Below are positions 1 to 37,371 of a stretch of 37,371 bases of DNA, piece after piece. Origin of the DNA: a virus. The stretch is taken from positions 1-37,371 of the IMG/VR virus record IMGVR_UViG_3300036857_000068. One strand, written 5' to 3'. How positions within the stretch are numbered: the first letter of the stretch is position 1; each line of letters opens with the position of its first letter. The notes beneath the pieces are model-generated. The model worked only from the letters and a program-made list of their open reading frames with translations, was not told where the DNA came from and searched no databases. The translations under genes and the position numbers were made by a program.

Positions 1-132
1 CTGATTGAAGTGAAGTCAGGCGCGCACACGTGGGCGCTTAAACTCGACGAGCGCCTCGAGGACTTCGTTCTTAGGTGTCGCTCACGCGACTGCTCAGTGA
101 GAAGCTTGTCGGAGGCTTTAGGCGTTCCTCCG
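1..132. repeat. Terminal direct repeat, left copy
   Basis: These bases recur at 37240-37371. The match is exact for the first 126 bases; base 127 is C here and T at 37366, and the last five bases match again. This means either a circular molecule with an assembly overlap or a short direct terminal repeat. The repeat lies inside a coding region that only makes sense when the two ends are joined. Confidence 0.95.
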
Positions 133-189
133 TCGACGATTCAAGGATGGACAGACAACGCTCGTCGACGTCGCAGCGAAGTCGCTTAA
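1..189 (+). CDS. Small HTH DNA-binding protein, 3' part (gene split by window ends)
   Basis: Frame 1 is open from base 1 to the TAA at 187-189 and continues the ORF that starts at ATG 37162. Joined, the protein has about 88 residues. It has a basic N-terminus (RVGRKKGR), a middle helix (LDERLEDFVLRC) and a C-terminal helix-turn-helix around residues 58-80 (SVRSLSEALGVPPSTIQGW) with a basic tail. This fits a small phage regulator such as an immunity or Cro-like protein. It is divergent from the minus-strand HTH gene ending at 36455, so the two may form a lysogeny switch. The role is inferred from fold and position only. Confidence 0.75.
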   Translation: MIEVKSGAHTWALKLDERLEDFVLRCRSRDCSVRSLSEALGVPPSTIQGWTDNARRRRSEVA

Positions 190-269
190 GGCGTTGTCTA
201 AAAAGACACTTTCGCGCTCTTTGCGGAGTTTTTTGTGCGGCTGCTCGAACGGGTTAACCAGTTCGTTTT
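190..269. other. AT-richer intergenic stretch with small hairpins
   Basis: No gene is seen between the HTH stop (189) and the small ORF at 379. This part is clearly less GC-rich than the rest. It holds a short hairpin TGTCT-AAAA-AGACA near 194-207, a T6 run, and an inverted GGTTAA...TTAACC pair near 252-273. It leads straight into the 10-bp tandem repeats. Operator or origin function is possible but not shown. Confidence 0.5.
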
Positions 270-329
270 AACCGTCACTAGGCGTCTCTAGGCGTCACGC
301 GCCGTCACGAACCGTCAGGAACCGTCAAA
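270..329 (+). repeat. Six tandem 10-bp repeats, core CGTC
   Basis: Six consecutive 10-base units start at 270, 280, 290, 300, 310 and 320: AACCGTCACT, AGGCGTCTCT, AGGCGTCACG, CGCCGTCACG, AACCGTCAGG, AACCGTCAAA. CGTC is invariant at positions 4-7 of each unit. A 10-bp period puts every copy on the same face of the helix, as for cooperative binding by a repressor or initiator. The array lies between the HTH gene and the excisionase/integrase genes, so operator or iteron are the two main readings. Confidence 0.8.
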
Positions 330-378
330 ACGCCTGCATTGACCCGGTTTCCTCGAGACGGTACAACCGGCCGTGACG

Positions 379-525
379 ATGGCAGACCTCGCCTCTCCGC
401 ACATCGGGGGCGCCGCCAACGAGGCGGTAGGGCGCGGCGCTTGCGTCGTCAGACGCGCCGATGCGGCGGGCGCGTCGTGGCTCGATTCCGGCGACCTCGG
501 CGCGCTTGGCCGCATCCTCGCATGA
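379..525 (+). CDS. Hypothetical protein, 48 aa
   Basis: This short ORF begins MADLASPHIGGAANEAV and ends at TGA 523-525. Its stop overlaps the ATG of the next gene (ATGA at 522-525), which supports translation. GTG 373 is an alternative start; a stop at 340-342 closes the frame upstream. No clear ribosome site and no domain are seen. It resembles the many tiny actinophage genes beside integration modules. Confidence 0.5.
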   Translation: MADLASPHIGGAANEAVGRGACVVRRADAAGASWLDSGDLGALGRILA

Positions 526-725
526 GCACCAAAACGGTCAACCCCGGCCGTTGGCTCGCTTTTGACGCGGAGCTCGAGCTCGTCGACGTCGACGGTTTCG
601 TGCCGCTTGTCGTCGACCGTGAGAGCGGCGAATCAGTCACTTTGGCTGGCCTGCTCTTGTCGTTCGTCGAGGACCTTGCCGACAGCTACGTCGGCCGCGT
701 TCGTATCAGCATCGAAGCGCTTTAA
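522..725 (+). CDS. Hypothetical protein, 67 aa
   Basis: It starts at ATG 522, overlapping the previous stop by four bases. The product begins MSTKTVNPGRWLAFDAELEL and is acidic and compact, with a VDGFVPLVVDRESG segment and a C-terminal amphipathic stretch. A longer reading of the frame from 339 gives an arginine-rich shadow and was not used. No family was recognised. The excisionase-like gene follows 10 bases later. Confidence 0.65.
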   Translation: MSTKTVNPGRWLAFDAELELVDVDGFVPLVVDRESGESVTLAGLLLSFVEDLADSYVGRVRISIEAL

Positions 726-735
726 GGGGGAAGGC

Positions 736-1050
736 ATGGCAGGCGTTGAGTCGCTCGAGGGCTACGCGCACGAGCGCAAGCGAGCCGAGGTGCTACGCCG
801 GGCCGCGACTGCGACGCGCGAGCGAGCCCGCAACCTGCAGCGCGCGAGGGGCAGCCGCACCGCGTCGCGCGACCGCGACTACCTCACGCGCGAGGAAGTG
901 GCCGACCGAGCTCGCGTCAGCCTCCGGACCGTCGAGCGCGCGCTCGCCTCGAACGAGCTCGAGCACTACGGCGGCAACGGCTACCGCGTGCAGGTCACTC
1001 CGGAGCAATGCGACCGGTGGATCGAGCAGCGCGGCCGGTCGGCCGCGTAA
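736..1050 (+). CDS. Excisionase-like HTH protein (Xis/MerR-type)
   Basis: The 104-aa product starts at ATG 736 after a good ribosome site (AAGGGGGAAG). Residues 1-45 are basic and helical. The C-terminal half is a winged HTH of the excisionase type: YLTREEVADRARVSLRTVER followed by a recognition segment and a wing (YGGNGYRVQVTPEQCDRWI). Such small proteins bend attachment-site DNA and steer integrase towards excision. Placement directly upstream of the integrase agrees. It could instead be a transcription regulator of the same fold. An upstream overlapping frame (from 562) is a shadow. Confidence 0.8.
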   Translation: MAGVESLEGYAHERKRAEVLRRAATATRERARNLQRARGSRTASRDRDYLTREEVADRARVSLRTVERALASNELEHYGGNGYRVQVTPEQCDRWIEQRGRSAA

Positions 1051-1106
1051 AGGACGAGCGCCGAACAGCCGGCCGTCGTCACGGAGTCCAGCCCCGCGGA
1101 AGCGAC

Positions 1107-1112
1107 TACGAT
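1107..1112 (+). promoter_or_regulatory. Possible -10 box for integrase
   Basis: TACGAT at 1107-1112 matches the TANNNT form of actinobacterial -10 boxes, but no clear -35 is visible. If used, transcription would start near 1119. That would exclude ATG 1111 as the integrase start and favour GTG 1147, which has a GGAGG ribosome site at 1136-1140. Confidence 0.3.
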
Positions 1113-1146
1113 GAGCAACCCGTCATCGACTCATCGGAGGTCCAGC

Positions 1147-2517
1147 GTGTCCGTAACCACGCTCACTCCCGGTGCCCGGATCGCCGACGGCGTCCGTGTG
1201 CACCCGAACGGCAAGAGCCTCGAGGTCCGCGTCCGGCCGTACAAGCCCGTCGCCGGCTTCCCGCTCCACGACCCCGACAGGGCGGTCGACTACGCAATCG
1301 CTCTCCGCAAGCGGCGCGCCGCCGGCGACCTCACGCCGCCCGGCCCGGTCGAGGTCGAGGTCGGCGACCGCACGCTCGCCGACGCGACCCGCGACCACCT
1401 CACCGACCTCGAGACGATCGGCGGCCGGCAGGGCAACGCCTACGGGGCGACCGGCATGAAGGCCGCTCGCCGTGACGCGCGCCCGTGGCTCGGCCAGTCG
1501 ATCCCGCCCCGGTTCGGCAAGGGCCACGACGACGACGGGCGGCCGATCATCCTCGAGGCGCCCGAGCCCGTCGACGAGCTCGGCCGCCCGTTCGGGCTCA
1601 TCGCGCTCGACGAGCTCCGCGGCGCGCCGATCGGCGACTACCTCCGCAAGCGGCACGCGGTCACGCCGCGCGCGGCCGTGGGCGAGCGGCAAATGCTGCT
1701 CGCCGTGGTCGAGCGCGAGCTCGGCCGCGGCCACCGGATCGACGCGAGCGTGCTCGCCGGCCTCCCCCGGTTGAAGCGCGCGACCGTCAAGCGCTCGTGC
1801 ATGCGGCTCGCCGAGTTCGACTACATGACGCGGCACACGCCCGACCACCAGCGGCGCGGGCTCTGGCTCGGCTGCACGCTCGGCGGCCGGATCATGGAGC
1901 TCCTGCAGGCCGAGGACGCGTGGCTCGACCTCGAGGCCGGCACGATCACGATTCCCGCGTGGGCGTGCAAGGAACGCCGAGAGAAAGAGCTCGACCTGCT
2001 CGCCGAAGAGCTCATGCTAATCCGCGAACAGCAACTCATCCGCTCGCCGAACACCGCGCGCGGCAAGCTCGGCACACGCTTGCTGTTCCCGCGCCGCGAC
2101 GGCGGCCGATGGCGCCACGCCAACTACTTCGACCGCGTCGTCGTCAGGATGCGACACCGGGCGGCGCTCGCGTGGCGCGAAGAGCACGACCTCGGCCCGG
2201 ACGCACCGACCCCGTTCGAGTGGATCGTGCGCGACCGGGACGGCGACGTCGTGCTCGCCGACGACGGCACCCCGAAGGTCGGCGGGTTCCAGCCGCACGA
2301 CCTGCGGCGCGGCGCCGCGACGATCCTCCGCGAGCTCCGCGTGCCGCACGAGCTCATCGCCGCGCGGCTCGGCCACAAGGACGCCGGCTACCTCGTCGCC
2401 GTCACATACGCTGAGACGCGCCGTGACGCGCTGAGAGACGAGCTCGCACGCATCGACGCCGCCGGCGGCATCCGGGCCGCGCTCGAGGCCGCGCGCGCAG
2501 CAGGGGGCGAATCGTGA
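1147..2517 (+). CDS. int: Tyrosine integrase
   Basis: This 456-aa site-specific recombinase would integrate and excise the phage genome. The catalytic residues are visible in family order: R248 (LGGRIMELL), K275 (ACKERRE), H384-x-x-R387 (HDLRR), H410 (LGHKD) and the nucleophile Y421 (VTYAETRR). The N-terminal part should hold the arm-binding and core-binding domains; it is rich in charged residues with a long insertion around 85-150. GTG 1147 is preferred because GGAGG lies 6 bases upstream; ATG 1111 is in frame but has no ribosome site. The stop overlaps the next GTG. The attP candidate lies about 1 kb downstream. Confidence 0.93.
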   Translation: MSVTTLTPGARIADGVRVHPNGKSLEVRVRPYKPVAGFPLHDPDRAVDYAIALRKRRAAGDLTPPGPVEVEVGDRTLADATRDHLTDLETIGGRQGNAYGATGMKAARRDARPWLGQSIPPRFGKGHDDDGRPIILEAPEPVDELGRPFGLIALDELRGAPIGDYLRKRHAVTPRAAVGERQMLLAVVERELGRGHRIDASVLAGLPRLKRATVKRSCMRLAEFDYMTRHTPDHQRRGLWLGCTLGGRIMELLQAEDAWLDLEAGTITIPAWACKERREKELDLLAEELMLIREQQLIRSPNTARGKLGTRLLFPRRDGGRWRHANYFDRVVVRMRHRAALAWREEHDLGPDAPTPFEWIVRDRDGDVVLADDGTPKVGGFQPHDLRRGAATILRELRVPHELIAARLGHKDAGYLVAVTYAETRRDALRDELARIDAAGGIRAALEAARAAGGES

Positions 2518-2792
2518 AGCGCTGCGGGGCGTGTGGCCGCGAGCTCATCGGCGAGGACGTGCCCGTCGTGATCGGCGCCGCCGTGCTCAAGGCGCTCGTC
2601 GCTCGAGCGGGCGGCCGCGTCGAGTTCACGTCCCACGAGCTCGAGGCGGCCGCGACGCTGTGGGACACGAACGTCGTCGGCACGCCCGAGCGTATGGTCG
2701 TCGAGCTCACGGCGGCGCGCACGCTGCCCGACGGCGAGCACGTGCTGCTCGTCGAGCACCTCGTCGAGCCTCCGCACGAGGTCGACTCGTGA
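2514..2792 (+). CDS. Hypothetical protein, paralogue A
   Basis: The 92-aa protein starts at GTG 2514 within the integrase stop (GTGA). It opens with a CGACGREL motif that could be half of a zinc site. It then shares a core with the next gene: LKALVARAGGRVEFTSHELEAA and MVVELTA. The two are tandem duplicates. The function is unknown. Translational coupling to the integrase suggests expression in the same transcript. Confidence 0.7.
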   Translation: MKRCGACGRELIGEDVPVVIGAAVLKALVARAGGRVEFTSHELEAAATLWDTNVVGTPERMVVELTAARTLPDGEHVLLVEHLVEPPHEVDS

Positions 2793-3028
2793 GCGCAGAC
2801 CCGCGGCACGGCGACCCGATCAAGCTCGAGCAGGTCGCCGGCCTCGTCGTGACGCTCAAGGCGCTCGTCGCGCGCGCCGGCGGCCGCGTCGAGCTCACGA
2901 ATCCCGAGCTCGAGGCCGCCGCGAAGCTGCACGCGCACGTCGACGCGACGCCCGAGCTCATGGTCGTCGAGCTCGTCGACGGCGACCCGCCCGACGTCCC
3001 GCGATTCGACACGGCGGCCGAGCGTTGA
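2789..3028 (+). CDS. Hypothetical protein, paralogue B
   Basis: The 79-aa product starts at GTG 2789 (GTGA overlap with the previous stop). It is paralogous to the preceding gene: LKALVARAGGRVELTNPELEAA and MVVELVDGDPPD align without gaps, but the N-terminal Cys pair is missing. The function is unknown. The longer open frame from 2531 is a shadow of paralogue A. Confidence 0.68.
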   Translation: MSADPRHGDPIKLEQVAGLVVTLKALVARAGGRVELTNPELEAAAKLHAHVDATPELMVVELVDGDPPDVPRFDTAAER

Positions 3029-3408
3029 GAGGGCACCTCGACGAGCCCCGGCTGCTCGCCGCCGTCGACCTCATCCGGCGCACCGGTGCGAGCTCGTTTC
3101 AGATTCGCTACTCGGACGACGAGCAGCCGATCGTGTGGTTCGTCGTGTCGACGCACGTCGTCGACGGGCACGAGGTGCACGAGGTCGACGCGAGCCTCGA
3201 CCCGGTCCGGGCGGCGCTCCGACTGTGCGAGCGGCTCGTCGACGGCGGCCGCTGCGCGCATTGCGGCCGGCCGGCCGGGCTCGAGCCCGACTCGATCGAC
3301 ACGATGCCCGCCGACGACCTCATCTGTTGGTACCAGTACGACCCCGAGCTCGAGACGTTCCGTCGGGCATGCGAGGGCTCGACGAGCTCCGCGGGGGGGC
3401 CGCGATGA
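3025..3408 (+). CDS. Hypothetical protein with CxxC motif
   Basis: It starts at TTG 3025 (TTGA overlap) and encodes 127 aa. It contains two beta-rich stretches (SSFQIRYSDDEQPIVWFVVS) and one CAHC motif near residue 79 (RCAHCGRPAG), plus later single Cys residues that could complete a metal site. Similar small proteins occur in actinophage early regions, but no function is known. It is the last gene before the attP region. Confidence 0.65.
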   Translation: MRGHLDEPRLLAAVDLIRRTGASSFQIRYSDDEQPIVWFVVSTHVVDGHEVHEVDASLDPVRAALRLCERLVDGGRCAHCGRPAGLEPDSIDTMPADDLICWYQYDPELETFRRACEGSTSSAGGPR

Positions 3409-3493
3409 GCTCGCGCACGGCGCTCGGCCGCGTCGCGGCGCCGGTCCGTAACTCCCGGCGCCGCGGCGCCGCCGGCGCCGCCTGCATCCCGCC

Positions 3494-3514
3494 GTGTGGT
3501 CCCGGTGTGGTCCC
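3494..3514 (+). repeat. Paired arm-type repeat, left
   Basis: GTGTGGTCCC occurs at 3494-3503 and again at 3505-3514, an 11-bp spacing. The same nonamer GTGTGGTCC is found as another pair at 3737-3757 with the same spacing. The two pairs flank the tRNA-like core. This is the arrangement expected for arm-type integrase binding sites in attP. Confidence 0.7.
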
Positions 3515-3564
3515 GTCGGGCAGGGCTCGAGCTCGATTCCTGCAGTTTGCAGGGAGAACCTCAG

Positions 3565-3586
3565 CGGAGGGGGAGGGATTTGAACC
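3565..3586 (-). other. attP: attP core candidate: 3' end of a tRNA-Ser gene
   Basis: Read on the minus strand, these bases give GGTTCAAATCCCTCCCCCTC then CG. That is a tRNA T-loop (TTCAAAT), the 3' half of a T-stem, a 7-base acceptor strand and a G discriminator, as in tRNA-Ser. The 5' half of the T-stem does not pair properly and no CCA or tRNA body follows, so this is not a full tRNA gene. It is best read as the identity block through which the integrase joins phage and host DNA. Confidence 0.75.
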
Positions 3587-3645
3587 ACCCGCCCCCGATC
3601 CGCCACCGGCCGACACCGGCCGCCGTGAGCCGACCTCGACCGCCG

Positions 3646-3671
3646 AAAAGCCCCGCAACTGCGGGGCTTTT
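3646..3671. terminator. Rho-independent terminator (bidirectional)
   Basis: A perfect 11-bp stem AAAAGCCCCGC / GCGGGGCTTTT with a 4-base loop (AACT) has A and T tracts at its two ends, so it can stop transcription from both sides. It separates the integrase cluster from the early operon starting at 3782. Confidence 0.85.
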
Positions 3672-3681
3672 CACGTGAAAC
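3668..3681. promoter_or_regulatory. parS-like palindrome
   Basis: TTTCACGTGAAA (3669-3680) is a perfect 12-bp palindrome. The 14 bases 3668-3681 differ at one position from GTTTCACGTGAAAC, the ParB-binding parS core known from many bacteria including Streptomyces. No parB is present in this window. The site overlaps the 3' arm of the terminator. Confidence 0.55.
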
Positions 3682-3684
3682 GCT

Positions 3685-3730
3685 CCGACACCCGCCGACA
3701 CCGGCCGACACCCGCCGACACCCGCCGACA
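3685..3730 (+). repeat. Tandem 10-bp repeats CCGACACCSG
   Basis: Units start at 3685, 3695, 3705 and 3715 (CCGACACCCG or CCGACACCGG), with a partial fifth at 3725. A related copy lies near 3610-3619. The array sits between the terminator and the right-hand arm repeats, so it may bind integrase, an accessory factor or a host protein. Confidence 0.8.
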
Positions 3731-3736
3731 GGCCCC

Positions 3737-3757
3737 GTGTGGTCCGAGTGTGGTCCG
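3737..3757 (+). repeat. Paired arm-type repeat, right
   Basis: GTGTGGTCCG occurs at 3737-3746 and 3748-3757, again spaced by 11 bp. It repeats the left pair about 240 bases away and so frames the core, the terminator and the tandem repeats. Confidence 0.7.
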
Positions 3758-3781
3758 AGACGGCCGAACGAGGGGAGAGCC

Positions 3782-4090
3782 ATGCCCGGATTGAGAGCGG
3801 TCCCGCAGACGTCGATCTACGAGACGACGCTCGACAACGCAGAGCTCGAGCAGGCGCTCGAGACGCGCGAGAAGCTCAAGGCGAGGGCCGGCGCCGTGCG
3901 CAAGCAGTACGCCGACGCCGACGAGGTCGCCAAGGCGTTCATCAAGACCCTCGAGCTCGGCGACGGCGCCGTCGTCCGGGTCGGCCGGTTCGTGATCGCC
4001 GACAAGCCGGTCGCCGCCCGGTCGGTCGCGTTCGAGACGGAGCCGACGCGGCGAATCTCGATCAAGCTCATCAAGGACGCCATCTTTTGA
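3782..4090 (+). CDS. Hypothetical protein, 102 aa
   Basis: It starts at ATG 3782 after a strong ribosome site (GAGGGGAGAGCC). The N-terminal half is helical and coiled-coil-like (LEQALETREKLKARAGAVRK). The C-terminal half is beta-rich (AVVRVGRFVIADKPVAARSV, then RRISIKLI). Proteins of this size and shape are common in actinophage early regions and have no known function. It opens the early operon right after the attP region. Confidence 0.75.
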   Translation: MPGLRAVPQTSIYETTLDNAELEQALETREKLKARAGAVRKQYADADEVAKAFIKTLELGDGAVVRVGRFVIADKPVAARSVAFETEPTRRISIKLIKDAIF

Positions 4091-4284
4091 CGGGCGTCGG
4101 GATCGCCGCCGCCGTGGTCGCCGCGCTGTTCGCGGGGCTGCTCATCGCGGCCGCGGTCGCCGCGTTCGACGAGCGGATGACGCATCGCCGCGACGAGCTC
4201 GCCGAGCGGCGTCGCCGGCGCGCCGACGAGCTCGAGCGCGAGCGCCGGCGAGCTCGTCTCGACGTGAAGGAACGCCAGCCGTGA
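4087..4284 (+). CDS. Small membrane protein with charged tail
   Basis: The 65-aa product starts at TTG 4087 inside the previous stop (TTGA). Residues 3-26 are one hydrophobic span (GIAAAVVAALFAGLLIAAAV). The rest is a highly charged helix rich in Arg and Glu (RRRRADELERERRRARLD). The topology is probably one membrane span with a cytoplasmic tail. No family was recognised; an early membrane protein could act in exclusion. Confidence 0.6.
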   Translation: MTGVGIAAAVVAALFAGLLIAAAVAAFDERMTHRRDELAERRRRRADELERERRRARLDVKERQP

Positions 4285-4751
4285 GCGCGCGCGACGCGAC
4301 CTACCTCAACGGCGCCCGCATCTTCAAGACGGCCGACGACGACCGTCGTGAGAACGACGTCGCCGGCGAGCTCGCGCGCGCGTGGGGCTGCACGCTCCGC
4401 TCGTTCTCGTGGCTCTCGCCGGTCGACTGGTGGGCCGAGCGGGACGGGCGGATCGTGGGGCTGCTCGAGCTCAAGTGCCGCACGTGCTCGAGCTCGACCT
4501 ACCCGACCGTGTTCCTCAGCTTGCGCAAGTGGCTCGCGCTCACGCTCGCGTCGCTCGCGCTCGACGTGCCCGGCTTGTTCGTCGTGCGGTTCACGGACGG
4601 CGTGTGGTGGGTGCCGGTCGCGCGGGTCGACGCGCGTGCGATCCGGGTCGCGGGTCGTGCGGTCGTGCGGCAGCCGGCCGACGTCGAGCCGTTGATCGAC
4701 GTCCCGGTCGCGTCGATGGCGCGGCTCGAGCTCGAGGGGGAACTGTGGTGA
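4281..4751 (+). CDS. PD-(D/E)XK nuclease-like protein
   Basis: The 156-aa product starts at GTG 4281. The segment WWAERDGRIVGLLELKCR carries a candidate nuclease core: an acidic residue in the first strand and an E-x-K motif (ELK) in the second, as in PD-(D/E)XK folds. A conserved-looking tail (LFVVRFTDGVWWVPVARVD) follows. Small phage proteins of this fold include resolvases and VRR-NUC-type nucleases. Activity is inferred from the motif alone. It is coupled to both neighbours by 4-base overlaps. Confidence 0.55.
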   Translation: MSARDATYLNGARIFKTADDDRRENDVAGELARAWGCTLRSFSWLSPVDWWAERDGRIVGLLELKCRTCSSSTYPTVFLSLRKWLALTLASLALDVPGLFVVRFTDGVWWVPVARVDARAIRVAGRAVVRQPADVEPLIDVPVASMARLELEGELW

Positions 4752-5233
4752 CGTGCTCGCGTGGGTGGGCGGCGACGCTCGCGGCCGTGCTCGCGCTCGC
4801 GGCCGCGATCGCGGCGTGGGGCGCCCGCGGCGCGCACGAAGAGCCTGACCGGGTCGTCGGGTTCGGGCAGGTCCGGTTCGACGGGCTCGGCCCGGAGCGA
4901 TGGGCGCGCCGGTACCGGCGCGAGCACCGCGTCGTGCTCGAGCTCCGCGGCCGGCTCGCCTCGAGGCTCGAGGGGCTCGTCGGGCTCGTGCGCGCGTTCG
5001 AGTGCGTGCACGACGGCGAGGGCTCGTGGGGCGCGAACACCGGCAACGGCTACTACGGAGGCCTCCAGTTCGACAGGTCGTTCATGGCGGCCTACGCGCC
5101 CGGCCTCTTGCGTCGGAAGGGCACGGCGAACAACTGGACGCCGGCGCAGCAGATCAGCGTCGCGATCATCGCGCACGCGACGCGCGGGTTCGAGCCGTGG
5201 CCGAACACCGCCCGGAGGTGCGGACTCAGATGA
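4748..5233 (+). CDS. Rpf-like transglycosylase, membrane-anchored or secreted
   Basis: It starts at GTG 4748 (GTGA) and encodes 161 aa. A hydrophobic N-terminal segment (about residues 8-27) should export or anchor the protein. Residues 87-161 form a transglycosylase-like domain: ECVHDGEGSW, NTGNGYYGGLQF, then WTPAQQ and the end motif WPNTARRCGL. E92, just before GSW, is the likely catalytic acid. The family cleaves peptidoglycan and includes actinobacterial resuscitation-promoting factors. It is unusual that this gene sits among early genes rather than with lysis genes. Confidence 0.8.
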   Translation: MTCSRGWAATLAAVLALAAAIAAWGARGAHEEPDRVVGFGQVRFDGLGPERWARRYRREHRVVLELRGRLASRLEGLVGLVRAFECVHDGEGSWGANTGNGYYGGLQFDRSFMAAYAPGLLRRKGTANNWTPAQQISVAIIAHATRGFEPWPNTARRCGLR

Positions 5234-5239
5234 CTGTCC

Positions 5240-5473
5240 GGTGCAGCGAGGTCAGGCATGCAGCGGTGCGGCGCGGAATCGCGTGGTGCGGGCAGGGCAG
5301 GCAAGGCAGGGCAAGGCTAGATGGGGGTGGCGTGGTGCGGATCGGGACGGCAGGGATCGGCCCGGTTCGGATCAGCAGGGGCTCGGCATGGCACGGCGCG
5401 GCTAGGTACGGCGCGGCAGGGCCCGGTGTAGGTCCGGCACTGGCAGGGTCAGGTCGGGCTCGGCAGGGCGTGG
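5240..5473 (+). repeat. N3GG pentanucleotide array, copy 1
   Basis: About 40 units of the form NNNGG repeat with a strict 5-bp step. GG or a one-base variant falls at 5240, 5245 and so on to 5320; then from 5334 to 5379, 5385 to 5430 and 5442 to 5472, with one-base register shifts between blocks. Typical units are GGCAA, GGCAC, GGCGC and GGCTC. The + strand is G-rich throughout. No plausible gene covers it. A second array flanks the next gene on its other side. Confidence 0.85.
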
Positions 5474-5511
5474 GCGAGGGGGGTGATGCCTGACGCCGAT
5501 TCAGAGAGGCC

Positions 5512-5547
5512 GCGAGGGAGGCGGCTCGCAATGCCGACCTCCCTCGC
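5512..5547. terminator. Long hairpin between array and RAMP-like gene
   Basis: GCGAGGGAGG (5512-5521) pairs with CCTCCCTCGC (5538-5547). Inside it CGGC pairs with GCCG, leaving a TCGCAAT loop and one bulged A, so the stem reaches 14 bp. It has no T run, so it may be a leader structure or binding site rather than a terminator. It ends 32 bases before the next start codon. Confidence 0.5.
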
Positions 5548-5579
5548 TCAAACGCAATCCAACCGGAAAGGGATTCTAG

Positions 5580-6227
5580 ATGGCGACCAAGACGAAAACG
5601 ACCAAGACGAGCGGGGCCGGCAACGGCGGCATGCCGCAACGGTTCGGGATCGAGGTCCCGTACACGATCACGCTCCGACTCCGCGGTGTAACCCCGTTCC
5701 TGTTCAACCGCATGGATATCGAGGCTTACGACCGCGAGACAGGGCCGAGCGCGAAGCGAAAGCCGCGCGCGCGGCCCGAATACGAGTCGATGATATGGCG
5801 CACCGACGACGGAGCTCTCGGCCTCCCCGTCGCCAACGTGATCGGGTCCGTCGCCGCCGCCGGCATGTATTTCAAGAGCCCGATCGGCGGTAACGGAAGC
5901 GCGACGCCGACGCTACGCCGCGGGCTCGTCCCGGCATGCGAAATGGCGACGTTCGGCGTCACCGCATGGGACGTGATCGACTTTCGCAAGGCGAACCACG
6001 GCGACCGAAACCGGACGCCGAAACCGACGTATCGGCCGCGCCTCGAGGTCGGCTGGCTTTTGACGGCGGCGCTTTCCGTCACGACCCCCGAGCTCTACGG
6101 GCCCGCGAAGCTGCTCGAAATCGTCAGTCGCGCCGGGTCCGTGATGGGTGTCGGCGACGGCCGGACGATCGGGTTCGGCCGGTACGTGCTTGACGGGCAC
6201 GAGACAGTCGAGGGACTTCCGTGGTGA
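5580..6227 (+). CDS. RAMP-like phage protein of unknown function
   Basis: The 215-aa product starts at ATG 5580 after GGAAAGGGA. A first strand (TITLRLRGVTPFLFNR, residues 29-44) resembles the TGTTPLLMHN start of a widespread phage family found near recombination genes. Near the C-terminus, residues 190-200 read GVGDGRTIGFG. This exactly fits the GhGxxxxxGhG glycine loop of RAMP proteins (Cas5/6/7), with an Arg inside. A single-strand or RNA-binding role is inferred. The flanking N3GG arrays and the following Cas4-like and RecT-like genes suggest work in recombination or nucleic-acid protection. Confidence 0.6.
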   Translation: MATKTKTTKTSGAGNGGMPQRFGIEVPYTITLRLRGVTPFLFNRMDIEAYDRETGPSAKRKPRARPEYESMIWRTDDGALGLPVANVIGSVAAAGMYFKSPIGGNGSATPTLRRGLVPACEMATFGVTAWDVIDFRKANHGDRNRTPKPTYRPRLEVGWLLTAALSVTTPELYGPAKLLEIVSRAGSVMGVGDGRTIGFGRYVLDGHETVEGLPW

Positions 6228-6231
6228 GCTC

Positions 6232-6384
6232 GGCGAGGTTAGGCACGGTCTGTCAAGGCGTGGCGCGGGCGGGCTGGGTCAGGCTCGGAACGGTCAGTCA
6301 AGGTACGGCACGGCACGGCAGGGCCATGGCGAGGTCAGGCTCGGACCGGCACGACACGACGCGGCTCGGTCCCGCATGGAACGG
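6232..6384 (+). repeat. N3GG pentanucleotide array, copy 2
   Basis: About 30 NNNGG units. Nineteen successive units hold one register from 6232 to 6323 (only 6252 and 6297 read GT). After a one-base shift the pattern resumes at 6328 and continues to about 6384, into the first codons of the next gene. Units such as GGCAC, GGTCA and GGCTC match those of copy 1. Confidence 0.85.
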
Positions 6385-7185
6385 GGGCGCGGCTACGGCC
6401 GCGCCCCGGAGCTCGACGTGACCGCGAACGGTACGCCGAAGATCGTCAGGAAGAACCACGGCCGCGGCCACTCGTACTACGTCGACGGCGTCAAGATCCC
6501 CGGCGCCACGACCGTGCTCAACGGCGGCTACCCGAAGCACCTCGAGAAGTGGGCCGCCGAGTCGAGCGCGAACTACGCCGTCGACCACTGGGACGAGCTC
6601 GCCGAGATGCGCGTCTCGGAGCGGTTGAAGCTCATCACCGGCGCCCGGTTCGAGGACCGCGACCCGGCCGCGAGGCGCGGGCAGGACGTGCACGCGCTCG
6701 CGCAGCGGCTCGCCCGCGGCGACGACGTCCCGGTCCCGGACGAGCTCGTCGGGCACGTCGACGCGTACCTCGCATTCCTCGACGAGTGGGAACCGCGCGA
6801 GCTACTCGTCGAGGCGCCCGTCGCCAACCTCACCTACGGCTACTGCGGGACGCTCGACGCGATCGCCGACCTCGTCGACGAGACGCGATGGCTGTACGAC
6901 CTCAAGACGACCCGGAGCGGCGTCTACAAGGAATCGGCCTGCCAGCTTGCCGCGTACCGGTACGCCGAGTACGTGCTCGCCGGCGACGAGGTGCGGCCGA
7001 TGCCCGAGGTCGAGCGGTGCGGCGTCGTGTGGCTCAAGGCCGACCGCACGTTCGAGTTCGTCCCGGTCGAGGTCGACGAGGCGACGTTCGAGGTGTTCCT
7101 GTGCGCGCTGCGGATCGCGGCGTTCGACGCGCGCGACGACGTGATCGGGGCGCCGTTGCAGGCCGAGGGGCTCGAGCTCTTCTAG
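6376..7185 (+). CDS. Cas4/RecB-like PD-(D/E)XK exonuclease
   Basis: The 269-aa product has the Cas4/RecB nuclease motifs in order: RRGQDVH (H106), GYCGTLDAIADL (D161), LYDLKTTR (D175 and K177), then QLAAYRYAEY (Q190, Y194). Such nucleases resect DNA ends and pair with RecT-type annealing proteins, one of which is encoded at 8248. ATG 6376 was chosen; GTG 6418 is possible, and neither has a strong ribosome site. The frame is open upstream through the N3GG array, which should not be counted as coding. Confidence 0.85.
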   Translation: MERGRGYGRAPELDVTANGTPKIVRKNHGRGHSYYVDGVKIPGATTVLNGGYPKHLEKWAAESSANYAVDHWDELAEMRVSERLKLITGARFEDRDPAARRGQDVHALAQRLARGDDVPVPDELVGHVDAYLAFLDEWEPRELLVEAPVANLTYGYCGTLDAIADLVDETRWLYDLKTTRSGVYKESACQLAAYRYAEYVLAGDEVRPMPEVERCGVVWLKADRTFEFVPVEVDEATFEVFLCALRIAAFDARDDVIGAPLQAEGLELF

Positions 7186-7395
7186 ATGGACGCTGAGACG
7201 TACACGTCGAGGGACGCGCTCGCCGAGGCGCTCGAGGCCGTCGACCGGGCCGAGTCGACCTCGAGCCGCGTCGAGGGCGAGGAGCTCCTGCACCGGGCGA
7301 CCGCGCTCTCGCTCGTGGCGATCGGGGCCGAGCTCGTCTCGATCCGCACCGTGCTCGTCGAGATTCGGAACGAGCTCGTGCAGGGGCGCAGGTGA
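7186..7395 (+). CDS. Hypothetical protein, 69 aa
   Basis: It starts at ATG 7186, directly after the nuclease stop. The product is acidic and helical (DALAEALEAVDRAESTSS), with a hydrophobic C-terminal helix (SLVAIGAELVSIRTVLVEI) that looks amphipathic rather than membrane-spanning. No family was recognised. The stop overlaps the next GTG. Confidence 0.6.
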   Translation: MDAETYTSRDALAEALEAVDRAESTSSRVEGEELLHRATALSLVAIGAELVSIRTVLVEIRNELVQGRR

Positions 7396-7553
7396 GCGAG
7401 CTCATCGCCGAGTTCGACGTGCAGGAGTACGCGCTCGAGTGGGCCGCGTGCAGGCGTGCAATCCGCACGATCAAGGACCTAACCGACGAAGAGCTCGACG
7501 CGCTCGCGCACCACGCGGTCGCGTTCCTGCTCGGAGGGGATGACGAGGAATGA
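7392..7553 (+). CDS. Hypothetical protein, 53 aa
   Basis: The short ORF starts at GTG 7392 (GTGA with the previous stop) and ends at TGA 7551-7553, overlapping the next ATG. The product is acidic and helical (VSELIAEFDVQEYALEWAAC...). The double overlap supports it as a real gene although it is short. The function is unknown. Confidence 0.55.
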   Translation: MSELIAEFDVQEYALEWAACRRAIRTIKDLTDEELDALAHHAVAFLLGGDDEE

Positions 7554-8251
7554 ACCTCGAGACTGTGGAGATTCCGCGCGCCGGCGCGCGCGAGCAGGCC
7601 GCCGAGTACCGGCGGGCCGCGAAGCGACTGCCCGAGGGGTCGGAGCAGCGGCGCGAGTTCGAGGCGATCGCGCGCGCCTACCGGATCGCCGCCCGCGACG
7701 AGACACCGTTGATCGCGTTGACGCCGACGGTCGTCGCCGGCGGGCTCACGACCCGGAGCCGCGTCTACCGGCGCGGCCGTGACGAGGAGTACCGCGAGCA
7801 CTTCGCGCTACCCCGGCTCGCCGTGTGCCGCGCGTCGGCCGCGTTCGTCTACACGCGCGGCGTGCAGGGCAACGGCGGCCTCGAGCTCATCGACTCGCTC
7901 AACCGTCAGTCGAACTACCGGTCGGGCGTCGTCACGTTCGCGCGGGGCGCGTTCGAGCTCCCGACCGGTTACACGGCCGGGTGGTCGCTGCTCGGCGGCT
8001 GGCGCTCGGAGGCGTGGGCGGCAATGGTGCCGATCGTTCCGCCGAAGCACCGGCCGAGCGAGGGGCTGCTCGAGCGGTACCTCGTGCTGTGGGAAGTCGA
8101 CGAGTGGGCGTGGCAGGTGGTCCCGCGGCCGCCGGGCGACCCGGCGCTCCTGCGGCACGTCGGCGGCGATATCTACGCCGTGCTCGCCACGTGGAACCTC
8201 ACCGAGCTCGAGCGGCTCGTGCTCACCGGAAGGCAGGTGCCGGCGCGATGA
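7550..8251 (+). CDS. Hypothetical protein, 233 aa
   Basis: It starts at ATG 7550 (ATGA). Residues 1-60 are helical and basic (AREQAAEYRRAAKRLPEGSE). The rest is mixed alpha/beta with many Trp residues (TAGWSLLGGWRSEAWAAMVP and LVLWEVDEWAWQVVPRPPGD). No motif was recognised. It is translationally coupled to the RecT-like gene, so a part in the recombination module is a fair guess. Confidence 0.65.
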   Translation: MNLETVEIPRAGAREQAAEYRRAAKRLPEGSEQRREFEAIARAYRIAARDETPLIALTPTVVAGGLTTRSRVYRRGRDEEYREHFALPRLAVCRASAAFVYTRGVQGNGGLELIDSLNRQSNYRSGVVTFARGAFELPTGYTAGWSLLGGWRSEAWAAMVPIVPPKHRPSEGLLERYLVLWEVDEWAWQVVPRPPGDPALLRHVGGDIYAVLATWNLTELERLVLTGRQVPAR

Positions 8252-9336
8252 CCGTCGTCCCTTACACCGGCACGACCGCGACGACGCTCGAGCCGCAGAA
8301 CCTCGACGACGCGATGCGGCTCGCCGAGTTCGTGGCAAACACGGACTTTGTGCCGAAGAACCTGCGCGGCAACCCGCCCGCGATCCTCGCCGCGATCCTG
8401 TACGGCCGCGAGGTCGGGCTCGGCTCGATGCAGTCGCTCGCCAAGATCAGCGTCATCGAGGGGCGGCCGACGCTCGCGGCCGAGTCGCAGCGCGCGTTGA
8501 TCCTCGCCGCCGGGCACGAGCTCGTCGTCGAAGAGTCGACCTCGACCCGGTGCACGATCCGCGGCCGCCGCCGCAACGAGCGCCACTCGACGTCCGTCAC
8601 GTGGACGCTCGACGACGCGAAACGCGCGAACCTCGTCGGGAAGCAGAATTGGAGGCAGTACCCGGCCGACATGCTCGCCGCCCGCGCGCTCGCCCGGCTC
8701 GCCCGGCTCGTGTTCGCCGACGTCATCGGCGGGCTCGCCGCAACCGAGGAAGCGCTCGAGGGCGGCGACCCCGAGCCGACCGTCGAGCGGCCGGCCTCGA
8801 CACCGACCACGACGCGCCGTCGACGCGCCGTGCAGGCCGTACCCGAGCCCGAGCCTGCTCCCGCCGCAGAGCCGGAAGCAGATCCCGAGCCCGAGCCCGG
8901 CCACGCCGCCGACGACGTACCCGCCGACGATCCCCACGAACCGCCGGCGCCGATGCCGGCGCCCGAGCCGGCGCGCATGAACGCCGCCACACGCGGCAAG
9001 CTTTTCGCGCTGTTCGGCGAGCGCGGCATGGGCGGCAAAAGCGATGCCGACCGCACCCGCCGCCTCGAGTACGCGCGGCACGTGCTCGGCCGCGACGTCG
9101 CATCCTCGACCGAGCTCACCGCGGTCGACGCCTCGAGACTCATCGAGCAACTCGAGCGCGACCTGCCCGACCCGGTCGTCGACGCGCTCAACGCGCACCT
9201 CGACGCCGAGGCCGCCGAGGCCGCCGCCGGCGACGATGACCAGGCGCGCGACCTCGAGCGCGAGCTCGACACGATCCGCCACGACGAAACCAGACCCGCG
9301 CCCGAGCCGGGCGAGGACGGCGAGCCGACCGCGTAG
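8248..9336 (+). CDS. RecT-like ssDNA-annealing protein
   Basis: The 362-aa product starts at ATG 8248. Residues 1-160 resemble phage RecT-type recombinases: NLRGNPPAILAAILYGREVG, a QSLAKISVIEGRPTLAAESQ segment, and WRQYPADMLAARALARL. A low-complexity Pro/Glu/Ala linker (about 175-245) follows. A C-terminal helical domain (AATRGKLFALFGERGMGGKS) is also seen in other phage proteins of this type. The protein would anneal complementary strands and work with the Cas4-like nuclease upstream. Confidence 0.72.
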   Translation: MTVVPYTGTTATTLEPQNLDDAMRLAEFVANTDFVPKNLRGNPPAILAAILYGREVGLGSMQSLAKISVIEGRPTLAAESQRALILAAGHELVVEESTSTRCTIRGRRRNERHSTSVTWTLDDAKRANLVGKQNWRQYPADMLAARALARLARLVFADVIGGLAATEEALEGGDPEPTVERPASTPTTTRRRRAVQAVPEPEPAPAAEPEADPEPEPGHAADDVPADDPHEPPAPMPAPEPARMNAATRGKLFALFGERGMGGKSDADRTRRLEYARHVLGRDVASSTELTAVDASRLIEQLERDLPDPVVDALNAHLDAEAAEAAAGDDDQARDLERELDTIRHDETRPAPEPGEDGEPTA

Positions 9337-9341
9337 ACCAC

Positions 9342-9653
9342 GTGCACTACACCGGCCCGGACCACGCCGACCCGTTCATCGCCGGCCGCGACGAGCTCCT
9401 GCTCCGCTGGCTCGACGAGCTCGCCGTCGACGTCGGCCGCATGCGCCGCCGCCTCGAGGGATCGCTCGCGCACCTCGGCGACCGGATCGCCGACACGATC
9501 GAGACGCTCGACGCGATCGTCCACCCGACCGCGAGCGAGCTCCTACACCGGCTCGACTACACGCCGCTCGCCCGCGACGTCGACGCCGCGCTCAACGCGC
9601 GCGACGCACGCACACGCGAGCTCCACCGCCTACTCGGAAAGGGACAGCGATGA
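9342..9653 (+). CDS. Hypothetical protein, 103 aa
   Basis: It starts at GTG 9342, five bases after the RecT-like stop. The product is helical and charged (ELLLRWLDELAVDVGRMRRR) and its end is basic. No family was recognised. Its stop overlaps the ATPase ATG by four bases, so the two are coupled and may be partners. Confidence 0.6.
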   Translation: MHYTGPDHADPFIAGRDELLLRWLDELAVDVGRMRRRLEGSLAHLGDRIADTIETLDAIVHPTASELLHRLDYTPLARDVDAALNARDARTRELHRLLGKGQR

Positions 9654-10930
9654 GCGACCTCGCCGGCGAGCTCGCCGCCCGCGCCCGGTTCGCCGTCGAG
9701 GCCGACGAGTTCCGCGCGCTCGACGTCGGGCAACGGCCGCCGCTGCTCGGCAGGAACGGCGACACGATCCTCCCCGCGGGCGGGCTCGTCGTCGTCGCCG
9801 GACAACCCGGCGTCGGCAAAACAACGCTACTCGTCGACCTCGTCTACCACCTCGCCTCCGGGATCGACTGGCTCGGCATCCCCTGCCCGCGCCCGCTCTC
9901 CGTGCTCCTAATCGAGAACGAAGGGCCGCAAGACCTGTTCGCAGCCAAGATCGACGCGAAAGCGACCGCGTGGCCGCACGACCGGCCCGGACGCGTATGG
10001 GTCAAGACGTGGCACTGGGGCACGTTCAACCTCACCGACCGCGACGACCGCGGCGAGCTCGTCACGTTCCTCCGCGAGCACCCCGTCGACGCGATCGTCG
10101 GCGACCCACTCGGCTCGCTCGGCCCGGCCGGCGTCGGATCACCCGAGGACACCCGCCGATTCGTCGGGCAGCTATACGAGCTCGAGCTCGACGTCGCCTA
10201 CATCTTCGTCCACCACTTCCGCAAGGAACCGATCGCCTCCGAGGTCGACCAGCTATCCGGCGCGTGGGCCGGCCACCTCGACACGCTCATGCTCCTGAAG
10301 CCGACCCGCCGCAAGAACGAGGTCCGGCTCTCGTTCCCGAAAACCCGGTGGGCCGAGCAGGCCTCGCACGCGCCGCTCATCCTCGGCTACGTCCGCGCGA
10401 CGCAAGGGTTCGACGTGCTCGGCGAAGAGGGCGACCCGAAGCTGCTCGAGGCGACGCTCGTCGAGCTCCTCGAGGCGCAGACGTACCGGACGCCGTCCGA
10501 GCTCGCCAAGGACGCCGGCGCCAGACGCACGACCGTCGAGGCGTGCCTCACCGGCAACGCGCACCTCTTCACGTCCGTCGCGGGCGCCGACGTCGGCCGA
10601 ACACGCGCGAAAACCGTCTGGCAGCTTGTCCCGGACGCCGAGGGGCTCGGACAAGCAGCGGGACAAGCTGCGGCACCGCATGGTTACGCCAACTCGCCCG
10701 CGAGCGCGACGCTGTTCGACGCGGGACAAGCTGCGGGACAAGCTCAGGGGGGCTCGAACCCGGATTTGCTTGTCCCGCGGTTCGGGACAAGCGGGACAAG
10801 CTCAGCCGGATTTGGCTCAACCAGGGAGTCTGTGAGCCTGTCCCGCTCGCTCTCCCCCTGTAAGGGGGAGGGAGAGCAGGCGGGATCAGGCACGCACCCT
10901 GCAGACATTGAAAGCGACGACCTCTGGTGA
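9650..10930 (+). CDS. RepA/AAA_25-type replicative ATPase
   Basis: The 426-aa product starts at ATG 9650. A RecA-fold ATPase core is clear: Walker A GQPGVGKTT (residues 51-59), the strand LLIENEG, and a Walker B-like DAIVGDPLGSL (D153). This matches RepA-like helicases and AAA_25 proteins of phages and plasmids. Residues 270-320 form a winged-helix-like region (RTPSELAKDAGARRTTVEAC). The last 100 residues are a Gly/Ala/Gln/Ser-rich linker whose DNA carries repeated GGGACAAGC boxes. It is probably the replication initiator or helicase. Confidence 0.82.
   Translation: MSDLAGELAARARFAVEADEFRALDVGQRPPLLGRNGDTILPAGGLVVVAGQPGVGKTTLLVDLVYHLASGIDWLGIPCPRPLSVLLIENEGPQDLFAAKIDAKATAWPHDRPGRVWVKTWHWGTFNLTDRDDRGELVTFLREHPVDAIVGDPLGSLGPAGVGSPEDTRRFVGQLYELELDVAYIFVHHFRKEPIASEVDQLSGAWAGHLDTLMLLKPTRRKNEVRLSFPKTRWAEQASHAPLILGYVRATQGFDVLGEEGDPKLLEATLVELLEAQTYRTPSELAKDAGARRTTVEACLTGNAHLFTSVAGADVGRTRAKTVWQLVPDAEGLGQAAGQAAAPHGYANSPASATLFDAGQAAGQAQGGSNPDLLVPRFGTSGTSSAGFGSTRESVSLSRSLSPCKGEGEQAGSGTHPADIESDDLW
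10623..10844. repeat. GGGACAAGC iterons, candidate replication origin
   Basis: About nine copies of GGGACAAGC(T) lie in the 3' end of the ATPase gene. Forward copies start at 10648 (one mismatch), 10660, 10723, 10735, 10784 and 10793. Reverse copies are at 10623-10632, 10767-10776 and 10835-10844 (one mismatch). Several neighbours are 12 or 9 bp apart. They encode a low-complexity linker, so the DNA rather than the protein appears to be conserved. The layout recalls the lambda O gene, where iterons lie inside the initiator gene. Confidence 0.7.
10852..10870. other. C/G-run hairpin at end of ATPase gene
   Basis: CTCCCCC (10852-10858) pairs with GGGGGAG (10864-10870) around a TGTAA loop. Outer GCTC/GAGC bases can extend the stem. 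It lies just after the iterons and 57 bases before the ATPase gene ends. It may be an origin structure or a processing site. Confidence 0.5.
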
Positions 10931-11364
10931 ACGAGGTCGCATTCACGGTCGACGGGACCCCGGTCCCTCAAGGCTCGAAACGCGTCGTGCCCACCGCTCG
11001 AGGCCACCGCTCCGTCGAGACGAACGAGCGCACGCTCAACCCGTGGCGCAACGCCGTCACCGGCGCCGCCGCTCGAGCGATGGGCGGACGCGTGCCGATG
11101 GCCGGGCCGGTCCGGGTCGACGCGACGTTCGTGCACCCGAGGCCTCGCTCCCACTTCGGCACCGGCCGCAACGCCGGCCAGTTGAAGAGCTCGGCGCCCG
11201 TCTACTGCTCGACGCGGCCGGACGTCGACAAGCTGCTCCGGGCGATCCTCGACTCGATCACCGGCGTCGTGGTGATCGACGACGGGCAGGTCGTCGAGCT
11301 CGTCGCCCGCAAGCACTACGGGTCGCCGGCCGCGCACATCACCGTCACGAGGCTCGCCGGATGA
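10927..11364 (+). CDS. rusA: RusA-like Holliday junction resolvase
   Basis: The 145-aa product starts at GTG 10927, overlapping the ATPase stop. RusA features are visible: an N-terminal GTPVPQGSKR strand-turn, the acidic cluster RPDVDKLLRAILDSI (D99, D101, K102, D109) and VVVIDDGQVVEL (D118, D119). RusA enzymes cut four-way junctions as homodimers and are common in phage recombination modules. Its place after the ATPase fits resolution of replication intermediates before packaging. Confidence 0.9.
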   Translation: MNEVAFTVDGTPVPQGSKRVVPTARGHRSVETNERTLNPWRNAVTGAAARAMGGRVPMAGPVRVDATFVHPRPRSHFGTGRNAGQLKSSAPVYCSTRPDVDKLLRAILDSITGVVVIDDGQVVELVARKHYGSPAAHITVTRLAG

Positions 11365-11663
11365 GCGAGCGTCGCACCGAGCACGTCGGCGAACGCCGCG
11401 TCGAGATTCTCGAGGTGCGATGGGTCGACAGCGTCGGCGCGCAGGGATGGCAGACGATCGACGAGGCGCGCCGCGACGCCGAGGCCGACGACATGGTGCA
11501 CCGCTCCGTCGGGTGGCTCATCGCCGATGAGCCCGAGTACGTGCTGCTCGCGCTCTCCCGCCGCGACTCGTGGCGGTACGTCGACCTCACGCTGCAGATA
11601 CCGCGCGGCGCCATCGTCGGCACGCGCATCCTCCGACGAGGGAAGGGGCCGCCCGATGAGTAA
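11361..11663 (+). CDS. Hypothetical protein, 100 aa
   Basis: It starts at ATG 11361 (ATGA with the rusA stop). The alpha/beta composition (RVEILEVRWVDSVGAQGWQT, then YVLLALSRRDSWRYVDLTLQ) and length fit a small ssDNA- or protein-binding phage factor. No family was recognised. The stop lies eight bases inside the next gene. Confidence 0.65.
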   Translation: MSERRTEHVGERRVEILEVRWVDSVGAQGWQTIDEARRDAEADDMVHRSVGWLIADEPEYVLLALSRRDSWRYVDLTLQIPRGAIVGTRILRRGKGPPDE

Positions 11664-11910
11664 GTGCCGATCGTGCAAGGCGCCGATCGAGTGGGGCGTC
11701 ACGGACGCCGGCGCGATGATGCCGCTCGACCTCGAGCCCGACAAGGCCGGCAACGTCGCCGTCGTCGGTCGCACCGCCGGCGGCGACCCGCTCGTGCTCG
11801 TGCTCGGCGCCGAACGCCTCGGCCGGGCTCGAGAGCACGGCCGCGTCGAGCTCCGCGTCTGCCACTTCGAGACCTGCCCGTACGCCGGCGAGCACCGGCG
11901 CCGAGGATGA
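11656..11910 (+). CDS. Zinc-ribbon protein
   Basis: The 84-aa product starts at ATG 11656. Two Cys pairs, CRSC at the N-terminus and CHFETC near the C-terminus, could bind one zinc ion. The phrase KCRSCKAPIEWGVTDAGAMM followed by PLDLEP matches a small protein common in actinobacteriophages, usually left as hypothetical. DNA or RNA binding is likely but unproven. It ends the early operon. Confidence 0.75.
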   Translation: MSKCRSCKAPIEWGVTDAGAMMPLDLEPDKAGNVAVVGRTAGGDPLVLVLGAERLGRAREHGRVELRVCHFETCPYAGEHRRRG

Positions 11911-11935
11911 CGACGACGAGCGCGAGCGCTACAGT
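11907..11935 (+). promoter_or_regulatory. Promoter ATGACG-N17-TACAGT
   Basis: The -35 is ATGACG (11907-11912) and the -10 is TACAGT (11930-11935), spaced by 17 bp. Transcription should begin near 11942, only about eight bases before ATG 11950, so the mRNA would be nearly leaderless. The 14 bases around the -10 (11926-11939) recur exactly at 23492-23505 upstream of the capsid gene. Confidence 0.55.
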
Positions 11936-11949
11936 CGCGTCGACGACGC

Positions 11950-12282
11950 ATGGCGCTCACGGCCAAGCAACGGCGAGCTCTCCCCGACTCCGCGTTCGTC
12001 TACCCGTCGACGCGCAAGTACCCCGTGCCGACGAAAGCGCAAGCGCGCAAGGCCGGGATCAGCGAGCGGCAGCGGCTCGCCATTCACCGCAACGCGCTCG
12101 CCCGCGCCGGGCAGTCGGGCACGTCGGGCAGCTACTCGAAGGTCGGCCCGGTCGTCCGGCGCCGCTCGAGCGGCAAGGTGCAGTCGGTCAAGCGCGGCGC
12201 GAAGGGCGGCGCCTCGAGGCCGAGCTCGAAGGTCAAGCGTCGCCGCCCGCCGACCGTGCTCAAGCGCAGGCGCCGCCGATGA
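11950..12282 (+). CDS. Small basic phage protein
   Basis: The 110-aa product starts at ATG 11950. Its N-terminal half (LTAKQRRALPDSAFVYPSTR then KYPVPTKAQARKAGIS) matches a conserved actinophage hypothetical family. The C-terminal half is very rich in Lys and Arg and ends in RRRRR, so it probably binds nucleic acid. It is the first gene of the operon driven from the promoter just upstream. Confidence 0.75.
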   Translation: MALTAKQRRALPDSAFVYPSTRKYPVPTKAQARKAGISERQRLAIHRNALARAGQSGTSGSYSKVGPVVRRRSSGKVQSVKRGAKGGASRPSSKVKRRRPPTVLKRRRRR

Positions 12283-12557
12283 TCGACGAATGGTTCATCG
12301 AGCGCACCGCGCCCGACGCGATCCTCACCCGGCTCGACGAATGGAAGGCGCTCCGCGCCGACGGCTGGAACGTGCACGTACTCGTCGAGGAACGCCGCAC
12401 CCGTGGGGGGGGTCGCCAATCGACCGGCCTCGTCGCAATGGGATACCGGGGGGGTCGAGCTCCGCGGACGGCGCCGCCCGCAGCAGGGGCGGGGGGAACG
12501 AGACGGCAGGGGGGGGATCGACACGAGGGTGGGGGGAGGTCGAGCACGACCCCGTGA
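12279..12557 (+). CDS. Hypothetical protein with Gly-rich tail
   Basis: It starts at ATG 12279 (ATGA). The first 40 residues look like a real domain (IDEWFIERTAPDAILTRLDE and GWNVHVLVEERR). After that the product is a Gly/Arg/Pro-rich tail encoded by several long G runs. The true end may be earlier if a run is read wrongly or slips. The stop overlaps the HNH GTG. Confidence 0.5.
   Translation: MIDEWFIERTAPDAILTRLDEWKALRADGWNVHVLVEERRTRGGGRQSTGLVAMGYRGGRAPRTAPPAAGAGGTRRQGGDRHEGGGRSSTTP
12405..12536 (+). other. Cluster of G runs
   Basis: Seven runs of three to eight G residues lie within about 130 bases on the + strand (for example G8 at 12405-12412 and G7 near 12448). They could fold into a G-quadruplex, or be sites of slippage during replication, transcription or sequencing. 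They fall at the junction of the 12279 gene and the HNH gene. Confidence 0.6.
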
Positions 12558-13102
12558 GCATCTGCTCCGAGCCCGGCTGTCCGCACCCCGTGGTACGACG
12601 TGGCCGCTGCAACGGGCACGCGCTCGCACCGTGGCACGGCTCGAAGGAACAGCGCACGCGGCTCGGCGTGCCCAACGGCCGAGCGCTTGCGAGACTCCGT
12701 CGTCAAGTTCGAGAACGAGCTCGCCACCGGTGCGAGCGCTGCAGCACCCGCGTTCCCGCCGGCGTCGGCGCCGTCGATCACGTCGTGCCCGTCGCCGCGG
12801 GCGGCGACCCGACGAGCCTCGGCAACCTCGAGCTCTTGTGCACCCGGTGCCACGACGCCAAGACGCGCGACGACCTTGCTCTCATCCGCGCCGTCTCGAG
12901 CTCGTCGTCGCCCGCTCGTCGAGCGGCACCCCCTGCCACCGGGGCGGGCGTCCGGCGCGTGAACGTTCGCGGCGATGCGGCCGCGTCGACGGCGCTCGCC
13001 GCGGCCGGGGCGCCGCGGGTGGCGTCACCCCCCCTGCCCGCCGCCGCGCGGCCCCCGACGGGGGCTGCCTCTCGAAGTCTGTACGGAAGGCCGAGGGCGT
13101 GA
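12554..13102 (+). CDS. HNH endonuclease
   Basis: The 182-aa product starts at GTG 12554. An N-terminal Cys/His cluster (C4, C9, C19, H22) suggests a small zinc finger. The HNH core follows: CERC (C60, C63), VDHVVPVAAGG (D75, H76), SLGNLELLC (N91) and CTRCH (C96, C99, H100). Phage HNH proteins near terminase genes often nick DNA to help packaging. The last 70 residues are low-complexity Ser/Ala/Pro. The usual order is HNH next to terminase, but here fibre-like genes intervene. Confidence 0.88.
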   Translation: MSICSEPGCPHPVVRRGRCNGHALAPWHGSKEQRTRLGVPNGRALARLRRQVRERARHRCERCSTRVPAGVGAVDHVVPVAAGGDPTSLGNLELLCTRCHDAKTRDDLALIRAVSSSSSPARRAAPPATGAGVRRVNVRGDAAASTALAAAGAPRVASPPLPAAARPPTGAASRSLYGRPRA

Positions 13103-13296
13103 GCGACGAGCTCGAGGTGCGCGAGCTCTCGTTCGACGAGGTCGTCGACGGGATGCGCGAGCCGCTCGCCGAGCTCGAGGCCGTGCTCGACGAGCTCGAG
13201 CCGCATACGCGTCGGTTCGTCGAGGGGATGCGGGCGGCGCTCGACCGGTACGACGCCGACGAGTACGACGAGCTCGTCGCCGACGAGGGCACGTGA
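13099..13296 (+). CDS. Acidic helical protein, 65 aa
   Basis: It starts at GTG 13099 (GTGA). The product is strongly acidic and helical (VVDGMREPLAELEAVLDELE), ending in an Asp/Glu/Tyr-rich segment. No family was recognised. It may be a chaperone or partner of the fibre genes that follow with 4-base overlaps. Confidence 0.6.
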   Translation: MSDELEVRELSFDEVVDGMREPLAELEAVLDELEPHTRRFVEGMRAALDRYDADEYDELVADEGT

Positions 13297-13676
13297 AGCC
13301 GGGCGCCTACAGCCTCGAGCTCTACCGGGGCGACAGCTTCGAGACTGACGTCCGAGTGTGGCTCGACGCCGGCAAGACTCAGCCGGCCGACCTCACGGGT
13401 GTCGAGGCGAAAGCGGAGGTGCGTGACAAGTCGGCGGGCTCGACGATCATCGAGCTCCGGGTGTCGATCACGGGGAACACGATCACGCTCAAGGTCGAGC
13501 CGGACGATTGGGACGCGTGGACACTGGCGCGCGGCGTGTGGGACCTGCAACTGACGTATCCGGATGCGAGTGTGCAGACGATTCTCGCCGGCAATGTCGC
13601 CGTGATTCCGGACGTCACTGATTCGTCGCCGTTGTCGACGATGATTGCGGGTCAGTCGGTTCGCAAGGTGGCATGA
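13293..13676 (+). CDS. Baseplate/fibre-associated beta domain protein
   Basis: The 127-aa product starts at GTG 13293. It is beta-rich and begins with [20 protein letters not shown] followed by [19 protein letters not shown]. This resembles the N-terminal domain of phage baseplate upper proteins and similar Ig-like fibre-attachment domains (a strand, then 'DLTG', then 'A.vR'). It may connect the collagen-like fibre encoded next to the virion. The family match is by pattern only. Confidence 0.6.
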
Positions 13677-15442
13677 GCGAGGTCGTCGACGTGATGGTCG
13701 ATGCGGCCGAGCTCGTCGACGTGATTGAGGGGTCGTCGGTCGTCGTCGATGTTGAGCCGCAGGGGCCGGTCGTGGTCGATATCTCGGACGTGGCGGGGCC
13801 GCCGGGTATGCAGGGGCCGCCGGGGCCGGCGGGGCCGCAGGGGCCGCAGGGTGCGCCCGGCCCGGACGGCGCGCAGGGTGTGCAGGGGCCGGCGGGCGTC
13901 GACGGGGCGACTGGCGCGGAGGGGCCGGCGGGGCCGGCGGGAGCGGATGGAGCTCCGGGCGCGACGGGGCCGGCTGGGCCGCAGGGCGACGTCGGCCCGC
14001 AGGGCGCGCAGGGTGTGCAGGGGCCGCAGGGTGATCCGGGTCCGATCGGCCCGGAGGGGCCGCAAGGGCCGGCGGGCGCGGGCGCCGTCACCTACGCCTA
14101 CATGTTCGAGTCGACGCCGAGCGAACCGCCGACCGGGAGCGAGATTCGGTTCGACAACGCGACTGTGACGCTCGTCACTCGAGTGTGGATTCGGAACGTC
14201 ACCGCCGACGGCAACGACGTGCACAACGCGCTACTCTCGTTGCCGAACGCCGGGTCGATGCTGTACGTGCAGGACGAGGACGACTCGACGCGTTACGTCC
14301 GGTTCGATGTGACGGGCGACCCGGTCGATAAGACGAGCTACGTCGAAGTGCCGGTGCACTACGTGAGCTCGCAGGGCACGCTTCCCGAGCAGCGTGTGCA
14401 GGTCGTGTTCGCCGTGGCCGGGATCGCGGGGCCGGTGGGGCCGCCCGGACCGCAGGGGCCGACGGGGGCGCAGGGCGCGACCGGTGCGACGGGGGCGCAG
14501 GGGCCGGCGGGTCCCGCGGGCGCCGACGGGGCGACCGGGGCGACCGGAGCGACCGGGCCGCAGGGGCCGCAGGGCGACACCGGCGCGACCGGCTCGCAGG
14601 GGCCGGCGGGCTCGCAGGGTGTGCAGGGGCCGGCGGGTGTGCAGGGGCCGACGGGCCCGGCGGGCGCGAGCGGCGACGCGTGGGTCTACGGGACGGGCGC
14701 GCCGGCCGTGTCTGCCGATCCGATCGGGACGCTGTACCTCGACGGCGCCAATGGGAACGTGTGGGAACAGCAGGCCTCCGGATGGGTGTTCACCGGCATC
14801 ACGATCAAGGGGCCGATCGGCGCGACGGGGGCGCCCGGCTATCCGAGCACGAGCGGGCACGAGGCCGACGTGCTCACCGTGTCGGGCGGCGTGCCCGTGT
14901 GGGCCGACCCGGCCGCCGCGCCGAGCTACGGGACCAGCTTCCCGGCCTCGCCGGTCGACGGGCAGGAGCACGTGCTCGTCGACTCTGTGACGAACCCGAC
15001 CTATCAGTGGCGGTTCCGGTACAACGCTGGCTCGAGCTCCGCGTACAAGTGGGAGCTCATCGGCGGCACCGACGCGCGGGCGAGCGTGATGGGCAACGAC
15101 ACGACCACGACGACGAGCTCGTGGCTGAACCTCGGCACGGGGCCGACGTTCACGGTGCCGCGTGCCGGCGACTACTACGTCCGATGGGGCGTCGACATGA
15201 CTCACTCGGCCGCCGGCGGGCAGGGGGTCGCGGGGATCGCGCTCGGCGACGGCGTGCCGGCCGAGCCGACCGTGTGGCACAACGTCGCCGCCAATGGCTA
15301 CCGCGGCCCGAGCTCCGCTGAGACGTTCTATGCGGCCGTCGCCGCGGCGACCGTGCTCAAGATGCGATTCAACAACCAGTCCGGCGGGACGCTCACCGTC
15401 TCGAGGCGCTACATGGCCGTGCTCCCCTACCGCGTCTCGTGA
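13673..15442 (+). CDS. Collagen-like tail fibre
   Basis: The 589-aa product starts at ATG 13673 (ATGA). Two Gly-X-Y collagen-like blocks lie at about residues 42-138 and 252-333. A beta domain of about 110 residues separates them, and a C-terminal region (about 340-589) contains a likely trimeric head. Such fibres form long triple-stranded stalks and bind the host surface. The GXY blocks make the DNA look like a repeat array, but it is coding. Fibre genes usually follow the tail genes; here they lie before the terminase. Confidence 0.85.
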
Positions 15443-15741
15443 GCACCCCGGACCCCGCTGCGACTGACTGGGTGCCCGTGTGGTCAGTCGGCCCCGGCCT
15501 CAACATTCCGACGCCGGTCGTCGACGGTCACCTGTTCATTCCCTTCTACACGCAGTCGATGACGCTTCGCTCGTTCCGTTGCAATTGGTCGCTCTACGGG
15601 ATCAACAACTCAGGCGCGATCAAGAACGGGCAGGCGAGCGGCGTCATCGGCGCCGGCGCCGCGTCGGCCGCAGTCTCGTCGATCCAGTGGATTCAGGCCG
15701 CGCTATCCGGCAGCCGGTTCGCGCTGTTCGGGATCACCTAG
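15439..15741 (+). CDS. Small structural-like protein, 100 aa
   Basis: It starts at GTG 15439 (GTGA with the fibre stop). The sequence is beta-rich and Ser/Gly-rich ([20 protein letters not shown]) with lower charge than its neighbours. This fits a minor virion or fibre-tip protein. No family was recognised. Confidence 0.6.
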
Positions 15742-15747
15742 GAGCTC

Positions 15748-16221
15748 GTGGCGCCGCCGCCGAAGCCTCCCGGACAACGCCGCCGCCGCAACGTCGGTCA
15801 AACTCAGTGGCGTACGTTCGTCGTCGGGCAGGGGAGGCGAGGCCGCGCGCCGACCCTGCCCGCCCGCCACCCGTCATGGTCCGCGTCGACGCGCGCATGG
15901 TGGCGCCGCGTGTGGGCGGCGCCGATGGCGGCCGCCTACCTCGAGGCCGACCTCGGCGCGTTGCACCGGCTCGCCGAGCTCGTCGAGCAGTTCGATCGAG
16001 GCGACCTCTCCGCGACCGGGCTCGCGGCGATGACGCAACTCGAGGACCGGTTCGGGCTCACGCCGAAAGCGCGGCAGGCGTTGCAATGGCAGGTGCTCGC
16101 GCAGGGCGAGCTCGAGCGGCGCGAACCGGCCGCGGCGAGCTCGAGCTCGAGCACGAGCTCCGCGCCGGCGGCGAACGTTCGACGGCTACGCGCGGTCGAC
16201 CCGCAGGCGGCGAGTTCGTGA
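15748..16221 (+). CDS. terS: Terminase small subunit
   Basis: The 157-aa product starts at GTG 15748. A basic start is followed by a Trp-rich segment typical of actinophage small terminases: SWSASTRAWWRRVWAAPMAA. A helical stretch (LGALHRLAELVEQFDRGD) and the motif RFGLTPKARQALQWQV come next. The tail is Ser-rich. The small subunit recognises phage DNA and regulates the large subunit, encoded three genes downstream. Confidence 0.78.
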   Translation: MAPPPKPPGQRRRRNVGQTQWRTFVVGQGRRGRAPTLPARHPSWSASTRAWWRRVWAAPMAAAYLEADLGALHRLAELVEQFDRGDLSATGLAAMTQLEDRFGLTPKARQALQWQVLAQGELERREPAAASSSSSTSSAPAANVRRLRAVDPQAASS

Positions 16222-16499
16222 GCTCGAGCTCGTTCACGTGCCCTGTCTGCGGCCGGACGTCGCACAACCCGAACGACGTCACCGAGCAATGGTGCGGCGC
16301 CTGCCACGGCGCGACCGGGCATCCGCCGCCGCCCGGCTACCGATGGGTGCTGTTCCGCGGCGGCGGCGAGCTCGACGGCGTCGGGCGCCTCGTGCCCGAA
16401 CGCGACCTAGAGCACGGGTTCGGCTACGAGCTCATGAGCAGCGGCGACGCGTACCGGTTCGACGGCGAAGCGTACGTGCTCGTCGAGGGCGACTCGTGA
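16218..16499 (+). CDS. Cys4 zinc-finger-like protein
   Basis: The 93-aa product starts at GTG 16218. Two Cys pairs, CPVC and CGAC, with spacing typical of a zinc ribbon (FTCPVCGRTSHNPND, then EQWCGACHG), occupy residues 8-33. The remainder is a short beta segment (YRWVLFRGGGELDG). It lies between the terminase subunits, so it may help DNA recognition or packaging, but this is inferred from position. Confidence 0.65.
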   Translation: MSSSSFTCPVCGRTSHNPNDVTEQWCGACHGATGHPPPPGYRWVLFRGGGELDGVGRLVPERDLEHGFGYELMSSGDAYRFDGEAYVLVEGDS

Positions 16500-16774
16500 G
16501 CGCGCTCGAGGCCTCGCCCGCGCGCCGCGGGCTCGTCTGGCTGCTCGAGCGCTACCCGCACCTCGAGCTCGTCGAGGCCGATTGGCAGGGATGGAACATG
16601 CCGCGCGGCGACGCGCGCGGGCCGTGGCTGCTCGTGACGCTGGGGCAGGAGTCGAGCTCGGCCGGCGATCCCGACGTGTTCGCGCTATGGCCGTTCGCCA
16701 TCTTCAAGCGCACCGGCGCCGTGCACCGCATCGACGGCGGGGCCGTGAGCGACGACCCGTTTTTCGTGCCGTGA
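16496..16774 (+). CDS. Hypothetical protein, 92 aa
   Basis: It starts at GTG 16496 (GTGA). The alpha/beta product has many aromatic residues (LVWLLERYPHLELVEADWQG and DPDVFALWPFAIFKRTG). The composition is that of a folded globular protein. No family was recognised. It is coupled by overlap to both neighbours. Confidence 0.62.
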   Translation: MSALEASPARRGLVWLLERYPHLELVEADWQGWNMPRGDARGPWLLVTLGQESSSAGDPDVFALWPFAIFKRTGAVHRIDGGAVSDDPFFVP

Positions 16775-17001
16775 CGACGCCGCCCGATTCGAGCGCGACG
16801 TTCCGCGCGGCGCTCGAGCTCTTCGAGGCCGCGCTGCTCGAGGCGCGCGTCGAGCGGGAGCTCGCCGCGGCGCGGGTCGCCAAGCTCAAGGCGGCCGCCG
16901 AGCTCGAGCGCGCGGGCCGCGTCGACGAGGCGCGCGCGATTCTCGACGAGGTCAAGGCCGAGCAGGGGCGCGCGTTCGGCGATGCCGTGGCGCGGCGCTA
17001 G
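16771..17001 (+). CDS. Coiled-coil protein before large terminase
   Basis: The 76-aa product starts at GTG 16771 (GTGA). It is nearly all helix, rich in Ala, Glu and Arg (AALELFEAALLEARVEREL), as in a coiled coil. Its 3' end overlaps the large terminase start by 20 bases. It may pair with a terminase subunit; no family was recognised. Confidence 0.6.
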   Translation: MTTPPDSSATFRAALELFEAALLEARVERELAAARVAKLKAAAELERAGRVDEARAILDEVKAEQGRAFGDAVARR

Positions 17002-18541
17002 CTACCCCGGTGAGTTCCCGACGCTCGGCTACGCGGTCGCCGAGCTCGTGCAAGAGCGGTGCGTCATCCCGGACGGCGACCACGGCGGCGAGCCGTACCT
17101 GTTGACGAACGAGATGATCCGGTTCCTGCTCTGGCACTACCGGATCGACCCTGCAACCGGCCGGTTCGCGTTCAACCGCGGGTCGCAACTCGTCCGGCCG
17201 CAGAAGTGGGGCAAGGCGCCATTCGCGGCCGCCATGATTTGCGCCGAGGTTGACCCGGACGGTCCGGTCGTCCCGGACGGATGGGACGCGAAAGGCGAGC
17301 CCGTCGGCCGCCCGTGGGCGACACCGTGGGTGCAGGTCACGGCCGGATCGGAGGACCAGACCGACAACGTGTGGCGCGCGCTCGTGCCGATGATCGAGCT
17401 CGGCCCGCTCGCCGCCGTGCTCACGGACACCGGCGAGACGCGGATCAACCTGCCCGGAGGGGGCCGCATCGAGCCCGTCACGAGCTCCGCGCAGTCGAGG
17501 CTCGGACAGCGGATCACGTTCGTCGTGCAGGACCAGACCGAGTCATGGACGAAGCGGAACGGCGGCCGCGCGCTCGCCGACACGCAACGCCGGAACGTCG
17601 CCGGGATCGGCGGCCGCTGGCTCGAGACGACGAACGCGTGGGACCCCACCGACGAGAGCGTGGCGCAGCAGACGAGCGAGAGCGGCGAGCCCGGCGTGTA
17701 CCGCGACGACGTCGACCCCGGCGCCGGCTCGATCCGCAACAAGCGCGAACGCCGGCGCATGCTCCGCAAGGTCTACGGCGACTCGTGGTGGGTCGACCTC
17801 GACCGCGTCGAGACGGAGGTCGTCGCGCTGCTCGAGCGCGACCCGGCGCAGGCCGAACGCTACTTCCTCAACCGCAAGTCGGCGGCCGCCGACGCCGCGT
17901 TCGACGGCGACCGGTGGGAGGAGCTCGTCGCCGAGCACGAGGTGCCCGAGGGGTCGCTCATCGTGGTCGGCGTCGACGGCGCCCGGTTCGACGACGCGCT
18001 CGCCATCGTCGGGACGGAGGTCGAGACGGGCTATCAGTGGCCGATCGGGATATGGGAGCGGCCGAGCTCGGCGCCGCACGATTACGAGCACCCGCTCGAC
18101 GAGGCCGACGAGGCGCTCGAGGACGCGTTCGAGCGGTTCGACGTGTGGCGTGTGTACGCCGACCCTCAGTGGATCGAGGGGCTCGTCGACTCGTGGCGCG
18201 GCCGGTGGGGCGAGCAGCGTGTGCACGCGTGGCACACGAGCCGCACGCGGGCGACCGCGTGGGCGGTTCGCAGTTTCATCGCGGCGCAGGTCGGCGGCGA
18301 CACGACGCACGCCGCGTCGGAGCTCCTCACCCGTCACGTCAAGAACGCGCGCAAGCGGCACGTCGGCGTGTTCGACGAGGATCACCGGCCGCTCTACGTG
18401 ATCGGGAAGGACCGGCCCGGCTCGCCGCGGAAGATCGACGCGGCGATGGCCGCGGTCCTCTCGTGGGAGGCGCGGGGCGACGCGATCGCCGCCGGCGCCA
18501 ACCGTCGTCGGCGCGAGCCGACTCCGCTCATCGCGTTCTAG
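16982..18541 (+). CDS. terL: Terminase large subunit
   Basis: The 519-aa product starts at ATG 16982. A variant Walker A (RPQKWGKAP, residues 72-80) and the arrangement of the following strands mark the packaging ATPase. The C-terminal nuclease has VVGVDGARFDDALAIV (D332), YADPQWIE and a final KIDAAMAAVL segment, as in RNase H-fold terminases. The enzyme pumps DNA into the prohead and cuts it. The start overlaps the previous gene by 20 bases; no better start is visible downstream. Confidence 0.93.
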   Translation: MPWRGASYPGEFPTLGYAVAELVQERCVIPDGDHGGEPYLLTNEMIRFLLWHYRIDPATGRFAFNRGSQLVRPQKWGKAPFAAAMICAEVDPDGPVVPDGWDAKGEPVGRPWATPWVQVTAGSEDQTDNVWRALVPMIELGPLAAVLTDTGETRINLPGGGRIEPVTSSAQSRLGQRITFVVQDQTESWTKRNGGRALADTQRRNVAGIGGRWLETTNAWDPTDESVAQQTSESGEPGVYRDDVDPGAGSIRNKRERRRMLRKVYGDSWWVDLDRVETEVVALLERDPAQAERYFLNRKSAAADAAFDGDRWEELVAEHEVPEGSLIVVGVDGARFDDALAIVGTEVETGYQWPIGIWERPSSAPHDYEHPLDEADEALEDAFERFDVWRVYADPQWIEGLVDSWRGRWGEQRVHAWHTSRTRATAWAVRSFIAAQVGGDTTHAASELLTRHVKNARKRHVGVFDEDHRPLYVIGKDRPGSPRKIDAAMAAVLSWEARGDAIAAGANRRRREPTPLIAF

Positions 18542-18627
18542 CTCGAGCTCGAGCTCCGCGCCGGCCATCCACGAAGTGAATGAGCGAATGACCCATTCGA
18601 GGGATGGCGATTCGTCGTCGCATCGAC

Positions 18628-18635
18628 GATAATGT
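18628..18635 (+). promoter_or_regulatory. Possible promoter for dpdA
   Basis: GATAATGT (18628-18635) is the best -10-like sequence in the AT-richer gap after terL; TAATGT fits TANNNT. No convincing -35 is seen. A short inverted pair GAATG...CATTC lies just upstream (about 18577-18599). A good ribosome site (GAAAGGAAAG) precedes ATG 18673. Confidence 0.35.
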
Positions 18636-18672
18636 AGTCAGAATGAACGCTACGGAGAAAGGAAAGAGTGAA

Positions 18673-19965
18673 ATGAACGGATTCGAGCTCTCCCCCATCG
18701 TCGAGTCGCCGGCCTCCGGGCCGGGCGCGCTCGCCGGCTTCGAGACGACCTGCTCGTGCGGGCTCGTCTTGAAGAGCTCGCTTCGGTCGCTCATCGAGGC
18801 CGACGCCGCCGAGCATGCCGACTGGCACGCTCGGCAGGCGGCCCGCGCCGAGCGGATCAAGAGCGACATAGTGACGATGGGACCGGAGGCCGCGCTTCGC
18901 AAGGCCGCGGCCGCCGTCGAGCCCGAGCTCGGCGTCGGCGACGTCGTCGAGCAGGTCGGCTACGACGTGCAGTTCACGGTCGTCGGCAAGTGGCGCGGCT
19001 ACCTGCGGCTCGTCGGGCCGGCCGGGACCGAGCACAAGGCGCCGCGCTCCGAGCTCACGCTCGTCGAGCGCGCGCCGCGGCCGTCCGTCGACGAGCGCGG
19101 CACGGTGCTGCTCGTCACGACCGCTCACCCGTCCATGAAGCAGCACACGCTCGACGGCGACCTGCACCCGAACCTCGGCCGGCTCATCACCCCGCGGCAC
19201 ACGAGCTCGATCGAAAAGACGGCCGGCGAGGGTATCCCGTGGGCCGCCGACAACGACTGTTTTCAGGGGCTCGACGCCGACGCCTACACGCGGATGATCG
19301 ACCGCATCGCAGGCCTCCCCGGCTGCATGTTCGTCACGGTGCCCGACGTCGTCGCCGACGTCGAGGCGACGTTCGAGCAGTTCGACCGGTGGATCGTCGA
19401 GCTCGAGGCGCGCGGCCTCCCGGCGGCGCTCGTCGCGCAGGACGGGCTCGAGCTCGAGCTCGACCGTGTCCAGTGGGATCGCATCGCCGCCGTGTTCATC
19501 GGCGGGTCGACCGAGTGGAAGGAATCGGCGGCCGCCGTCGAGGTCGCCCGCGAGGCGCGCCGGCGCGGCAAGCTCGTTCACTGGGGCCGCGTGAACACGC
19601 GCCGTCGGTTCGACCTCATCGTTGCGAGCGGCGTCGCCGACTCGTTCGACGGGTCCAAGTGGGCCCGGTTCCGCACTACCTACCTCAACACGGGGCTCTC
19701 GTGGGCACACGAGACGTCCGGAAGGGAGCAAGCTGCCATGCCTGTCTATCGTTTCGAGCTCGACGCCGAGGCGTCCGATGAGACTGACGCGACGATCGTC
19801 GCCGAGGTGCTCGTCGGCGCGATCCGCGACGAGCGCAACTATCCGGCCGAGCCGGTCGCGTGCCGCTACCGGCTCGTCGCCGACTCGTGGGACACGCCCG
19901 GCCCGTGGGCGACCGGCCCGTGGGCCGAGCTCGACACGCACGTCGAGGGAGGTGAGCAGGCGTGA
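18673..19965 (+). CDS. dpdA: DpdA-like 7-deazaguanine DNA transglycosylase
   Basis: The 430-aa product starts at ATG 18673, chosen for its ribosome site over ATG 18604 and 18643. The core (about 135-350) looks like the tRNA-guanine transglycosylase paralogue DpdA of phages: IPWAADNDCFQGL (D193), FVTVPDVVADVEATFEQFDR, VAQDGLELE, FIGGSTEWKE and GKLVHWGRVN, then ADSFDGSKW (D326, likely nucleophile). DpdA exchanges guanine in DNA for a 7-deazaguanine base, which blocks many restriction enzymes. An N-terminal C27/C29/H48/H52 cluster and an SH3-like stretch are extra. The last 75 residues follow an internal ATG (19738) with its own ribosome site and could be a separate protein. Confidence 0.78.
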   Translation: MNGFELSPIVESPASGPGALAGFETTCSCGLVLKSSLRSLIEADAAEHADWHARQAARAERIKSDIVTMGPEAALRKAAAAVEPELGVGDVVEQVGYDVQFTVVGKWRGYLRLVGPAGTEHKAPRSELTLVERAPRPSVDERGTVLLVTTAHPSMKQHTLDGDLHPNLGRLITPRHTSSIEKTAGEGIPWAADNDCFQGLDADAYTRMIDRIAGLPGCMFVTVPDVVADVEATFEQFDRWIVELEARGLPAALVAQDGLELELDRVQWDRIAAVFIGGSTEWKESAAAVEVAREARRRGKLVHWGRVNTRRRFDLIVASGVADSFDGSKWARFRTTYLNTGLSWAHETSGREQAAMPVYRFELDAEASDETDATIVAEVLVGAIRDERNYPAEPVACRYRLVADSWDTPGPWATGPWAELDTHVEGGEQA

Positions 19966-20213
19966 CGCCGCGCGCGAACATTCCGGCGCTCGAGCAGCGA
20001 CTCGCCGAGCTACGGCAGGCCGAGCTCGACCGCGTCACGCGGGCGGCCGACGCGCTCGAGGCCGCGCAGGCCGAGCTCGACGCCGCCGTCGGCTCGGCGA
20101 GCGACGCCGGCCTGTCGATCCGCGCGATTGCGAACGCGGCCCGCATGTCGTTCGAGTGGACGCGTCGGCGGCTGCTCACGCGGGACGCCGAGGCGTCGGG
20201 GGTGACGTCGTGA
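19962..20213 (+). CDS. Coiled-coil plus HTH-like protein
   Basis: The 83-aa product starts at GTG 19962 (GTGA). A long helix (LEQRLAELRQAELDRVTRAA) is followed by a short HTH-like segment (GLSIRAIANAARMSFEWTRR). It could be a small regulator or a partner of DpdA. No family was recognised. Confidence 0.58.
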   Translation: MTPRANIPALEQRLAELRQAELDRVTRAADALEAAQAELDAAVGSASDAGLSIRAIANAARMSFEWTRRRLLTRDAEASGVTS

Positions 20214-20665
20214 GGCGCGCCGTCCTCATCCTTGTCGCCGCGGTCGCGCTCGTCGTCCCGGCGGCGAGCTCCGCGGCCGTCGCGAGTGGTTTCTCGGGCG
20301 ACCAATCTACCGGCGAGATGTATGACATATCCCGCGTCGCGGCTGCGAACCCGGAGCGTGACCCGCCGCCGCCTCCCGGCCTCCGCGCCGAGCTCGAGCA
20401 GGGCGGCTACAGCTACGTCGGCGGCGTCCGCTCGCAAGGGTCGGTCGTCTACTTCTCGAAGCGCGGCAAGCTGCAGGTCAAGGCGGCCATGCGGACGAAG
20501 TCGAGGAACGCTGCCCTGCTACTCGTGATCGCCGTTCGCTCGATGGGCGACAAGCGGCAAGAGCTCGAGGCGGCGTTCGGCACACCGGGTCACAAGGCGC
20601 GGATCGTCGGCGTCGAGACGTGGCGCCGGTACGCCGTGTTCTCGCTCGTGTACGTGAAACGCTAG
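20210..20665 (+). CDS. Secreted protein of unknown function
   Basis: The 151-aa product starts at GTG 20210 (GTGA). A clear signal peptide covers about residues 1-23 (VRRAVLILVAAVALVVPAAS then SAA). The mature part has a Pro-rich stretch (ERDPPPPPG) and an alpha/beta domain ending in RIVGVETWRRYAVFSLVYVK. Secreted proteins in temperate phages often alter the lysogen's surface or block superinfection. That role is only a suggestion here. Confidence 0.65.
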   Translation: MRRAVLILVAAVALVVPAASSAAVASGFSGDQSTGEMYDISRVAAANPERDPPPPPGLRAELEQGGYSYVGGVRSQGSVVYFSKRGKLQVKAAMRTKSRNAALLLVIAVRSMGDKRQELEAAFGTPGHKARIVGVETWRRYAVFSLVYVKR

Positions 20666-20707
20666 CCTCAGACTTCCACCCGCCTACCTCGAGGCGGCCG
20701 TCGCCGT

Positions 20708-20737
20708 TTCACGACCGTCGGCGCGCGAGCGTAGACT
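20708..20737 (+). promoter_or_regulatory. Promoter TTCACG-N18-TAGACT for head operon
   Basis: The -35 is TTCACG (20708-20713) and the -10 is TAGACT (20732-20737). Transcription would start near 20744, about five bases before ATG 20749, which has no ribosome site, so a leaderless or near-leaderless mRNA is expected. TAGACTCC is repeated at 34734-34741. Confidence 0.5.
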
Positions 20738-20748
20738 CCCGCGCAGGG

Positions 20749-22173
20749 ATGAGCGCGCTCGACCTGCAGGCGACCAACGCGGCCGCGGCCGAGGACGTCC
20801 CGACGCTCGAGCCGCTCCGCGACGTGCTGCTCGCCAAGCTCAGAGTGCAGCGCGAGCTCGCCGAGACGTTCTACGACTGGTACCGGTGCCGACAGCGGCC
20901 GCCCGACATGCCCGCGGCCGCCGACTACAAGCCGGCATTCGAGCGTATGCGGAACATGGCTCGAGGCGCGTGGGCGCGGCTCGTCGTCGACACGATCGCC
21001 GAGCGGCTCGCCGTGCAAGGCGTGCAGACCACGGGCGGCGAGGCGGCCGACACGCGAGCGTGGTCACGGCTGCAGGCGAGCCGCGTCGACTCGGATCAAC
21101 GCGACGTGCACACCGAGGCGCTCATCACCGGCGTCAGCTACGTGAGCGTGAGCGGGTCGGGCGACGCCGTGCGGATCACTCCCGAGACGTGCCTCGAGGT
21201 CGCGCACCTCGCCGTGCCCGGCGATCGGCGCGTCACCGACGCAGCGATCAAGGTGCTCCCGCTCGGCCGCGGCCGCTGGCTCGCCGAGCTCTACACGAAC
21301 CTCGTCGTCGCCTCGTGGGAGGCGACCTACCGGGACCCGACCCGGACGCCGCTCATCGACGGAGCTCGCGCGCCGTGGGACGACACGCCGCTCGTCGTGC
21401 CGAACGAGCTCGAGGTCGTCCCGATCGTCCCGTTCGAGAACCGGCCGACGACCGCGTCGCCCGGCCTGTCCGAGCTCGACGAGCTCATCCCGATCCTCGA
21501 GCGGATTCAGGAGCTCGAGCTCGCCAAGCTCATCGCCGTCTACTCCGTCACGTTCCCGCAGAAGTGGGCGACCGACCTCAAAATCGTCCGGGACCCGGAG
21601 ACGAACAAGCCGATCAACCCGTTCGAGTCGGGGCCGATGCGACTATGGGTGAGCGAGAACCCCGACACGAAGTTCGGCGCGTTCCCGGCCGGCGAAATCG
21701 GGCAGTACCTCCGCGCGATCGACGACGAGGTCGCCGAGCTCGCCGCCATCTCCCGCGTGCCGTCCTACTACTTCGTGCAGTCGGACCTCGCTAACCCGCC
21801 GAGCGCGGAGTCGCTCGTCACGAGCGAGACGGGGCTCGTCACGAAGTGTCTCGACCGCATGCGGTCCTACGGCGAGTCGTGGGAGCAGGTCGTCCGGATC
21901 GCGGCTCTCGCCGCCGGCGATGCGGAGGTCGGCGGCGACCTATCCCTCGAGGTGCTGTGGCACACGCCCGAGCGGCGCAACCCGGCCGTGGTCGCCGACG
22001 CCGCGACGAAGATGCAGGCGGTCGGCGTGCCGACGGAGGCCGTGTGGGCGTTCCTCGGCTACTCGCCGCAGGCGATCCAGCGCATGCGGGTCACGGCGCG
22101 AGCCGAGCAGCTTGCAGCCGCGGCCGCCGCGGCCGCCGCGGCGCCGCCGGCGGTGCCCGGTGCCACCGCGTAG
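20749..22173 (+). CDS. Portal protein (SPP1 gp6-like)
   Basis: The 474-aa product starts at ATG 20749. Length and features fit the SPP1 gp6 family: an N-terminal helix, a central VRITPETCLEVAHL segment, a clip-like region (VPIVPFENRPTT) and a long helical part (LDELIPILERIQELELAKLI, then AISRVPSYYFVQSD). The portal ring forms the DNA entry vertex and docks terminase. The C-terminal tail is poly-Ala. It is followed in order by a MuF-like protein and a scaffold, the usual head-gene order. Confidence 0.9.
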   Translation: MSALDLQATNAAAAEDVPTLEPLRDVLLAKLRVQRELAETFYDWYRCRQRPPDMPAAADYKPAFERMRNMARGAWARLVVDTIAERLAVQGVQTTGGEAADTRAWSRLQASRVDSDQRDVHTEALITGVSYVSVSGSGDAVRITPETCLEVAHLAVPGDRRVTDAAIKVLPLGRGRWLAELYTNLVVASWEATYRDPTRTPLIDGARAPWDDTPLVVPNELEVVPIVPFENRPTTASPGLSELDELIPILERIQELELAKLIAVYSVTFPQKWATDLKIVRDPETNKPINPFESGPMRLWVSENPDTKFGAFPAGEIGQYLRAIDDEVAELAAISRVPSYYFVQSDLANPPSAESLVTSETGLVTKCLDRMRSYGESWEQVVRIAALAAGDAEVGGDLSLEVLWHTPERRNPAVVADAATKMQAVGVPTEAVWAFLGYSPQAIQRMRVTARAEQLAAAAAAAAAAPPAVPGATA

Positions 22174-22828
22174 CCTGCTCGACGAGCAACACCGCGTCCG
22201 GCAGCGCGCGATACAGGCCGGCGTCGGGGCCAGCCTCGGCGCGCTGCTCGGCGCGATGGAAACGCTCGACGAGCAGGAGCTCGCCGACTACGTCGACGGC
22301 GCCTACCCGATCGTCGCCGGCGGCCAGCAGGAAACCGCCGAGACTGCGGTCGGCTACATCGGCGTGATCGCCGTCGCTCGAGCTCGAGCTCGAGGGCGCC
22401 GCTACACGCCGCACCGGCCGCCCGACCCGGCCGCCGCGCTCACACGCACGGGCGTCGCCGTCACCCCGGACTCACGGTCGCTCGTCGCGCCCGTGCTCCG
22501 AGCTCGAGCGCTCGTCGACGACGGGCAGGCGCTCAGCGCGGCGATCGAGGCGGCCTCGAGCTACGCCGCCGGCCTCTCGTCGAACGACCTGCAAGCCGCG
22601 CAACGCGTCGGGCTAACCGAGGGCGCCGACGCGAGCGGGCTCAAGGTGCACGGATGGCGGAAGGGGCTCGGCCCGGCGGCGTGCTCGTGGTGCCAAGCGA
22701 TCGCCGACAAGGTCTACGCGCTCGCCGACTCGATCCCGTTCCACGACAACGACCGGTGCGGCGTCGAGCCCGAGCTCGACGACAGCGAGGAAGAGTACGT
22801 GTTCGACGACAGCGACATACCGTTCTAA
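22160..22828 (+). CDS. MuF-like minor head protein
   Basis: The 222-aa product starts at GTG 22160, overlapping the portal end by 14 bases. The C-terminal part has the Cys/His arrangement seen in MuF-type proteins: CSWCQAIADKVYAL (C175, C178) and FHDNDRCGVEP (H195, C200). Such proteins sit inside the head or at the portal. The last residues are acidic. The position right after the portal supports the call. Confidence 0.75.
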   Translation: MPPRSLLDEQHRVRQRAIQAGVGASLGALLGAMETLDEQELADYVDGAYPIVAGGQQETAETAVGYIGVIAVARARARGRRYTPHRPPDPAAALTRTGVAVTPDSRSLVAPVLRARALVDDGQALSAAIEAASSYAAGLSSNDLQAAQRVGLTEGADASGLKVHGWRKGLGPAACSWCQAIADKVYALADSIPFHDNDRCGVEPELDDSEEEYVFDDSDIPF

Positions 22829-22839
22829 GGGGAGGGCCG

Positions 22840-23421
22840 ATGGCCGACGACGACGACACGACGACCACGACCGACGACGACGACGACTCGAGCTCGAGCT
22901 CGAGCTCGACCGGCGACGCCGAGCTCGAGGCGATCCGCTCCGACCCCGCGGCCGCGAAACAGACGATCGAGTCGCTCAAGAGCGAGGCGGCCGAGTACCG
23001 GCGCAAGCTGCGGAAGGCCGAGCACGAGCTCGAGCGCACCCGGACCGAGTCGCTATCCGACCACGAGCGCGCGGTCGCCGAGGCCGAGCAGCGCGGCCGC
23101 GCGGCCGCCGACGCCGAGCACGGGCGCAAGCTGCTCGAGGCGCAGGTGCTCGCCGCCGCCGCCGGCAAGCTGCGCGACCCGCAGGACGCGATCCGCTACC
23201 TCAACCTCGAGGAGCTCCTCGAGCTCGACGAGGGCGACCGGAAGATCGGCGACCGGATCGCCGAGCTCGTCAAGGAAAAGGACTACCTCGCCGCCGCGAA
23301 CGGCGACACGGCGACGACGCGCGGCGTCCGCTCGCAGGGTGCGCGCACGACGCCCGGCGACGCGAAAGCGAGCGACACCGACGGGTCGGCGTGGCTTCGC
23401 AAGGCGGCCGGCCGACGGTAG
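22840..23421 (+). CDS. Capsid scaffolding protein
   Basis: The 193-aa product starts at ATG 22840 after AAGGGGAGGG. It begins with a very acidic Asp/Thr/Ser stretch. The Ser run is encoded by alternating TCG and AGC codons. A long charged helix (LKSEAAEYRRKLRKAEHELE) and a basic C-terminus follow. This is the typical composition of phage scaffolds, and the gene lies directly before the capsid gene. Confidence 0.85.
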   Translation: MADDDDTTTTTDDDDDSSSSSSSTGDAELEAIRSDPAAAKQTIESLKSEAAEYRRKLRKAEHELERTRTESLSDHERAVAEAEQRGRAAADAEHGRKLLEAQVLAAAAGKLRDPQDAIRYLNLEELLELDEGDRKIGDRIAELVKEKDYLAAANGDTATTRGVRSQGARTTPGDAKASDTDGSAWLRKAAGRR

Positions 23422-23447
23422 GCTCGTCGCGGCGATAGATGTGCGTG

Positions 23448-23472
23448 AGCGGCCCGCGTCGAGCGGGCCGCT
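23448..23472. terminator. Strong hairpin before capsid gene
   Basis: AGCGGCCCGC (23448-23457) and GCGGGCCGCT (23463-23472) form a perfect 10-bp stem with a GTCGA loop. Only a short T-containing stretch follows, so it may reduce read-through or protect RNA ends. A new promoter starts directly after it. Confidence 0.65.
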
Positions 23473-23501
23473 TGCGTTACGTCGCACGGCGGCGCTACAG
23501 T
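23472..23501 (+). promoter_or_regulatory. Promoter TTGCGT-N18-TACAGT for capsid gene
   Basis: TTGCGT (23472-23477) and TACAGT (23496-23501) are spaced by 18 bp. The 14 bases GCGCTACAGTCGCG at 23492-23505 are identical to those at 11926-11939. A leader of about 130 bases follows before the capsid gene, with at least one hairpin (TCCCG...CGGGA near 23576-23594). Confidence 0.55.
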
Positions 23502-23639
23502 CGCGCGCGGAGGGGCCGCGTCACGTACGGGTAGTGACGGGCTCACCGAGAACGGAGGCCGGGCGCCTCACGAGAATCCCGCCACGGCGCGGGACGCCAG
23601 CAGGTCCGTTGAGTCTCTCTCGACAGGAGGTGTCCAGCC

Positions 23640-24506
23640 GTGGCAACTGTGTACGAGGACGTCATCCCGATCGGCGTTGCGAACACGCTGCTCGAGACGG
23701 TCGACACGACGAGCGTCGCGTTGCAGCTTGGCACGACGATCCGCATGCCCGACGGGCTCGAGCGGCTGCCCGTCATCACCGCGCTCCCGGTCGCCGGGTT
23801 CGTCAACCCGCGCTACGGGGGCCGCAAGCCGGCGACGAAGGTCGAGTGGTCGAGCGAACAGCTCGAGCCGGAAGAGATCGCGTGCGCGCTTGCGATCCCG
23901 ACCGCGTTCGTCGACGACGCCGGGTTCCCCGTGTGGGAGCAGGTGCGGCCGCTCGTCTCGCAGGCGATCGCGCGCGTGCTCGACGCCGCCGTGCTGTTCG
24001 GCACGGGCGCGCCGGCCTCGTTCCCGACCGGAGGCGTCGCCGCGGCCGCGGCCGACGTCACCGGCACCGACGCGCTCGAGGCCATCTCGAACGGCATGGC
24101 CGCGATCGAGGCGCAGGGGCTCGTCCCGAACGGGATCGCGAGCTCGCCGGCGATCGGGTCGGCGCTCCGCGCCGAGTACCGGTCGATTGCCGTCCCGCCC
24201 GACTCGGCGCCCGCGAACCAGCTGTACGGGCTCCCGGTCGAGACGACCCCGGAGTGGGACAACTCGAAGGGCGACGCGCTCGTCGGCGACTGGACCAAGC
24301 TCATCATCGCCGTCCGGCAGGACATTCGCTTCGACACGAGCGACTCGGCGATCCTGCAGGACACCGCCGGCGACATCATCGCCAACGCGTTCCAAGAGGA
24401 CCTGCTCGCCATGCGCTGCTACATGCGCGTCGCGGCGGTCCTCGGCTCGCCGCTCACGCCGGACGGGCCGGCGAACGCGTTCGCAATGGCCGACTGGACG
24501 CCATGA
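23640..24506 (+). CDS. Major capsid protein (HK97 fold)
   Basis: The 288-aa product starts at GTG 23640; AGGAGG at 23625-23630 is the best ribosome site in the window. The sequence fits HK97-type capsids: an N-terminal arm (IPIGVANTLLETVDTTSVAL), an E-loop (RLPVITALPVAGFVNPRYGG) and a spine-like segment (AIARVLDAAVLFGTG). The end runs IANAFQEDLLAMRCYMRVAA. No protease gene is seen, which agrees with the separate scaffold. Its own promoter and leader suggest high expression. Confidence 0.92.
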   Translation: MATVYEDVIPIGVANTLLETVDTTSVALQLGTTIRMPDGLERLPVITALPVAGFVNPRYGGRKPATKVEWSSEQLEPEEIACALAIPTAFVDDAGFPVWEQVRPLVSQAIARVLDAAVLFGTGAPASFPTGGVAAAAADVTGTDALEAISNGMAAIEAQGLVPNGIASSPAIGSALRAEYRSIAVPPDSAPANQLYGLPVETTPEWDNSKGDALVGDWTKLIIAVRQDIRFDTSDSAILQDTAGDIIANAFQEDLLAMRCYMRVAAVLGSPLTPDGPANAFAMADWTP

Positions 24507-24727
24507 GTCCGCGAAGCATCGGTCATCGCCGGCGCGCGCTCGCCGCGCGCCGGCGGCAGGAGTCGACCGGGGCCGGCGGGTCCCGGTCGGCTTGGCCGAG
24601 CCGGATCACGGTCGCCGAGCTCGACGAGCTCGCCGTCAGCCACGGCGTCGTGTTCGGCGACGACGTCAAGACGAAGGCGGACAAGCAGGCGGCGCTCGAG
24701 GCCGCCGGCGTCACCGCGGAGGGCTAG
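24503..24727 (+). CDS. Small SAP/Rho-N-like head protein
   Basis: The 74-aa product starts at ATG 24503 (ATGA). A basic start leads to a SAP-like helix pair: RITVAELDELAVSHGVVFGD then KTKADKQAALEAAGV. Small proteins with this motif often follow capsid genes in actinophages. The role may be DNA or head decoration. Confidence 0.7.
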   Translation: MSPRSIGHRRRALAARRRQESTGAGGSRSAWPSRITVAELDELAVSHGVVFGDDVKTKADKQAALEAAGVTAEG

Positions 24728-25215
24728 TGTCGACGCCGCCGAGCTCGCCGACGATCGTCCCGCCCGAGGAGCTCGTCGAGCTCTTCGGGCTCGCCGAGGA
24801 CGAGGCCGAACGCGTGTCGGCGCTCGTGCAGTTGTCGATCGAGGCGTATTGCTGGCCGGGCGTCATCCCGGACCCGGTTCCGCCGCCCGTGCACGCGGCC
24901 GGGCTCACGCTCGCCGCCCGGTTCAGCGGGGCGGCGCTCACGAAGGCAGGGGCGGTCCTCAGCGAGACGCTCGGCTCGTACAGCTACCGGCTCGCGTCGC
25001 CGCTCACGTTCGATCAGGTGATGGAGCTCGCCGCCACGGTCGGCGACGCGCTCGCACCGTGGGCGCCGCGGCACGTCACCGCGTACACGATCGACACGTA
25101 CCCGAGCTCGTGGGGCGACTGGCCGGTCGATTGGTGGCAGCGCGACCTCGACCGGATCAACGGCGAGCTCGTCGACCAGGACGTCGAGCTCGACCCGGCC
25201 GGGGGGTTCGCGTGA
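24727..25215 (+). CDS. Head-tail adaptor
   Basis: The 162-aa product starts at GTG 24727, sharing one base with the previous stop. Its composition and place match the connector directly below the portal (HK97 gp6/SPP1 gp15-like): an acidic N-terminus (EELVELFGLAEDEAERVSAL), a helical core and a long C-terminal region with WPVDWWQRDLDRI. The assignment rests on order and size. Confidence 0.75.
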   Translation: MSTPPSSPTIVPPEELVELFGLAEDEAERVSALVQLSIEAYCWPGVIPDPVPPPVHAAGLTLAARFSGAALTKAGAVLSETLGSYSYRLASPLTFDQVMELAATVGDALAPWAPRHVTAYTIDTYPSSWGDWPVDWWQRDLDRINGELVDQDVELDPAGGFA

Positions 25216-25577
25216 GCGCGATCACCGTCGACCACCTGCTCACCGTGCCGTGCGAGCTCATCCGCCGCCTGTACGCCGCCACGCCCGGCGAGGATGGCGT
25301 GCAGCCGGTCGCCGAGGCCGTGCAGTCGGACGTCTACTGCGACGTGCAGCAAGCCGGCTCGCGCGAAGAGCAGGGCGGCGCCGTGCAGATCACGACGTAC
25401 CGGGTGTTCCTGCCCGCCGGGACGCCGCTCCGCGGGTGGGACGCCGTCCGGATCACGTCGACGAGCGAGGTGCTCGAGCTCGAGGGCGACGCCCGCGAGG
25501 CGCGGTCGCCGCTCACGGGCGTCGCGTTCGTCGAGGCGATCGTCCGCCGAACCGACTACGGGCAGGCGCGGCCGTAA
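25212..25577 (+). CDS. Head closure (stopper) protein
   Basis: The 121-aa product starts at GTG 25212 (GTGA). Beta-rich sequence with TYRVFLPAGTPLRGWDAVRI and a final region (SPLTGVAFVEAIVRRTDYG) fits the stopper that follows the adaptor in siphophages. The call relies on order, size and the 'lp.gt.l...d.v' pattern seen in that family. Confidence 0.7.
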   Translation: MSAITVDHLLTVPCELIRRLYAATPGEDGVQPVAEAVQSDVYCDVQQAGSREEQGGAVQITTYRVFLPAGTPLRGWDAVRITSTSEVLELEGDAREARSPLTGVAFVEAIVRRTDYGQARP

Positions 25578-25876
25578 TGCCGACCGTGTTCGTGCCCGAG
25601 CCCGACGCCGTGCAGACGCTCGAGCGGCTCGCCGTCCCGGAGCTCCGCTCGACCGCGGAGGCGCTCGCCGCGAGCATCCCCTCGTTCGTCCCGGAGGTCC
25701 ACGGCGTGATGCGGCGCAGCTACAGGCCGGCGATCGACGAGCAAGAGACGTCGGTTCGCGTGCACGTCGGGTCGCCGTTCTGGCACTGGATGGAGTACGG
25801 CACCCGGTTCAACCCGGCCTACCGGCCGGTGCAGTCGGCCGCTTCCGCGCTAGGGCTCCGATACGAGGCGCAATGA
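25577..25876 (+). CDS. HK97 gp10-like neck/tail protein
   Basis: The 99-aa product starts at ATG 25577, overlapping the previous TAA. It carries the pattern of HK97 gp10-like proteins: an N-terminal helix, then VRVHVGSPFWHWMEYGTRFN, where the 'YGTRF' tract is typical. It would sit at the head-tail junction. Confidence 0.78.
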   Translation: MPTVFVPEPDAVQTLERLAVPELRSTAEALAASIPSFVPEVHGVMRRSYRPAIDEQETSVRVHVGSPFWHWMEYGTRFNPAYRPVQSAASALGLRYEAQ

Positions 25877-26310
25877 TCCTGCTCCCCGACGTCTCGAGGG
25901 TGCTCAGCGCGTACCTGCGAACGGTGCCCGAGGTGCTCGCGCTCGCCGGCGAGCGGGTGTTCACCGCGTTCCCGAAGCAGGTCGATCCGTCGGCGCCGTT
26001 CGTGCTCGTGCAACGCACCGGCGGTCTACCGGTGCTCACGCGGCCGCTCGTCGTCGATCAGGCCGTGATCCAACTCGACGCCTACGGCGGCGCGCAGGCG
26101 GCCGCGCACGAGCTCGTGGCGACCTGTCGTGCCGCGCTCGCGGTGCTCGAGGGTGAGCAGCCGAACGCGACCGGCAACGTGTGCGGCGTCGTGGTCGGGG
26201 CGCTGCGCTACGTGCCCGACGAGACGTGGAAGCCCCCGCGGCCTCGCTACATCTCCGACCTGCTCGTGACGGTCAAACCCGCCGGCGTGGTCCTCGCCGG
26301 CGCAGCCTAG
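25873..26310 (+). CDS. Tail terminator protein
   Basis: The 145-aa product starts at ATG 25873 (ATGA). Fold cues are an N-terminal helix, APFVLVQRTGG, VIQLDAYGGAQAAAHELVAT and RYISDLLVTVKP. These fit the tail terminator (lambda gpU/HK97-like), which caps the tail tube. It lies directly before the tail tube gene, as expected. Confidence 0.78.
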   Translation: MILLPDVSRVLSAYLRTVPEVLALAGERVFTAFPKQVDPSAPFVLVQRTGGLPVLTRPLVVDQAVIQLDAYGGAQAAAHELVATCRAALAVLEGEQPNATGNVCGVVVGALRYVPDETWKPPRPRYISDLLVTVKPAGVVLAGAA

Positions 26311-26327
26311 AAAGGAAGGGTCCCCGC

Positions 26328-26939
26328 ATGGCTGGACAGAATCCGCAGGACGTCATCGTCGCCGGCACCGGCGCCGTGTACGTCGCTCCCGACGGAACGA
26401 GCCTGCCGACCGACCTCGTCTCGCCGCCCGTCGACCCGTGGGAGGACGTCGGCTACATCAGCGAGGACGGCGTGCAGTTCACGTTCTCGAGGGATCAGGA
26501 AGAGGTCAACGCGTGGCAGGTGTCGACGCCCGTGCGCGTGCTCGTCACGAACGAGCCGATCCAGATTCAATTCGAGCTCGAGCAGTTCGACCGGCTCACC
26601 GTCGAGCTCGCATTCCGCGGCGGCGACTTTTCGGGCACGTCGGCGCCGTACACCTACACGCCGCCCGACGCCGGCGCGAGCGACGTGCGAGCGCTCTTGA
26701 TCGACGCCGTCGACGGCGCCTACCACCTCCGCTACGTGTTCCCGCGCGTGCAACTCACCGACGACGTCGAGTTCTCGTTCGTCCGCTCCGACGCGATCCG
26801 GCTCCCGCTCACGTTCGCGGTGCTCGCCGCGACCGAGAAGTGGGCGATCCTCAGCGATCATCCGGGGTTCGGCGCGGCCGCGGCCGCAATGTCGGGTAAC
26901 AGCGGGAGCTCGTCGAGCTCGGCAGCGGCGGCCGCGTGA
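26328..26939 (+). CDS. Major tail (tube) protein
   Basis: The 203-aa product starts at ATG 26328 after AAAGGAAGGG. Beta-rich sequence: VIVAGTGAVYVAPDGTSLPT, WEDVGYISEDGVQFTFSRDQ and VRVLVTNEPIQIQFELEQFD. Size, strong ribosome site and position mark the tube subunit. It ends in a Ser/Ala-rich tail. Confidence 0.88.
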   Translation: MAGQNPQDVIVAGTGAVYVAPDGTSLPTDLVSPPVDPWEDVGYISEDGVQFTFSRDQEEVNAWQVSTPVRVLVTNEPIQIQFELEQFDRLTVELAFRGGDFSGTSAPYTYTPPDAGASDVRALLIDAVDGAYHLRYVFPRVQLTDDVEFSFVRSDAIRLPLTFAVLAATEKWAILSDHPGFGAAAAAMSGNSGSSSSSAAAAA

Positions 26940-26940
26940 G

Positions 26941-27294
26941 ATGCCGCGCATGGAAATCGCGCTCGTCTACACGGACGGGCGCAAGGAGGTCGTCAGCGTC
27001 GGGCGGCCGGCCGACCTAATCGCGTTCGCCGACGAGTTCGAGAAGCTCGCCCCGACCGAGCCCTACGCCGTGCGCGAGCTCGCGTGGCTCGCGCACCGCG
27101 CGCTCAAGGTCGAGCAGCCGCTCGACGAGTGGGTCGAGGGGCTCGACGAGCTCACCGGCGCCGACGACGAAATCGCGGCGATGCGCGCGGAGCTCGCGCA
27201 GGCGGACCCTCCCGCCGAGCCCGAGCCCGTCGAGGCCGACGTGTCGACGGACGGCTACCAGCCGACGACTATCGGGATCGGGTCGCCCGAGTGA
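26941..27294 (+). CDS. Tail assembly chaperone 1 (gpG-like)
   Basis: The 117-aa product starts at ATG 26941, one base after the tube stop. It has a short beta start (EIALVYTDGRKEVVSVG) and an acidic helical C-terminus, as in lambda gpG-like chaperones that hold the tape measure. The next gene starts in a GTGA overlap instead of through an evident slippery site, so the usual frameshift fusion may be replaced by coupled re-initiation. Confidence 0.75.
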   Translation: MPRMEIALVYTDGRKEVVSVGRPADLIAFADEFEKLAPTEPYAVRELAWLAHRALKVEQPLDEWVEGLDELTGADDEIAAMRAELAQADPPAEPEPVEADVSTDGYQPTTIGIGSPE

Positions 27295-27602
27295 GCGTGG
27301 CGACCGGAGTCGACCCGGCCGCGCTCGCCGAGCTCGATGGGCCGATGTTCGACGCGGTCGAGCGGGCCGCCCGCCGAGCGTGGGCGGCCCGTTACGAGCT
27401 CGCCGCCGGCTTGATCGAGCTCGTCGCGCAGCTACGGCGAGAGTTCCTCGCCGCGCACGGCGTCAAGGCCGGGAAGCTCCCGACGCCGACGAGCGTCCCG
27501 CGGCCCGACGAGGCCGGCGACTGGCTCGCGCCGGCGCCCGCCGAGGCGCCGCCGGTCGTGAGTCCGCTCGAGTTCGCGTCGAAGTGGGGGCCGCGTGGCT
27601 GA
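27291..27602 (+). CDS. Tail assembly chaperone 2 (gpGT-like)
   Basis: The 103-aa product starts at GTG 27291 (GTGA). A helical domain (MFDAVERAARRAWAARYELA) is followed by a Pro-rich tail (PTPTSVPRPDEAGDWLAPAP). It fits the second chaperone that lies between gpG and the tape measure. Its 3' end overlaps the tape measure start by eight bases. Confidence 0.68.
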   Translation: MSVATGVDPAALAELDGPMFDAVERAARRAWAARYELAAGLIELVAQLRREFLAAHGVKAGKLPTPTSVPRPDEAGDWLAPAPAEAPPVVSPLEFASKWGPRG

Positions 27603-30582
27603 CGCGATCGGCACCGCGTTCGTCAACGTCGCGCTCGACCCGAAGCAACTCGAGGCGCAGGTCGCCGGGCTCGGCGGCAAGATGGAATCCGGGTTCGGGA
27701 AGTTCGGCGGCAAGTGGGGGCTCGCCGCGGCGACCGGGTTCGGCGCCGCGATCGCCGGCGGGATCGCCGCCGGCAAGTACCTCTACGACGTCGGCGCGCA
27801 GTTCGACGACATGGCCGACACGATCCGCGTCTCGACCGGCAAGACGGGCAAGCAACTCGACGTCCTCGTCGACACCGCGAAGAAAGTCGGCACCGACGTG
27901 CCGACCGACTTCGAGTCGGCCGGCAAGGCCGTGGCGACGCTCTCCACGCGGCTCGACGTCACCGGCAAGCCGCTCCGCACGCTCTCCGACCAGATGCTCG
28001 AGCTCTCGAGGCTCTCCGGGACCGACCTCACCTCGACGCTCAACAGCGTCACACGCATGCTCGGCGACGCCGGCCTCAAGGGCGCCGAGGCCTCGAAGGG
28101 AATCGATGAGCTCTGGCGCGCCTCGCAAGCGACGCAGGTCCCGATCACGCGGCTCGCCGACCTGCTCACGAAGTTCGGCGGCCCGATGCGGCAACTCGGA
28201 TTCAGCTTCGAGGAACAAGCCGGGCTGCTCGGCAAGTTCGAGAAGGAAGGCGTCAACACCGAGCTCGTCATGGGCAGCATGCGGATCGCGCTCGGCAAGA
28301 TGGCGAAGGCCGGCAAGGACCCGGTCGCGGCGCTGCACGAGACGATCGACGCGATTCGGAACACCGGGTCGCAGGCCGACGCGAACAGGAAAGCGATCGA
28401 GCTATTCGGAGCTCGCGCCGGCCCCGACATGGCCGCCGCGATCCGCGAGGGCCGGTTCTCGATCGACGACCTCGTGCAGACGATCGCCAAGGGCCACGAC
28501 ACGGTGCTGAAAGCCGGGCAGGACACCGCCGACTTTTCGGAGCAATGGCAACTCTTCAAGAACCAAGTCGCCGTAGCCGTGGCGCCGGCCGCCGAGGCGC
28601 TGTTCACCGCGGTCGGGCAGGGGATGGCGAAGCTAAACGAGTTCCTGCCGACGTTCATCGACGGCGTCAAGAACATCGGGCCGGCGTTCGGCGGGCTCAA
28701 GCCGATGCTCGACAACTTCGTCGCCGTCGTGCAGGACCTCATGCCCGTGTTCAAGGTGATGGCCGACGCGTTCGAGGCGAACGTTAAGCGGATCATCGCC
28801 ACGGCGCAGGGGCTAGCGACCATCGTCGGCGGCATCCTCAAGGTGATCCGCGGGCTGCTCGAGGGCGATTGGTCGATGGTCTGGGACGGCGCCAAGCAGA
28901 TCGTGCAGGGGTTCATCGGCGTGTTCAAGGCGCAACTCGACTACCTCGTGACGATCGTCAAGCTCGCCGGGTCGCTCATCGGCAAGGCCGCGACCGCGCT
29001 CGGCGAGGCGATCAAGGACGGGATCATGGACGGGCTCGCCGGGATCGGAAACCTCGTGATGAGCGGGCTCCGCGCCGTCGAGCGTGCGATCACCGGGCTG
29101 CTCGGCTCGGCCGGGAGCGCGGCGAAGAGCCTCGGCACGGCGATCGTGAACGGGCTCATGGGCGTGCTCCGGACGATCGGGTCGGCCGCCGCGACCGCGG
29201 TGTCGGGCGTCCGCTCGGCGATCACGGGCGTGTTCAGTTCGGCGGCAAGCTGGCTCGTCGTCGCCGGCCGCGCCGTCATCACCGGCTACGTCAACGCGAT
29301 CAAGGCCGAGGTCGGCGCCGTCGTCGCCGCCGCCGGCGCGATCAAGAGCGCGGTCGTGGGCGCGTTCGCCGGCGCCGGACAGTGGCTCTTCGGGGCCGGG
29401 CAAGCGCTCGTGCAGGGGTTCGTCGGCGGCATCAAGTCGATGGCAAGCGCTGCGGCCGACGCCGCGCTCAGCGTCGTGCACGGCGCGATCGGCGCGTTCA
29501 AGGGCGCGCTCAAGATCGGGTCGCCGTCACAGGTGTTCTTCGATATGGGGACGGACACGGTGCAGGGGTTCGTCGACGGGCTCAGCGACAAGATCCCGGC
29601 CGCGGAGAAAGCCGCGTACACGATGGCGGCGCGTACCGTCGCGGCCGCCACGGGGCCGCTCAAGGCGGCGAGCGACAACCTCTCGGCGTTCCTAACGGAA
29701 GGGTTCCAAGCGACGACGGCGGCCGCGCAGACGCCGGCCGAGAAGAAGCTCGCCGTGCTGCAGGCGGCGCACGACGCGCAAGCGCGGCAGCAGGCGCTCG
29801 CCGACGCGCAGGAACAGCAGCGGCAGGCCACAACCGACGACGAGAAGCTGCGGGCCGCGCAGGCCGTCGAGGACGCGAAATACGCGATTCAGGTCGCCGC
29901 GCTCGAGAAGCAAGCCGCGACCGAGAAGAAAGCGCAAGAGGGCCGCCAGTTCGTCCGGCAGCAGCAGTTCGACTCGGCGCTCAAGCAGCTACAGGGCTAC
30001 CTCGACTCGGCGCAGGTCACGGCCGAGGGCGCCCGCAAGAAAATCGCCGCGTTCATGGACCGGTTCGACGTCGACTTTACGCAGATGGGGAAGCTGCTCG
30101 GCTCCGGGTTCGAGCAGGGAATCCGCAAGGCGACCAAGGGCGCCGTCGACGCCGCGCGCGACATGGCGGACGCCGTCAAGGACGCGCTCAAGGTCGACCT
30201 CAAGATCAAGTCGCCGTCACGGTGGATGCGCGACGAGATTGGCGTGCCGGTCGTGCAGGGGATCGCCGCCGGGATCAGGCTCGCGGCGCCGACCGTCAAC
30301 GCCGCCGTGCAGTCGCTGTTCCCCTCGCCGGTCACGGTGGGCGCCACCGTCGCCGCGACGCCGGCCTCGAGCGCGAGCTCGACGGGCACGCTGTACGGCA
30401 AGCAGTCGGCGTTCGCCGGGCTCGGCCGCAACCTCCGGGGCGGCGCGCTGCAGGCCGTGCAGCCGGCGCCGACCGTCGTCCGCGTCTACATCGGCGACGA
30501 GGAGCTCCGCGGGATCGTCCGCACCGAGGTCGGCTACGTCGACGACGAGACGGCGCGCATCCTGCTCGCGGGGGCGAGATGA
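27595..30582 (+). CDS. Tape measure protein
   Basis: The 995-aa product starts at GTG 27595. It is the longest gene, with an N-terminal glycine-rich start (AAATGFGAAIAGGIAAGKYL). A TMP-type domain covers about residues 60-330 (FDDMADTIRVSTGKTGKQLD). Several hydrophobic segments lie in the middle (for example ITGYVNAIKAEVGAVVAAAG), and a coiled coil near 700-790 is rich in Gln and Lys. Two copies of an ALKIGSPSQVFFD / LKIKSPSRWMRDE motif occur near 640 and 870. At about 1.5 angstrom per residue the tail would be near 150 nm. Confidence 0.93.
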   Translation: MADAIGTAFVNVALDPKQLEAQVAGLGGKMESGFGKFGGKWGLAAATGFGAAIAGGIAAGKYLYDVGAQFDDMADTIRVSTGKTGKQLDVLVDTAKKVGTDVPTDFESAGKAVATLSTRLDVTGKPLRTLSDQMLELSRLSGTDLTSTLNSVTRMLGDAGLKGAEASKGIDELWRASQATQVPITRLADLLTKFGGPMRQLGFSFEEQAGLLGKFEKEGVNTELVMGSMRIALGKMAKAGKDPVAALHETIDAIRNTGSQADANRKAIELFGARAGPDMAAAIREGRFSIDDLVQTIAKGHDTVLKAGQDTADFSEQWQLFKNQVAVAVAPAAEALFTAVGQGMAKLNEFLPTFIDGVKNIGPAFGGLKPMLDNFVAVVQDLMPVFKVMADAFEANVKRIIATAQGLATIVGGILKVIRGLLEGDWSMVWDGAKQIVQGFIGVFKAQLDYLVTIVKLAGSLIGKAATALGEAIKDGIMDGLAGIGNLVMSGLRAVERAITGLLGSAGSAAKSLGTAIVNGLMGVLRTIGSAAATAVSGVRSAITGVFSSAASWLVVAGRAVITGYVNAIKAEVGAVVAAAGAIKSAVVGAFAGAGQWLFGAGQALVQGFVGGIKSMASAAADAALSVVHGAIGAFKGALKIGSPSQVFFDMGTDTVQGFVDGLSDKIPAAEKAAYTMAARTVAAATGPLKAASDNLSAFLTEGFQATTAAAQTPAEKKLAVLQAAHDAQARQQALADAQEQQRQATTDDEKLRAAQAVEDAKYAIQVAALEKQAATEKKAQEGRQFVRQQQFDSALKQLQGYLDSAQVTAEGARKKIAAFMDRFDVDFTQMGKLLGSGFEQGIRKATKGAVDAARDMADAVKDALKVDLKIKSPSRWMRDEIGVPVVQGIAAGIRLAAPTVNAAVQSLFPSPVTVGATVAATPASSASSTGTLYGKQSAFAGLGRNLRGGALQAVQPAPTVVRVYIGDEELRGIVRTEVGYVDDETARILLAGAR

Positions 30583-31442
30583 GCGAGCCCGCGCTCGAGG
30601 CGGCCGCCGCTCCGACGATCGTCGCCGAGCTCGACACGGCCCGGCTCGGCTACAAGCTCACGGTTACCGTCGCGGCCGGGTCGACCGACGTCAGCGTGTG
30701 GCGCGTCTCGACCGCGAGCGGCAACCTCGCCTACGTGCGCGGCTACTCCGACCGGCCGCTCTCCGGGCAAACGACCGTGCTGCTCTACGACTGGGAGGTC
30801 CCGCTCGGCGTCGAGGTCGTCTACTACGCGCAGTCGACGGTCGCCGGCGTGAGCTCCGCGGTCGGGCAGGCCGGCCCGTTCACCGTCGAGGACGATCGGG
30901 ACTGGCTCGTCGACCTCGCCCGCCCGACGAATTCGTTCCCGATCTACGTCGAGGCGCTGCCCGAGCTCGCGTTCGAGGGGTCGGCGGGCGTGCACCGCGT
31001 GCTCAACCGGCGCGACCCGATCCTCACCACCTCGCCGCTCTGGACGCCGTCCGGCACGCTCTCGTTCGTCACGCACACGCGCCTCGAGCGCGACCGGGCG
31101 CGCGCCGTGCTCGGCGCCGGCGTCGCGTTCCTGCTCCGCACACCGCCCGACGAGGGCGTCGGCAACATCTACCTCGGCACGACCAAGCTGTCCGAGCAGC
31201 GGCTCTCGAGGCTCGCGCTGCACGACGACCGCCGGTTCGTCGTCGAGGTCGTGCAGGTCGCCCGGCCCGATCCGAGCGTGTTCACCCCGGTACCGCCGCT
31301 CACCTACGCGGAGCGGAAGGCGCTCTATCCGCTCTACAGCGACGCCACCGCGACCGGGATGAGCTACCAATCGCTCGCCTACTCAGGCGGCGTCGACACC
31401 GGCGTCGATCCGTTCCCGGACTGGCTCCCGGACGACGTCTAG
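30579..31442 (+). CDS. Distal tail-like minor tail protein
   Basis: The 287-aa product starts at ATG 30579 (ATGA). It follows the tape measure, is beta-rich, and holds a fibronectin-like N-terminal part (LTVTVAAGSTDVSVWRVSTA). A second domain (TLSFVTHTRLERDRARAVLG) resembles Dit-like tail-tip subunits. The call is by order and composition. Confidence 0.7.
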   Translation: MSEPALEAAAAPTIVAELDTARLGYKLTVTVAAGSTDVSVWRVSTASGNLAYVRGYSDRPLSGQTTVLLYDWEVPLGVEVVYYAQSTVAGVSSAVGQAGPFTVEDDRDWLVDLARPTNSFPIYVEALPELAFEGSAGVHRVLNRRDPILTTSPLWTPSGTLSFVTHTRLERDRARAVLGAGVAFLLRTPPDEGVGNIYLGTTKLSEQRLSRLALHDDRRFVVEVVQVARPDPSVFTPVPPLTYAERKALYPLYSDATATGMSYQSLAYSGGVDTGVDPFPDWLPDDV

Positions 31443-32642
31443 ATGCTCGCCGTCTCGCAACGGTTCCTCGACGCGCTCGTCGAGTCGCACCGCGTCACCG
31501 TCGCCGCGACGATCATCCCGCCCGGCGGGTCGCCGGCGCCCGCGGCCGCGCAGGTAATCAGCGGCTCGCTCCGGATGGACCGCGACGCGCGCATCCGCCG
31601 GCAAGCATCGGTCACGGTCGGGTTCGAGCTCGAGCCGAACCTCGACTACATCCGCACGCTCCCGTTCGGCGGCTACGTCGAGCTCGGCCGCGGCATCCTC
31701 TACGCCGACGGCGCCGAGGAAACGCCGACGCTCGCAACGCTCCGCGTCGACAACGTCTCGTGGTCGCAGTCGCAGGGGCAGGCGACGCTCGAGCTCTCCG
31801 ACCGGATGGCGCAGGTCCAAGACTCCTCGTTCCCGACCCCGTGGACGCCGAACGGGCTGCACCCGTCCGACGCGATCGTCGACACGGTGCAAGAGCTCTT
31901 CGGGAGCTCGATCGTGTACCACGTCTCGACGACGCCGGCGACCGAGCCGACGCTCGTCGACGCGACCTACGATCAGGACCGGGCGCAGGCGATCAGCGAC
32001 CTCGCCTCGAGCGTCGGCGCGGCCGCGTGGTTCGACGCCGCCGGCGACTTCGTGCTCGCGCCGCTCCCGCCCGACCCGGCGACCGTCACGCCCGTGTGGG
32101 AGTTCGAGGTCGGCGAGGACGGCACCCTCGAGGAAGTGCAGGAGAACCTCGACCGCTCCGCGGTCAGGAACGGCGTCGCCGTCCGCGGGCAGGCCGACGC
32201 GAGCTCGCCGCCTATCTACAGCCTCGCCGTCGACGACGACTCGAGCTCGCCGACCTACTGGGGCGGACCGTTCGGCAAGGTCGCGCTCATCGTGTCGCTC
32301 ACGAGCGTGCAGTCGCAGGCGCAGGCCGACGCGACCGCCGCCTCCCTGCTCAACCTGCGGCTCGGCCTCGCCCGCACCGTGACGCTCCGCGGCGTCCCGA
32401 TGCCGGCGCTCGAGCCCGACGACGTCGTGCTCGCTTGCTACCCGGACGGCCGCGAGGAGCCGCTCCGGGTCAACGCCGTGCAGCTTTCGCTCGAGCCCGG
32501 CTCGTCGATGGACGTGACCGTTACCGGCCACTACCGGCCCGACATGCTCGACCGCCGCCGAGCTCGCCCGCCGGCGATCCGTCTCTACGCCGGCGACGCC
32601 GCGTGGCGCGAGCTCGCCGGCGCGACCGTGGTGAGCTCGTGA
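31443..32642 (+). CDS. Tail tip protein (DUF5047/Tal-like)
   Basis: The 399-aa product starts at ATG 31443, directly after the previous stop. The N-terminus (SQRFLDALVESHRVTVAATI) and the later GSLRMDRDARIRRQASVTVG resemble the DUF5047-type tail-tip proteins of actinophages. A beta-strand series runs to the end. It would form the baseplate hub contacting the Dit ring. Confidence 0.75.
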   Translation: MLAVSQRFLDALVESHRVTVAATIIPPGGSPAPAAAQVISGSLRMDRDARIRRQASVTVGFELEPNLDYIRTLPFGGYVELGRGILYADGAEETPTLATLRVDNVSWSQSQGQATLELSDRMAQVQDSSFPTPWTPNGLHPSDAIVDTVQELFGSSIVYHVSTTPATEPTLVDATYDQDRAQAISDLASSVGAAAWFDAAGDFVLAPLPPDPATVTPVWEFEVGEDGTLEEVQENLDRSAVRNGVAVRGQADASSPPIYSLAVDDDSSSPTYWGGPFGKVALIVSLTSVQSQAQADATAASLLNLRLGLARTVTLRGVPMPALEPDDVVLACYPDGREEPLRVNAVQLSLEPGSSMDVTVTGHYRPDMLDRRRARPPAIRLYAGDAAWRELAGATVVSS

Positions 32643-33007
32643 GCAGCGGCACGCCGCCGCTCCGCGCCGGGACGCCCGTCAGGACGCTCCCGAACGTTCT
32701 ACGCCGCGCGATCGACGACCGGCAGGCGGTGCGGCTGCAACTCGGCAAGGTCACGGCGACCCCGGACCTCAGGCACGTCACCGTCGACGTCAGCGGCGCG
32801 ACGCGCACGATCCCGAAGCTCCGCGGCTACACGCCCGTCGTCGGCGAGCCCTGCTACATCCTCACCGGCCAATACTGGACGCTCGCGCTCGGCACCGTGT
32901 CCGCGACCGCGCTCGAGCTCGACACGCTCCGAGCTCGCCTCGACGAGCTCGCCGGCGACACGCCGCTCACCGTTCAGGTCCTCCGCGACCTGCTCACGCC
33001 CGAATAG
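32639..33007 (+). CDS. Minor tail protein, 122 aa
   Basis: It starts at GTG 32639 (GTGA). The beta domain (AVRLQLGKVTATPDLRHVTV, then LRGYTPVVGEPCYILTGQYW) has the look of an OB-fold, common in phage tail-tip or spike proteins. A C-terminal helix (LDELAGDTPLTVQVLRDLL) follows. No family was assigned. Confidence 0.65.
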   Translation: MSSGTPPLRAGTPVRTLPNVLRRAIDDRQAVRLQLGKVTATPDLRHVTVDVSGATRTIPKLRGYTPVVGEPCYILTGQYWTLALGTVSATALELDTLRARLDELAGDTPLTVQVLRDLLTPE

Positions 33008-33017
33008 GAGGTCACGG

Positions 33018-33707
33018 ATGGGCACGACCACGAAGCTCGGACTCCCGTACCCCGAGGGCGACGAGCCCGACGACGTCCCGCTCGACGTCAAGGAGCTCGC
33101 CGAGCGACTCGACGCGATCGCCGGCGCGGCCAGCGGGCTCGCCACGCTCGACGCGGCCGGCAAGGTGCCAGCCGCGCAGGCACCCTCGAGCGTCCCGACC
33201 GGCGCCCTGTTCGCGTGGCCGGCCGCGGCCGCACCGACCGGCTACCGGCTGTGCGACGGGTCGCCCGTGTCCCGCTCGACGTATTCCGACCTGTTCGCCG
33301 TGATCGGGACCACCTACGGCGCGGGCGACGGGTCGACCACGTTCAACCTGCCGAACCTCAAGGGGCGCGTTCCGGCCGGCCTCGACGCGGCGCAAACCGA
33401 GTTCAACACGCTCGGCAAGATCGGCGGCGAGAAAACGCACGTGCTGACCGCGGCCGAGATGCCTGTGCACAACCACTCGTGGTCGGGCAACGTGTCCGGC
33501 TCCGGGCAGGCGAACAACAACGTGCTCTACGACACGGGCGGCAGTTCGGGCGTCACGCCGCAGGCCGGCTCGCGCTCGCTGCAGTGGGGTCAGGTCGGCG
33601 TCTCGTGGTCGGGCAGCGTGTCCGGCTCGGTCGGCAACGCCGGGTCGGGCGGCGCGCACAACGTGCTTCAGCCGTACGTAACGCTCAACTACATCATTAA
33701 GACGTAG
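33018..33707 (+). CDS. Tail fibre with collar domain
   Basis: The 229-aa product starts at ATG 33018 after TAGGAGGTCACGG. An N-terminal linker (LGLPYPEGDEPDDVPLDVKE) is followed by a phage tail collar domain from about residue 60: TGALFAWPAAAAPTGYRLCD, YSDLFAVIGTTYGAGDGSTT, and NLPNLKGRVPAG. A Gly/Ser-rich tip ends in QPYVTLNYIIKT. Such fibres make trimeric receptor-binding tips. It is the last tail gene. Confidence 0.9.
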   Translation: MGTTTKLGLPYPEGDEPDDVPLDVKELAERLDAIAGAASGLATLDAAGKVPAAQAPSSVPTGALFAWPAAAAPTGYRLCDGSPVSRSTYSDLFAVIGTTYGAGDGSTTFNLPNLKGRVPAGLDAAQTEFNTLGKIGGEKTHVLTAAEMPVHNHSWSGNVSGSGQANNNVLYDTGGSSGVTPQAGSRSLQWGQVGVSWSGSVSGSVGNAGSGGAHNVLQPYVTLNYIIKT

Positions 33708-33723
33708 AAAGGGGCGAGCTCGA

Positions 33724-33978
33724 ATGCAGACGATCGGTTCGCAGGACGGAATCGTCGCGTTCCACAACCGGCTACGCGACCTCGACCCGGCCGGCACGCT
33801 GCTCGTCAAGGCGGGCGGCAAGTGGCCGTCGATCGACACGCTCAAGGACCGGCCGCTCGAGGAGTGGAAGGCGATCGACAAGCATCAGCGCATGGATCAG
33901 GTCCTCAAGGACGACCACGACGCGGGAGGGACGGTCGCCGCCGAGGCGAGCCCTTTCTCCGACGCGGCCTATTCGTAA
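33724..33978 (+). CDS. Small ORF that may be the frameshift N-terminus of the lysin
   Basis: The 84-aa product starts at ATG 33724 after GAAAGGGGCG. It is alpha/beta with a KAGGKWPSIDTLKDRPLEEW segment and a charged helix (AIDKHQRMDQVLKDDHD). The stop (33976-33978) lies 20 bases past a CCCTTTC heptamer in the correct phase for -1 slippage. The following lysin frame has no start codon near its first conserved residues. It is either a separate short protein or the first part of a fused lysin; both may be made. Confidence 0.65.
   Translation: MQTIGSQDGIVAFHNRLRDLDPAGTLLVKAGGKWPSIDTLKDRPLEEWKAIDKHQRMDQVLKDDHDAGGTVAAEASPFSDAAYS
33951..33957 (+). promoter_or_regulatory. Candidate -1 ribosomal frameshift site
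   Basis: The heptamer C-CCT-TTC is in the X-XXY-YYZ phase of the upstream ORF (codons AGC CCT TTC). Slipping one base back gives CCC TTT then CTC CGA CGC, which is the frame of the lysin. A GAGG tract lies about eight bases upstream and could stimulate the shift. No strong downstream hairpin was worked out. Confidence 0.5.
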
Positions 33979-34736
33979 GCTGGGGCGCAGACACCTCCGA
34001 ATTCGAGATAGGCGTCCGCTCGCCCGGCGCTCTCGTCCGGCAAGCGCTCGTGTCCGGCTACGGGTGGCTCCCGGTGCAGTACGGGCGCACGCTCGGCCTC
34101 GACTACAAGACGGCGTGCGACGAGCAAGGGATGATGTGGGGGCTATGGGACGCATGGCCCGAAGCGGACCACGGCGAGGTCGCGGCCAGCTTCGAGCCGG
34201 CGTTCTACATCTGCCAAGCGGAACAGGCCGGCGACACCGCTGAGGTTGCGCGCGACCGCGGGCAGAAAGCGCTCGCCGCTCTCCGCGGCTGCCACGCGGC
34301 CGACCCGTCGATCACGCTCGCGCTCGTCACCGACCTCGGCCCGTCACGGGTCGACCCGACCCTCGACCCGGCGCTGCAAGAGCTCGACGCCTCGTGCCTG
34401 CCCGAGAGCTACCTGCAGGACAACCCGGCCGCGCTGCCCGACGTCATGTGCGGCGAGGCCTACAACCGCGGCTACTCGTGGGTCGTGTGCACGCCCGGCG
34501 CGTACTACGGCTACCCGCTCGCCAACTACCGCGACCAACACGGCGTCGACGCGTGTTGCGTGTGGGTCGCCGAGACGTTGAGCGCGGCCGACTGGACGTG
34601 TTGGGGCGGCGAGGTGATCGGCCGCGTCGAGGCGCCGCCGCCGCCGCGCACGCGGGCCGAGCTCCGCGCGAAGATCCTCGGCGACGCCGCCACGCTCGCC
34701 CGCACGGCGCGCGAGCTCGCCGATCGGCCGCGATAG
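33957..34736 (+). CDS. Lysin-like (glycoside hydrolase-like) protein lacking a start codon
   Basis: The frame is open from well upstream to TAG/TGA-free 34736 and encodes a domain beginning near 33978 with SWGADTSEFEIGVRSP, as in TIM-barrel cell-wall hydrolase-like proteins (strand 1 with a 'DTS' tract). Later parts include MMWGLWDAWPEADHGEVAAS, EPAFYICQAEQ and CCVWVAETLSAADW. No ATG, GTG or TTG lies close before this start; the nearest in-frame ATG (33822) lies inside the upstream gene in another frame. Translation by -1 slippage at 33951 is the preferred model. The catalytic residues are not certain. Confidence 0.65.
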   Translation, partial: LRRGLFVSWGADTSEFEIGVRSPGALVRQALVSGYGWLPVQYGRTLGLDYKTACDEQGMMWGLWDAWPEADHGEVAASFEPAFYICQAEQAGDTAEVARDRGQKALAALRGCHAADPSITLALVTDLGPSRVDPTLDPALQELDASCLPESYLQDNPAALPDVMCGEAYNRGYSWVVCTPGAYYGYPLANYRDQHGVDACCVWVAETLSAADWTCWGGEVIGRVEAPPPPRTRAELRAKILGDAATLARTARELADRPR

Positions 34737-34739
34737 ACT
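34734..34739 (+). promoter_or_regulatory. -10 box TAGACT before lysis genes
   Basis: TAGACT (34734-34739) overlaps the lysin stop, and TAGACTCC matches the box before the portal gene. No clear -35 is visible. It would drive the genes from 34806 on. Confidence 0.4.
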
Positions 34740-34745
34740 CCGACG

Positions 34746-34775
34746 CGGTGCCGGGATAGAGGCCTCCCCGGCGCC
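34746..34775. terminator. Hairpin in leader before 34806
   Basis: CGGTGCCGGG (about 34746-34755) pairs with CCCGGCGCCG around an ATAGAGGCCTC loop, with one G-U pair. It lies after the lysin stop and before ATG 34806, so it may terminate the upstream transcript or shape the leader of the next one. Confidence 0.5.
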
Positions 34776-34805
34776 GTTCATTCGCGCTAAGCGATCGGAG
34801 GCCTC

Positions 34806-34994
34806 ATGCACGAAGAGACGCAACACGACCCGGACGCCGAGCGGGCCGCGCGCGAGCAGGAGCGCGAGCAGCGCGAGCGTGAGCAGCAAGACGACGACGA
34901 GCAGAAGCAGGGACAGGACGAGCAGGGCGACGCCGACTCGGCCGTCGACGAGCCCGACGAGGAACGCGACCCGAACCTCGAGCCCGGCACGTAG
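34806..34994 (+). CDS. Highly charged helical protein, 62 aa
   Basis: It starts at ATG 34806 after CGGAGG. The product is almost only Asp, Glu, Gln and Arg (RAAREQEREQREREQQDDDE) and would be a single charged helix or disordered. No family was recognised. Its place between two cell-wall enzymes suggests a lysis or tail accessory role, without proof. Confidence 0.6.
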   Translation: MHEETQHDPDAERAAREQEREQREREQQDDDEQKQGQDEQGDADSAVDEPDEERDPNLEPGT

Positions 34995-35009
34995 AGCTCG
35001 AGCTCGCCA

Positions 35010-35900
35010 ATGAGCGAGTGGTGGGGGAAGCCGTACAAGGGCGGCCCGATGCAGGGGCCGGACCTGCCACGCCCGCTCTACCCGCCCGATGCCGCGCCCG
35101 CCTACACGCCGTCCAAGGACGGCAAGGACGTCATCGCGTGGAAGCGCGGCATCTGGCGCGGCGGCCGCTGGCAGGGGCCGGCGTCCGGCTTCGACGACTC
35201 GTATAGCAACGGGTTCGCGCACGGCCGCAGCGGCAATGTCGGCGAGACGGGCGTCGCCGGCTTCCAACGCCAGATGCGGATTCAGCCGACCGGGTTCATC
35301 GGGAAGAGCACGGCGAACGCGATCCGCTCGGCGCTCGTCCCGGACGGGTTCGAGCACGCCGGCGAGCCGCTGCTCGACGCCTGCGCCGTGAACTTGCTCG
35401 AGGAGTACGTGCAGCAGCAGCAGCAGCCGACCGACGCCGTCGAGCGCGTGCGCGACGCCATCGCGGAGTTCTGCTCGAGCTCGATCGGCGCCGAGCCCGT
35501 GTGGCATTACGAGCAGCACCGGCCGATGCGGTACCTCGGCACGCCGCCGAAGAACACGCACAACTCCGACTGCTCGGAGCACGCGACCGAAGCCTACTTC
35601 TGGGCCCGCAAGCAAACCGGGATCGCCGTCCCGGACCCGAACGGGTCGGGATACAACGGCTACGGGTACACCGGCACGCTCATCGACAACCCGAAAGCGA
35701 GCTCGCCGTACAAGGTCGGCGACCTCGCCATCTACGGGAGCTCGACCGCGAGCACCGAGCACGTCTGCACGTGCTACCGCGCCGGCGACGCGAGCTCGTC
35801 CGCGTGGTGCTCGCACGGCAGCGAGGCCGCGCCGTACAGCGTCGCGCTCCACTACCGGTCCGACCTGCTCGTCGTCGTCCGTCCGCCGCTCACGCCGTGA
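35010..35900 (+). CDS. Endolysin, NlpC/P60-like amidase/peptidase
   Basis: The 296-aa product starts at ATG 35010. A peptidoglycan-binding-like segment (VAGFQRQMRIQPTGFIGKST, residues 82-101) comes first. A C-terminal peptidase follows, with a Cys in NSDCSEHATEAYFWARKQTG (C188), the VGDLAIYG turn (237-242) and a His in EHVCTCY (H251). This fits the Cys-His order of NlpC/P60 and CHAP enzymes. It would cut peptide bonds of peptidoglycan at the end of infection. The next gene is a holin candidate. Confidence 0.8.
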   Translation: MSEWWGKPYKGGPMQGPDLPRPLYPPDAAPAYTPSKDGKDVIAWKRGIWRGGRWQGPASGFDDSYSNGFAHGRSGNVGETGVAGFQRQMRIQPTGFIGKSTANAIRSALVPDGFEHAGEPLLDACAVNLLEEYVQQQQQPTDAVERVRDAIAEFCSSSIGAEPVWHYEQHRPMRYLGTPPKNTHNSDCSEHATEAYFWARKQTGIAVPDPNGSGYNGYGYTGTLIDNPKASSPYKVGDLAIYGSSTASTEHVCTCYRAGDASSSAWCSHGSEAAPYSVALHYRSDLLVVVRPPLTP

Positions 35901-36853
<953 letters not shown>

Positions 36854-37161
36854 GCCGCTTTCCCCTTCCCCCATGGCGCCGGGGCCGCTCGAGCTCGAAC
36901 GTGGAGGGGCCGCAGGGAGAGTGTGTGCGAGCGCCGGGCGTCCGGCCGCAGGTCGCTCCGCGCTACATCCGGTCGCTCCCCATGGCGGGCAAGTAAAGCA
37001 GACCCGTACGGCGGCCGCACACATGCGTACACGTGGGCGCCCGGAGCGGGTTCGTCGCGGTCCCCGGCGCCGTCGAGTTAGCCGGACCTAACCGTCGTGC
37101 CTGTCAACACATCGGGATTCGAACCGGTAGTAGTTTTCGGAATGCTTTAACGTGCAACACA
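36854..37161. other. Divergent regulatory region
   Basis: No gene is seen between the minus-strand HTH start and the plus-strand HTH start at 37162. A perfect TTGACA lies on the minus strand at 37107-37102, but no good -10 follows at the usual distance. The 12-mer ACACGTGGGCGC at 37029-37040 recurs at 26-37 (and 37265-37276). A GGGATTCGAACC stretch near 37114 resembles a tRNA T-arm, but no tRNA could be built. This is the expected place for a lysogeny switch. Confidence 0.5.
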
Positions 37162-37371
37162 ATGGCACGAATGGCGACGCGGGTCGGGCGGAAAAAGGGC
37201 AGGCCGCTCACTGAGCTCGAGCGCGAACATGGGCTACTCCTGATTGAAGTGAAGTCAGGCGCGCACACGTGGGCGCTTAAACTCGACGAGCGCCTCGAGG
37301 ACTTCGTTCTTAGGTGTCGCTCACGCGACTGCTCAGTGAGAAGCTTGTCGGAGGCTTTAGGCGTTTCTCCG
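37162..37371 (+). CDS. Small HTH DNA-binding protein, 5' part
   Basis: It starts at ATG 37162 (or 37171) and runs to the window end. The gene continues at base 1 of the window and stops at 189. The start of the product is basic (ARMATRVGRKKGRP). See the 1-189 entry for the domain and role. Confidence 0.72.
   Translation, partial: MARMATRVGRKKGRPLTELEREHGLLLIEVKSGAHTWALKLDERLEDFVLRCRSRDCSVRSLSEALGVSP
37240..37371. repeat. Terminal direct repeat, right copy
   Basis: This is the second copy of bases 1-132. The only difference is T at 37366 against C at 127. In the joined HTH protein the codon is CCT or TCT (Pro or Ser) depending on the copy, so the difference is a real variant or a read-end error. 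Confidence 0.95.

What the first reader, a model, noticed from the sequence alone, without database searches (positions are those of the whole stretch)
5240..6384. Two long N3GG pentanucleotide arrays frame a RAMP-like gene
About 40 units (5240-5473) and about 30 units (6232-6384) place a GG every 5 bp on the + strand, with long stretches in one unbroken register. Units vary in the first three bases, so it is not simple slippage. Both arrays lie directly beside the gene at 5580, and Cas4-like and RecT-like genes follow. A 5-nt step could match the footprint of an oligomeric single-strand binder, or form a ladder of two-tetrad G-quadruplexes in DNA or RNA. It may be a loading or recombination site for the module.
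Basis: partly seen in the sequence, partly recalled or inferred. Interest (0 to 1): 0.85.

Follow-up and report, generated by a model that had tools for sequence, protein, structure and literature searches.

The report
VIPR RNA-guide arrays beside vipr gene
The two odd repeat tracts are most likely guide-RNA arrays of a VIPR system, a recently described CRISPR-like weapon that phages appear to use to switch off genes of rival phages; this virus carries a previously undescribed copy of it.

Summary
Two + strand arrays (5240-5476, 41 units; 6232-6352, 22 strict units, weaker to about 6382) place GG every 5 nt, far above shuffles. Over 97 viral loci the true unit is GGYNN, with G nearly excluded at position 3. 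A scan for the DNA pattern alone returned loci of which 75 of 96 (window aside) encode a homologue of the 5580 gene next to the array, always on the same strand. An array-blind protein scan gave arrays beside 70 of 80 homologues. The 215-aa product is predicted to fold as a Csm3/Cas7 RAMP. In near-identical mycobacteriophages GGY is invariant while NN is hypervariable. All this matches VIPR (preprint 2026, PMC13142463): a Vipr RAMP loaded with GGY/NN vrRNAs that read DNA by non-contiguous pairing. The window is a new VIPR member in a temperate actinophage-like virus. Two 3' hairpins may be vrRNA tails. No homologue of the commonest neighbour gene (phrog_15946) was found, and the window guides found no credible target. 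A GGCA punctuation in relatives' arrays is absent from the preprint's main text.

The parts
5240..5476 (+). GGYNN array 1 (vrRNA template): one-register stretch 5240-5319, then runs from 5324 (10 units), 5380 (10), 5431 (2) and 5442 (7) separated by shifts
5512..5547 (+). hairpin after array 1, -30.9 kcal/mol, z -3.9; possible vrRNA 3' tail or terminator
   Evidence: role inferred
5580..6227 (+). vipr gene, RAMP (Csm3/Cas7 fold), 215 aa
6232..6352 (+). GGYNN array 2 (vrRNA template), weaker in-register units to about 6382; GTCAA units at 6252 and 6297
6384..6407 (+). 10-bp hairpin with UACG loop after array 2, -27.9 kcal/mol, z -3.9; possible vrRNA 3' tail; relative L136 has a UUCG-loop hairpin after its array
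   Evidence: role inferred
6418..7185 (+). Cas4/RecE-like PD-(D/E)XK exonuclease (start uncertain, 6379 or 6418); adjacent, probably the phage recombination module rather than part of VIPR
8248..9336 (+). RecT-like annealing protein, neighbour only

Best explanation
This is a VIPR (Viral Interference Programmable Repeat) locus. The 5580 gene encodes the Vipr RAMP protein; the two arrays are templates for vrRNAs in which constant GGY triplets are expected to seat successive Vipr subunits and the variable NN dinucleotides are expected to pair with DNA in the pattern NNxNNxNN. The loaded complex would bind matching genes of competing phages or prophages and repress them. Shown here: array statistics, unit structure, reciprocal gene-array linkage, one strand orientation, predicted RAMP fold, hypervariable NN against invariant GGY in relatives. 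Taken from the preprint for other members: vrRNA expression, Vipr binding, the 1-nt skip rule, repression. Inferred for this window: transcription, guide boundaries, hairpins as vrRNA tails, targets.
For: Pattern-only scan of viral contigs returned arrays, and 75 of 96 array-bearing loci besides the window encode a homologue of the 5580 protein, all on the array's strand. Array-blind scan: 70 of 80 homologues have a same-strand array within 1.5 kb; shuffled loci score at most 9 against a threshold of 20. Unit GGYNN equals the published GGY/NN vrRNA motif, and Vipr is described as a small phage RAMP flanked by long intergenic sequences encoding vrRNAs. Predicted fold of the window protein (pLDDT 88.6) matches Csm3/Cas7 backbones (Foldseek E 2.9e-7; Z 13). 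Near-identical mycobacteriophages Brocalys and Quico: 3% difference outside arrays, GGY 1 of 108 positions, NN 39 of 72. Relative L006 has four repeat tracts each followed by nearly the same folded 49-nt tail, as published vrRNAs have. A relative's guide (L123) matches 16 of 16 NN bases with one-base skips, skip at codon wobble, in a helicase-like gene of five related loci.
Against: The window's long runs do not split cleanly into 9-16-unit guides with a repeated tail. No homologue of the commonest neighbour gene (phrog_15946) was found beside it. Decoded runs B, C and part of F found no credible target. The pooled skip-rule test over held loci was only weakly in favour of one skip (filtered exact matches: skip 0, 1; skip 1, 7; skip 2, 0; skip 3, 3; five of the seven are one homologous site) and the unfiltered test showed no excess over shuffled guides. 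The window protein is a long branch, and no RNA data exist for it.
Confidence: 0.93

Rival explanations
1. The arrays are RNA or DNA binding platforms for the RAMP protein without guide function, for instance autoregulation of the operon mRNA or a decoy, with NN free to drift.
For: Arrays lie on the coding strand between genes of the same direction; no target of the window guides was found.
Against: NN differs at over half of positions in phages 97% identical elsewhere, which is faster than drift and fits exchange of guides; the preprint shows guide function for other members.
Confidence: 0.05
2. The arrays are DNA elements for replication or recombination (single-strand annealing site or G-quadruplex ladder) used by the neighbouring exonuclease and RecT.
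For: Exonuclease and RecT-like genes follow; the sequence is G-rich with two-G runs.
Against: Linkage is to the RAMP gene, not to RecT (6 of 190 loci within 2.5 kb) or this exonuclease (1 of 190); the position-3 pyrimidine and invariant GGY with variable NN are unexplained.
Confidence: 0.015
3. Low-complexity or mutational artefact of a G-rich, 70% GC genome.
For: High GC and many GG in the window.
Against: Shuffles never approach the scores; same unit occurs in relatives whose arrays are 48-85% GC, always beside one gene family.
Confidence: 0.005

Closest known systems
VIPR systems (Vipr + vrRNA; PMC13142463, bioRxiv 2026.04.26.720920)
   Same: Small phage-encoded RAMP gene flanked by noncoding GGY/NN arrays on its own strand; in relatives GGY constant and NN hypervariable; folded element at the array end; no CRISPR array or other cas genes found.
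   Different: The window's arrays are long and nearly continuous with register shifts instead of clear 9-16-repeat units with a common tail; no phrog_15946 neighbour; followed by RecE/RecT-like genes. The type (I-VII) could not be assigned because the supplement was not readable.
Class 1 CRISPR-Cas RAMP backbones (type III Csm3, type VII Cas7)
   Same: RAMP backbone fold (Z about 12-13); in both, RAMP subunits are thought to space along a guide RNA.
   Different: No CRISPR-like array and no cas hit among ten tested window proteins; the guide is a 5-nt repeat code rather than a contiguous spacer.
phrog_4652 and phrog_15946 (phage families without function)
   Same: Array-linked homologues of the window protein score E down to 6e-52 to phrog_4652; the window protein itself only 0.009. 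phrog_15946 relatives are the commonest tested neighbour (102 of 190 vipr loci).
   Different: The library gives them no function, and the window lacks a detected phrog_15946 relative.

Membership tests
VIPR | Small single RAMP-fold protein (Vipr) | tested here: met
   215 aa, Csm3/Cas7 fold predicted; profile match to array-linked relatives E 5e-32
VIPR | vipr flanked by noncoding tandem GGY/NN repeats | tested here: met
   linkage both ways
VIPR | GGY conserved, NN hypervariable | tested here: met
   Met in relatives (pooled differences 3%, 7%, 25%, 48%, 51% for G,G,Y,N,N); the window has no close relative, so not tested on its own arrays
VIPR | vrRNA of 9-16 repeats plus a conserved structured 3' tail | tested here: inconclusive
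   Window runs of 2-19 units; hairpins follow both arrays; clear repeated tail in relative L006
VIPR | Targets read as NNxNN (1-nt skip rule) | tested here: inconclusive
   No credible target for window guides; one exact 16/16 case in relative L123
VIPR | Accessory vap gene | tested here: inconclusive
VIPR | vrRNA expressed, bound to Vipr, represses its target | not testable with these tools
   needs RNA-seq, pull-down and reporter assays
Class 1 CRISPR-Cas | CRISPR array and multi-subunit cas genes | tested here: not met
   no CRISPR-like repeat array; no cas hit among ten tested window proteins

The most novel reading that the evidence does not exclude
The window represents a VIPR variant with uninterrupted, register-shifted guide arrays ended by UNCG-type hairpins and with the adjacent RecE/Cas4-like exonuclease acting as its effector, so that targets are cut rather than only repressed.
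Probability: 0.06. Interest if true: 0.65.

Novelty: new member of a known kind. Interest (0 to 1): 0.48.

Why it matters
VIPR was reported only in 2026 and is argued to be more ancient than CRISPR. An unaided reader saw it in raw sequence, and the reciprocal pattern and protein scans here support the gene-array link independently of the discovery paper, with members in well-studied Gordonia, Mycobacterium, Felix O1-like E. coli and Pseudomonas phages. The GGCA punctuation of continuous arrays gives a testable rule for where guides begin and end.

Tried and rejected
Early literature searches by repeat wording found nothing; the VIPR preprint was found by searching a half-remembered name. Skip-rule test on all held loci: unfiltered counts equal the shuffled-guide control for skips 0-2; filtered counts favour one skip but rest mainly on one site. 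Window guides: run E has only 7 units, so its many hits are noise; 18-base matches to runs B and C fell in a repetitive fibre-like protein, a glycosyltransferase-like and a cyclotransferase-like protein (my reading of the sequences) and look like chance. No Rfam family, hammerhead included, in the window or nine relatives. Hairpins after arrays are enriched only in a subset of loci (12 of 141 with z below -2, against 3 before arrays and 0 random). The careful tree search did not finish; a quick tree puts the window on a long branch nearest L006 and L136 with weak support. No sigma-70-type promoter was seen near the locus, which says little for this kind of host. G-quadruplex and recombination-site readings rejected for the reasons given.

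Full report
Observation. Both arrays exist at the stated places on the + strand and nowhere else in the 37,371-base record, which is a whole virus record in the collection. A chain score for GG at 5-nt steps gives 44 and 31; shuffles of the window reach 11 and shuffles of the segments 13 and 11. Over 3792 units from 97 viral loci the consensus is GG-Y-N-N with G at 1.7% in position 3.

Linkage. Of the 97 loci kept as arrays (window included), 76 encode a homologue of the 5580 protein, every one on the array's strand and often with the array starting 3-20 nt after its stop codon, sometimes with a second array before it, as in the window. Some of the other 21 may be cut contigs; this was not resolved. 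The reverse test used a protein profile of one clade: 70 of 80 homologues have a same-strand array within 1.5 kb. Named phages with arrays include Gordonia UmaThurman and Ecliptus, Mycobacterium Brocalys and LittleE, E. coli wV8, Pseudomonas LESphi2, DSL-LC04 and Cy-LDV1; Medea1 and MakoManhole showed none at that threshold. Among 24 genome contigs with the gene, about half passed the threshold.

The protein. Array-linked homologues belong to phrog_4652 (no function) and match no Pfam family above its cut-off. The window protein itself is a remote member (E 0.009). Its model, pLDDT 88.6, matches Csm3 and Cas7 backbone subunits.

Evolution. Pairwise alignment of related phages shows differences at 2.8, 6.7, 25, 48 and 51% for the five unit positions. 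The clean cases are mycobacteriophages such as Brocalys and Quico, 97% identical outside the array, where GGY differs at 1 of 108 and NN at 39 of 72 positions. In distant pairs the alignment is partly anchored by GG, so those counts are weaker. This is the signature of a fixed scaffold carrying exchanged guides.

Identity. These features match VIPR (PMC13142463): a Vipr RAMP, vrRNAs of GGY/NN repeats with a structured tail, DNA recognition with one skipped base per unit, repression of competing phages. In relative L006, four tracts of about 13-17 units are each followed by nearly the same 49-nt folded tail. In relative L123 a guide matches 16 of 16 bases with one-base skips in a helicase-like gene (my reading of the translation) of five related loci, the skipped base falling on the wobble position. 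By my estimate one or two such 16-base matches would be expected by chance over all guides and held loci, so this is supportive, not decisive.

The window's own locus. Array 1, hairpin 5512-5547, vipr 5580-6227, array 2 from 6232, hairpin 6384-6407, then a RecE/Cas4-like exonuclease and, further on, a RecT-like protein. The terminase is actinophage-like (Streptomyces phage Kromp 42%) and there is an integrase. Likely mechanism: transcripts of the arrays load with Vipr, NN bases pair with NNxNN sites, and bound genes of rivals are silenced. Everything after the sequence features is inferred for this copy. The exonuclease may be unrelated; its homologue was found beside vipr only here.

Beyond the preprint's main text. 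In 76 loci with three or more such units, the 4-nt unit GGCA (479 of about 566 four-nt units) recurs mostly at 44, 49, 54, 59 or 64 nt, so guides of 8-12 units seem to be punctuated by GGCA. The window lacks it and instead shifts by one base or carries GTCAA units. 'GGCA' does not occur in the main text; the supplement, with its figure on staggered arrays, could not be read.

Verdict. A real feature and a new member of a known kind.

Noticed in passing
L166:7035-7660, L196:1296-1968, L168:4404-4974 and 73 other loci: Continuous VIPR arrays are punctuated by a 4-nt unit GGCA every 44-64 nt (5n+4), often followed by GTCNN; 479 of about 566 four-nt units are GGCA. Not in the preprint's main text.
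   Followed up: partly
L227:4637-4960 (UmaThurman gp40); L248:1323-1592 (Pipp gp43): Genes annotated as hypothetical proteins directly after vipr; in UmaThurman gp40 lies almost wholly inside the GGYNN array, so it is probably not a protein.
   Followed up: partly
window 13756-14649: GG every 9 bp inside the 13673-15442 gene: collagen-like tail-fibre repeat (tail fibre and collagen-like tail PHROGs), unrelated to the 5-nt arrays.
   Followed up: yes
window 2568-3028: Two adjacent small genes share a 76-nt stretch at 87% identity, a likely tandem gene duplication.
   Followed up: no
L006, reverse complement, 3081-3566: Four vrRNA-like tracts each followed by a near-identical 49-nt tail folding to about -22 to -24 kcal/mol; a nuclease-like gene (my reading) lies just upstream of the first array.
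   Followed up: partly
L123:1366-1405 against L125, L126, L128, L129, L130: Decoded guide of one Phycisphaerae vipr locus matches a helicase-like gene in related loci with one-base skips at codon wobble positions.
   Followed up: partly
L003, L004, L014, L027, L034, L035, L046, L048, L052, L061, L065, L067, L072, L073, L077, L079, L088, L093, L096, L103, L110: Array-bearing loci in which no vipr homologue was detected; truncated contigs, remote or lost vipr genes, or chance matches were not distinguished.
   Followed up: no

Follow-up and report, generated by a model that had tools for sequence, protein, structure and literature searches.

A predicted iteron-type replication origin in the 3′ end of a phage RepA-like helicase gene

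The complete 37,371-base virus record IMGVR_UViG_3300036857_000068 (hereafter the window) contains a cluster of short repeats with an adjoining palindrome (positions 10624-10891) that is very likely the replication origin of the phage, lying within the 3′ end of the gene for its own helicase. This prediction is based on the position at a helicase gene, the form of the repeats, the palindrome, and the recurrence of such arrays beside replication genes. The initial annotation had proposed an iteron-type origin inside a RepA/AAA_25-type gene, a proposal that the conserved arrays at repA 3′ ends described below support as a prediction. The repeat exceeds chance and lies in cis, inside the replication gene, and at family level the array is kept in place in relatives.

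Integrase, exonuclease, RecT, RusA, terminase and portal genes found in Pfam and PHROGs ORF scans indicate that the window probably derives from a temperate tailed phage, which appears to infect a GC-rich bacterium. Two ORFs near opposite ends of the window (562-1050, plus strand; 36455-37024, minus strand) each match the excisionase/regulator family phrog_66, and positions 13673-15442 encode a 589-aa collagen-repeat tail fibre-like protein (Pfam Collagen E 1.5e-26; PHROGs tail fibre).

The box array and its helicase gene

The 10-mer CGGGACAAGC occurs in seven exact copies in 37 kb, all within 10624-10801, against an expectation of 0.10. At most two copies arose in 100 dinucleotide shuffles of the window, and the maximum was again two in 2000 synonymous-codon randomisations of the repA-like gene. 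Nine boxes in both orientations can be distinguished, comprising seven exact copies of GGGACAAGC and two one-mismatch copies. The exact boxes lie on the plus strand at 10660-10668, 10723-10731, 10735-10743, 10784-10792 and 10793-10801, and on the minus strand at 10624-10632 and 10768-10776; the one-mismatch copies are CGGACAAGC at 10648-10656 (plus) and GGGACAGGC at 10836-10844 (minus). Spacings are 12 bp between the boxes at 10648 and 10660, 12 bp between those at 10723 and 10735, and 9 bp between those at 10784 and 10793, so that the earlier count of about nine boxes in both orientations with 9- and 12-bp steps was borne out. Their assignment to a linker-coding part of the gene had to be corrected: they lie in the part encoding the RepA C-terminal tail, not between domains. 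If one mismatch is permitted, the 9-mer by itself turns up 18 times in the window where 9 are expected and is then not very rare, so that the signal comes from the exact copies and from their clustering.

Translated, the boxes read AGQA, GTSG, LLVP or SLSR according to phase and strand. They fall into three codon phases, with the box at 10793 in a phase unlike that of the earlier plus-strand boxes. Since several phases and both orientations are used, the repetition is one of DNA rather than of peptide, and selection or copying has acted on the DNA of the boxes.

The C/G-run hairpin reported near the boxes was also confirmed. It is the palindrome CTCCCCCTGTAAGGGGGAG at 10852-10870, 3′ of the array, with C5/G5 runs, a stem of 8 and the core T-GTA-A, which resembles the CTTAAG-, CTATAG- and CTTTAG-core palindromes of relatives. 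It is nested in a longer imperfect palindrome (10836-10891) that has the last box as its left foot and a degenerate inverse box at the other, and whose predicted DNA fold gives z-scores of about −4.9 and −5.0 for the two strands.

The repA-like gene (9650-10930, plus strand) encodes 426 aa with an AAA_25 RecA-fold ATPase domain at residues 26-193 (Pfam E 2.8e-25; Walker A GQPGVGKTT). In an AlphaFold2 model, the best solved-structure match of the ATPase core was RSF1010 RepA (1g8y; Z 19.0, rmsd 2.6, 205 residues), nearly tied with the Twinkle and DnaB helicases (Z about 18), which confirms the earlier RepA/AAA_25 assignment. Judged by this model, the protein is of the RSF1010 RepA/DnaB-like hexameric helicase class, with a putative hexamer and putative 5′-3′ activity. 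Its named PHROGs matches are helicases or helicase-primases only, and Pfam and PHROGs revealed no primase domain in it.

Behind the ATPase domain follow an HTH-like segment (residues about 262-328) and a low-complexity tail (residues about 329-426), the latter encoded by the box-bearing DNA. The segment was modelled as helix-helix-strand-strand at low confidence and matched neither an HTH family nor, in its poor model, a solved fold, which leaves a winged helix between ATPase and tail plausible. The C-terminal piece folded separately likewise gave a poor model and no matches. The AlphaFold2 model (alignment A3) is good for the ATPase core only, because the C-terminal domain of the relatives differs; another alignment of relatives (A1) was too diverse as a search query.

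A 103-aa ORF (9342-9653, plus strand) lies 5′ of the repA-like gene; it has no family match, and no evidence for a role of its product was found. Directly 3′ lies a rusA-like resolvase gene (10927-11364, plus strand). Apart from the repA-like gene, the scanned ORFs of the window contained no recognisable replicative helicase or primase, and the window contains no Rfam family. Cumulative GC skew reaches its minimum at ~12-13 kb, which is compatible with an origin at the repA 3′ end but weak as an indication. No clearly AT-rich unwinding region was seen beside the boxes, where GC content shows no marked dip at the coarse resolution of 1000 bp.

Arrays at the ends of replication genes

Paired-box scans of viral contigs that ignored protein sequence led mainly to replication genes, encoding AAA_25 helicases, DUF1376, DnaD/O-like proteins, VapE (found in a genome scan) and primases. 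Noise in these motif-only scans came from plain GQ-rich low-complexity genes (L098, L059). We also selected 44 viral loci by RepA protein sequence, a set in which some bias remains since its three seed proteins were taken from motif hits. In nearly all of them, the most clustered 7-mer was GGGACA-like and located at the repA 3′ end. Counted from −500 to +700 around the stop codon, 39 of the 44 loci had at least five GGGACA boxes, and the density was 8.93/kb in this zone versus 0.36/kb elsewhere. The boxes of the relatives lie mostly beyond the repA stop codon and follow roughly the consensus AGCGGGACAA, with a usual spacing of 9-12 bp that the window matches.

In a mostly non-redundant set of 45 RepA loci, part of which had been chosen by motif or as named phages, the 7-mer cluster exceeded all 40 shuffles in 41, and a pyrimidine-arm palindrome with a T..A core was present in 22 (0.8 expected). 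In relatives the palindrome is found in the array or at its border, often between inverted boxes, and is not followed by T-runs. The comparison thus shows, at the level of sequence, that the array, often together with the palindrome, is conserved at the 3′ end across RepA genes.

Other RepA relatives carry different words at the same place, namely GCGTGACA, GGGAACCA, GGTCCAC, GAGCACAC, CACCGGA and CGTAACG. Rhizobium phages 16-3 and RHph_X2_25 have 12-14 GCGTGACA-type boxes directly 3′ of the gene, Salicola phage CGphi29 uses GGGGACA, and Roseobacter phage CRP-406 uses GGCTGGAA. The distant relatives L416, L347, L301 (Streptomyces aidingensis) and L402 have clear arrays of GGGAACCA, GGTCCAC, GAGCACAC and CGTAACG, accompanied in three of the four by a CTATAG-, CTTTAG- or CTTAAG-core palindrome. 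In phage 16-3 (L210:4098-4450), 12 CGTGACA boxes and a CACTCCTTTAGGAGTG palindrome directly follow gene p101; this long-known phage would be a good model for origin study.

Closer homologues of the window RepA were reached through RusA and terminase scans. In two of them, L360 and L362, rusA follows the repA homologue as in the window. In the former, the gene tail contains CACCGGA-type boxes together with a GGGGGGTAC/GTACCCCCC palindrome, an arrangement like that of the window, and the latter has CCCGTTTTT boxes surrounding a CCTTAAGG palindrome; their 7-mer clusters are by themselves not above shuffles, so that these two loci lend support by anatomy more than by statistics. The best-scoring homologue found (L378, 34% identity) showed no clear array at the gene end. 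Relatives from Gordonia, Nocardia, Rhodococcus and Mycobacterium had no array at the gene 3′ end either, nor did the large actinophage primase-helicase-type relatives that were checked, so that the array rule applies to a part of the AAA_25 helicases. The expectation that boxes persist in relatives keeping the protein therefore holds at family level (39/44, with other words elsewhere) and gives a mixed result in the closer homologues, where L360 and L362 agree with it and L378 does not, as is also the case for Gordonia. Exact peptide scans detected no close relatives of the window RepA in viral contigs, genome contigs or plasmids, no close relatives were found in an actinobacterial phylum sample of 396 genomes (E 1e-15), and a scan seeded with L112 returned L112 alone.

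Similar arrays were observed beside other replication genes. The DUF1376 replication genes selected by protein (L221-L300) often contain a box array within the gene, some 400-600 bp from the start of the match; about half of these arrays consist of GGGACA (roughly 5-13 copies), and others have GGCGGAA/GCCGGAA or GGGGCGA at the same place. GGGACA arrays also lie beside the unrelated replication proteins VapE, Prim-Pol/DUF3987, Toprim-type primase and a DnaD-like protein (L169:1959-2248, from an Arcanobacterium MAG; L042:3766-3895; L082:8451-8737; L045:5917-6082). One DUF1376 locus (L302:5120-5977) corresponds to ydaU of the Rac prophage in E. coli K-12 MG1655 (1421119-1421976), whose linker contains three GTTTGAACA/TGTTCAAACA boxes within 60 bp followed by the run GATCCCCCCCTAAATCCCCCCCGGGGGAATC, an anatomy like that of the window. 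Rac is said to carry the active origin oriJ (PMC3945230), for which the ydaU boxes are a candidate site.

Reading of the array and comparison with known systems

We propose that the window probably holds a self-contained iteron origin whose RepA combines the roles of origin binder and helicase; the identity of the box reader is less certain than the origin itself. RepA would bind the GGGACAAGC boxes, probably via the HTH-like segment after the ATPase domain. On the array, the bound molecules would form a ring, separate the strands of the duplex and load themselves onto it. The C/G-run palindrome that closes the array could then form a stem-loop on single strands and serve as a priming start or in fork set-up. 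This series of steps, from box binding through ring formation and unwinding to priming at the palindrome, is modelled on RSF1010 (IncQ), whose oriV resembles the window in combining iterons and stem-loops with a helicase of the same RecA-fold structural class. In RSF1010, the iterons are read by a separate protein, RepC, and the stem-loops (ssiA/ssiB) exposed by RepA serve priming (PMC4234260). Initiator, helicase and primase are thus separate there (RepC/RepA/RepB′), whereas in the window the helicase gene holds the array and its product may itself be the initiator.

The division of work among three proteins in RSF1010, with RepC reading the iterons for RepA (PMC4234260), also makes the most serious alternative conceivable: the array is the origin, but its boxes are read by a different protein, for instance a host factor or the product of the 9342 ORF, with the ATPase recruited there as helicase only. 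A common reader could explain why GGGACA occurs in unrelated initiator genes (DUF1376, DnaD-like, VapE, Prim-Pol/DUF3987), and the HTH segment of the window is unconfirmed by family or fold match. However, the array stays at the repA end whatever the neighbours, and its word changes by lineage while the place stays, which fits the adjacent protein and favours RepA itself as the box reader; in addition, the C-terminus of the Streptomyces RepA (L301) has weak HTH-family matches. We consider a separate reader possible but rather unlikely.

The helicase of phage P4 alpha belongs to superfamily SF3. P4 alpha unites a helicase and a winged-helix domain binding origin repeats in one protein (PMC4234260), a combination that may also apply to the window RepA. 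Unlike the window RepA, which has a RecA fold and no primase and does not join an SF3 helicase and a primase in one protein, P4 alpha includes a Toprim primase, and its helicase is from a different superfamily. ORF904 of plasmid pRN1 has a C-terminal winged helix and depends on a sequence and a stem-loop just 3′ of its gene (PMC4234260). Unlike the window protein, it is an SF3 helicase with a prim-pol domain, and its site lacks iterons.

Lambda O is not an ATPase and requires P and host DnaB. The lambda origin is located inside gene O (PMC7157519, which cites the position), and the initial annotation had drawn this parallel. In both phages the origin lies within a replication gene, but the window gene encodes the helicase itself and its product is neither O-like nor DnaD-like, so that the analogy is positional only. 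For the RepA prophages of mycobacteriophages Miko and Jeeves, an origin is suspected by the authors just upstream of or within repA (PMC7157519). These actinobacterial phages likewise encode a RepA; theirs is of the HTH plasmid type (320-350 aa), and no repeated motifs were found there. We found no description of a GGGACA/TGTCCC phage origin in the open-access papers searched; one match was a ribosome-binding-site table.

Partition sites and operators can likewise have short boxes clustered in both orientations, and the array could accordingly be a set of regulator operators or a partition or immunity site instead of an origin. This is improbable, given that the promoter scan detected no sigma-70-like promoter at 9300-11400, that the boxes lie at a gene 3′ end, that the window ORFs scanned include no ParA/ParB-like family, and that arrays track helicase or initiator genes across collections. 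A similarly small chance is left to the hairpin acting as an intrinsic terminator of transcription that has nothing to do with the boxes, as its strong GC stem near the gene end might suggest: no T-run follows it, the terminator scan does not list it, and in relatives the palindromes belong to the array, inside it or at its border, often have inverted boxes on either side and likewise lack T-runs. We rejected this reading on the missing T-run and the terminator scan. The low-complexity tail, the AGQA encoded by some repeats in one frame and the GQ-rich genes met in motif-only scans (L098, L059) could point to a coding Gly-Gln-Ala micro-repeat expanded by slippage without DNA function, but this peptide-level reading was rejected as scarcely credible because box phases and orientations differ, synonymous randomisation gave at most two copies, and relatives' boxes lie mostly after the stop codon.

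Implications for phage replication

Judged by the DNA of the loci compared, the same layout, a short-repeat cluster with a C/G hairpin at the helicase gene end, recurs in many unrelated phages with different words. AAA_25 RepA helicases are common in phages, with about 600 phage records matching one relative by tblastn, and their origins have rarely been marked so far. As a speculation that could well prove too broad, we suggest a type of phage replicon that is widespread and relies on a RecA-fold helicase of the RSF1010 RepA/DnaB-like kind. This helicase would be its own origin binder and would load itself, without a separate loader, on iterons in or after its own gene whose word evolves fast. 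Beside these iterons would lie a palindrome whose CTTAAG/CTATAG/CTTTAG-like core keeps reappearing in different lineages, since a shared factor would recognise it as a priming signal on single-stranded DNA.

Should the rule hold, an origin could be located from sequence by looking at the repA 3′ end for an array of boxes together with a C/G-run palindrome, making origins predictable and testable in phages for which none is known. It would further yield small replicons from which vectors for poorly tractable hosts could be built, and would allow a test of whether a DnaB-class helicase acts as its own initiator. The varying box words at a fixed place would give a natural series for the study of initiator-origin co-evolution.

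What the first reader, a model, noticed from the sequence alone, without database searches (positions are those of the whole stretch)
18673..19965. DpdA gene without precursor genes: likely 7-deazaguanine DNA
The core motifs match phage DpdA transglycosylases. No QueC/D/E or FolE homologue is seen in the window, so the modified base would depend on host preQ0. The protein has extra N-terminal Cys/His and SH3-like parts and a C-terminal extension with its own possible start. It lies between terminase and portal.
Basis: partly seen in the sequence, partly recalled or inferred. Interest (0 to 1): 0.75.

Follow-up and report, generated by a model that had tools for sequence, protein, structure and literature searches.

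The report
Compact phage DpdA-like base-swapping enzyme
This bacterial virus carries a small enzyme that probably swaps ordinary guanine in its DNA for a preQ0-type base; its relatives often sit beside a gene that imports or makes that base, but this virus has no such gene and would depend on its host.

Summary
D193 and D326 are invariant in 78 relatives. No QueC, QueD, QueE, FolE, TGT, YhhQ or multi-pass membrane protein was found in the record. The protein is not the DpdA of phages 9g or CAjan. It belongs to a compact (~205 aa) DpdA-like family (phrog_15826, 'unknown function', no Pfam) that co-occurs with true DpdA in three named phages and one metagenomic contig. It keeps, in order, the 9g DpdA landmarks including H196, and its model is a TIM barrel that aligns best with TGTs. 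New here: the family sits beside a YhhQ-type preQ0 transporter gene in 45 of 114 loci (100-locus subset: 37, all same strand, within 872 nt) and near Que/FolE genes in 11, with one overlap. That ties the family to 7-deazaguanine chemistry. The window's clade has neither supply, and sister phages lack the gene, so it is cargo. Known dpdA-only phages show 0 to 0.13% modified G, so heavy modification is not shown.

The parts
18673..19965 (+). Compact DpdA-like gene with N- and C-terminal extensions (430 aa from the best start)
   Evidence: (phrog_15826, 1.4e-42)
18660..18668 (+). Ribosome-binding-like AGGAAAGAG before the start at 18673
   Evidence: sequence
18751..18828 (+). C27-x-C29...H48-x3-H52 motif, possible zinc-binding helix
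   Evidence: sequence; helix in model, pLDDT about 75-82 near residues 41-80; no relative found
18934..19077 (+). SH3-like stretch of the N-terminal extension
   Evidence: two strands at low pLDDT; no homologue in the phage collection
19093..19737 (+). TIM-barrel TGT/DpdA-like catalytic core
   Evidence: AF2 pLDDT 94.9, pTM 0.92; most of the top 50 VIA rows are TGT, Z 14.7-15.1
19249..19251 (+). D193, predicted counterpart of 9g DpdA D72 / TGT D102
   Evidence: invariant; aligned with DSGAF of DpdA
19648..19650 (+). D326, predicted nucleophile, counterpart of 9g DpdA D215 / TGT D280
   Evidence: invariant; aligned with the TGT FDC motif
19738..19965 (+). C-terminal module with its own in-frame ATG and ribosome site (19720-19728)
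   Evidence: same arrangement in L002
19962..20213 (+). Small HTH-like gene overlapping the stop; a similar stretch is fused to the enzyme in L002
   Evidence: phrog_686 7.6e-4
16982..18541 (+). Terminase large subunit, left border of the cargo slot
   Evidence: 77-82% identical in sister phages without the enzyme
20749..22173 (+). Portal protein, right border of the cargo slot

Best explanation
The gene is a cargo gene of a ~37 kb siphophage-like virus with an integrase. It encodes a compact DpdA-like DNA transglycosylase. By analogy with TGT and DpdA, D326 attacks C1' of a deoxyguanosine and releases guanine, D193 serves as acid/base, the D225/Q256/G278 pocket binds a preQ0-type 7-deazaguanine, and that base is joined back. 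The phage neither makes nor imports the base, so it relies on what the host makes or salvages. The N-terminal Cys/His and SH3-like parts may help bind DNA. The product would shield phage DNA from guanine-recognising nucleases to a degree set by the host's base supply. Shown: gene, conservation, fold, landmark residues, family-level link to precursor supply, absence of supply here. Inferred: catalysis, DNA as substrate, identity of the base, protection.
For: Invariant D193, N194, P224, D225, Q256, G278, K283, H303, G305, R306, D326 in 78 sequences. Profile match to DpdA: hhalign 84%, E 8e-6, aligning WAADNDCF with LDSGAF, PDVVGD with LDGIGD and FIGG with LGG. The 9g hallmark His is H196 in KVHGFG; the compact family has an invariant H in the same order (VHxGRVN). 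Core model is a TIM barrel whose matches are mostly TGT. Supply coupling: YhhQ/PF02592 in 45 of 114 loci, Que/FolE in 11, both in 1; in the 100-locus subset 37 loci, all same strand and within 872 nt across 1.24 Mb of flank, none in 19 control phage loci. In named phages 17 of 24 family records have YhhQ against 73 of 50,697 phage records overall. The label changes at least 8 times on well-supported branches, so the pairing is not one inherited neighbourhood. True DpdA plus Que genes share phages with the family.
Against: No member has been assayed as far as I found. The window's clade (L002, L003, L029) has no supply gene. Known dpdA-only phages carry none or traces of the base (PMC6884629, PMC8306585). 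Sequence comparison with TGT alone is weak (hhalign 1.4%), and TIM barrels such as pyruvate kinase tie with TGT in Z. The family lacks the TGT zinc cysteines. The host is unknown.
Confidence: 0.6

Rival explanations
1. Real enzyme, but idle or nearly idle in this phage: it came with a lost or absent supply gene and the host offers no usable base, so the DNA is essentially unmodified.
For: No supply gene in the record. 21 of 32 genomes with relatives lack full-length QueC. Orion, dpdA-only, is unmodified; 7-11 and MED16 only at trace level (PMC6884629, PMC8306585). In mycobacteriophage Arib1 the transporter is truncated and the enzyme gone.
Against: The core is under purifying selection against L002 (dN/dS about 0.21), and a whole clade without supply genes keeps the gene and all landmark residues.
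Confidence: 0.25
2. The enzyme modifies tRNA or another RNA (or works on free nucleosides) rather than phage DNA.
For: TGT fold. Public records call relatives 'queuine tRNA-ribosyltransferase' or 'DpdA-like tRNA-guanine transglycosylase'. YhhQ normally feeds queuosine in tRNA (PMC11130926).
Against: Profile similarity is to DpdA, not TGT. The DpdA-type His is present and the TGT zinc site absent. It co-occurs with DpdA and occurs in phages of Mycobacterium, reported to lack the queuosine genes (PMC6884629).
Confidence: 0.12
3. A TIM-barrel enzyme unrelated to base exchange, or a decaying cargo gene.
For: No Pfam match. Foldseek's own top hits are assorted TIM barrels. The gene is absent from sister phages.
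Against: Ordered landmark residues, transporter/Que linkage and purifying selection.
Confidence: 0.03

Closest known systems
DpdA of Enterobacteria phage 9g / Escherichia phage CAjan
   Same: Catalytic Asp pair, LDGIGD-like motif, GG motif and the hallmark His (9g H196) in the same order.
   Different: About 205-aa core against 317 aa; not found by BLAST or HMMER; both families occur in the same phages (phiG7, R29Z, Sonali).
dpdA-only phages (Orion, Salmonella 7-11, Pantoea MED16)
   Same: A DpdA-type gene and no precursor genes.
   Different: tblastn with the compact protein did not list them among its 24 phage records, so they appear to carry other DpdA groups; here the compact family with fused extensions.
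'DpdA-like tRNA-guanine transglycosylase' of Arthrobacter Aoka and Sonali, Rhodococcus ReqiPine5 and Fishburnevirus mycobacteriophages
   Same: Same family, 40-47% identical over the core; members scanned all match phrog_15826.
   Different: Those have a YhhQ gene (Aoka, ReqiPine5, Fishburnevirus) or Que genes (Sonali) close by; the window has none and adds N- and C-terminal parts.
Bacterial tRNA-guanine transglycosylase (TGT, PF01702)
   Same: Barrel fold (Z about 15 over 204 residues, rmsd 3.1); D326 falls on the TGT nucleophile.
   Different: No zinc-binding subdomain, no PF01702 match, His where TGT has Met (motif comparison).
DpdA2 (Vibrio phage nt-1)
   Same: Also a diverged DpdA subfamily not found with 9g DpdA as query (PMC6884629).
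   Different: DpdA2 is reported to lack the His at 196; the compact family has it. No direct comparison was made.

Membership tests
DpdA (9g type) | Detectable sequence homology | tested here: inconclusive
   No BLAST/HMMER link; profile-profile 79-84%, E 8e-6 to 1.7e-5 over about 90 columns
DpdA (9g type) | Two catalytic Asp and the His at 9g position 196 | tested here: met
   D193, H303, D326 invariant in 78 sequences; 9g D72, H196, D215. The His and C-terminal Asp correspondence is by motif order; hhalign covers only the first half
DpdA (9g type) | Inserts a 7-deazaguanine into DNA | not testable with these tools
   Needs an enzyme assay or LC-MS
DpdA (9g type) | preQ0 synthesis genes in the same genome (groups 1-2 of Hutinet 2019) | tested here: not met
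   group 3 of that paper lacks them too
Compact DpdA-like family (phrog_15826) | Profile match and landmark residues | tested here: met
   1.4e-42; all 78 members match it
Compact DpdA-like family (phrog_15826) | Adjacent YhhQ or Que genes (about half of loci) | tested here: not met
   None in the record; not a required feature
Bacterial TGT (PF01702) | Zinc site CxCxxC...H after the nucleophile | tested here: not met
   No invariant Cys in A2 against C306, C308, C311, H337 in host TGTs; no PF01702 match
Bacterial TGT (PF01702) | TIM-barrel fold of TGT | tested here: met
   VIA Z 14.7-15.1, 202-205 aligned, rmsd 3.0-3.2; tied with pyruvate kinase
DpdA2 | Lack of the 9g H196 | tested here: not met
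   The corresponding His is invariant in the compact family

The most novel reading that the evidence does not exclude
The compact family is a separate class of phage DNA transglycosylase, distinct in partners and perhaps in sequence target from DpdA, that typically works on a 7-deazaguanine base imported by a phage-borne YhhQ transporter. The window's clade has dropped even the transporter, lives on the host's pool, and has gained fused parts that may bind DNA.
Probability: 0.45. Interest if true: 0.7.

Novelty: new variant of a known kind. Interest (0 to 1): 0.5.

Why it matters
Whether phages with a DpdA-type gene but no precursor genes modify their DNA at all has been open since 2019, when no correlation with the YhhQ transporter was seen (PMC6884629). 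Here one compact family is tightly and repeatedly paired with that transporter, including in phages of Mycobacterium, reported to lack the pathway. That turns the open question into a simple feeding experiment, and it gives phrog_15826 (listed as unknown function) a concrete prediction.

Tried and rejected
Two-motif idea (a second enzyme explaining the GA and GGC contexts of CAjan DNA, cited in PMC8306585): dropped, because tblastn finds the compact gene in only two Escherichia phages (phiG7, SHIN8), not CAjan or 9g. Simple DpdA: rejected because both genes occur in one genome. Solved structures by sequence: no usable match. Pfam, NCBIfam, PADLOC: no match. Foldseek alone did not list TGT in its top rows; only the VIA re-alignment did. 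N- and C-terminal extensions alone: no phage match. Host: a TerL at 66% in one genome of the class of a Solirubrobacteraceae MAG, but its portal is only 32% identical and no enzyme gene is seen, so the host stays open. Host QueC against phage YhhQ: no clear inverse relation by eye. No sigma-70-like promoter of its own was found. The first tree had the window row in the wrong frame and was replaced.

Full report
WHAT IS THERE. The window is one IMG/VR virus record of 37,371 bases, GC 0.714, with a tyrosine-integrase-like gene near its left end (1147-2517, judged from its sequence), a head-and-tail gene run and no tRNA. The gene lies between TerL (16982-18541) and the portal gene (20749-22173). 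An in-frame ATG at 19738 has its own ribosome site in the window and at the matching place in L002, so the last 75 residues could also be made alone; this was not shown. The next gene (19962-20213, HTH-like) overlaps the stop; in L002 a similar stretch is fused to the enzyme.

FAMILY. The core (about 205 aa) matches only phrog_15826, 'unknown function', and no Pfam, NCBIfam or PADLOC family. The phage collection has 24 records, IMG/VR at least 583 stretches and one genome per species 33. In 78 aligned members the invariant residues include D193, N194, P224, D225, Q256, G278, K283, H303, G305, R306, D326.

IS IT DpdA? In Escherichia phage phiG7 and Vibrio phage R29Z a true DpdA of 306-316 aa sits beside folE and queD (and queE and queC in phiG7), while the compact gene is a separate gene next to DNA polymerase. 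Arthrobacter Sonali also has both, as does contig L034. The compact family is therefore not DpdA itself. Profile comparison still links the two (84%, E 8e-6), and the landmarks of 9g DpdA, D72, D114, GG162, H196 and D215, have counterparts in the same order: D193, D225, GG278, H303, D326. Hutinet et al. name the His at 196 as a DpdA feature missing from DpdA2 (PMC6884629). hhalign covers only the first half, so the His and final Asp are matched by motif and order; D326 also falls on the TGT nucleophile in a weak TGT alignment.

FOLD. AlphaFold2 gives the core alone pLDDT 94.9 and pTM 0.92. In the VIA re-alignment most of the top 50 rows are TGT (Z 14.7-15.1, 202-205 residues, rmsd 3.0-3.2), tied in Z with pyruvate kinases at higher rmsd. 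A TIM barrel is secure; the TGT kinship rests on motifs and context as much as on fold. The extensions are poorly modelled.

PRECURSOR SUPPLY. Profiles seeded from ReqiPine5/Aoka transporter genes and phiG7 Que genes were run on all loci. Of 114 non-redundant loci, 45 have a YhhQ-type gene (PF02592 confirmed in whole records), 11 have Que/FolE genes and only phiG7 has both. In a 100-locus subset 37 transporter genes all lie on the same strand, 31 within 300 nt and all within 872 nt, out of 1.24 Mb of flank; 19 control phage loci have none. In named phages 17 of 24 family records carry it against 73 of 50,697 overall, though these are few lineages. On the tree the transporter label changes at least 8 times on well-supported branches, so it is not one inherited neighbourhood. 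PF02592 is the QPTR/YhhQ family that imports preQ0 and preQ1 (PMC11130926). Hutinet et al. saw no correlation between YhhQ and any phage group (PMC6884629); no paper found in the library searched here reports the present pairing. This is the strongest evidence for 7-deazaguanine chemistry.

THE WINDOW'S CASE. The window, L002, L003 and L029 form a supported clade without supply genes. Whole records of the window, L003, L029, L004 and L005 lack QueC, QueD, FolE and YhhQ, and the window has no multi-pass membrane protein. Sister phages with 77-82% identical TerL and 75-78% identical portal lack the enzyme in the TerL-portal interval, which holds other small genes there, so this is a cargo slot. 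L002, a different phage type, carries the nearest relative also between TerL-like and portal-like genes but on the opposite strand. The sister records of 36.8-37.6 kb suggest the window is near complete; this is not proven.

HOST. Not known. Genomes with relatives are mostly actinomycetes and Paenibacillus; 11 of 32 have full-length QueC. In the class of a Solirubrobacteraceae MAG, where one genome has a TerL at 66%, 28 of 199 genomes have QueC and 147 have TGT, which would suggest salvage more than synthesis if the host lies there.

READING. The best reading is a compact DpdA-like DNA transglycosylase that uses host-supplied 7-deazaguanine. Catalysis, DNA as target, the exact base and protection are inferred. 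Tested dpdA-only phages range from none (Orion) to 0.02% (7-11) and 0.13% of G (MED16, without restriction protection) (PMC6884629, PMC8306585), so an idle enzyme is a serious rival. The individual gene is an ordinary new member; the supply pairing of its family and its coexistence with DpdA make it a new variant worth a feeding experiment.

Noticed in passing
L022:11932-12524 (Escherichia phage phiG7): The compact gene is split in two overlapping reading frames; SHIN8 also matches in two pieces. Frameshift, sequencing error or decay.
   Followed up: partly
L179:2965-3419 (Mycobacterium phage Arib1): The YhhQ-type gene is truncated and the compact enzyme gene is missing where the related GreaseLightnin has both.
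   Followed up: partly
L023:8610-9527, L121 and L128 just downstream of the core, L024:3571-4605, L168:6352-7395: A PAPS-reductase-like (N-type ATP pyrophosphatase) gene lies next to or near the compact enzyme in several phages; it might alter the base further.
   Followed up: partly
window:18542-20748: TerL-portal interval is a variable cargo slot: sister phages carry other small HTH and SH3-like genes there.
   Followed up: yes
window:13673-15442 and 36078-36479: Two proteins with long collagen-like GPx repeats.
   Followed up: no
window:15748-16221: Pfam calls it a terminase small subunit (1e-16), PHROGs a minor tail protein (2.7e-21); its place before TerL favours the former.
   Followed up: no
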